DNA from: Alphaproteobacteria bacterium
GTDB lineage: Bacteria; Pseudomonadota; Alphaproteobacteria; GCA-2731375
Direction: 5' to 3'
DNA length: 38,247 bases
Assembly: GCA_021776235.1 (NCBI GenBank)
Contig: JAJFGG010000011.1
Span: 1 to 38,247 of the forward strand
The notes under the pieces were generated by a model that had not been told where the DNA came from, did no database searches, and was given only the letters and a program-made list of their open reading frames with translations. Shown in pieces: positions 1 through 38,247 of the stretch. Within the stretch, counting starts at the first letter, position 1, and every line of letters begins with the position of its first letter. The translations under genes were made by a program, and so were the position numbers.

Positions 1-150
1 CAGAACATCAACCGCGCGACCCAGGCCGATTTCAGGACCTGCCTGGATTGGGAAGCGGACCGCCTGGTCCGCGTCGCCCAGACCGAAGATCACAAGGAAG
101 CAGTGCGCGCCTTCATCGAAAAGCGGGCACCGGAATTCAAAGGGAATTAG
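1..150 (+). CDS. Enoyl-CoA hydratase/isomerase family protein, C-terminal fragment
   Basis: The window opens inside a reading frame that encodes 49 residues and stops with TAG at 148-150. The tail ends in a stretch around FIEKRAPEFKG, which is how many crotonase-fold enoyl-CoA hydratases and isomerases end (a helix, then F-x-x-KR-x-P-x-F-x-G). The catalytic core lies outside the window, so the reaction cannot be named. The stop codon abuts the ATG of the next gene, and the AAGGGA that serves as that gene's ribosome binding site lies inside this frame, so the two genes are almost certainly co-transcribed and translationally coupled. The family call rests on the tail alone. Confidence 0.6.
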   Translation, partial: QNINRATQADFRTCLDWEADRLVRVAQTEDHKEAVRAFIEKRAPEFKGN

Positions 151-921
151 ATGTCTAAGAAACCTGTCTGCTTGGTCATTGGAGCCGGCGCCGGCATCGG
201 CGGCAATGTTGGCAAGCGCTTCGCCCAGGGCGGCTATCATGCCGTCCTTTGCCGGCGCACGGGCCAGGACGGCCTGAATGCCCTGGTCGAAGATATCGAG
301 AGCGAGGGTGGTTCCGCATCCGGGTTTTTGCTGAACGCCATCGATGCCGATACGATTGAAGAGCACGTGGCCATGGTCGAAGCGGATTTTGGCGCTATCG
401 AAGTCGTGGTTTACAATCTGGGCGCCCAAATCGGCGACAAGAGCCTGAAGGAAACCAGCTACAAGGCATTCGAAATGGGTTGGCGTCTTGCCACCCTTGG
501 CCTGTTTCGCGTTGCCTCACAGGTCTGCCCCCTGATGGAAGAGCGCGGCAAAGGCACAATATTGGTGACCTCGGCAACGGCGGCGATGCGCGGCAACAAG
601 GGCCAGCATTCCCATGCCGCGGCCATGGGAGGACGGCGCATGCTTTGTCAAAGCCTCAACGCGGAATTTGGACCCAAGGGCATTCACGTGGCGCATATCC
701 TTATCGACGGCTCCGTCGATGCGCCCGACACTCTGGGCAAAATGCTTGGCCCGGAACGCTTCCAGGCGCTCAGAGAAAGTCGAGGCATGGAAAATGACGG
801 TCTGATGCTGCCGGCCAGGATCGCCGATACCTACTTCCATATATCCCAACAACATCGATCAACCTGGACCCACGAAATCGATATGCGTTCGTTCTCAGAC
901 CTGCCCTGGTGGAACCACTAG
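151..921 (+). CDS. SDR-family protein lacking the YxxxK catalytic pair
   Basis: A 256-residue single-domain Rossmann protein. GAGAGIG at residues 11-17 fits the nucleotide-binding glycine motif of short-chain dehydrogenases, N89 matches the first Asn of the NNAG motif, and S141 sits at the catalytic serine. The YxxxK motif is replaced: the aligned segment, residues 155-159, reads HAAAM, so neither Tyr nor Lys is present. The C-terminus (WTHEID then LPWW) resembles an SDR clade in which the Tyr is often Phe. It directly follows the enoyl-CoA hydratase tail, suggesting acyl-CoA metabolism. It probably binds NAD(P) but may not be a normal dehydrogenase. The start is fixed by the abutting upstream stop and the AAGGGA before it. 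Confidence 0.82.
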   Translation: MSKKPVCLVIGAGAGIGGNVGKRFAQGGYHAVLCRRTGQDGLNALVEDIESEGGSASGFLLNAIDADTIEEHVAMVEADFGAIEVVVYNLGAQIGDKSLKETSYKAFEMGWRLATLGLFRVASQVCPLMEERGKGTILVTSATAAMRGNKGQHSHAAAMGGRRMLCQSLNAEFGPKGIHVAHILIDGSVDAPDTLGKMLGPERFQALRESRGMENDGLMLPARIADTYFHISQQHRSTWTHEIDMRSFSDLPWWNH

Positions 922-953
922 ACCAGTTTCGATATTCATCGAATCAGGTCTAG
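918..953. terminator. Stop-codon-spanning inverted repeat (possible terminator)
   Basis: CTAGACC and TTCGAT pair with ATCGAA and GGTCTAG around an ATTC loop, giving 14 of 16 matched positions. The TAG stop of the preceding SDR lies inside the left arm. There is no T-run after it, so intrinsic termination is not assured. A related box ending in CGGTCTAG recurs at about 1060-1067. Confidence 0.35.
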
Positions 954-1292
954 CTATTGTCGCTCACGCTTGCACGCCAAGGCGCACCGCTCCGCGTGGG
1001 CGGCGCATTAGCGCCGGGCCGCCGTCGCGGCCTGGATTACGTAATTCGAAATCGAAATCGGTCTAGCGCCAAGATGACGAAATAGAGGCTCCTGCGGTAT
1101 TATACAAGCCGCGTCCGTGGAGGTCGACGAGACCGGAAGCGGCCCGGCTAACCGTCGCATGGGGTTGGTGCGGACAGCGCGTTCGCCGTCACGCGCGCGC
1201 GGCGCGGTCAAAGCCCAGAACTGCGCTGACAAGCTTTGGCGCCACAAGGTTTTCGCGGTCGTCTGCGGACGATCCCGGCATCGCCGCGGTGT
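954..1292. other. Intergenic stretch without a supported gene
   Basis: About 340 bases between the SDR and the small lipoprotein gene. Frames here are short and lack ribosome binding sites or family-like sequence. The only structure noticed is the second CGGTCTAG box near 1060-1067, preceded by a tandem CGAAAT, which echoes the right arm of the hairpin at 918-953. Confidence 0.4.
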
Positions 1293-1415
1293 TCAGGGGG
1301 CGTTTTGGGTACCACGTTCAAAGTAATGCTGCGGCGGCTCACCCGTCGATTTACATCCCGCCAAGCCAAGGAACAGGATCGTGAGCAACGCAGACGCAAA
1401 GAATGCTCTCTTCAT
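1293..1415 (-). CDS. Small putative lipoprotein (40 aa)
   Basis: The frame encodes a 40-residue protein with a textbook lipoprotein signal: positively charged KR at 2-3, a hydrophobic stretch to about residue 17, and the lipobox LAGC at 18-21. The mature part would be only 20 residues (Cys, Lys, Ser, then a polar tail ending NAP). A GGAA purine run lies a few bases before the ATG at 1415. In this size class the gene resembles entericidin-like envelope lipoproteins in layout only; I do not recognise the mature sequence. It stands alone and faces away from the parvulin gene. Confidence 0.5.
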   Translation of the reverse strand: MKRAFFASALLTILFLGLAGCKSTGEPPQHYFERGTQNAP

Positions 1416-1587
1416 ATTTTCCAGTTCCGTTGGATTGGTTGTCGCAAGCCCAGGTGGTGCCACGATACCGCGCCAGGCAACGGTCAACGTCAAATGAAAA
1501 ATTCGTGACCCTTGGTTTGCCGGGCAGCGCACGACGCAATGGCTGGTCCAACATTCCTTTGTGTTTGTACCAATGCACCTTGATAGG

Positions 1588-1616
1588 TTGATGTCGAGCC
1601 CGACTCCGGCTATTTA
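1588..1616 (+). promoter_or_regulatory. Possible sigma70-type promoter for the parvulin gene
   Basis: TTGATG at 1588-1593 and TATTTA at 1611-1616 are separated by 17 bases, about 45 bases upstream of the start at 1663. Found by eye; alphaproteobacterial promoters are often weak matches to this consensus. Confidence 0.25.
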
Positions 1617-1662
1617 CTGCGCCTGGGTTTCATAATCACAGTATTCATCAAGGAGCAGATCC

Positions 1663-1944
1663 ATGGCGCAAGCCACTGCAAGACACATATTGGTCGACAC
1701 CGAGGCGCTTTGCGAAGAGCTCAAGAGCAAAATTGCCGGCGGCGCAGATTTTGCCGAACTGGCTCGTGAGCACTCGTCCTGCCCATCAGGCAGCAGCGGC
1801 GGCGACCTTGGTTCATTTGGTCCCGGCCAAATGGTTCCGGAATTCGACACGGTCGTGTTCAGCGCCAATGTCAACGAGGTTCAGGGGCCCGTGAAAACCC
1901 AGTTTGGCTATCACCTGCTTGAAGTTACCAGCCGCACCGACTGA
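1663..1944 (+). CDS. Parvulin-type peptidylprolyl isomerase (PpiC family)
   Basis: A 93-residue protein that is a bare parvulin domain, the length of E. coli PpiC. Family features are visible in order: ARHILV at residues 6-11, the G-x-DFAELARE-S helix, the SGSSGGDLG loop, a long segment with MVPEFD, and the terminal FGYHLLEV strand carrying the conserved His. Parvulins catalyse cis/trans isomerisation of Xaa-Pro bonds. With no signal peptide it should act in the cytoplasm, unlike SurA or PrsA. The start is supported by AAGGAGC before the ATG. It appears to be a single-gene transcription unit, with a convergent SDR gene following at once. Confidence 0.93.
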   Translation: MAQATARHILVDTEALCEELKSKIAGGADFAELAREHSSCPSGSSGGDLGSFGPGQMVPEFDTVVFSANVNEVQGPVKTQFGYHLLEVTSRTD

Positions 1945-1962
1945 TGCCTCTGATGGTAGGGG

Positions 1963-2742
1963 TCAGGCCGTGGTGCCGCCATCGACGGCGAGTGCCGCGC
2001 CGGTAACGAACGAAGCCTCGTCCGACAGCAGGAACAGCGCGGCATTCGCCATTTCGTCCGGCTGGGCCGGCCGGCCGAGGGCGTTCTGACCGGCACGGGC
2101 ACGGACCAACTCTTCCGGATCCCTGCCATGGGTTGCCTGCTGATCCGGCCGGGCCACGAATACACGCAACATCGGTGTGTCCGTCGCCCCGGGGCAGATC
2201 GCATTGAAGCGGATACCCTCTTTCCCATAACGTTTCGCCATGGCTTTGACAAAGCCAACCACACCATGCTTGACGGCGGAATAGACCGGACTGAATTGCG
2301 AGCCGACAAGCCCGGAGGTGGAAGCGGTATAGAGCAGCGATCCGCCGCCGCGCACCCGCAGCTCGGGCAGTTGCGCTTCCGTCGAGATTAGGATGGTGCG
2401 TAGGTTCAGAGTCATGGCGAGGTCATAGTCCGCCATATCGATGCCCTCCACCGAGGCCGGCCCCGGGTGGCCGACATGGTTCCAGGCAAAGTCGAGCCCG
2501 CCCAATGCATTTGCGGCCTCCTTGACGACCCGGACTGAATCGGCGTCCTTGGTAAGGTCAGCCGCTATACCAACGGCCTTGCCGCCCGCCGCCTCGATCT
2601 CGTCGACGACGGCTTTGACACCCGCCTCGTCAATGTCGACCACGGCGACCGCCGCGCCCTCCTGGGCGAAACGGATCGCGCCGGCGCGGCCCATTCCCGA
2701 CGCCGCCGCCGTCACCATCCCCAATTTTCCTTGCATCCGCAT
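1963..2742 (-). CDS. SDR-family NAD-dependent oxidoreductase
   Basis: A 259-residue classical short-chain dehydrogenase. TAAASGMG at 11-18 is the nucleotide-binding turn, D36 after the second strand favours NAD(H), NHVG at 88-91 replaces NNAG, and S141, Y154 and K158 (YSAVK) form the catalytic set. The GGTTA-like C-terminus with a preceding VTG segment is also typical. An AGGAGGAG run precedes the ATG at 2742. It is the last gene of the minus-strand cluster with amidohydrolase and creatinase, 47 bases after the creatinase stop, so it probably acts on a metabolite of that pathway. The substrate cannot be named from sequence. Confidence 0.9.
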   Translation of the reverse strand: MRMQGKLGMVTAAASGMGRAGAIRFAQEGAAVAVVDIDEAGVKAVVDEIEAAGGKAVGIAADLTKDADSVRVVKEAANALGGLDFAWNHVGHPGPASVEGIDMADYDLAMTLNLRTILISTEAQLPELRVRGGGSLLYTASTSGLVGSQFSPVYSAVKHGVVGFVKAMAKRYGKEGIRFNAICPGATDTPMLRVFVARPDQQATHGRDPEELVRARAGQNALGRPAQPDEMANAALFLLSDEASFVTGAALAVDGGTTA

Positions 2743-2789
2743 TATGATCTCCTCCTCTGCGCTATCCTGAACTTGCCATCTGAAATTGC

Positions 2790-4004
2790 TTAGGCGCCAA
2801 TGATGTTATGCTCCGGTCCGAACGGGAACCCGGTAATATTCTCGCTGTCCGCCTCGCCGATGATCAGGATGTCGTGCTCGCGGTAGCCGCCGGCACCGGC
2901 GTGGCCGTCGGGGAACATGATCATTGGTTCCATGGAGACCACCATGCCCGGTTGCAGCACGGTTTCCACGTCTTCGCGCAGTTCCACCGCCGCTTCCCTG
3001 CCGTAATAATGGCTCAACACGCCAAATGAATGTCCATAGCCGAATGAACGATATTTAAGCAGATCGTGGCGGCGATAGGTTTCGTTCAGTTCCTTGGCGA
3101 TGTCGCAGCATCTGGCGCCGGGTCGGATCAACCGCAACCCCTGGCGATGGACCTCGCAATTTATCTCCCATAATCTGAGTTGCTCGGGATTGGCGAATTC
3201 GCAGAACAGGGTGCGTTCAAGCGCGGTGTAATAACCAAAGATCATGGGAAAGCAGTTCAAGCTCAGGATATCGCCTGATTGAATGACCCGATTGGTCACG
3301 GGATTATGGGCGCCATCGGTGTTTATGCCCGATTGGAACCAGGTCCAGCTATCCATCAACTCAACGAAAGGACAACTGCGGGCGATCTCGCGGATCATTG
3401 CCGTGTTAGAAGCGATGGCGATCTCGTGCTCCGGCACGCCGGCCGCGACCGCCTCGACGCATGTCCGCCCACCAAGTTCGCATATGCGGGCGCCGGTCCT
3501 GATAAGGTCCAGTTCAGCCGGCGACTTTATGGTCCGCTGCCACATGGTGGCCGCTGCAACATCGACAAACTCTATGTCCGGGAAGGCCTCTACCAGTTGG
3601 CGATGGAATTCCAGGCTGACCTGGTCAAATTCAATGCCCAGGCGCCTAACCTTTGGCAGCAATTGCCGCAGTGCACGGAAATAATTATCCTTGCGCCAAT
3701 CGGTATAGACGATGTTTTCGGCGCGGCTCCGGCGCCAGGGTTGCCCGCCATCGATAGCAGCCGTCACCGTCGTGGCGCCATCACCGTCAATCACCAGGGC
3801 GTATTTACGACCAAAATAGCAATACAGAAAGCCGGAAAAGTAACAGATATTGTGATACGAGGTGAAAAGGCAGGCGTCAATATCGTGCTCTGCCGCATAG
3901 GCTCGGATGTCCGCCTGCCGGCGGTGCATCTCCTGCTCGGAAAAGGGTGACCAGCTTTTTTCGCCATTCCGCCAACTTGTAACGTGCTGCAAATCATCTT
4001 GCAT
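2790..4004 (-). CDS. Creatinase (creatine amidinohydrolase)
   Basis: A 404-residue pita-bread fold protein that closely follows the Pseudomonas creatinase sequence as I remember it, nearly end to end and at the same length. Creatinase hydrolyses creatine to sarcosine and urea. Residues matching its active site are all present, shifted mostly by one: F64 and R66 (FGR), H233 in GAHNPVT, E263 in TALER, H325 in GYGHSFG, R336 in YYGRE, and E359 in SMEPM. The M24 metal ligands are replaced, as in creatinase and unlike aminopeptidase P. The ribosome binding site GGGAG lies in the end of the upstream amidohydrolase gene, which it overlaps by 11 bases. No creatininase or sarcosine oxidase gene is in the window. 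A related M24 hydrolase is the alternative. Confidence 0.9.
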   Translation of the reverse strand: MQDDLQHVTSWRNGEKSWSPFSEQEMHRRQADIRAYAAEHDIDACLFTSYHNICYFSGFLYCYFGRKYALVIDGDGATTVTAAIDGGQPWRRSRAENIVYTDWRKDNYFRALRQLLPKVRRLGIEFDQVSLEFHRQLVEAFPDIEFVDVAAATMWQRTIKSPAELDLIRTGARICELGGRTCVEAVAAGVPEHEIAIASNTAMIREIARSCPFVELMDSWTWFQSGINTDGAHNPVTNRVIQSGDILSLNCFPMIFGYYTALERTLFCEFANPEQLRLWEINCEVHRQGLRLIRPGARCCDIAKELNETYRRHDLLKYRSFGYGHSFGVLSHYYGREAAVELREDVETVLQPGMVVSMEPMIMFPDGHAGAGGYREHDILIIGEADSENITGFPFGPEHNIIGA

Positions 4005-4857
4005 CGGTTACTCCCATGATCGGCGAAGGTGTCCAGTCGTAAACTCGCCGCAGGGTCCCGCCCATCAGGTTCGCGCGGTCGCTCTCCGACAGGCGGTCGG
4101 TGTGACGAAAGGGCTCCACCCCCTCGGCATAGGTCAGCAGATTGACCGCCCGGGTCCAGTCCGTGCCCCACATGCAGCGCGCGAAGCCAAATGCGTCGAA
4201 GATCCGGCCCAGGGGATCCCAGAGATCATTGTAAGGGGCCGCTTCGTGAGACAGCGTGCAGGCGCCGGTGATTTTGACCGCAATGTTATCGAATTTCGCC
4301 AGATCGAGGAGCTTCGGCAGTTCTGCAAACGGCTCCGGCGGCGGCGGCGGTACGAATGGTTGTTGCAGGCCAAGATGATCGATTATCAATGTTGTGTTGG
4401 GATTCTTCGCGGCAAGCGCCGCCACCTGTTCCAGACGTCCCCAAGATAAAAGGTTGACCGGTAAAGAGTGGCGGGCGGCGGCGGCGAGAACCCGGTTGAT
4501 ACCGGGATCGTCAGGATCGTTCGAAACCCCTTCGCCCATCATAATTCTGATTGCGACGGTGCCCTTCATCGCGGCCCAGGCCGCGATTGTTTCGGCCACT
4601 GCGGGATCGTTCGGGTCGACTGGCTTGATCAAGCCAAACCGGCCCGGATGCGCCGCGTGAACAGCAATCGCATAGCTGGCGTCGTATTGGTACATGGTCC
4701 ACACCGAGACCAGCAAGGCACCATCGACGTCAACAGCGTCCATCGCCGCGACCATGTCATCGCCTGTTACCTCCGGAGGGCCCGCGAGAACCGCCACCCA
4801 GGGGCGGCCTGGGTGGTTGCGTTCGTAAACGTGGACTTGAGCGTCAATCGTCAACAT
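3994..4857 (-). CDS. Amidohydrolase family protein (PF04909-like)
   Basis: A TIM-barrel metal-dependent hydrolase of about 287 residues. Features of the amidohydrolase-2 family are visible: the N-terminal IDAQVH (the family's DxHxH with its first His as Gln), an IIDHLG strand in the middle, and the MWGTDW motif supplying a late catalytic Asp. Members hydrolyse lactones, amides or decarboxylate aromatic acids; the substrate is unknown. I start it at the second ATG (4857) because GGAAGG sits nine bases before it; the ATG at 4866 touches that run and is too close. Its 3' end overlaps creatinase, so the two are translationally coupled, implying a joint pathway for a creatine-like amide. The hairpin element at 4948-5109 lies just upstream. 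Confidence 0.85.
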   Translation of the reverse strand: MLTIDAQVHVYERNHPGRPWVAVLAGPPEVTGDDMVAAMDAVDVDGALLVSVWTMYQYDASYAIAVHAAHPGRFGLIKPVDPNDPAVAETIAAWAAMKGTVAIRIMMGEGVSNDPDDPGINRVLAAAARHSLPVNLLSWGRLEQVAALAAKNPNTTLIIDHLGLQQPFVPPPPPEPFAELPKLLDLAKFDNIAVKITGACTLSHEAAPYNDLWDPLGRIFDAFGFARCMWGTDWTRAVNLLTYAEGVEPFRHTDRLSESDRANLMGGTLRRVYDWTPSPIMGVTDAR

Positions 4858-4947
4858 TGCTGCCATCCTTCCAACTGCCGGATTTAGCTCGAAATCTTAT
4901 TGTAAGGGCCGCCGGCGCCAAAGGAAATTCGCCCCGGGATGCTATTG

Positions 4948-5109
4948 ATACCAACCCGCGTTGATAGGGACCCATAGAGATCGTCTCCGTGCTGCCTTTT
5001 GGATGGCGTCGCCCACGACTGACGATACCCCGTATCGCTGCGTCGCACGCTCCTACCCAAAAGCCCTCGCAAGGCGTCTCTATGGGTTCCTATCAGCGCG
5101 GGTTGGTAT
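4948..5109. repeat. 162 bp hairpin element, copy 1
   Basis: Outer arms 4948-4980 and 5077-5109 are 33-base inverted repeats, matching at 31 positions; the two exceptions are T/G and G/T, which would be wobble pairs in a plus-sense RNA. A mini-hairpin CGATAC-CCC-GTATCG lies at 5023-5037. A second element at 32917-33076 shares the inner arms (GATAGG, ACCCATAGAGA) but has different outer arm bases and an inverted core. The right arm overlaps the last codons and stop of the glycosyltransferase gene. No transposase is encoded. It could be a non-autonomous mobile element or a structured RNA. Confidence 0.8.
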
Positions 5110-5809
5110 TAGCCCGCCGGCGACGGGGGCTGCGTTGCGAATTGTAGAGCCGCGCCAGTCGATCCGGCGAAATGCCCAGGTGATACAGAGCATGTATCAC
5201 CAGCCAACCGAGGACGATGGCCACCGGATGCCGTCCGACGAAACGCCGGGCCGACGTGAGCAACGGCGGATCGCAAATGCAACAGGTCGCACCGGCTCTT
5301 TCAAGACGGCGGGTGAAATCATAATCTTCCATCAGTGCTATGGGGCGCAGCCCGCCAAGGGCCTCGTACACGGATCGGCGGACAAAGATCCCGGAATCGC
5401 CATAGTAGATACCGCGGCGGCGCAACCAGGCGTAAAAGCCGTTGAGCCATTGGCTGAAGCCGTCGCCACCGTCGAAAGTCAATTGGAAATTGCCGCCGAT
5501 GATTGTCGGCGATGCCAAGAGTATTTCCGCGATCCGGGCCAGGCCGCCAGCGGGAAATACTGAATCCGCATGCAGAAAAAGAAAAATGTCGCCGTTGGCT
5601 GCGCCGGCTCCGGTTCGCATTTGCCGGCCGCGGCCGGGTTCCGAGCCAAGGCATCTGGCCCCGGCCCGCGCCGCCAGTTCAACGGTGCCGTCGCCACTGC
5701 CCCCGTCGACGACGATAATCTCGCAGGGCGTTGTCTCTGCGCAAAGGCTGAGCAATAGACGCGGCAGGTTTCCGGCTTCGTTGAAGGTTGGGATGATGAC
5801 CGAGATCAT
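5093..5809 (-). CDS. Glycosyltransferase family 2, TIGR04283 (arsenosugar-type) subgroup
   Basis: A 238-residue GT-A fold enzyme. It begins ISVIIPTFNEAGN and carries VVDGGSGDGT, GRGRQM, LFLHADS (the DXD-like metal site), YGDSGIFVRR and LMEDYDF with the ED base region; this set is characteristic of the TIGR04283 glycosyltransferases, some of which occur near arsenosugar genes. No ars genes are visible here, so the acceptor is open. The start at 5809 is chosen because AAGGAGG lies six bases before it; an upstream GTG would place that run inside the gene. The last codons (NTNPR and stop) lie inside the hairpin element, so the natural C-terminus may have been replaced by an insertion. Confidence 0.87.
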   Translation of the reverse strand: MISVIIPTFNEAGNLPRLLLSLCAETTPCEIIVVDGGSGDGTVELAARAGARCLGSEPGRGRQMRTGAGAANGDIFLFLHADSVFPAGGLARIAEILLASPTIIGGNFQLTFDGGDGFSQWLNGFYAWLRRRGIYYGDSGIFVRRSVYEALGGLRPIALMEDYDFTRRLERAGATCCICDPPLLTSARRFVGRHPVAIVLGWLVIHALYHLGISPDRLARLYNSQRSPRRRRANTNPR

Positions 5810-5934
5810 GGACGCCTCCTTCACAAAGCCTGTCCGCCGCGCCTGGTTTGGTCAAGCGCGCCCTAATGTCCCAAGGCGGAGTCCTGCCATCGGGCGTGGC
5901 ATTATCCGGCAAAAGACGCCGCAAATCGTCGCCG

Positions 5935-7896
5935 TTACGCAACCTTTCGTGCGCGGCGCAGAAACAGGTTCGCGCCATAAGTCGCGGCGAACAGGACGGC
6001 GGCGGCCATGTAGCTGTACTTGTCGGTGTAAATGAAGCCAGCGGCCGCGATCAGCAAGGCGATCCGCGAGGGCCATTGGAGGGCTCCGACGCCGTACAAA
6101 TAGCCCTCGAAGCCGGCGGACATAAGCATCACCGCGACGACGCAGGCTGAAATCGAAACGATGATGGCATCGGGCTCACCGCGCATGATCAATGAAGGAG
6201 TCAGCACGATGATGAAGGGCAGAATGAATTTGATGGAGCCCAATCGCATCGCCAGGAACGCCGTCTCCATGGCGCCGGACTTCGCGATCACCGCCGCCGC
6301 CACCGCCGCCAATGCGACCGGCGGCGTGATGTAGGACATCATGCCCCAGTAGAGGATGAAGAGGTGGCTGGCGATCGGATCCAGGCCAAATTCGATCAGG
6401 GCAGGTCCCAGGACGATGGCGAGAAAGATGTAACAGGCGCTGACCGTGACGCCCATGCCCAGGAGAAAACTCGTCGCCGCGCCCATGGCGAGGAGAAAGG
6501 GGAGATTTCCGTCCGCGTATCCTAGCAGTTCCCGCGAGAACGCGCCGCCGACGCCGGTGAACGCCAGGGACCCGACAATGACGCCGATACCCGCGAGAAT
6601 GGCGATTATGCTTGAAATTATCGAGGCGGATTCGATGATGAGCTCGCGAAACTTCGCCAAGTTAAAGCGGCGCCCCTTCTTGCGGAATATGGTCGCGGAT
6701 ACCAGCAAAACGATGGTCGCATAATAAGGCGCATACAATTCGATCCGCGCCCAGACCAGCAGATACACCAGCAGGAACAGACTGAATAAATAGAACCAGC
6801 CATCCTTCAAGGTGCTCAATAGGCTGGGAATTTCCGCGGCCGGCTGTCCTTGCAGGCCTTTTACGGCGGCGTAACAATCGACCTGCAGCAGAAGCGCCAA
6901 GTAGAACAAAAACGACGGCACCGCCGCCGCGATCACGATGTCGCGGTAGGGTATGTTCAGGAATTCCGCCATCAGAAATGCGACGGCCCCCATGACCGGC
7001 GGCATCAAGGTCCCGCCGGTGGACGCGCACGCCTCCACCGAGGCGGCGTAGGCCGGCTTGTAGCCCGCCCGCTTCATGGTTGGAATGGTCAATTGCCCCG
7101 TTGTCACGACGTTGGAAATGACGCTGCCGCTGAGCGAACCGAAGAAGCCGCTGGAAAGAATGGCGACCTTGGCGGGGCCGCCCCTGGTCTTGCCAAGCAG
7201 GGCGGCGGCGAAATTCATGAAGAATTCACCGCCGCCCGTGACCACCAAGGCCGATCCGAAGACAAGAAATCCAATAAGAATGTTTCCCGCGACCCGCATG
7301 GGCATGCCAACGATGCTCTCGAAACCCATCCCGAAGGCGCGAAACAATTCAAGCGGGCCCTTGCCGGCACCCCAGAGAAAGCCGGGCGCATAGTCCGTCC
7401 ACAATGGAAAGGTGAAAAAGACCAGGCAAACACCGAACAGGATTGTCCCACCGGCACGGCGCACACCCTCCATGGCGAGAAAACACAATATGGCGGCCGC
7501 CGTCGTCGGACCGGGCGGGGCGATGATATCCCAACCCTTAAGGACCATATCGCCGCCGTGATAGGACAGGTACAGCGACGTGAGCAGGGAAACCGCGAAG
7601 AAGCCCCAATCGTACAGGGGGACATGACCGGCATCCCTTTTTCGCCCCGGAAAGATCAGGTATGCAAGCGAGAGAAAAATCGCGATTAATAGGTAGTAAT
7701 ACTGATTATCGATCAGTACGTAGCCAAAGGCGTTCAAACTGAACGTCTGGTTGATGGCGACGACGATTCCAAAGCCGCCGAGAAACAGCGTTATCCAGTA
7801 TACGGGACCGGTAATGCGGGCCTTGCCCACCTCCTCGTAGGCTTCCAGTGGCGGTTCAACATCCGGGTCATCGGATCGATCGGATTGTGCCGCCAT
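5935..7896 (-). CDS. TRAP transporter fused permease (4TM/12TM, TAXI type)
   Basis: A membrane protein of about 653 residues combining the small DctQ-like and large DctM-like permease parts in one chain, as in TAXI-type TRAP transporters. Many hydrophobic helices are visible. Conserved DctM-like segments include GSLSGSVISNVVTTGQLTIPTMKRAGY-like residues around the first half and GGTLMPPVMGAVAF shortly after, plus a repeat of this pattern (TPPVALAAVAAAVIAKSG) in the second half. These systems import organic acids or other small solutes using an ion gradient and a periplasmic binding protein, but none is encoded next to it. AGGAG lies eight bases before the ATG at 7896. The glycosyltransferase follows after about 125 bases. 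Confidence 0.93.
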   Translation of the reverse strand: MAAQSDRSDDPDVEPPLEAYEEVGKARITGPVYWITLFLGGFGIVVAINQTFSLNAFGYVLIDNQYYYLLIAIFLSLAYLIFPGRKRDAGHVPLYDWGFFAVSLLTSLYLSYHGGDMVLKGWDIIAPPGPTTAAAILCFLAMEGVRRAGGTILFGVCLVFFTFPLWTDYAPGFLWGAGKGPLELFRAFGMGFESIVGMPMRVAGNILIGFLVFGSALVVTGGGEFFMNFAAALLGKTRGGPAKVAILSSGFFGSLSGSVISNVVTTGQLTIPTMKRAGYKPAYAASVEACASTGGTLMPPVMGAVAFLMAEFLNIPYRDIVIAAAVPSFLFYLALLLQVDCYAAVKGLQGQPAAEIPSLLSTLKDGWFYLFSLFLLVYLLVWARIELYAPYYATIVLLVSATIFRKKGRRFNLAKFRELIIESASIISSIIAILAGIGVIVGSLAFTGVGGAFSRELLGYADGNLPFLLAMGAATSFLLGMGVTVSACYIFLAIVLGPALIEFGLDPIASHLFILYWGMMSYITPPVALAAVAAAVIAKSGAMETAFLAMRLGSIKFILPFIIVLTPSLIMRGEPDAIIVSISACVVAVMLMSAGFEGYLYGVGALQWPSRIALLIAAAGFIYTDKYSYMAAAVLFAATYGANLFLRRARKVA

Positions 7897-8295
7897 CGGC
7901 ATGGCTCCTTTGTCGCCCTCGAGGGGGCTTATTCAATTGCAGGTCCACCCAAATTAGCCATCGCTTCGACCGGGTCAATCGTCAATAGCCGGGAAAATTT
8001 GCCGCTACGCGCGGTACCATGATCGTTTTGGCGATCGGGGGTCGGCAGTAGGGCGTTTTCCCCGGAACCAGACGCGAAGACGGCCTTTGAAAGGAGCAGA
8101 CGTGGGATTGGACAGGACCGGTACGCTTGACTTGAACAGAGTGATTAAAGACACTGAAACCCGGTTTCCACATATGCGTTAGAACCAGGTTTGCCTATTC
8201 CCGACTGAAAAGCCGGTTTGCAGGTCGTGTATTCAGTATCCGATGGCAGTGACGATTGCGGCACAAAAATCTGGGTTGAGGGTGTGAATGTAGAC
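7897..8295. other. Divergent intergenic region
   Basis: About 400 bases between the minus-strand TRAP permease and the plus-strand acyl-CoA synthetase, so it must hold both promoters. No protein-like frame is convincing. The right-hand part carries three related AACC/GGTTT boxes (8156-8219). Confidence 0.5.
8156..8219. promoter_or_regulatory. Three spaced ACC-x-GGTTT boxes, possible operator
   Basis: GAAACCCGGTTTC at 8156-8168 is a perfect inverted repeat around its centre. GAACCAGGTTT at 8182 and AAAGCCGGTTT at 8209 are weaker versions, spaced about 26 bases apart. Regular spacing suggests a repeatedly bound regulator controlling the acyl-CoA synthetase, but the match is by eye and no regulator gene adjoins. 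Confidence 0.22.
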
Positions 8296-9789
8296 ATGGC
8301 CGCGGTCCACAATCTGGGTGAAGTCGCCCCCCGGGACATTCGAGACGATGCAACCTGGCTAATCGAACTGGCGCCGGACGGCGGCGTACGGCAGATAAGT
8401 TTCCCCGCCTTTCACAAGGATGCCGACGCAGTGGCGCGGGGCTTGCTGGCACGGGGGCTTGCCAGGGGCGATGCCGTCGGCATTCTGGCCGCCAACAGCG
8501 CCGAATACCTTGTGGCCTATTTCGGCATCATGCGGGCGGGACTTGTCGCCGTGCCGATCAACTACAAGGTTCCCAGACAAACGGTGGCGCATATCCTCGA
8601 CGATGCCAAAGTCCGGCTTGTCCTGGTCGACCATGAATACGGGCATCTGGCGGGGGATTTACCAAGAATAGCCATGGACCAGGCGGAAACCTGGCGAAGT
8701 TTTCTCGATCAGGGGCCGTTTGATCCCATCGCCATGAAAGACGATGAACACGCCACCATTCTCTACACATCGGGCTCCACCGGCATGCCCAAGGGCGTTC
8801 CCTTGACCCATGGCGGCTATATCTGGACGGCGACCAGGATGCTGGAGGCGGCGCCGCCAATAGCGGACAAACGGGTACTGGTGGCGGCTCCCCTTTATCA
8901 CATGAACGGTCTGATACTCAGCACCCTGACCGGCATGGCCGGGGGAACCACGGTGTTGATGCGGCAATTCAGCGCCCGCGGCTATCTCAAGGCGGCGGCC
9001 GAGCAAGGCTGCCATATGCTGACTTCGGTCCCGACCATGATCGCGCTGGCGGTCCGTGAACCGGAGCTGATCGCGACCTTGGATCTGTCGGCGGTTGAAA
9101 GCGTGATCATGGGTTCTGCCCCGTCAACCGAGGCACTGTTCGAGCGTGCCGCCGAAATTTTTCCCAATGCATCGATCTCGAACAGCTGGGGCACGACTGA
9201 ATCGGGGCCGGTGGCGTTTGGCCCGCATCCCGACGGGTTGCCGACGCCGCGGCTGTCCCTTGGCTATCCCGTTGCCCATGCCGAAACTAAGTTTGTCGGC
9301 GGACCGGACGACAATGAAGGCGTGCTGTGGGTGCGCAACAGGGCGGTGATGCCCGGCTATCTCAACCGGCCCGAGGAAACCATGAAGTGCATCAGGGATG
9401 GCTGGTACGACACCGGCGACGTTATGCGCCGCGATGGGAACGGTTTCATCTTTTTCGTGGGCCGCGCGGACGACATGTTTGTCTGTGGCGGAGAGAATGT
9501 CTACCCGGCGGAAGTCGAGCGTTTGTTGGAGCAGCACCCAGGCGTTGCCCAGGCCGCCGTGGTCCCCATCGCCGACGAGATCAAACAATTCATTCCCGTA
9601 GCCTATGTCGTTACCAAACCGGGGCTGTCCGCATCGATTGAAGGCATCAAGACGTTCACCCTCGACCATGGTCCGGCCTATCAGCACCCACGCTTCGTCG
9701 CTATTGTCCCCGAGCTGCCGCTGGCGGGAACCAACAAGATTGACCGGCGCGCGCTGCTGGAGCGTGCCGCAAAAGAATTCAGCCGCTAA
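8296..9789 (+). CDS. Acyl-CoA synthetase (AMP-binding, ANL superfamily)
   Basis: A 497-residue adenylate-forming enzyme with the canonical motifs in order: P-loop YTSGSTGMPKG at about 157-167, the SWGTTESG A5 motif, YDTGDVMRRDGNG with the hinge region VGRADDMFVCGGENVYP, and the C-terminal NKIDRRAL with the adenylation lysine. It activates a carboxylic acid through acyl-AMP to acyl-CoA. The chain-length pocket cannot be read, and the family also includes aryl-CoA ligases. The ATG at 8296 is preferred, although the only G-rich run (TTGAGGG) sits 14 bases away and a GTG at 8284 is possible. An MDR oxidoreductase gene follows 66 bases downstream on the same strand. Confidence 0.92.
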   Translation: MAAVHNLGEVAPRDIRDDATWLIELAPDGGVRQISFPAFHKDADAVARGLLARGLARGDAVGILAANSAEYLVAYFGIMRAGLVAVPINYKVPRQTVAHILDDAKVRLVLVDHEYGHLAGDLPRIAMDQAETWRSFLDQGPFDPIAMKDDEHATILYTSGSTGMPKGVPLTHGGYIWTATRMLEAAPPIADKRVLVAAPLYHMNGLILSTLTGMAGGTTVLMRQFSARGYLKAAAEQGCHMLTSVPTMIALAVREPELIATLDLSAVESVIMGSAPSTEALFERAAEIFPNASISNSWGTTESGPVAFGPHPDGLPTPRLSLGYPVAHAETKFVGGPDDNEGVLWVRNRAVMPGYLNRPEETMKCIRDGWYDTGDVMRRDGNGFIFFVGRADDMFVCGGENVYPAEVERLLEQHPGVAQAAVVPIADEIKQFIPVAYVVTKPGLSASIEGIKTFTLDHGPAYQHPRFVAIVPELPLAGTNKIDRRALLERAAKEFSR

Positions 9790-9855
9790 CGGAAAGAAGC
9801 ATTTGCAACTTTCTTTGCTCCATCACCGGCTCAAGCCCCTGAAAGGCAATTGCCC

Positions 9856-10863
9856 ATGAGAGCCATGGTCATTCGCGAACACGGCGAAATCGACAGCATC
9901 ACCTATGAACCGGCCTGGCCGGATCCGGTTGCAGGTGCGGGTGAGGTGATCTTGAAGGTCAAGGTCTGCGCGCTCAACTACCACGACCTCTTTACCCTGC
10001 GCGGCATGCCCGGAATCAAGGTCCCGATGCCGATTATCATGGGCATTGATACCGCCGGAGAGATTGCCGAACTTGGCCCGGAGGTTGAGGATTGGTCCGT
10101 GGGCGACCGTGTTGTCATTGACCCGATTGACAGGGAAAAACTGAAACTCCAGGGTGAAATGATGGACGGCGGGCTGGCCGAATACATCAAGGTTCAGGCC
10201 CACCAGTTGATCAGGATCCCGGACGCTGTCAGCTATGAACAGGCAGCGGCCCTGCCCGTCGCCTATGGCACCGCCTACCGCACCATGGTCACCATCGGCA
10301 AGGTTGCGGCGGGAGAAAAGGTCCTCATTCTGGGTGCTTCGGGTGGCGTCGGGACCTGCTGTGTGCAACTGGCCAAATTGGCCGGCGCCTTTGTCATTGC
10401 GGCCGCATCCACTGAAGAGAAAATCCAGAAATTGCTCGATCTTGGCGCCGACGAATGCATCAACTACACCGACCAGGATTTCATGCGGGTAATTCACGCC
10501 GGCTATGGAAAACCGCGCGCCCTGGGTGAAAGCGGCGGCATAGACATGGTCATCAACTTCACGGGCGGCGAGACCTGGTTGCCGTCCCTGAAGTGCTTAA
10601 CACGCGGGGGACGGCTGGTGACATGCGGGGCCACGGCCGGCTACGACCCAAAGGAAGACATCCGCTATATCTGGACCTTCGAATTGAATATCATCGGCGC
10701 AAATGGTTGGACCCGCGATGATCTGCACGCATTACTGAAGCTGGTCGAAGACGGGAAACTGTTGCCGTCCATTGAAGAGACGGTGTCACTTGAAGACACG
10801 AGGGACGCTTTCCAACTGCTGGATGAACGCAAGGTATTCGGAAAAATCGGTATCGTCCCCTGA
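9856..10863 (+). CDS. Zinc-free MDR oxidoreductase (quinone oxidoreductase-like)
   Basis: A 335-residue medium-chain dehydrogenase/reductase. The N-terminal GroES-like half carries ALNYHDLFTLRG and GIDTAGEIAELG; the Rossmann half has LGASGGVGTCCVQLAKL as nucleotide-binding turn and a GGRLVTCGATAGY segment. The four-Cys structural zinc loop of alcohol dehydrogenases is absent (the region reads IDREKLKLQGEMMDGG), and the catalytic zinc Cys is replaced by Asn in LNYHD, which places it with quinone or enoyl reductases. GAAAGG lies nine bases before the ATG at 9856. It probably shares a transcript with the acyl-CoA synthetase upstream and may reduce an enoyl or quinone substrate with NADPH. Confidence 0.9.
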   Translation: MRAMVIREHGEIDSITYEPAWPDPVAGAGEVILKVKVCALNYHDLFTLRGMPGIKVPMPIIMGIDTAGEIAELGPEVEDWSVGDRVVIDPIDREKLKLQGEMMDGGLAEYIKVQAHQLIRIPDAVSYEQAAALPVAYGTAYRTMVTIGKVAAGEKVLILGASGGVGTCCVQLAKLAGAFVIAAASTEEKIQKLLDLGADECINYTDQDFMRVIHAGYGKPRALGESGGIDMVINFTGGETWLPSLKCLTRGGRLVTCGATAGYDPKEDIRYIWTFELNIIGANGWTRDDLHALLKLVEDGKLLPSIEETVSLEDTRDAFQLLDERKVFGKIGIVP

Positions 10864-11004
10864 GGGATCGTTTCATAGCTTTGCCAGGTCATGACAATGG
10901 CCACAAATATTGCTCCGGGACGACACAAATGTTCGCTTTGCCGGAGCAGGACTACCAAAGTAATCCCAATTGGCGCCGGAACGGCATATTGCTACCATGC
11001 CAGC

Positions 11005-11577
11005 ATGCGACCCTGGATCGTCATCAGCCTGTGTTGCCTGCTCGCTGCGCCGGCGCTGGGACAGGACTTCAAGGCGGGAAGCAAGGCCTACCGGCGCGGC
11101 GACTATGTCTCGGCCCTGGAAATCTGGCAACCGTTGGCACGGCAGGGACACGCCGGCGCACGATACCAACTTGGCCTGATGTATGAATACGCCCGTGGCG
11201 TAGGGCAGAACGACGCCAAGGCGTTGCAGTGGTACACCAAGGCGGCAAATCAAGGCGTTGCCGCCGCGCAATACAAACTGGGCGTAATGCATGACAATGG
11301 CTGGGGCGTGGGCCAAAGCGATGGCGAAGCGGTGAGATGGTACAGAAAGGCCGCGAGGCAGGGTCACGCCTATGCGCAATACGATCTTGCTCTGATGTTT
11401 GCCGCCGGCGCGGGCGTACCACGGGACACTGTCCGGGCTTATATGTGGCTGAATCTTGCCATTGCGCAGGGTAACGGCCACATGATCGGGCAGCGAAACG
11501 AGATTGCCAGAAAGATGACGCCGGCACAGCTCGCAGAAGCCGAGCGTATAACCCACGAATGGAACGAGACAGAATGA
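11005..11577 (+). CDS. Secreted Sel1-repeat protein
   Basis: A 190-residue protein with an N-terminal signal peptide (MRPWIVISLCC, hydrophobic run, cleavage after ALG before QDF). The mature part is built of Sel1-like TPR repeats, recognisable by repeated A-x-x-W-(Y)-x-x-A and G-x-x-x-AQY-x-LG-x-M-x-x-x-G-x-GV segments; three clear copies and one partial are seen. Sel1 repeats form alpha-solenoids for protein contacts and in proteobacteria are often periplasmic. The start is set by the signal peptide, as no strong ribosome binding site is visible. It lies 141 bases after the MDR gene and is convergent with the isochorismatase-like gene. Specific partner unknown. Confidence 0.85.
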   Translation: MRPWIVISLCCLLAAPALGQDFKAGSKAYRRGDYVSALEIWQPLARQGHAGARYQLGLMYEYARGVGQNDAKALQWYTKAANQGVAAAQYKLGVMHDNGWGVGQSDGEAVRWYRKAARQGHAYAQYDLALMFAAGAGVPRDTVRAYMWLNLAIAQGNGHMIGQRNEIARKMTPAQLAEAERITHEWNETE

Positions 11578-11597
11578 CAATCCGTGCTGGTGTCCGC

Positions 11598-12248
11598 TCA
11601 AGGCCCAGCGCTTGATGGCGCGGCTGCCTCGATCAGGCCGAGCGCTTCAGCCGTTGTCACCGTACGGCAATAGCCCTTGAACGCGGCCAGCGCGTTGTCG
11701 TGGCGGGCCTGGCTTTCCGTTGCACAGGCATCGGCGACGCAGGTCATATAATAGCCCCGGTCGGCGCCGTCCCGCACCGTGATATCGACGCATTGGTCGG
11801 TCAGAAAACCGGTCACCAGCACACTGTCAATGCTCATATTGCGCAGCAGATAATCGAAATTTGTGGAATTGAAGAGTCCCGACGACGTCTTCGACAGGAC
11901 GATTTCGTCCCCGGCGGGCGCAACAGCTTCGACGACTTTCGCGCCCCAGGAGCCCTTGGGCACGTTGAAACCGGAAATCTTGTAATCCAAACCCCGGTCG
12001 CGCCCGTCAAGAGTAAGGTTCTCGATCACCGTGAACATGACCTCGATACGCTGACGCCGGCAGGCCGCCTGCAGCTGCGCAATGTTGGGAATTGCGGTGC
12101 TGCCGGCCTGCGCATGAAAGAACGCTTGCCGCCCGCCTCCGGCGTCGCCGTAAGTTGCATTTTGAACGTCGATGATGAGCAACGCCGTCCGCCCTGGGTC
12201 GATTGGGCGGTCGCGGCTATATTCTGCCCTGAGATCCAACTCCTGCAT
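11598..12248 (-). CDS. Isochorismatase-family cysteine hydrolase
   Basis: A 216-residue Rossmann-like hydrolase. The Asp-Lys-Cys triad of the family is visible: D27 in LLIIDVQNATYG, K120 in VLSKTSSGLF, and the nucleophile C153 in GFLTDQCVDITVRDG. Members hydrolyse amides and carbamoyl compounds (nicotinamidase, N-carbamoylsarcosine amidase, biuret and ureidoacrylate hydrolases); the long N-terminal insert and GFLTDQC resemble the ureide branch more than nicotinamidase. The ATG at 12248 overlaps the TGA of the upstream gene (TGATG), so translation is coupled; a GTG one codon earlier is also possible. It is the last gene of the cluster with glutamine synthetase-like and N-formylglutamate amidohydrolase-like genes. 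Confidence 0.9.
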   Translation of the reverse strand: MQELDLRAEYSRDRPIDPGRTALLIIDVQNATYGDAGGGRQAFFHAQAGSTAIPNIAQLQAACRRQRIEVMFTVIENLTLDGRDRGLDYKISGFNVPKGSWGAKVVEAVAPAGDEIVLSKTSSGLFNSTNFDYLLRNMSIDSVLVTGFLTDQCVDITVRDGADRGYYMTCVADACATESQARHDNALAAFKGYCRTVTTAEALGLIEAAAPSSAGP

Positions 12249-13039
12249 CACGTCCCCCCCTTTGCACCGATATTCAAGCTATCGGCAACTTGCCGAAACG
12301 CCGCTTCCAAGGTAGCGGCAAGGCGGCGCTGGCCCGCGTCCTCCCGGATCAGATCCTGACAGATCTCGATCTCGACCGAGGGCAGGCCGCGGCCTTCGCC
12401 GTGTACCGGGATGGTGTAGTCGTTTGTAAAGTCGACCCCGTAGGGTTCATTGCGGCCCACCCGGAATTCGCCGCCGCCGAGGGCGCCGAGCAGTGCGTCG
12501 GCTACCGCTGTCGAAGGGCCATGAATTACGCCGATGTCCCAGGGCCGCGCAAAGCCGTCCATGTGCCGGGTAAAGCTGTGCATGGCGCAAAGCACGGTGC
12601 CGCGCTCCGCCGCGGCGCGGGCGTCAAGCGCGACGGCAATGGCGTCGTGATAGGGCTGGAAAATATCCCTGACCCGCCATTCGCGCTCCGCCGCGGCGAT
12701 CCCGCGGTTACCTGGTATGGCGCGGCCGTCACTCTCCGTCGGCATCGATGCCGCGACGCCGGGCCTGCGGTTGCTGTCGATCACCAGGCGTGAGTATGCC
12801 TGGGCGATGTAGGGCGCATCCAGACGATGCGACAGCCAGTTGCAGGTGGCGAAAATGCCGATGTCGATGGCGATATGATCTTCCCTGTCGGCGGCACTGA
12901 CACCAAGGTCACCCAGCCGGCTGGGAACAGCGTTGCCGGCATGGTCCGAGACCAGCAGGAAGGGCGAGACGCCGTCGGGGCGGATATACATCACCGGGTT
13001 CGGGTCGGGCAGCGCCCGCATTTCAATAGGCATCGGCAT
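12248..13039 (-). CDS. N-formylglutamate amidohydrolase family protein
   Basis: A 263-residue zinc hydrolase. LLVSDHAGNAVP at about 28-39 is the signature SxHxG/N segment of the family; further conserved points are the DIGIFATCNWL helix, the SRLVIDSNR strand, MHSFTR, and VIHGPS. HutG-type enzymes cleave N-formylglutamate to glutamate and formate in histidine breakdown, but no other hut gene is here, and this subfamily with DSNR and HSFTR is broader. It overlaps the glutamine synthetase-like gene by 17 bases and its stop overlaps the next start, so the three are one operon. Starts at 13039 or at internal ATGs (13033, 13021) are hard to separate. Confidence 0.88.
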   Translation of the reverse strand: MPMPIEMRALPDPNPVMYIRPDGVSPFLLVSDHAGNAVPSRLGDLGVSAADREDHIAIDIGIFATCNWLSHRLDAPYIAQAYSRLVIDSNRRPGVAASMPTESDGRAIPGNRGIAAAEREWRVRDIFQPYHDAIAVALDARAAAERGTVLCAMHSFTRHMDGFARPWDIGVIHGPSTAVADALLGALGGGEFRVGRNEPYGVDFTNDYTIPVHGEGRGLPSVEIEICQDLIREDAGQRRLAATLEAAFRQVADSLNIGAKGGT

Positions 13040-14147
13040 AACGGGTGATCTGGGCCTCCGGTGAATAATCCTCGAGGAAATCGATTTCGCATTGTTTGTG
13101 CATCAGATAGGCAGCCCGGAATTCCGGACCCATTGCCTTGCCCATGGTCTCATTCTGCGCCAGTAGCGAAAGCGCGTCCGAAAGCGAGCCCGGCAGGTGA
13201 ACCAGGCCCAGCGCCCGACGCTCGGCTTCGGTCATCTCGTCAGGGTCGCGGGTGGTAGGTTGGCGCAGGCACCGCTGGTTCCGCAGCCCTTCGAGGCCGG
13301 CCCAGACCAGGGCGCCCAGCACCAGATACGGATTGGCCGCTGCGTCCGCCGCGCGGTACTCAAAGTTGAAGTCCGTTGCGGCATCGCTGCCCGGCAGCCG
13401 GGTGAGCGGACATATTCTTATCCCTGCTTCGCGATCCTTGTCGGCGAGGTTGTTGTAGGTGGCGCTCCAACGGTGTGGCTTCAGGCGCTCGTAGGAAACC
13501 AGACTGGGCGCGGTAAGCGCCACCAGTGCCGGCATCTCGGCCAGGATGCCCTCCACGAATTGCCCGGCCACTTCGCCAATACCATGCGCTGCCGTCTCGT
13601 CATAACAGACCGGCGCGCCATCCGCATCCTGCAGGCTGAAATGTACGTGCACGCCGTTGCCGACCGCGCCCTGGGCCATAATGGGCGAAAAGGTTGCCTT
13701 GTGACCGTGAAAGCGGGCCACGGCCCGGGTGATCTCGCGCAGCTTGACGGCGTCATCGGCGGCGGCCAGTCCTAACGCCGGCTGGCAGGTCACCTCGAAC
13801 TGCCGCGGTCCGAATTCCGGCAGGAAGGTATCGGGAATGATCCCATTGGCGCGGAGCGCCGGCAGCAGCGTCTGCGCGAAGCCGCCTTGCTGGCGCATCG
13901 CATCAAGCAAATAGGAATCGCCGAGCCGTGCCTCGGCGCCGGAATAGTGGAATTCGTGCTCGAAGGCGGCTTTTACGATCAGACCAAATTCCTGCGCCAG
14001 GGCATCCAGACCCCGGGCCAGCCAGCCACGCGGGCAACAGGCCCAGGGTATACCGTCGAGCGTGGTCAGATTCGCCAGAAGGAACCGTTCCGGCGGATAC
14101 GCATCGGTGAAATCTATTCTCACCTCGGTCGCCGGATCCGGCAGCAT
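13023..14147 (-). CDS. Glutamine synthetase family ligase, catalytic part (gene split by amber codon)
   Basis: These 374 residues carry nearly the whole catalytic barrel of a glutamine synthetase-type ligase: FEHEFHYSG (E63, E65), PEFGPRQFEV (E111, E118), NGVHVHFS (N164 to H169), KPHRWSATYNN, and the late FEYRAADAAANPYL arginine region. Family members join glutamate to ammonia or an amine using ATP (GlnA, PuuA-like gamma-glutamylamine synthetases). Seven codons before this ATG lies an in-frame TAG (14169-14171); upstream, the same frame encodes the missing N-terminal domain, so the intact gene would span 13023-14336. Either this is a pseudogene or sequencing error, or translation restarts at 14147. 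Downstream genes overlap it, suggesting an amine-glutamylation pathway. Confidence 0.82.
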   Translation of the reverse strand: MLPDPATEVRIDFTDAYPPERFLLANLTTLDGIPWACCPRGWLARGLDALAQEFGLIVKAAFEHEFHYSGAEARLGDSYLLDAMRQQGGFAQTLLPALRANGIIPDTFLPEFGPRQFEVTCQPALGLAAADDAVKLREITRAVARFHGHKATFSPIMAQGAVGNGVHVHFSLQDADGAPVCYDETAAHGIGEVAGQFVEGILAEMPALVALTAPSLVSYERLKPHRWSATYNNLADKDREAGIRICPLTRLPGSDAATDFNFEYRAADAAANPYLVLGALVWAGLEGLRNQRCLRQPTTRDPDEMTEAERRALGLVHLPGSLSDALSLLAQNETMGKAMGPEFRAAYLMHKQCEIDFLEDYSPEAQITRYADAY

Positions 14148-14168
14148 GAGAAGTTCGCCCCGCGGCCC

Positions 14169-14336
14169 CTAGGGGCTTTCGCCAATCTCGCCAAAGGCGT
14201 TGATCATCAAATTGGTCGGCGCAAGCCCCATACCGCTGTGCAGACGTTTGGCCAGATCCGAAACCGGAAAGCCTTTGCCCCGCACCTGCCCGGCGTAATC
14301 GCAAATGCAGATCATGATCAATTCTTCGCGTTGCAT
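14169..14336 (-). pseudogene. N-terminal domain of the same glutamine synthetase-like gene
   Basis: Fifty-five residues from the ATG at 14336 (or 49 from 14315) give the beta-grasp domain that precedes the catalytic part: CDYAGQVRGKGFP, then APTNLMINAFGEIGESP, then TAG. Relatives continue SPWG at this point, so the TAG replaces a TGG tryptophan codon, a single G-to-A change. Without the stop, the product would be about 437 residues, the usual length. Other genes in the window end in TAG, so this codon is a normal stop here and suppression is unlikely. Confidence 0.75.
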
Positions 14337-14563
14337 GGCCCGCGTCTTTCCCGTCGGCTGTTTCGCCCGAAGCTTGGGTGCAGCGATTTTTCCGGTCAAT
14401 AGAAAACCCGCGCACGGGCACCATTGATATAGGTATTTTCTTTCGGTCACCGGCAGTCAGTCGGACCCATGACCGGATCAAGGTTTTCCGATCCGGCTTG
14501 TTCGGCTACCATTGCCGGTGCATTCGGGCGTTATCCGCGGATTATCAGAGGGGCGGTAGATAA

Positions 14564-15625
14564 ATGAGCAGAGACAGCGTTCATCTGGTGGGCAGTATAC
14601 CGCTGAGCAATGCCGAAGAGGTTTTCACTCGGCTAAGCGACAGCCTGGGATCACATCTTTGCCGCCTGCCCGACGGCGAAACCGGCGAGCGGGCGCGCTG
14701 GATCTATTGGCAGCGCACCATGTTGGAGAACCATCCCGACATGGAAGTGGATCCGGATGCGGGCACCATGAAACTCCGGGAATGGGATGGCAGTCTATTG
14801 CGGGAAACCGACCTCATGCGCTTCAAGCCCGGTGTCGATCCAGCCAAGGTGCGCTTCGATACCGGCTATGACAAAGCCAATATCGCGTCATGGCGGACCT
14901 TCGCCGGACTGCAGGACAGCGGCAAAATACCAAGCCACCTGCGTTACCAGGTCGCCTTGCCCACGCCCATGTCCAGCGCCTTCATGTATGTCAGCCCGGC
15001 AGCCTACGAGGATTATTTTCCCAGTTACGAAGCGTCCCTGCTGAATGCCCTGGGAAACATCCTGGACGTCGTTCCCGCCGAACGGTTAAGCGTACAATGG
15101 GATATCTGCCAGGAAGTATTGGTATTCGAAGACTACTTTCCCTCCCGCCCGGCGGACTACAAAGCACAGATTTTTGATCTTATGGGCCGCCTGGGCAACG
15201 CCGTACCGGAGCCCGTCGAACTTGGCTATCACCTCTGTTACGGTACGCCCCGGGATAAGCATCTGGTCATGCCCGAAGATTGCGCCATCCTGACGGAGCT
15301 TGGCAACGCCATCCTCGACAGGGTCGACCGGCAGGTAAATTTTCTCCACCTGCCGGTACCGCAGCACCGCAGTGATGAAGCCTACTTCGCCCCCCTGGCG
15401 GACCTCGATCTAGGCGTTGCGACGAAACTTTATCTTGGCCTCATCCACTACGATGATGCGGATGGCGACCGCGCCAGAACGGCCGCGGCCGCCAAGGTCT
15501 GCAAGAACTTCGGCATAGCCACCGAATGCGGCTGGGGCCGGACAGATCCCGGCCGCCTGGCGGGATTGCTGCAAAGCCACGGCAATGCCGCCCGTGCACT
15601 GTTGCATTCTGCCAATGGCCATTGA
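14564..15625 (+). CDS. MetE/UROD-like TIM-barrel protein of unknown function
   Basis: A 353-residue protein whose fold and motifs recall the C-terminal domain of cobalamin-independent methionine synthase. The conserved H223-x-C225 (GYHLCYG), SVQWDICQE at 176-184, and E321-C322 (ATECGWGR) would supply the zinc site that in MetE binds homocysteine. It lacks the MetE N-terminal domain and the length of full MetE (about 750), and belongs to a stand-alone family whose methyl donor and acceptor are unknown to me. GGGGCGG precedes the ATG. MlrC follows 61 bases downstream on the same strand. A role in sulfur or methyl transfer is inferred only from the fold. Confidence 0.75.
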   Translation: MSRDSVHLVGSIPLSNAEEVFTRLSDSLGSHLCRLPDGETGERARWIYWQRTMLENHPDMEVDPDAGTMKLREWDGSLLRETDLMRFKPGVDPAKVRFDTGYDKANIASWRTFAGLQDSGKIPSHLRYQVALPTPMSSAFMYVSPAAYEDYFPSYEASLLNALGNILDVVPAERLSVQWDICQEVLVFEDYFPSRPADYKAQIFDLMGRLGNAVPEPVELGYHLCYGTPRDKHLVMPEDCAILTELGNAILDRVDRQVNFLHLPVPQHRSDEAYFAPLADLDLGVATKLYLGLIHYDDADGDRARTAAAAKVCKNFGIATECGWGRTDPGRLAGLLQSHGNAARALLHSANGH

Positions 15626-15686
15626 TCGAAAGCCTTGAACCCATGTTCACCTTGCTGCACCAGCTAGGCGTGTGAAGGAGTAATCG

Positions 15687-17234
15687 ATGCCGCAACATTC
15701 AAGACGTGTCGCCCTGTGCGGCGTTATTCTGGAAAGCAACGCGTTTTCCCCCGTCGCGGATGAAGCGGATTTTCGCCGGGCTCTTTACATGGAAGGGCCG
15801 GAAATTGTCGATGAAGCGCGCCAGGCGGTCTCGCGCCTGCCCCGGGAAATGGCCGCCTTTGTCCAGACCATGGACGCCACCGGGCCCTGGACGCCGGTGC
15901 CATTGCTGGTAACGGGCTGCCCGCCGTGGGGTCCCATTGACGGTGATTTTTTTCGCCGTTGCGTCGCCCAAATCACGGCCGGTCTGGGCGCCGCCGGTGA
16001 CCTGGACGGCGTCTATATCGCCAACCATGGTGCCATGGTGGCAACCGACGACGGCGATCCGGATGGCGGCATGATGGCGGCTATCCGCGACGCGCTGGGC
16101 CCGGACGCCGCGGTGGTGGCAACCCTGGATCTGCACGCCAATATTTCCCAGCGGATGGTCGAGGCCAGCGATGCCATCATCGGCTACCAGACCAATCCAC
16201 ATGTGGACCAGGTCCAGCGCGGCGAGGAAGCGGCCCTGTTGCTGCGCCAGATATTCGCCGGCATGCGTCCGCGGCAGACGTTGGTGCGCCTGCCATTGGT
16301 ACCCCCCAGCACGACCCTGTTGACGGCCGCGGGCCCCTACGGCGATCTGATTGACTATGGCCAGCGGCGGTCAAGGGAACTGGCGGGCGAGATTGTCAAT
16401 GTTTCAGTATTCGGCAATTTTGCATTTTCGGACTCGGCAAAGAACGGTCTTGCCGTCGTGGTAACGGCACGCTCCGATGAAGATAAAGCTGTTGATTTAG
16501 CGAATGAGATAGCCGCACGGGCCTGGCAGAACCGCACCACCTTCAGCCGAGACATGATGCCGATCGGCGACGCGGTCGTTCTGGCTGCCGCCGTTGCCAG
16601 CGAGCCGGCGCGCGCACCGGTGATCTTTTCCGATGCGGGCGACAATCCGGGCGGCGGCGGCGAAGGGCGGACGACCTGGCTTTTAGAGGCGCTCACCGAT
16701 GCCGGCGCCCAAGGTGTCTATTACGGCGCGTTCTTCGACCAGGACCTGGCGGCCGAGGCCCACGCTCTGGGCACGGGCACGGAATTCGATGCCGTCTTCA
16801 ACCGCACGGGCGACACCGAGTTTTCCAAGCGTTTCGAAACCAGGGCCAAGGTACTGCAGCTTAGTAACGGCGAGATGGTCGGGCGCCTGGGCATCTACAA
16901 GAACCGGATGCTTAAGCTGGGGCCCAGTGCGGCCCTTGAAATCGGCGGCACGGGCGGCATCATCGTAATCGTGATCAGCGCCCGCCAACAGACGGCCGAC
17001 CCCATGTTCTTCGAGATGTTCGGCCTCGACATTGCCCGAGCCCGCTGCGTTTGCGTCAAATCGCGGGGCCATTTCAGGGCCGGCTTCGCGCCATGGTTCC
17101 TGCCCGAACAGGTTTTCGAAGTTGATACGGCGGGCCTGACATCGCCGGTGTTGACGCGCTTTCAGTGGCGCAATTTGCCGCGGCCGGTCTACCCTCTTGA
17201 TCCCGATACCACATGGTCGCCCGCGCAATCATGA
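15687..17234 (+). CDS. M81-family metallopeptidase (MlrC-like)
   Basis: A 515-residue protein of the MlrC family, named for the last enzyme of microcystin-LR breakdown but widespread in bacteria that never meet microcystin. Zinc-site residues are visible: E16 in ESNAFSP, D148 and H150 in TLDLHANIS, and H172 in YQTNPHVD. The C-terminal domain carries SDAGDNPGGGGEG and a long tail. GAAGGAG lies before the ATG. The last 86 codons recur almost exactly at 21010-21268. Members often sit in operons for cyclic amide or peptide catabolism; the substrate here is unknown. Confidence 0.93.
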   Translation: MPQHSRRVALCGVILESNAFSPVADEADFRRALYMEGPEIVDEARQAVSRLPREMAAFVQTMDATGPWTPVPLLVTGCPPWGPIDGDFFRRCVAQITAGLGAAGDLDGVYIANHGAMVATDDGDPDGGMMAAIRDALGPDAAVVATLDLHANISQRMVEASDAIIGYQTNPHVDQVQRGEEAALLLRQIFAGMRPRQTLVRLPLVPPSTTLLTAAGPYGDLIDYGQRRSRELAGEIVNVSVFGNFAFSDSAKNGLAVVVTARSDEDKAVDLANEIAARAWQNRTTFSRDMMPIGDAVVLAAAVASEPARAPVIFSDAGDNPGGGGEGRTTWLLEALTDAGAQGVYYGAFFDQDLAAEAHALGTGTEFDAVFNRTGDTEFSKRFETRAKVLQLSNGEMVGRLGIYKNRMLKLGPSAALEIGGTGGIIVIVISARQQTADPMFFEMFGLDIARARCVCVKSRGHFRAGFAPWFLPEQVFEVDTAGLTSPVLTRFQWRNLPRPVYPLDPDTTWSPAQS

Positions 17235-17235
17235 T
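16977..17235 (+). repeat. Direct repeat, copy A (3' end of the MlrC gene)
   Basis: These 259 bases recur at 21010-21268 with four differences that I could count, in the same orientation and 4,033 bases apart. Identity starts at AGCGCCCGCC and ends at ATGAT, just past the stop. Confidence 0.95.
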
Positions 17236-17299
17236 CATTCGCTAGAGCGTGTCGCAGCCTCGGCAAGGCGCGGGCGAGCCCGGTCGACCCGAATAGAGG

Positions 17300-17490
17300 T
17301 CAGGCCTCGAAGGGGATCAGTTCAATGAACTTGGTGACCTGCAGCATCTGCCGGACCTGCCCCTGGGGCCGCCGTAGGCGGAGCTGCAGGACCTTCTTCT
17401 CCACCGTTTCGCGGGATTGCCGGAAAATTCAAGGGCTCCGCTCAGGAACATTGCTCTACCGTTTTCATCGTCCCTGGCGTTGTACTGCAT
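17300..17490 (-). pseudogene. Broken STAS-domain gene
   Basis: On the minus strand, an ATG at 17488-17490, preceded by AGGGGCG, begins MQYNARDDENGRAMFLSGAL and EFSG, a typical start for a short STAS (anti-sigma-antagonist-like) protein. The frame then goes astray, but shifting frame yields VEKKVLQ, LRRPQGQVRQML, VTKFIELIPFEA and TGA at 17300, the usual STAS tail. STAS domains are about 100 residues; only about 60 are left, so a middle part holding the phospho-serine site is deleted and the frame is shifted. It lies 73 bases downstream of the chemoreceptor gene, with which it was probably once transcribed. Confidence 0.65.
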
Positions 17491-17563
17491 GATTTTGCGC
17501 CCCTATCGGATTTCAAGGTTGCCCATATGGCCTGCCGAAGCGGCTATGGATTTTTCCATCTGT

Positions 17564-19666
17564 TTAGGCAGTACGAACCTCCCCCAGGAACGTATCCACG
17601 CTGCCGTGGAGCTCGGCCATCGGTTCTTGTATGTCCTGTGAAGCCCAAAGTACCCTGATGGCGGCGCCGTAGGACATGGCCGAAGCCTGCGACAGTTCGG
17701 TGACGCTGTTCAAGACCGATGCGGCATCATCGCTGACGGCGTTCGCATTGCGGGCGATCTCACCTGTCGCGGCGCGCTGCTCCTCGACGGCGGCAGCGAT
17801 CGCGGTGGAAATCTCGCTCATTTGACGAATGGTTTTGCTGATACCTTCAATGCCCGTCACCGCGTTTCCGGTCGCCCCCTGCACCTCGTTGATCTGATGC
17901 GCGATATCCTCGGTCGCCTTGGCGGTCTGATTGGCCAGGTTCTTGACTTCGGAAGCGACGACGGCAAAGCCCTTGCCGGCATCGCCGGCCCGGGCCGCTT
18001 CGATGGTTGCATTGAGCGCCAGCAGGTTGGTCTGGCTGGCAATGCCGTTGATCAACGCGACGACGTCACCAATCTTGTCGACGGCGCCCGCGAGACCATT
18101 GATCATTTCGTTAGAGCGGTCGGCCTCCCCGACGGCGGACTCGGCTATCGTCGTCGAGCGCTCAACCTGGCCGCCGATTTCGCCAATCGAGTTCGCCAGT
18201 TGTTCAGCTGCGGAGACGACGGTGGCGACATTGCCGTGCGAGCGATTGGCGGCCTCGGCGACCTCTAAAGAGTGGCTGCCGCTCTTGTCCATGCTGCCGG
18301 ACATAATGACGGCGGTGTCGCCCATCTCGGTCGCGGACGTGGAGACTGATTTGACGACCTCACCGACGGTCGCCCCGAACGTGTCCGCCAGCCTCGACAT
18401 CGTGGCAGCCTTCCGCTCTTCAGCCTGGCGCTCGGCTTCCTCCTTCTCGGTCGACATTTTCTGCATCGCGACTTGGGCGTCGCGGAAACTGCCGATGGCC
18501 TCCCTGATGGCCGCCAGTTCGCGAATACGCGCGGCTGGCATGGTGACGTCGGTATTGCCGTTGCTAAGCTGGTTCAAGGTGACGCTGGCATGCACAAGTG
18601 GTTTCAATAAGTGTCGCCGGCCGACCCAACCGATCAACAAGGCAAAGACTACCATGATGGCCAAGCTGGCAACAGCGGCGCTCTGAATTGCTTTCGCGCT
18701 TTCGGCGATAGTCCCGATGCTTTCATCGGTGACCTTCACGGCGTTGGAGGAAAGGCTTTCTCCGATCTCGGTGAGCGTAGTGATGGCAAGTTCGGAGCTG
18801 GACTTCGCTTTTCCTTGCTCGATCAGCTCCGCGCGCCGCAATTCGAAGCTATTGTCGAGCGCCTCCAATTGCTCCATGAGTGGCTGCAGATATTCGTAGT
18901 CACCCGTACTGGGCAAGGCCTTCAACAGCGCCCGCAGGCGCTGGAGCGTCTTCACGAATTGATCCGCGCTTTTTTCCAATTCCTTTTCGACCACTATATC
19001 CGTCGCCAACAACAGGAAGGCGCGGCTATCACGAACGCCAGTGAGCAGACCCTGACTGGAATAGTTGATCTGAAACATTGAATTGAGATCGTCGACAAGT
19101 TGCTCGCGGTCACTTTCGTCGGCCTCGACCAGTTCTTCGAGAAGCTCTTCCAGACTCGACGCGCTGTCGTCGGCGATCGAAGCCAGATTATCGTCGATCT
19201 CTTTGATGATGCCGGCCGCTTTGGTCAGGTTGCCGTGCAGTTTCGTGCCAAGTTTTTCGGCGTTGTCGGTGTGTTGGCCGGCCAGACGGATCGCCGCGAT
19301 GGCTTCGGAAATTTTCTCCTGCTGCGGACCGTCTGCGCCCTCCAACAGCGTCAAAGTCACCGTCTCCGCTTCCTCGAGCCGTTGTGACCGCTGGGCAGTG
19401 GTCAGCGCATGAATAAGCTGTATCGCAACCTTTGTCAGGCTCTCAGTGGCGAGAGCGCGCCGCTGCTGCGAAGCCGCATCCGGTATCGTCACGGTTCGCG
19501 TCTTGATCGCCAGTTTTTCTATGCCTAGCAATCGGGAGCCAATTACCGATGACGTTATCAATAGTGACAGGCCGATCAGCAACGCAAGCGCCGCCATCGC
19601 GACGGCCAGGCCAACTTGACGGGATGTTGCCCGGGTATCGCTGCTGCAATCTTGTGTGGTACTCAT
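17564..19666 (-). CDS. Methyl-accepting chemotaxis protein
   Basis: A 700-residue transmembrane chemoreceptor. Order: cytoplasmic start, TM1 at about 17-43, a periplasmic helical sensor domain of about 285 residues (44-330), TM2 at 330-348, HAMP, and the cytoplasmic signalling coiled coil with the hairpin tip [20 protein letters not shown]-type signature and [10 protein letters not shown]. The sensor domain is long and all-helical, consistent with a helical bimodular type, which binds organic acids in studied cases; ligand unknown. GGAGCGGTC lies directly before the ATG at 19666. It follows the haem-binding-like gene by 79 bases, so they may form one operon, and a broken STAS gene is downstream. 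No cheA or cheW is in the window. Confidence 0.94.
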
Positions 19667-19745
19667 GACCGCTCCGTACTGACTTGATCGGCGACACCGG
19701 AATCGGAGGTGCCGTCGAGACACCCCCGTTTCTCGATCGGTAGAT

Positions 19746-20603
19746 TCAAGAACCCGCGCCGTGGGTTTTCAGGACGATCGTCTCGGAGACACTGTGCTTT
19801 TTGCCACCGACGGCGTTGAAGACGGCAATCGCGACTTCAATAGTACCCGCTGCCGGAATAACGGCATCGTCGGCGTGGCCGGTATCGAGCTTGCGCGCCA
19901 GTTCGAGATACCACTTGCCATCGCGCCAAACGCCTTTCGCCTTCACATCGGCGATGCTGCCCTTGGCGCTCGTGTTGACGGCATAGCTTGGCATGATGTC
20001 GCCCTGCTTGGCATCATACTTTACCGGTTTGTACAAACGGTCACCAGCATCGCTCTTGCGGGCCAGATAGACTTTTTTGCCGTCCTTCGTCTTGAATTTC
20101 TTGGCCTTCTCGAAGGGCTCGGCGGAGACCTTCCAGAATTTATCATGGGCGAGGCCGCCTGGATTGGAACGGCTGGCCTTCCAGTGCCAAACATCGGCCT
20201 CGAAGGCGCGGCCGTCGAGCTTGTTGGCCGAGAAGTCACCGGACATCTTCAAGGAGATGGCGAACCGGTCCTCCTTTTCCTTGCCCTTTTTGTACGATTG
20301 CGCCGACTCGTTCCATTTATAGGGCTTATGATACTTGCCTTCGCTGGCATCCGGCCAAACGGCGAGGACGTAAATCATGTCGCCCTTGATGGCGGCCTTG
20401 ATTTCGACCGTGGCGACACCGCCCTTGCCGGTCAACGGCACCGTCACGCCGCCCACATTGGTCCATTCCGAGGCATCACCATCCAGTTTGATGTTTTGGT
20501 CCGTGGCTTTCGCCTCAAGGCTCTGCTGGGCCATGGCCGGGCCGGCAAGGCCAATGACGGCTGCCAGCGCGGCGGGTATTGCGATAACTTTAAAAATTTT
20601 CAT
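19746..20603 (-). CDS. Periplasmic ethylbenzene-dehydrogenase-type haem-binding protein
   Basis: A 285-residue exported protein. A signal peptide ([15 protein letters not shown], cleavage after AMA before QQS) is followed by a beta-rich domain like the gamma subunit of ethylbenzene and related dehydrogenases (PF09459), which binds haem b. Visible family features are LDGDASEW at the start, the [11 protein letters not shown] strand, DRFAISLKM, the [18 protein letters not shown] segment and the WYLELARKL strand near the end. In this family Met and Lys ligands hold haem; I cannot assign them here. There is no CxxCH. GGAGCGAC precedes the ATG, the same leader as the downstream chemoreceptor, suggesting a shared unit. 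Catalytic molybdenum subunits are not adjacent. Confidence 0.75.
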
Positions 20604-20835
20604 GTCAGTCGCTCCGTCTAGCTGCAAATTCGAGAGAATTCGATTAATCGGACGAAGAATATCGCAAGTAATAGTAAATTATTAGTAATCAAAACTTGAA
20701 CTAGGACCCTAAAGTGAAGAATACTTTATGTATTTATAACGCAATTATAACATATATGGCAAAAAACAATCTATATACAGAAAAGGCTCTTTGTTTACAA
20801 AATGTCATACTGGGAACGTATTATTACGTCGCGGG
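20604..20835. other. AT-rich block upstream of the haem-binding gene
   Basis: From about 20636 to 20830 base composition turns strongly AT-rich, unlike the rest of the window, with runs such as ATAACATATATGG and TTTATAAC. It holds nested inverted repeats, among them TAATA-GTAAAT-TATTA near 20670-20685, flanked by CAAGT and ACTTG. Short frames here have no family-like sequence. It probably holds the promoter of the minus-strand haem-binding gene, and may be acquired DNA. Confidence 0.55.
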
Positions 20836-21009
20836 GATTTCAGCGGGGCCGGAGGCAACGCCATGGCAGCAGCCGCCGAGCCGCCCACTTGACATTTCTC
20901 TATGCGACGGCGATTTATGATGGCAGGTCTTCAATCCCTGAAGGGCGGACCGACAGCCTTGCCCTGACTCTGGCCCGGCCTCGCGACAGGGCACTCTTGC
21001 GGCGTGCGT
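20836..21009. other. GC-rich filler before the MlrC fragment
   Basis: About 170 bases between the AT-rich block and the repeat copy B. No gene, promoter or repeat is supported; it may be the remnant of another deleted gene. Confidence 0.35.
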
Positions 21010-21268
21010 AGCGCCCGCCAACAGACGGCCGACCCCATGTTCTTCGAGATGTTCGGCCTCGACATTGCCCGAGCCCGCTGCGTTTGCGTCAAATCGCGGG
21101 GCCATTTCAGGGCCGGCTTCGCGCCATGGTTCCCGCCCGAACAGGTTTTCGAAGTTGATACGGCGGGCCTGACATCGCCGCTGTTGGCGCGCTTTCAGTG
21201 GCGCAATTTGCCGCGGCCGGTCTACCCTCTCGATCCCGATACCACATGGTCGCCCGCGCAATCATGAT
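21010..21268 (+). pseudogene. MlrC C-terminal fragment, direct repeat copy B
   Basis: The sequence is the last 259 bases of the MlrC gene at 16977-17235 repeated with four base differences, three of which change the protein (Leu to Pro, Val to Leu, Thr to Ala). It reads to the same stop at 21265-21267 (QS, TGA) but has no start region, so it cannot make a functional enzyme. The mild bias to amino acid changes fits relaxed selection. It could be the tail of a former second MlrC gene or the trace of a recombination event that also placed the chemoreceptor region. Confidence 0.92.
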
Positions 21269-21405
21269 TATCGCGCAACCGGACGGGGACGCGCCGGCTC
21301 CACCGCCGCCGGCCAGGCCGTTTGATCATTGTTGAGAAAGGCATTTCAGCAAGATAGGCGGTTTCGGTTAAAGTTTTCATCTCACATGAACCGGAGGTCG
21401 AAATT

Positions 21406-22794
21406 ATGGCGCAGGTAGGGTGGACGTTACGCGGCAGAGTTCTTGTTGAGCACCTATTCCAGGAACTCACCGATACCTACGGCGCAACTTCGCCACTGGC
21501 GGGTTTTCGGGTGCGTGTCCAGGCCCGCCAGCGAGTGGCAGGGGTCTGGGGCAGCTGGAAGAAGTGGGATGATGTCATCATCAATGAGGATGATGCAGGC
21601 GCCTTTCAGGTCTCGAAAATCAAATCACACCACAATCGCCGGTTTCGTGTGCAAGTGCAGTTCAAGAGCGCGGATCTGGTAATCTTTGGTGCGCACCGGA
21701 CGCTGCTGCGGCAGGTTTCGAGAGCGCTCAGGCTGCGGACGCTTCGCAGCCTCGGCGCCGAACTGGTGCTTGATCAACTGCTTCAGCATTTCACCCGGCT
21801 GCCCTATCAGGCGGATTGGCATACGATTCATGTGGACCGGACGGGGAACGGCCGGCGGGCAGGTGTCATCGACCTCGGAGATCTTACCTTCGAGGCAAAC
21901 GCGCCCAATGATCTGGGCGATCGTGTCGCGCACCGGCAGGCGGAATTGTGGTTCCTTTACAGCCGCGTGATGGCGCTGTTCGAGGGCCTTGGCCAAGACT
22001 ATCGGTTCAAGAAAAAGATCGCGGTCAAGTATCCCCATAATAATCCATTACTCGGCGACCGGATCGAGGCATCCTATGCCAATCCCGAAAATCACATGGT
22101 CTATATCGTCGAGAACTCGGTCTGGGATGATTACGCGCGGATCGACTACATGTTGCATGAGATCATGCATATCTGGGCCTATCAGCACAGCCGCCGCGAG
22201 AAGGGCATGGCCTGGCAACTGATTATTCACGGCGACACGCACGGTCTGCAAAACCGGACCTGGGTCGCGTTCCATGAGGGCTTTGCGGAATGGGGCTATC
22301 ATCAGGTCTACCGGCGCCTATTTGGTCGAAACCCAACAATCGCGGCCGCGGGCACGACAGATATTCAATCTCGTCCCTTTAAACGCAGCGACCTGATCAG
22401 CAGGTACGGTCTGTCGAGCCTTGAGCAGGTGGACCGGCACGAATGGGGCTGGGTTTCCATCTTAAATCTGCTGACAACACCCGATCTTGTGAATTACACC
22501 TTTAACGGCAACGGCAGGTATATTGCCCGGACCCGTGCCCGCCCCAACAGGGCGCTGGTCTGCGATGATCCGGCGCTCGCATTCACGGATGTATTGCGCC
22601 TTTTTATCACCAACAGGCGGTCCGGCGCCGCCCGTCAGTTAGGACGCTCCGAGATGAACCTAGCAGGTTTCTTGCAGCGAGCGGTGGCGGTGGTTCCACA
22701 GTTCGATCGAACGGCGCGAACGGCGGTCCTAAGTTTGTTGGACCCCGCCCAGAACACCATGCCGCGTGATCTGTTGTGCCGCCCCAGACGTTAG
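21406..22794 (+). CDS. Uncharacterised HExxH metallopeptidase-like protein
   Basis: A 462-residue protein I do not recognise as a named family. Residues 251-255 read HEIMH, a zinc-peptidase HExxH motif, and 36-40 residues later comes FHEGFAEWGYH (E291, E295), in the position where gluzincins carry the third ligand; E295 is the likelier one. The first 100 residues are strand-rich with FRVRVQARQRVAG and look like a transthyretin or Ig-type domain. No signal peptide or transmembrane segment is seen, so it is cytoplasmic or exported by another route. An ACCGGAGG run precedes the ATG. A strong terminator follows, so it is a single-gene unit. Substrate unknown. Confidence 0.78.
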   Translation: MAQVGWTLRGRVLVEHLFQELTDTYGATSPLAGFRVRVQARQRVAGVWGSWKKWDDVIINEDDAGAFQVSKIKSHHNRRFRVQVQFKSADLVIFGAHRTLLRQVSRALRLRTLRSLGAELVLDQLLQHFTRLPYQADWHTIHVDRTGNGRRAGVIDLGDLTFEANAPNDLGDRVAHRQAELWFLYSRVMALFEGLGQDYRFKKKIAVKYPHNNPLLGDRIEASYANPENHMVYIVENSVWDDYARIDYMLHEIMHIWAYQHSRREKGMAWQLIIHGDTHGLQNRTWVAFHEGFAEWGYHQVYRRLFGRNPTIAAAGTTDIQSRPFKRSDLISRYGLSSLEQVDRHEWGWVSILNLLTTPDLVNYTFNGNGRYIARTRARPNRALVCDDPALAFTDVLRLFITNRRSGAARQLGRSEMNLAGFLQRAVAVVPQFDRTARTAVLSLLDPAQNTMPRDLLCRPRR

Positions 22795-22885
22795 CCAGCC
22801 TGCTGCATGCGTCAGGAAAAGCCTTCGTTCGATGCACCGGATAGTCGGATTTGGCGCACACTGACGGTTCGTAACGAAGAGTAGT

Positions 22886-22920
22886 GGGGGCAGCGGATCT
22901 CACCGCCGCCCCCGTTTTCT
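22886..22920 (+). terminator. Intrinsic terminator
   Basis: GGGGGCAGCGG (22886-22896) pairs with CCGCCGCCCCC (22903-22913) with one mismatch and a six-base loop, followed by GTTTTCTTG. It should end the metallopeptidase transcript. It also lies beyond the stop of the convergent molybdenum hydroxylase gene, but the T-run favours the plus strand. Confidence 0.8.
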
Positions 22921-22936
22921 TGTCCTTCTTGTTTCG

Positions 22937-25225
22937 CTAGATCTTCTTCAACTGATCGCCGATCGGCAGCTGCCGGATGCGTTTTCCGGTGGCGTCGAAG
23001 ATGGCGTTGACCAGGGCCGGGGTGTATGGCGGCACCGCCGGTTCACCGACACCACAGGGACGCAGGTGGGTGAAGTCTTCGATGATGTGCACCTGCACAT
23101 CCAGCGGCGCGCCACTGATCCGGGTAACCGGATAGTCATCGAAGTTGCCTTGGTCGACCGCACCCTTGGTCGTGGTGATCTTGCCTTCACGGGCAATTGA
23201 ATTGCCGTAGACCACGGCGCCCTCGACCTGCTTGCGGATACCCTCCGGGTTGACATAACGGCCACAGTCTATCGCCACGTCGACGCGCGGGATGTGCAAA
23301 CTGCCGTCGTCACGCACCACGGCGTGCACCGCCGTCGCCACATAGCTTTGGAAACTGCGGTGACAGGCCAGGCCCAGGCCATGCCCCGTGGGCATGGTCT
23401 TGCCATAGCCCGACCTGACCGCGACCGTACGCAACGCGTTGGAAAGGCGATTGGGCATGATTGGCCAGTCCTCGATACTGTCGCCGTAGTTCCAGTACTT
23501 CTCGACGCCATCCTTTGCCAGGTCCATGTTGTCGGCGTCGCCGATCAGTTCCAACAGCATTTCCAGCGGATCGCGCCCGGCCGCCACCGCCAGCTCGTTG
23601 GCGAAACAGTTCATGGCATAGGCGTGCTGGATATTGTTCACCGAACGATACCAGCCGACCCGGATCATGATATCGGCCTCGCCATTTTCGATGCGGATGT
23701 TGGGCACGTTGTTGTAAGGCAGATCCACCAGGCCGAGACCAAACTCGATGCCGAAGCCGTTCTTCGCCACGGGGTTCCAAAGACCGACGATGGACGGCCA
23801 GGCGCCTGCGTGCTTCCACGATGTGACCTTGCCGGCTTTATCCAACCCCGCGCTCAGGGACTGGGCACAGGCGGCATGGTAAAAACCGTTGCGGATTTCA
23901 TCCTCGCGGGTCCATTGCACCCGCACTGGCGCGCCGGCCTTTTTGGAGAGAATGGCCGCCTCGCAGATGAAATCGGCCTTGGACTTGCGTCCAAAACCAC
24001 CACCCAGCAGTGTCACCTCGCAGGTCACGTCCTTTTTATCGATGCCCAGGGCTTCGGCCACATATTGCCGGGCCTGGTTCGGCGACTGGGTCGCGGCCCA
24101 GATCTTCACCGGCATGGACGTCGCATCGACCACCGAAACCGGCGGTTCCATGGGCGTATGAATGAAGTAGGGCACGAAATATTCGGCCTCCACCACTTTA
24201 TCCGCCGCCTTCAATGCCGCATCCACATCACCGCGATCGCGGATCTTCATGCCGCCCTTGCGCGCGGAAGCCCGCAGTTTATCGTCGTAGGTACGGCTGT
24301 CATGGGCCACGTGAGGGCCCAGATCCCAATCGATCTTCAGCTTGTCGCGGCCCTGCATGACCGACCAGGTATTGGTGCCGATCACCGCCACGCCGCCAAG
24401 GGCCCGGAACTCGGCTCCCTTGTCGTCGGCCAGAGGGGGAATCTCCACGACCTGTTCGACGCCCTGGACTTTCAGGGCCTCGGTGGCATCGAACGATTTC
24501 ACCTTGCCACGATAGACCGGCGAACGGGCCACCACGGCAATTTTCATGCCGGGGATGGAGACATCAGCGCCATAGCTGGCGCCGCCCGTGGTGATGTCGT
24601 AGTTGTCCACCGCAGGCATATCCTTGCCGATGTATTTCCATTCCGAAGGATGCTTCATCTTGGGCTTGGCATCGCCTTCCGGCAGCTTGATCTTTGCCGC
24701 CGCGCCGGCCAAATCACCAAAGCCCAGCGATTTCCCGGACGCGGTATGATAAACGCGATGATCCTTGGCATAGACCTCCTGGGGCTGAACGCCCCAGGCC
24801 CTGGCGGCTGCCTGTTCCAGTACGTAACGGGCCGAAGCGCCCATTTCGCGCATGGCTTCAAAACCATGGCGGGTACTGCGGGAGCCATCGGTGTTTTGCG
24901 CGTCCTTGCCCGGCGGGTCGTATTTGGCTGGATCGCCCGGCGCCTGCCAGATCTTGACACGGTTCCAATCGGCCTCCATTTCATCGGCGATGATCATGGG
25001 CATGCCCGTGCGTACGCCTTGGCCCATTTCGGAACGGCTGCAGGTCAACGTGACCGTGCCGCCTGCATCGATGCTGACAAAGAAGTTGGGTGCGGCGGCG
25101 GCGCCGGCGGCCTGTGCTTCGCCGAACAGGCCCCTTGGCGCCAAATGGGCGCCCAGAACCAGGGCGCCGCTGGCGCCGGCCGTTTTCAACATGTCGCGGC
25201 GGCTGAGATTGAGAATTTGTGCCAT
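22937..25225 (-). CDS. Molybdenum hydroxylase large subunit (IorB-like, Tat-exported)
   Basis: A 762-residue xanthine dehydrogenase-family molybdopterin-binding subunit of the isoquinoline 1-oxidoreductase beta type. The N-terminus has a Tat signal (SRRDMLK then a hydrophobic run ending AQA). Molybdopterin motifs include [13 protein letters not shown], the [10 protein letters not shown] loop and [16 protein letters not shown], where the Glu of GEP is the catalytic base. Family members hydroxylate N-heterocycles or oxidise aldehydes; electrons go to the 2Fe-2S partner encoded just upstream. AAGGAGG lies seven bases before the ATG at 25225, two bases after the partner's stop. Members are often accompanied by a c-type cytochrome subunit and an XdhC-like maturation protein, neither of which is nearby. 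Exact substrate cannot be read. Confidence 0.93.
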
Positions 25226-25227
25226 GA

Positions 25228-25680
25228 TCAAACCTCCTTCGCGGCTGTTCGCACCGCTGCATGGATGCGCTGATAGGTGCCGCAGCGGCAGATGTTGCCA
25301 TCCATGCCATCGATGATCTCTTGATCGCTGGGATCCGGATTTTGGCTCAGCAAAGCAGCCGCCTGCATGATCTGCCCGGCCTGGCAATAGCCGCACTGGG
25401 GCACATTCTCGGCCCGCCAGGCGCGCTGTACCGGATGGTTGCCATCCGGATCCAGGCCTTCGATGGTGGTCACCTCCTTACCGTCGGCATCGGACATCGC
25501 TGTGACGCAGCCCCGCACGGCTTCGCCACCCACATGTACCGTACAGGTGCCGCACAGAGCCGCACCGCAACCGAACTTGCTTCCCGTCAGTCCGATCTCG
25601 TCCCGGAGATACCAAAGCAGGGGCATGTTCGGATCGCCATTAAACTGCCGGCTGATACCGTTGACTTTCAAGGCAATCAT
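25228..25680 (-). CDS. (2Fe-2S)-binding subunit of molybdenum hydroxylase (IorA-like)
   Basis: A 150-residue two-cluster ferredoxin-type subunit. The plant-type cluster ligands are C38, C43, C46 and C58 ([10 protein letters not shown]), and the second cluster uses C96, C99, C131 and C133 (QCGYCQ and CRCG). It passes electrons from the molybdopterin subunit to an external acceptor. Length and pattern match IorA/CoxS-type proteins. GGGAGG precedes the ATG at 25680. The molybdopterin subunit starts two bases after its stop, so both are made from one message. It lacks a signal sequence of its own and would be exported with the Tat-bearing partner. Confidence 0.95.
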
Positions 25681-25821
25681 GGTCGACCTCCCAATCGATA
25701 TGTTGAAGGATTTCGGGCGCCTCTCGTTCCCGAAGGCGCCAGTGATTATAGCAATTTATGCGCGGTCTCTGTCCACTGGCTAATACCAAAGGCCCCGGAA
25801 GTAACCGCTGCCTGAACCGGT

Positions 25822-27327
25822 CTAGTGCCGCGGTGGGCGCACCGCCAGAATAAGGGGCATGGCCACCAGCGCCGTCAGGGCAAAGAATAGGAAGGCGTTG
25901 AGATAGCCGATCATCTGGGCCTGGCGGCCGATTTCCTGCATCATTGGCAGGGCCTGCTGGACGCTGGGCACCGCCCCTTCCAGGTTCCAAAGCGCGGGAC
26001 GGCCGGGTTGCAGACGCTCGGCAATCTGGGCGAAAGATATCTTCGATGTACGCAGTGCCAAGGCAACCGACAAGGAAATGTGCACCGAGCTGCCAAACAG
26101 GCGCAGCAGATGGAAAAGCGAAGAGGTTAGCGGCAACTGCGACGGCGACACCGCACCCAGAGTGATCACGGTCAGGGGCACCCACACGAAACCGATGCCA
26201 AGGCCGGACAGGAAACCGGTCCAGGCCAGTTGAAAATTCGTGACGTTGATGTCAAAGGAGGCCATCGCCCAGCCCGAGATGACCTGGGCGACGAAACCCA
26301 GCAGCAGCCAGATGCGTGGATCGTAACGGGAGCCCCACAGCAGAACGATGAAACCCAGCGTCATGCCCAGACCGCGGATCGCCAGCAGGACGCCAATCAT
26401 TTCCTCCGGGTAGCCACGCAGGTTCTGCAGCATGTTGGGCAGCAAGACCATTGGCGAATAGCTCAGCATGCCAAAGGCGAGAACCAGCAGCAAGCCGATC
26501 GAGAGATCGCGGTTCGCCAGAATCCGGAGGTCGATATAGGGCTGGCGCCAGGTCAGACTATGCACCACGAAGAGATACAGGCAGGCGATCCCGGCCACGC
26601 ATTCGAGGGTGATTTCCACCGAGTCGAACCAGTCATTGCGCTCGCCACGGTCGACCATCAGTTGGAAACAGGCGATGGCGATGGAAAAAAAGATGAAGCC
26701 GCGCAGATCCAGAGGGCGCCGTCTTTGCGGCGGATCCTGTGGGATCACCACCAGCACAGCCATGCAGGCCATGGTGGCGAACGGCAGACAAAAATAGAAC
26801 ACCGACCGCCAGCCATAGTCTTCGGCCAGAATACCGCCCAACCAGGGCGCGATAATCGGCCCAATGGTCACGCCGATGCCAAAGACCGAGGTGACCACGC
26901 CGTGCTGGCGGCGCGGATAGGAGGCCAGGACCAGCGCCATGGTCAAAGGTGTCAGCGGCGCGCCGAACAGGCCCTGGGCGGCACGCAACAGCACCAGCAT
27001 TTCCAGGTTGGGCGCCAGGGCGCAGCCCAGCGTCGCAACGGAGAAACCGATCGTGCCCCAGACAATCAAGCGGCGCGAGCCAAAACGGTTGGTCAGCCAG
27101 CCGGTCGCGGGCAAGCCGACCGCGTTGGCGACAAGATAGCTGGTCACCACCCAGGCGACCTGGTCCCGGGTCGCCGACAGCGAGCCCTGGATCTGCGGCA
27201 ACGAGACATTGGCTATGGTGATGGTCATGGCCAGCAGAAAAACCACCAGCACGCTGGTCGCCAGCAAGGCGACCCGGCCGCTGGCCTTGAACTCCATTTG
27301 TTCCGCTGCCGCCATTATTACATTCAA
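25822..27327 (-). CDS. DHA2-family MFS drug/H+ antiporter (EmrB/QacA type)
   Basis: A 501-residue membrane protein with about 14 helices, the DHA2 signature. The first helix reads ITIANVSLPQIQ, matching the family's D/N-IAIPxI region, and motif A-like NRFGSRRL follows the second helix. The antiporter motif C region (GIGVTIGPIIAPWLGG) is in the fifth helix. EmrB-like proteins pair with an EmrA adaptor and TolC; no adaptor gene adjoins. Several ATGs (27327, 27315, 27297) could start it; GCGGAAC precedes the third. The gene lies 141 bases upstream of the molybdenum hydroxylase genes on the same strand, so it might export a related aromatic, but this is inference. Confidence 0.92.
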   Translation of the reverse strand: MNVIMAAAEQMEFKASGRVALLATSVLVVFLLAMTITIANVSLPQIQGSLSATRDQVAWVVTSYLVANAVGLPATGWLTNRFGSRRLIVWGTIGFSVATLGCALAPNLEMLVLLRAAQGLFGAPLTPLTMALVLASYPRRQHGVVTSVFGIGVTIGPIIAPWLGGILAEDYGWRSVFYFCLPFATMACMAVLVVIPQDPPQRRRPLDLRGFIFFSIAIACFQLMVDRGERNDWFDSVEITLECVAGIACLYLFVVHSLTWRQPYIDLRILANRDLSIGLLLVLAFGMLSYSPMVLLPNMLQNLRGYPEEMIGVLLAIRGLGMTLGFIVLLWGSRYDPRIWLLLGFVAQVISGWAMASFDINVTNFQLAWTGFLSGLGIGFVWVPLTVITLGAVSPSQLPLTSSLFHLLRLFGSSVHISLSVALALRTSKISFAQIAERLQPGRPALWNLEGAVPSVQQALPMMQEIGRQAQMIGYLNAFLFFALTALVAMPLILAVRPPRH

Positions 27328-27466
27328 TAAGCGAGCCTGTCGTAGGCCGGAATTTTACGCTGTTGTCGAAAACGGTTCAGCCCTATGGTTTTGCCCATAA
27401 TCCACAAAGTATGCGCCGATCACGCGGCGTCCGCCATTGGATCTTTGCCCTGGGGAGAAGCATAGA

Positions 27467-29167
27467 ATGAGTTATGATCTGGTCGTTAGGAACGGCATGA
27501 TAATTGATGGCTCCGGAGGCGCGCGTTACCGCGGCGATATCGGTGTGAAGGATGGCAGGATTGCCACGATCGGACGTATCAATGCCGCTGCGGATGACGT
27601 CGTGGACGCCGAGGGCCATGTGGTCACGCCGGGTTTCGTCGACGGGCACACCCATATGGACGCGCAGATCTTCTGGGATTCACTGGGTTCCTGCTCTTGC
27701 TATCACGGCGTTACCAGCGTCGTCATGGGCAATTGCGGCTTTACCCTGGCGCCCTGCCGCGAGGCCGAAATCGACTACGTTTTCCGCAATCTGGAACGCG
27801 CCGAAGACATCAGCCGCGACGCCATGCTGCAGGGCATCAAATGGAATTGGGAAACCTATCCCGAGTATCTCGACACCATCGACAAGCTGCCGAAGGGGAT
27901 AAATTACGCCGGCTATGTGGGACATTCCGCGCTGCGCACCTACGTCATGGGTGAACGCGCCTTTGATGAACAGGCGAGCGAGGACGATTTGGCGGCCATG
28001 GTCGCCAATGTGCAGGACGCCGTAAAGGCTGGCGCCATCGGATTTTCCACCTCGCGCAGCCCGGCCCATTTGCAACCCGACGACCGCCCGGTCGCCAGCC
28101 GCATCGCTGACTTTTCCGAAGTCAGCGCCATCGTAAACGGCATGGGCGATGTCGGCGCCGGCATCTTCCAACTGGCCATGGAACGCGGCAACAATGAGGA
28201 ATTGCAGGCATTCTACCGCAGGCTTATGGCGCTATCCAAGGAAAGCGGACGGCCAATCACCTTTGGCAGCCTGACCCGGCGGAGCAATCCAGGCGGCTGG
28301 AAGGCATTGTACGACATTGTCGAGGAAGGCAACCTGAACGGTGCGCGTGTTTTTACCCAGGTGCAGGCCCGGGAAATCAATGTGATTCTATCCTTTGAAA
28401 CACAATTGCCCTTTGATGATTGGCCGGTTTGGCGCGACATCCGTAAGTTGCCATTGGAAGACCAGAAAGCCGCGCTGCGTGACCCGGAAACGAAACGCAG
28501 GTTGATCGATAGCGGCCGGAATACCGTGTCCAACAAAACCGTCACGGGCGGCGAAGCGCGGCCCCCGGAATGGGACTATTTCTATTTGATGGACAAGGCG
28601 ACCTGGCCCCACCGCAACCTGGCGGAGCTCGCGCGGGAACGTGGCGTGGACCCTGTTGAAGCCATGATCGACATAGCCCTGGAACATGATCTCAAGGTAT
28701 TTTTCCGGCAACCGATTTCCAACGAAGACCAGGATGCCGCGTTGCAAATCATGAAGCATCCCTATTCCTGCGTCACCTTCTCTGACTCGGGCGCACATGT
28801 TTCACAAATCATGGACAGCTCCATCCAAACCCATTTGCTGAGCTACTGGGTGCGTGACCGGCAGGAATTCACCTTGGAACAGGCTGTCCGCATGATTACC
28901 TACGACACGGCAACCAATTGGGGCTTCCACGACCGCGGCCTGCTGCGCGAAGGCATGGCGGCCGATATTGTCGTATTCGATCCTGACAAGGTTACCCCGC
29001 GCCTGCCGACCGTGGAATACGATCTGCCCTCGGGCGCACAGCGCCTGAAGCAATTGGCGGACGGTATCGCGGCGACGATCATCAATGGTCAGGTCGTACT
29101 GCGGAACAACGAGCACACCGGCGCGCTTCCGGGGCAACTCCTGCGGGGGCCGCTGGCCAGAGCGTAA
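27467..29167 (+). CDS. N-acyl-D-amino-acid deacylase-like amidohydrolase
   Basis: A 566-residue metal-dependent hydrolase of the D-aminoacylase group. It starts with the small beta-domain (YDLVVRNGMIIDGSGGARYRGD), then the HTHMD motif at 61-65, VVMGNCGFTLAPCR where C90 matches the Cys that bridges metal in D-aminoacylases, GHSALR, and the late SDSGAHVSQI Asp motif; the C-terminal end returns to the beta-domain. These enzymes cleave N-acyl-D-amino acids or, in relatives, dihydropyrimidine-like rings. The ATG at 27467 follows GGGGAGAAG. Divergent from the MFS gene. It is followed by about 195 bases and then a cytochrome P460 gene. Confidence 0.88.
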   Translation: MSYDLVVRNGMIIDGSGGARYRGDIGVKDGRIATIGRINAAADDVVDAEGHVVTPGFVDGHTHMDAQIFWDSLGSCSCYHGVTSVVMGNCGFTLAPCREAEIDYVFRNLERAEDISRDAMLQGIKWNWETYPEYLDTIDKLPKGINYAGYVGHSALRTYVMGERAFDEQASEDDLAAMVANVQDAVKAGAIGFSTSRSPAHLQPDDRPVASRIADFSEVSAIVNGMGDVGAGIFQLAMERGNNEELQAFYRRLMALSKESGRPITFGSLTRRSNPGGWKALYDIVEEGNLNGARVFTQVQAREINVILSFETQLPFDDWPVWRDIRKLPLEDQKAALRDPETKRRLIDSGRNTVSNKTVTGGEARPPEWDYFYLMDKATWPHRNLAELARERGVDPVEAMIDIALEHDLKVFFRQPISNEDQDAALQIMKHPYSCVTFSDSGAHVSQIMDSSIQTHLLSYWVRDRQEFTLEQAVRMITYDTATNWGFHDRGLLREGMAADIVVFDPDKVTPRLPTVEYDLPSGAQRLKQLADGIAATIINGQVVLRNNEHTGALPGQLLRGPLARA

Positions 29168-29362
29168 ATTCGCGCTCGTCCAGCAGTCTCCCCATAACCG
29201 GCCCTGTTCCCCTGAAGGTGGGAAAAATCACGGGGCCGGGTCGTCTTCCCTCGAAAGTCACGTCATCAATGACGCAGGTGTGAGCAGAGGTGATTTCCTC
29301 TTGGATTTCCGACTGCGCATTCTGGCGGCTCCAGTTCAACAGCAACGACAAGGGAGCGCTCC

Positions 29363-29920
29363 ATGAATTACGTCCTTAAAGGGATCATGGCATTCGGCGG
29401 TTTACTACTAATTTCGCTCATATCATTTGGTGCGACAGCCGCTCCATTCGGCAATCCGGACGACATCGCGTTCGGACAGAAACTTTGGCGGAGCATGGCA
29501 CAGAACCGTCTGGTTGGGGCCAACACGTTCCGGCCCATGCCATACGAAACCGCGCCGCCGCATGGCAACATCGTCGAAACCATGGACGGAAGAATTGAAA
29601 TTGACCAACGAAACGCAGTTGTCATCGTCAAAAAGAATTTCGGGAAGAGGGGCGAGACCACCCTGGAGCAGGTCGCCAATAACCCCGACAAATACATGAC
29701 CTCCATTACCGTGATGTTCAAACGGGAAAGCGGTTATGATCCCGAGAACAAGAACTGGTTCTGGGCAAAATATCTCCCCAGCGGAATATTGATGAAGAAC
29801 CCAAAAGGCATGGCATTGGCCGGGCGTGTCGCAAAGGGAAGTGACAAGGCCTGCATCGCCTGTCATGCCGCTGCGCCGGGTGACGACTATGTCTATATTC
29901 ATGACAGGTATGCCCAATAG
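29363..29920 (+). CDS. Cytochrome P460 family protein
   Basis: A 185-residue exported c-type haem protein. An N-terminal signal (MNYVLKGIMAFGG, hydrophobic run, cleavage after TAA or ATA before APFG) precedes a P460 fold with YETAPPHGNIVE, VVIVKKNFGKRG, and the single haem motif CIACH at 164-168 near the end. In cytochrome P460 the enzyme oxidises hydroxylamine and a Lys is cross-linked to haem; K90 or K91 here may sit at that place, but without an alignment I cannot tell this from cytochrome c'-beta, which binds NO. GGGAGCG precedes the ATG. It may be separate from the deacylase gene upstream. Confidence 0.86.
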   Translation: MNYVLKGIMAFGGLLLISLISFGATAAPFGNPDDIAFGQKLWRSMAQNRLVGANTFRPMPYETAPPHGNIVETMDGRIEIDQRNAVVIVKKNFGKRGETTLEQVANNPDKYMTSITVMFKRESGYDPENKNWFWAKYLPSGILMKNPKGMALAGRVAKGSDKACIACHAAAPGDDYVYIHDRYAQ

Positions 29921-30050
29921 ACCATACCATGCGTCCGATAAATAGCAGTATTCCGCCGTGTATTAGCAATACTCGGGCAAGGTAAGCCGTCGTATAAAAC
30001 CATCAAGTCATACCTGGCCCTACCAGGACAACAGGCTTTAGACCAAAGTG

Positions 30051-30094
30051 TTAGAGCAACTTGTCTGCGTTCAAATGGACGCAGGTTGCTCTAA
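30051..30094. terminator. Bulged inverted repeat between convergent genes (possible bidirectional terminator)
   Basis: TTAGAGCAAC pairs with GTTGCTCTAA, followed after a TTGT bulge by CTGCGT with ACGCAG and an eight-base loop. The TAG stop of the minus-strand SDR lies in the right arm. There is no long T-run, so it could be a terminator or a repeated palindrome. Confidence 0.45.
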
Positions 30095-30855
30095 TAGGCC
30101 GAAATTCCACCCTCGGCAGGGATCACCGCGCCATTCACCATGCGAGATTCATCGGACGCCAGGAATAGTGCGATGTTGGCGATATCCTCCGGCTCACCAA
30201 CGCCAAAAGGATAGCTTTCGAAGGTGCTGATTGTACCTTCCCGGCCTTCGGACGGTTTTCGCGCCACATAGCGCGACTTGATGCGGTCGGTCTTGATCAA
30301 GCCGGGACAGATGACATTGGCGCGAACGCCATCCTTGGCGTAAGAACCGGCCAGGCTGCGGGTTAACGAGATCAATGCGCCCTTGGCCGAGGCATAGACA
30401 TGGGCCGGATGGTTGCCGCGCAACGCCACCACGGAGGAGACGTTGATCACCGCACCGCCGCCGCTTTCAATGATCCGCGGAATGCCATGCCGGCAGCACA
30501 AAAAGGGACCCTTGAGATCCAGCGGAATGGTGCGTTCCCAGACCGCCATATCCACATCCGTCACCTTGCTGTCTTCCAACACCGAACCACCGGCGCAGTT
30601 GAACAGAATATGAAGACCGCCGAATTGTTCCGCCGCCTGGGCCATGGTTCCCGCCACGCTATCCTCGTCGGTCACGTCCGTGGCGATGAAAACCGCATTG
30701 TTGCCGGCCTCCAGCGCCGCCGCGGCACCCAGTTCCGGATTGATCTCGGCCACCACCACCTGGGCGCCTTCCCCCGTGAAGATACGCGCCGCTGCCCGCG
30801 CGATGCCTGATCCCGCCCCGGTGATCACCGCCACCTTGCCTTCCAATCTGCCCAT
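30091..30855 (-). CDS. SDR-family oxidoreductase
   Basis: A 254-residue classical short-chain dehydrogenase. TGAGSGIA at 12-19, NCAGG at 86-90, S140, Y154 and K158 (YASAK) give the cofactor turn and catalytic set. AEIN after the second strand suggests NAD(H) with an acidic residue. The GGISAY end replaces the common DGG-type end. AGGAG lies before the ATG at 30855. The gene is 47 bases downstream of the OYE-type flavoprotein gene on the same strand, so the two likely act in one pathway. The stop lies in the inverted repeat at 30051-30094. Substrate unknown. Confidence 0.9.
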   Translation of the reverse strand: MGRLEGKVAVITGAGSGIARAAARIFTGEGAQVVVAEINPELGAAAALEAGNNAVFIATDVTDEDSVAGTMAQAAEQFGGLHILFNCAGGSVLEDSKVTDVDMAVWERTIPLDLKGPFLCCRHGIPRIIESGGGAVINVSSVVALRGNHPAHVYASAKGALISLTRSLAGSYAKDGVRANVICPGLIKTDRIKSRYVARKPSEGREGTISTFESYPFGVGEPEDIANIALFLASDESRMVNGAVIPAEGGISAY

Positions 30856-30902
30856 GACCTGTTCTCCTACCGTTATTCTGTGTTGAGTCCGATGATCAGG
30901 AA

Positions 30903-32876
30903 CTAAAGTGATGTCCCAATGATATGCCCGCCATGGATCGCCGCCATAGTATTGCGCGGGGACAGGCAATCGCCAACCCGGTGGACTGGGATATCTCCAA
31001 AAGCGCCGCCTGCCTCGTCATTTGCCAGGGCATCATTGGCGAGGCGTGGTGTGACAAAGACCACTTCGGCGATACCGCCAATAACCTTCTCCGCCCCGGT
31101 GAAGACGTTGCGGCAGATTACCTTGCCGCCGCGGTAGTCGATCAGGTCATGGGAGGGCAGAATTTCGACGCCCGCCCGGTGCAGACGGCGATGAACGCCG
31201 ATGGCGCTGCAATAGTTCACATTCTGGCCGATGCCCGGGCGCGGCGTAATCAGGATCAGTTTGTCAAACCGCTGCGCCAGCAGATCCGCCAGACCATAGG
31301 TGGCAGGTCCATGGTCCTGATCGTACAGGACCGCCGTGCTGCGACGGATTTCCTCGACGCCTGCGCTTTCCCGGACATAGGCAATACCGTCCAGCACTGG
31401 ATCGGACGCCGCGGCCAGATTCATGGGCCGGCGTAGAGAGGCGCCGACGGCAAGCATGATGGCGCCCGGGTCCAGGCTCAGAACATCCCCAGCCGCCGCC
31501 CGCTGGCCCAGGCTGAGGCGGACCCCATGGCGGTCACACATGTGCATCTGATAAGCAATAAGCTTTGCCATTTCACCCCGGCCCGGCAGGGCCCCGTCCA
31601 GGCGCAATTTTCCCCCCGGCTGATCAGATGCGCCGAAAATCGTGACCCTGTGCCCCCGCGCCGCGGCAACCCAGGCGGCTTCCAGCCCGGCGGGCCCGGC
31701 GCCAACCACGGCGATGGTCTTGGCGGCGGCGGCCGGAGACAAATTTTGCTCCGCCCCCGCCTCACCCGCCAGGCCCAGATAGGGGTTGTGATGTTCGGCC
31801 AGGGGCTTGCCGGCGTGAATTTCGCCCCAGCACCAATTGTCGAAGACCGAGGGGCGGATATCCGCCAACCGTCCGGCCTCCGCCTTGCGGGCCCAGGCGG
31901 CGTCCGCGATTTGGGCCCGGGTCATGCCGACCAGATCGCCATAGCCTTCCGCGACTATCTTTTCCGCCAGGGCCGGTTCGCCGATCCGGCCCAGGGCCAT
32001 GACCGGGATACCCATCGCGGCTGCGCGCATGCGTTTCGGGATATCGATAAAATGACCCGGGCGAAAATGCAGGTCGGGCACGTGGTTCTCCAGTGACAGA
32101 CTGAAATTGCCCTGGCCATAGGCAAAATAGTCAAAGTCCCCGGTCTGGGCCAGATGCCCCGTCAAGCGCGCGGCCTCGTCAACGTCGATACCGCCCGGCA
32201 CCCCCTCGTCACCAGGCAACTTCAGGCCGATGATGAAATCCACGCCGCAGGCTCGCCGGATGCCCGCCGCGATATCGCGGACAAAGCGGCTGCGCCCTTC
32301 AACATCGCCGCCATACTCGTCACCCCGGGTGTTCGACCAGGGCGAGAGGAACTGGCCGATCAGGTAGCCATGCGCCCCGTGCAATTCGATGCCCGCGAAA
32401 CCGCACCGGTGCAGCCGTTGCGCCACCGCAATATAGGCCGCCGCCACGCGCGCGACCTCTGCCCCTGACATGACATGGGGCACGGTCCAGCTTAAGGCGT
32501 CGGGCTGGTCCGAGACGCCCATGGGTGATTTGGTGGGATGCCACAATTGCTGCCGTCCTGGGTGCCATAGCTGGCCCACCAGCAGGGCGCCGGCATCGTG
32601 CACCCTCTGGGCAATCTCGCCAAAAGCCTCATCGTTACAGTCATCGAAACCGGTGACAACCGCACCGTGGGCGATGGCTTCCGGATCAACGGCGATAATC
32701 TCAGAAACAATCAGACCCGCGCCGCCCCTGGCGCGCTCGACGAGAAAATTGCCCCAACGTGCGGTGACCCGGTTGCCCTGGCCGAAATTCGTCAGGGTCG
32801 CAGGCAGCGCGACCCGGTTGCGGACTTGCCGCTGGCCGATCCGCAAGGGCGAGAACAGAGACGGATAGGCCGTCAT
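30903..32876 (-). CDS. OYE-FAD fusion oxidoreductase without the 4Fe-4S cysteines
   Basis: A 657-residue protein built like 2,4-dienoyl-CoA reductase and trimethylamine dehydrogenase: an old-yellow-enzyme FMN barrel (residues 1-335), a linker, and a FAD/NAD(P)-binding domain starting at VVGAGPAGLEAA (391-401). Barrel motifs include GQLWHPGRQ and the catalytic ELHGAHGYL (Y171). In the family, the linker carries a CxxCNxxC and later CTVNP motif binding 4Fe-4S; here residues 341-365 read RPSVFDNWCW and later HHNPYLG, with one Cys, so the cluster is probably missing. AAGGA precedes the ATG at 32876, about ten bases away; longer forms would start inside the hairpin element and are rejected. Confidence 0.88.
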   Translation of the reverse strand: MTAYPSLFSPLRIGQRQVRNRVALPATLTNFGQGNRVTARWGNFLVERARGGAGLIVSEIIAVDPEAIAHGAVVTGFDDCNDEAFGEIAQRVHDAGALLVGQLWHPGRQQLWHPTKSPMGVSDQPDALSWTVPHVMSGAEVARVAAAYIAVAQRLHRCGFAGIELHGAHGYLIGQFLSPWSNTRGDEYGGDVEGRSRFVRDIAAGIRRACGVDFIIGLKLPGDEGVPGGIDVDEAARLTGHLAQTGDFDYFAYGQGNFSLSLENHVPDLHFRPGHFIDIPKRMRAAAMGIPVMALGRIGEPALAEKIVAEGYGDLVGMTRAQIADAAWARKAEAGRLADIRPSVFDNWCWGEIHAGKPLAEHHNPYLGLAGEAGAEQNLSPAAAAKTIAVVGAGPAGLEAAWVAAARGHRVTIFGASDQPGGKLRLDGALPGRGEMAKLIAYQMHMCDRHGVRLSLGQRAAAGDVLSLDPGAIMLAVGASLRRPMNLAAASDPVLDGIAYVRESAGVEEIRRSTAVLYDQDHGPATYGLADLLAQRFDKLILITPRPGIGQNVNYCSAIGVHRRLHRAGVEILPSHDLIDYRGGKVICRNVFTGAEKVIGGIAEVVFVTPRLANDALANDEAGGAFGDIPVHRVGDCLSPRNTMAAIHGGHIIGTSL

Positions 32877-32916
32877 GACAATGAAATCCTTCTCGATAGG
32901 GACTACGGTTAGGCTC

Positions 32917-33076
32917 ATACCACATTGCGATGATAGGGACCCATAGAGATCGTCTCCGCGCGCCCTCGGGTAGGAGAGGAGGCGCAGGCGATGTGGGACA
33001 TCGTCAGGCGTGCTCGACGCCATCCGAAAGCTCCCGAAATGCGTCTCTATGGGTTCCTATCATCGCAATGTGGTAT
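32917..33076. repeat. 160 bp hairpin element, copy 2
   Basis: Arms 32917-32949 and 33044-33076 are 33-base inverted repeats with one G/T exception. Compared with copy 1, arm positions 7-10 change from ACCC to CATT and the partner from GGGT to AATG, keeping pairing; position 14 changes from T to A with its partner from G to T. The central CGATGT-GGG-ACATCG at 32989-33003 differs from copy 1's CGATAC-CCC-GTATCG with pairing kept. The 70-base core matches copy 1 only when reverse-complemented. It fills the gap between divergent genes. Confidence 0.8.
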
Positions 33077-33125
33077 TAGCTATTGCAAAGGCATCGTCAC
33101 CTGTCCCGATTGTAAGGAGGCCTCC

Positions 33126-34361
33126 ATGGCGTTTGATCTGATCCTGCGCAACGCCCGCATCGCCGGGGCCGCGCCCGAGGCTCCTCTGAACGATATCGGC
33201 ATTCAGGGCGGGACCATCGCCGCGATCGAGCCCCAGCTGGCCGCCGATGGCCCAGAGCGGGATGTTGGCGGCCTTTTCGTCTCGCCCGGCTTGATAGAGA
33301 CCCATATCCATCTGGATAAATCCCGCATAATGGACCGCTGCACCGCCGCGCCCGGCCGTGGCACGGACCATATGGCCCGCGTCGCCGCTGTAAAGCCGGG
33401 CTTCACCCAGGAAGATGTCTATGCCCGCGCCCAGGCCACCGTGGAGCAATGCCTGGTCAATGGCGCCAGCCATATGCGCACCCATGTGGAGCTTGACCCC
33501 AATGTGGGCCTGCGCGGGTTTGAGGCGTTGAAGCAGTTGGCCGCCGACTATCGCTGGGCCATCGATATTGAAATCTGCGTCTTCGCCCAGGAGGGTTGGA
33601 CCAATGCGCCGGAGACCGACAGCAATATTGTCGCGGCGTTGCAGAACGGCGCCGCGGTGGTGGGCGGCGCGCCGGGCTATGACCCGGACCACGGCGGCCA
33701 GATCAGGCGGATTTTCGAACTGGCGCGGGAATTTGACATCGATGTGGATATCCATCTGGACGTGGGCCATACCATTGACGATATGGATATTCACCTGGTC
33801 TGCGACCTGACCGAGGAAATGGGCTGGGGCGGACGGGTCGCGGTGGGCCATGGCACCAAGTACGCCTGCCTGCCGCCCGCGCAGTTGCGCGAGCTGGGTA
33901 CGCGCCTGGCCGATACCGGCGTGGCGGTGACTGTATTGCCGGCGACGGATCTGTTCGTCATGGGCCGGCACCTTGATCACAGCGTGATCCGCGGCGTGGC
34001 CGACGCCAATGCCCTGTTGGCCTGCGGGGTCAACTGTTCCCTGTCCACCAACAATGTGTTGAACCCGTTTACGCCGTTCGGCGACTGTTCCCTGGTGCGT
34101 ATCGCCAACCTGTATGCCAATGTGGCGCAACGGGGCGGCGAAGATGAACTGGCGGATATATTCGAGATGTTGACCCACCGCTCGGCCCGGCTGTTGCGGC
34201 GAACCGAATATGGCATCACGCCCGGCAAACCGGCGGATCTGGTGGTCTGGAACGCCCAGAGCGGGGCCGAGGCGGTGGCGGCCATCGCCCGGCCGCTGTA
34301 TGGCTTCAAACACGGCCGGCAGAGTTTTAGCCAGAGCCTGCCGGAACTGCATCGGCCCTAG
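33126..34361 (+). CDS. Cytosine deaminase-like amidohydrolase with changed metal site
   Basis: A 411-residue TIM-barrel amidohydrolase aligning end to end with bacterial cytosine deaminase, as far as I recall it. H60 and H62 (ETHIHLDK), Q155 (FAQEG), H210 and H242 match CodA H61, H63, Q156, H214 and H246. However, CodA E217 and D313 correspond to V213 and N309 (STNNVLNP), so the usual proton-shuttle and metal Asp are missing. This clade, with NNVLNPFTPFGD, is found in other bacteria and may use a different mechanism or substrate. AAGGAGG precedes the ATG at 33126. A sulfotransferase gene follows after 36 bases on the same strand. Confidence 0.85.
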   Translation: MAFDLILRNARIAGAAPEAPLNDIGIQGGTIAAIEPQLAADGPERDVGGLFVSPGLIETHIHLDKSRIMDRCTAAPGRGTDHMARVAAVKPGFTQEDVYARAQATVEQCLVNGASHMRTHVELDPNVGLRGFEALKQLAADYRWAIDIEICVFAQEGWTNAPETDSNIVAALQNGAAVVGGAPGYDPDHGGQIRRIFELAREFDIDVDIHLDVGHTIDDMDIHLVCDLTEEMGWGGRVAVGHGTKYACLPPAQLRELGTRLADTGVAVTVLPATDLFVMGRHLDHSVIRGVADANALLACGVNCSLSTNNVLNPFTPFGDCSLVRIANLYANVAQRGGEDELADIFEMLTHRSARLLRRTEYGITPGKPADLVVWNAQSGAEAVAAIARPLYGFKHGRQSFSQSLPELHRP

Positions 34362-34397
34362 AATCTAGCAGCGGGAACGAATGACGAGGACGACGGC

Positions 34398-35045
34398 ATG
34401 ACAATCGAGGTAATCGGCGCGGGGTTCGGTCGCACGGGAACGCTGTCCATGAAGGCCGCGTTGGAGCATCTGGGCCTGGGCCCGTGTTATCACATGCTCG
34501 AGGTCCGCAAAAATCCCGGCGCGGCGGACGCCTGGTATGATGCGGCGCAAGGGGGGCCAGCGGATTGGGACGCCATCCTGGCGGGCTATCAGTCCTGCGT
34601 CGATTGGCCGGCCTGCTATTTTTGGCGGCCCCTGGCCGCGCACTACCCGGACGCCAAGGTGATCCTGACCGTCCGGGACGAAGCCGCCTGGTGGGAGAGC
34701 ATTGACAATACCATTCTGCGCAACATGCGCAGCACCGATCAGATAACCGATCCGGACCGCCTGCGCATGCGGCGCATGTCACGGCACCTGATCGTCGACC
34801 GGGTGTTTGGCGGCATCCTGGATGACCGCGAACATGCCCTCAACATATATCGGCGCAATATCAGGGAGGTCACGAAAGGCCTGCCCACGGGACGCCTGCT
34901 GGTCTTCGATGTGGCCCAGGGCTGGGGCCCCTTGTGTGAATTCCTCAGCCTCCCCATCCCCGAGATCTCTTTCCCGCGCACCAACAGTACCCAGGAATTC
35001 CACGAACGCGTCTCCGCTGCCGCCGGCGCCACGCAAAAACGCTAG
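34398..35045 (+). CDS. Sulfotransferase family protein
   Basis: A 215-residue P-loop protein. GAGFGRTGTLSMKAALEHLG near the start is the PAPS 5'-phosphosulfate loop with a helix, and VILTVRDEAAWWES holds the arginine that binds the 3'-phosphate; the later FVDVAQGWGPLCEFL-like segment is shared with the Sulfotransfer_4 group. Such proteins move sulfate from PAPS to hydroxyls or amines, though many bacterial members have no known substrate. It lies between the amidohydrolase and luciferase-like genes with about 35 base gaps, so it is in the middle of a three-gene operon. The ribosome binding site is weak (GAGGACG). Confidence 0.85.
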   Translation: MTIEVIGAGFGRTGTLSMKAALEHLGLGPCYHMLEVRKNPGAADAWYDAAQGGPADWDAILAGYQSCVDWPACYFWRPLAAHYPDAKVILTVRDEAAWWESIDNTILRNMRSTDQITDPDRLRMRRMSRHLIVDRVFGGILDDREHALNIYRRNIREVTKGLPTGRLLVFDVAQGWGPLCEFLSLPIPEISFPRTNSTQEFHERVSAAAGATQKR

Positions 35046-35080
35046 TATCCAACCAGCCATCACACGGAAGGGCCATGGCC

Positions 35081-35962
35081 ATGGAATTCGGTGTTCATTT
35101 CGTCAACTCCACTTATCCGGAACCCGACCGGGCCGTGGAATTCTGCCGCGCGGCCGAACACGTCGGCTTTGCCTTCGCGGTGACCATCGAACATGTGGTC
35201 TGGCCCACCAACTACACCTCCACCTATCCCTATTCGCCCAGCGGCAGGCTGCCCGGCGATCTCGCCATATCATTGCCCGATCCGCTGATCTGGATGACCC
35301 ATGTGGCGGCACGGACGGAACGGCTGCGCTTTATGACCGGGGTTCTGATTTTGCCCCAGCGCAATCCCCTGGTGCTGGCGAAACAGCTCGCCACCATGGA
35401 CTACCTTTCGGGCGGACGGATCGAATTGGGCATTGGCGTCGGCTGGCTGGAGGAAGAATTCGATGCCCTGGGCATACCCTTTGGCCGCCGGGGCAAACGC
35501 ACGGACGAATATGTCGGGGCCATGCGCGCCCTGTGGGCCGCGGACGATGCCGGCTATGCCGGCGAATTCGTCAATTTCTCAGGCATCAGCTGCAATCCGA
35601 AACCAGTCCAGGACCCGCTGCCCATCGTCGTCGGCGGCCATAGCGAATTCGCCGCCCGGCGCGCCGGCCGCCTGGGCCAGGGCTATTTCCCCGCCACCGG
35701 CTGGGCCGGCGATATCAAGCCATTGCTGGCCATGGTCCGCGAGGAGGCCGAGAAATGCGGCCGCGACCCGGATCAGATCCAGATTACCACCGGCCTGGAC
35801 CCCGACGATATGATCGGTTCCGCTCAGCGGATGGCGGAACTGGGCGCCACCAGGGTGGTGGTGCCGTCAGCCCAGTTCAGCCAGGACATGGCCGGCAGCC
35901 TGGAACGCTTCGCGGCCGAGGTCATCGCCCCCGTGCAGGAGCGCCTGGGGTCGTTGGCATAG
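35081..35962 (+). CDS. LLM-class flavin-dependent oxidoreductase (TIGR03619-like)
   Basis: A 293-residue luciferase-like monooxygenase TIM barrel. Typical points are the start EFGVHF, WPTNYTS then LPDPLIWMTHVAARTERLRFMTGVLILPQRNP, the GGRIELGIGVGWLEEEFDALG loop that binds flavin phosphate, and IVVGGHSEFAARRAGRLGQGY. Members use F420 or FMN; genome context would decide, and no F420 genes are here. The ATG at 35081 is preferred since GGAAGGG lies about eight bases before it, while the ATG at 35075 is too close to that run. It is the last gene of the operon with amidohydrolase and sulfotransferase. Substrate unknown. Confidence 0.88.
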   Translation: MEFGVHFVNSTYPEPDRAVEFCRAAEHVGFAFAVTIEHVVWPTNYTSTYPYSPSGRLPGDLAISLPDPLIWMTHVAARTERLRFMTGVLILPQRNPLVLAKQLATMDYLSGGRIELGIGVGWLEEEFDALGIPFGRRGKRTDEYVGAMRALWAADDAGYAGEFVNFSGISCNPKPVQDPLPIVVGGHSEFAARRAGRLGQGYFPATGWAGDIKPLLAMVREEAEKCGRDPDQIQITTGLDPDDMIGSAQRMAELGATRVVVPSAQFSQDMAGSLERFAAEVIAPVQERLGSLA

Positions 35963-35986
35963 CGTGAGCGGAAGATTTCTTTGGCA

Positions 35987-37114
35987 TCAAGGCGCCGCCG
36001 GCGGCAACCGGGATTTCAACGGTTCAAAAGGCAGGACAGCCAAGGCACCGCGTCGAATGGACGTCCAGCCCAGACCAAGGGTCAGGACGACCCCACCCAG
36101 GATAAATGCTGTCAGTGCGATTTCATGGCCGCCGAAGTATGCGCTGTTTGAAACAAGCTGTGAAATTGCAACGGCGAAGTAACTCAACCCGGATACCAAC
36201 AATGCACGCCTGTCGATCACCAGCGCGATTGCCGCTAGCACGCCCATGGTACCGAGCACGAAGCCGAGTTTCGGGGCACCCAGCGGATCGCCGAAAAGTA
36301 TTGCATGCACCAGCATGGGCGCGGCGAACAAGTGAAGCCAGAAGGCGCATTCCGAAAAGCGGGTCACACGAAGGCGGTCTTTTATGTCGAACCACATCGC
36401 GCTGACGAAAATGGCTGATCCCCACAGTCCAATCAGTACCCGCACATGATCCCCAATCCATTGATTGCCCATCACGTTACTGACAATCAAAAATGACAAA
36501 CCGACGATTGACCCCGCAAGAAGTAACAGAGCCGAGGGCAAACGATAGCGCCAGTAGAAAAATGCTGTACCGATAATTCCGCCGGCCAATGGCGCCCAAC
36601 CGACAATCAACTTGGCGGCCTGAGGGGTTTGGGCGGCGTCTCGAAACACTGACGCCACCGAAATGGATGAAATTGCGCCGGCCAGGTAGGCCGACCAGAA
36701 CGCAAACGCAATCGCGGCGACGAGACTGGACAAGGGAAGCCGGTATTTGCGCGTAATGAGTTCGGCTTGCGCCAATCCAAAAACACACAGCCCAAATGCG
36801 ATTAATAGGGTCAAAACGGATCCACTATCGAAACGCGCGCCGTTGGAAAACGAGAATTCTCCGACAAACGGCAATGCGATGGCCGATATGCCAAAGGCGA
36901 AAATAGCAACGCCAATAGAGATAAAGACGTCGCGAAAGCCGCGCAACAAACGAAACGGTTCGTCCCGCGTGTCCTGGGAGAAATCGATATATGCGCTATC
37001 GATCCCCGCGCTGCGCAGCGAAAGGTCGCGCAACCGAACAGCCTGATCGCGCGAGACTATACCCTCGGCAACCGCAATATCGAGATCAAGGTGGTTTACG
37101 ATCAATCTAGTCAT
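35987..37114 (-). CDS. Multi-pass membrane protein (DUF2157/DUF4401-like)
   Basis: A 375-residue protein with about ten or eleven hydrophobic segments after a short polar N-terminus (NHLDLDIAVAEG, IVSRDQAVRLRDL). That amphipathic start followed by many helices resembles DUF2157-like proteins, whose function is not known. No enzyme motif is seen. The start at 37114 is ATG; a TTG nine codons earlier is less likely. It lies 63 bases downstream of the malic enzyme gene on the same strand, without a clear shared function. The GC content appears lower than that of its neighbours. Confidence 0.7.
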   Translation of the reverse strand: MTRLIVNHLDLDIAVAEGIVSRDQAVRLRDLSLRSAGIDSAYIDFSQDTRDEPFRLLRGFRDVFISIGVAIFAFGISAIALPFVGEFSFSNGARFDSGSVLTLLIAFGLCVFGLAQAELITRKYRLPLSSLVAAIAFAFWSAYLAGAISSISVASVFRDAAQTPQAAKLIVGWAPLAGGIIGTAFFYWRYRLPSALLLLAGSIVGLSFLIVSNVMGNQWIGDHVRVLIGLWGSAIFVSAMWFDIKDRLRVTRFSECAFWLHLFAAPMLVHAILFGDPLGAPKLGFVLGTMGVLAAIALVIDRRALLVSGLSYFAVAISQLVSNSAYFGGHEIALTAFILGGVVLTLGLGWTSIRRGALAVLPFEPLKSRLPPAAP

Positions 37115-37177
37115 CCAACCTGTTGTGGATGCGGCAACCAAGCGCGTATGAAATCCATGATAAAAGAAACGCGATCA

Positions 37178-38247
37178 TCAGCCCTGGGCGTCTACCACGG
37201 CCAGAGCCGAGATGTTGACGATGCCGCGCGAGGTGACGGCGGTGGTCACAATATGGGCCGGCCTGGCCGCGCCCAGCAAAATGGGCCCGATGGAGACCGC
37301 ACCGGTCAGGGTTTTGACCACGTTGTAAGTGATATTGGCCGCATCCAGCGTCGGCATGACCAGTAGATTGGCGCTGCCTTCAATGGCCGCGTCGGGGAAA
37401 AGGCGCTCGCGGACGGCGGTGTCCAGGGCCGCATCGCCTTGCATTTCCCCATCTACCGCCAAATCCGGCGCCGCCTGTTTGATCAGGGCCAGGGCCTTGC
37501 GCATCTTGTTGGACGAGGTGCTTTTGGCGGCGCCATAGTTGGAATGGGACAGCAAGGCCACTATGGGCGCATTGCCAAAGCGGCGCACCTGATCGGCGGC
37601 CAGCAGGGTCATGCCGGCGATTTCCCGGGGTGAAGGGTTGGCGCCGGCCTGAGTATCGCACAGGAATACTGTCTGGCCCTGGGGCATGATCAAGACGCTG
37701 AGGCTGGCCAGCTTGTCGACCCCGTGGCGGCGGCCGATCACCCGCTCCACATCGCCCAGATGATCCAGGTATTGCCCCGCCGCACCACAGATCATGGCAT
37801 CGGCCTCGCCAGCCGCCACCATCAGCGCGGCGATGATCGTGGCGTTCTTGCGGGCCATGACCTGGGCCTGTTCCGGCGAGATGTCCTGGTCCCGCATTTT
37901 TTCCTGATAGAGCGGCCAAAGGGTGGCGAACTGGCCATAGGCCTCGGGATCGAGCAGATCCATGTCCCGGCCGGCCTCCAGGCGCAGTCCAAGTTCTGTG
38001 ATCAATTCGCCGATCACACCGGGGCGGCCGATCAAAATTGGCCGGCAGACCTTGTCATCAACCAGCACCTGGGCGGCGCGCAGCACCCGTTTGTCCTCGC
38101 CCTCGGCATAAACCACCCGCTTGACCGACCCCGCCGCCAGCCTGGCCTGTTCGAACACCGGCTTCATGGTCATGCCGGATTTATAGACAAAGCGTTCCAG
38201 GGTTTCCCGATAGGCGTCGAAGTCGGCGATTGGCCGTTTGGCGATGC
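37178..38247 (-). CDS. maeB: NADP-dependent malic enzyme (MaeB type), C-terminal Pta-like domain, partial
   Basis: The gene enters from the right edge, so its N-terminal malic enzyme domain is outside the window. The visible 356 residues begin RIAKRPIADFDAYRETLERF, the linker typical of large MaeB proteins, then a phosphotransacetylase-like domain: VVYAEGEDKRVLRAAQVL, MICGAAGQYLDHL, DTQAGANPSPREIAGMTLLA, and LLSHSNYGAAKSTSSNKMRKA. MaeB enzymes decarboxylate malate to pyruvate making NADPH; the Pta-like domain is thought to be a regulatory acetyl-CoA binding unit, not a catalyst. A stand-alone phosphate acetyltransferase is less likely because of the linker upstream. Confidence 0.9.
   Translation of the reverse strand, partial: IAKRPIADFDAYRETLERFVYKSGMTMKPVFEQARLAAGSVKRVVYAEGEDKRVLRAAQVLVDDKVCRPILIGRPGVIGELITELGLRLEAGRDMDLLDPEAYGQFATLWPLYQEKMRDQDISPEQAQVMARKNATIIAALMVAAGEADAMICGAAGQYLDHLGDVERVIGRRHGVDKLASLSVLIMPQGQTVFLCDTQAGANPSPREIAGMTLLAADQVRRFGNAPIVALLSHSNYGAAKSTSSNKMRKALALIKQAAPDLAVDGEMQGDAALDTAVRERLFPDAAIEGSANLLVMPTLDAANITYNVVKTLTGAVSIGPILLGAARPAHIVTTAVTSRGIVNISALAVVDAQG

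Follow-up and report, generated by a model that had tools for sequence, protein, structure and literature searches.

The window, that is the whole stretch of 38,247 nucleotides analysed here, contains two hairpin-forming elements whose outer arms differ between the copies and still pair, and the question that they raise is what keeps the two arms complementary while their sequence changes. The preliminary description had reported such a pair of hairpins, with outer arms ACCC/GGGT in one copy and CATT/AATG in the other and with T.G against A-T at the next variable pair, and all of this is present at the two loci as described. Its elements are real but one base too long on each side, since the outermost base belongs to the flanking TNA (Table 1). 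Arms of 33 nt with 94% complementarity (4948–4980/5077–5109) are found in copy 1 and of 37 nt with 95% (32913–32949/33044–33080) in copy 2, and neither fold is equalled by any of 200 dinucleotide shuffles (copy 1, -99.1 kcal/mol, z = -12.8; copy 2, -102.6 kcal/mol, z = -9.0). The mismatches that remain in these two copies are of the G.T type on the plus strand, as had been said, but in the family as a whole the wobble-type mismatches are strand-symmetric.

Both copies belong to a MITE family, here called family A, with about 40 loci in the genome from which the window comes. When up to 3 mismatches are allowed, the inner-arm pattern is found at about 80 places in this 6.36-Mb draft genome, mostly as facing pairs, against 2 for a control pattern. 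With at most 1 mismatch it is matched in 10 of 96 genomes, the own genome included, all of one bacterial family and two genera, and there is no match in the remaining genera and families of the class that are represented among the 96. The carriers are uncultured alphaproteobacterial MAGs, including Black Sea material from 150 m and the isolate name 'casp150'. Many contigs of three of the MAGs (G006, G001 and G011) end within these elements, and the copy numbers taken from drafts are therefore underestimates. The plasmid and phage collections searched gave no match to the element, and viral contigs were rejected as carriers, as their two inner-arm matches and one core match each stand alone, with no other part of the element, and are due to chance. 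At least 30 solo arms of 15–30 bp begin exactly at a TACCA preceded by TWA and then run into unrelated sequence (L131–L158 and others); these may be remnants of copies after decay or deletion, or may have another origin.

The 55 complete elements that were gathered are non-coding and 54–286 bp long, with lengths that cluster at 258–261 bp, shorter forms of 54–193 bp and longer ones of 265–286 bp. On either strand the complete form of about 261 bp folds into a Y, with a terminal stem (P1, 31–33 bp, 96% of its cells paired) and two hairpins, P2 and P3, with a short junction between them, and the fold of a complete copy has z = -15 to -19 on both strands. P2 and P3 contain one imperfect motif, CGGGTAGGAG...GACGCCATCCG, in opposite orientations, indicating that the element is an inverted dimer of one hairpin unit. 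Copies 1 and 2 are internal-deletion derivatives, shorter than the complete copies and each without one of the hairpins, and in the hairpin left in copy 1 there is a T-A pair where nearly all complete copies have C-G. Rfam gave no match in the window at the gathering score and only sub-threshold ones for the complete copies, the best being MIR5084 with 36.8 bits against a cut-off of 110. This match to a plant microRNA precursor (L045:1138–1257, E 2.7e-4) is probably a long-hairpin artefact, and a known RNA family was rejected as the identity of the element, since nothing credible appeared in Rfam even at a relaxed threshold.

Table 1. The two family A elements of the window, their paired parts and their flanks.
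Feature	Position	Strand	Remarks
Copy 1, family A element	4949..5108	+	160 bp, ACCC-type tip, P1 and one hairpin
Copy 1, left terminal inverted repeat (P1 5' side)	4949..4980	+	inverted-repeat search
Copy 1, right terminal inverted repeat (P1 3' side)	5077..5108	+	inverted-repeat search
Copy 1, remaining internal hairpin, P3-derived	4997..5062	+	TTTTGGATGGCGTC...CTCCTACCCAAAA; sequence against family alignment
Copy 1, left flanking TNA	4946..4948		TGA
Copy 1, right flanking TNA	5109..5111		TTA, middle base unlike left flank
Copy 2, family A element	32918..33075	+	158 bp, CATT-type tip, P1 and one hairpin
Copy 2, left terminal inverted repeat	32918..32949	+	inverted-repeat search
Copy 2, right terminal inverted repeat	33044..33075	+	inverted-repeat search
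Copy 2, remaining hairpin, P2-derived	32967..33026	+	conserved motif CGGGTAGGAG...GACGCCATCCG; exact pattern match
Copy 2, left flanking TNA	32915..32917		TCA
Copy 2, right flanking TNA	33076..33078		TTA; empty site of relatives has a single TAA

Copy 1 has amidohydrolase and glycosyltransferase genes on either side, both on the minus strand, and copy 2 is located between divergent genes for an FMN oxidoreductase/dehydrogenase and an amidohydrolase. The glycosyltransferase reading frame, which runs from 5824 down to 5093 on the minus strand, stops at a TAG within copy 1 (window 5093–5108), and the insertion thus provides its final few codons and the stop.

Identical 3-bp flanks are present in 39 of 54 copies and are nearly all TNA, mainly TTA or TAA, also TCA and TGA; the flanks of copies 1 and 2 each mismatch at the middle base. 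For copy 2 there is a precise empty site in three relatives (G006, G010 and G004), reading straight through as GGC-TAA or AGGC-TAA where the window has TCA-element-TTA. Insertion duplicates 3 bp (TNA), and with inverted repeats at their termini, duplicated target sites and empty sites these short, non-coding, multi-copy elements have the features of MITEs. They lie in intergenic DNA beside genes, with no preference for a gene end (48 at 3' against 56 at 5' ends, 39 against 40 within 60 bp) and none for an orientation relative to the genes. At L065, L038 and L269 elements or ends adjoin one another, as if earlier copies were preferred targets.

The compensation that the preliminary description had seen between two copies extends to the many further ones, in which arm changes are compensated throughout, as is also seen in a 25-copy alignment. 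Covariation was measured on 39 distinct complete copies with a consensus structure of 106 base pairs, giving 4108 cells. Paired cells make up 94.7%, against 83.3% in shuffles and 38–44% when the partners are slid by 1–3 columns. Two-sided change is found at 54 of the 106 pairs (38.4 in shuffles), and the covariation score is 0.345 (0.136 shuffled); none of 500 shuffles reached the observed value on any of five measures. The shuffles take no account of relatedness between copies, and events were therefore counted on a tree, which gave 132 two-sided Watson-Crick to Watson-Crick events over 50 pairs, a number that is approximate because the tree ignores recombination between copies. Near-identical copies (3–6% divergence) differ by 1.38 two-sided changes per copy pair where 0.06 are expected, about 20-fold. 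A search for orthologous insertions common to two species, which would isolate post-insertion change, gave no clear case.

IS630-family transposases (NF033545, PF13358) are found in 12 of the 15 genomes of the bacterial family, and three of these (G003, G006 and G012) contain IS630-family elements with TACCA ends 1165–1168 bp apart and with TNA flanks, which in the three copies of G012 are TGA/TGA, TTA/TTA and TAA/TAA, identical on both sides in all three. The IS630 and MITE ends have TACCA, GC or AC, TGAT and ACCC in common and are alike at about 18–19 of 25 bases; for the right end of the IS in G003, a count by eye gives 19 identities with the MITE end among 25 anchored bases. The similar ends and the same TNA duplication in the elements of relatives indicate that IS630-family elements probably mobilise the MITE in trans. 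No TACCA-end IS630 was found in the 174-contig draft of the window's own genome. Three of the TACCA-end elements (L249, L250 and L268) have two overlapping frames, the first of about 190 aa with HTH domains and the second with the DDE part, an arrangement suggestive of programmed frameshifting. As other possible helpers, the DDE_Tnp_1 and DDE_Tnp_1_2 transposases were rejected since no TACCA ends lie beside them, and a RAYT/REP link was rejected since none of the four Y1_Tnp genes in the genome is flanked by a Y element; in one case a lone decayed arm lies at a distance of about 1 kb. G012 contains more than 100 copies of a DDE_Tnp_1 transposase, mostly with near-identical scores, an unusually large IS expansion.

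Selection at the RNA level, with the element transcribed alone or inside mRNAs and the RNA hairpin being kept, would agree with the very stable fold, the strong covariation, the conserved imperfect internal motif and the intergenic position next to genes, and transcripts of MITEs that form robust structures have been reported (PMC3733652, PMC10969869). The transcribed strand should then tolerate G.U but not A.C, whereas among the one-sided departures on the tree the changes from Watson-Crick to G.U number 76 for strand A and 79 for strand B, beside 65 other mismatches. Transitions mediated by G.U should likewise dominate the two-sided changes, but 68 of these are transitional and 64 transversional. 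The symmetry of the wobble changes between the strands, together with two-sided changes that are as often transversions, indicates maintenance at the DNA level rather than by an RNA that tolerates G.U, and with a Y that forms equally on both strands, no bias to the 3' or 5' ends of genes and no Rfam family at the gathering score, we regard selection on RNA as unlikely, although it is the most probable of the alternatives. Another explanation is that a few palindromic masters gave rise to the copies, so that the matched differences are old differences between subfamilies and maintenance is not continuing. Relatedness does inflate the cell counts, and one-sided changes are mostly terminal (175 one-sided changes that break Watson-Crick pairs against 58 two-sided ones on terminal branches) and the internal branches mostly two-sided (45 against 74), as if inserted copies decay. 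The two-sided events are however spread over many different pairs and a good part of them lies on terminal branches, one separates two copies of the same genome that differ by 2.3% (L064 and L072), and a founder model yields no new matched changes inside subfamilies, which makes this origin improbable.

The pairing could also be a by-product of end recognition, if one transposase binds both ends and the subfamilies follow different transposases. Such recognition is typical for MITEs, IS630 elements with related ends are present in the bacterial family, and the tips differ between subfamilies. In the IS elements (L249, L250, L258 and L268), however, the two ends agree at only 8 of 16 variable tip positions (positions 6–9), so that identity at these positions does not seem to be required by the enzyme. 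Between the MITE arms 153 of 156 cells are paired at the same positions (about 98%), and recognition by a transposase alone is therefore insufficient to explain the matching. P2 and P3 are far from the ends, yet covary as strongly as P1, with 12–14 two-sided pairs each, and we give end recognition as the sole cause little chance.

The explanation that we favour, and hold to be fairly probable, is that family A is a non-autonomous Y-shaped transposon with a probable IS630-family helper, and that its arms are kept complementary as DNA by templating of one arm on the other together with selection. An IS630-family transposase acting in trans would read an end signal of TACCA, 4 variable bases, GC, TGAT and ACCC, and would duplicate a 3-bp TNA target. 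During replication the single strand would fold, and one arm could serve as template to correct the other, either by template switching, which is a described route to restore stem pairing (PMC8794818), or by repair within the hairpin. Spread would be reduced for copies whose fold is broken or whose internal motif is damaged, and the structure would work mainly as DNA. A maintained hairpin or arm-to-arm copying had been named in the preliminary description and these appear to be the right mechanisms, but the longer Y-shaped MITE, the status of both copies as deleted members, the target-site duplication and the likely IS630-family helper were missed.

Against copying between the arms, transversions are over-represented among the two-sided changes (64:68 transversional to transitional, against 65:155 for one-sided changes), an excess not expected if ordinary mutations were copied in one step; it may be a parsimony artefact of long branches. 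Block-wise template switching was rejected, as neighbouring pairs are not enriched for joint change (8 adjacent two-sided changes, 7.0 expected), and there is thus no sign of long copied tracts. In the internal motif GGGTAGGAG/GACGCCATCC conserved G.T pairs and a bulged A persist where all else pairs, and since pure arm correction would erase them, selection must act on the motif, perhaps as a site for a protein. Also against the favoured explanation are the incomplete match of the IS ends, the unequal flanks of both window copies and the negative search for a TACCA-end IS630 in the window's own genome.

A search with the internal motif only gave 11 further elements of 268–270 bp, family B (L241, L242, L312, L313, L315–L318 and L321–L323), which have a terminal stem CTAGTGTCCTGG..., GTGTCCTGG ends and CTAG insertion sites, and in which covariation is also strong, with 30 of 109 pairs two-sided among 10 sequences. 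P2 and P3 are alike in families A and B, with alignment scores of 54–84 and 44–72 against shuffled means of about 28 (sd 4–5), and the P1 stems of the two families are not alike. Type C is represented by a single 259-bp element in the window's own genome (C132:85485–85743, the same as L153:1486–1744), with ends GAGCATTTCCGGG..., P2 and P3 that match the core (scores of 59 and 56.5, where the best of 300 shuffles gave 43.5 and 46) and a P1 unrelated to the other terminal stems. Other PF13358 loci (L266 and L267) have ends nearby that resemble those of B and C, which suggests that these types may have other IS630 helpers. Two family B copies directly adjoin an end sequence, CTAGTGGTCTGAATC, that is also present next to the IS630 gene at L252, and further type-C-like ends are found, one beside an element in L028 and another in L140. 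It is possible, and we propose it tentatively, that the Y fold and not the end sequence is the persistent unit, which has gained at least three unrelated ends (TACCA/TNA; GTGTCCTGG/CTAG; GAGCATTTCC) with its self-complementarity kept. Templated copying from arm to arm would then allow both ends to be replaced and homogenised, and the element could hop between helper transposases.

Hairpin-folding MITEs are ordinary in bacteria (PMC10969869), and NEMIS/Correia, ERIC/RU-1, RUP and QMITE2 are like family A 70–300 bp long, non-coding and intergenic, with terminal inverted repeats and target-site duplication, and self-complementary throughout; they depend on a transposase supplied in trans, as family A probably does too (PMC3733652, PMC10969869). 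Compared by description, these have a single stem whereas family A is a three-arm Y with arms of variable sequence and conserved pairing, and with its core behind three unrelated ends; NEMIS/Correia elements are defined by a terminal-repeat sequence of their own, TA duplication and RNase III processing, whereas family A duplicates TNA. The view in the preliminary description that no described family has this signature was too strong, because compensatory changes have already been published for one family of mobile hairpins in bacteria, the REPINs (PMC3116915). The REPINs/RAYT system is similar in being a mobile hairpin of two inverted units, P2 and P3 being inverted copies each with GTAG, but the terminal inverted repeats and TNA duplication of family A are of the DDE type, its unit is about 260 bp and not a short REP doublet, and the Y1 genes are not flanked by it. 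CGTC-tagged REPs are common in alphaproteobacteria, where they have no known transposase, and GTAG- and CGTC-tagged REPs are like family A palindromic, intergenic and dimeric (PMC3733652). They are short, with stems of 8–9 bp (CGTC) or 5–13 bp (GTAG), unpaired tags and CCA tails, whereas in family A the letters GTAG and CGTC are located within or beside paired stems of 24–32 pairs.

The likeness to the IS630 family (Tc1/mariner-IS630 group) lies in the ends and in the choice of target, family A going with the TACCA/TNA elements and families B and C having CTAG-type flanks, like IS630 elements inserting at TA. Family A differs in having no transposase gene and in the 3-bp TNA duplication, as IS630 elements usually have a TA target. 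T-shaped self-complementary viral telomeres such as AAV ITRs have an outer stem and two internal hairpins, and their arm identity is regenerated by copying through the hairpin. The resemblance to family A is an analogy only, serving to illustrate how arms could be kept matched, as the two are not homologous, the element is not a replication end and no replication protein was found.

Among open-licence papers nothing relevant was found on cloverleaf or multi-stem MITEs, and neither family A, nor a Y form with such strand-symmetric covariation, nor one core behind three ends was found described in that literature or in Rfam, which is weak evidence that they are new. If our explanation is true, family A offers over 50 natural copies with covariation of a kind usually taken to prove a functional RNA, but symmetric between the strands, not mediated by G.U and probably made at the DNA level. 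This would call for care when RNAs are discovered by covariation, and the family would lend itself to tests of template switching as a process that creates and preserves stems. An exchange of terminal stems around a conserved Y core would, if true, give MITEs a new route from one helper transposase to another.
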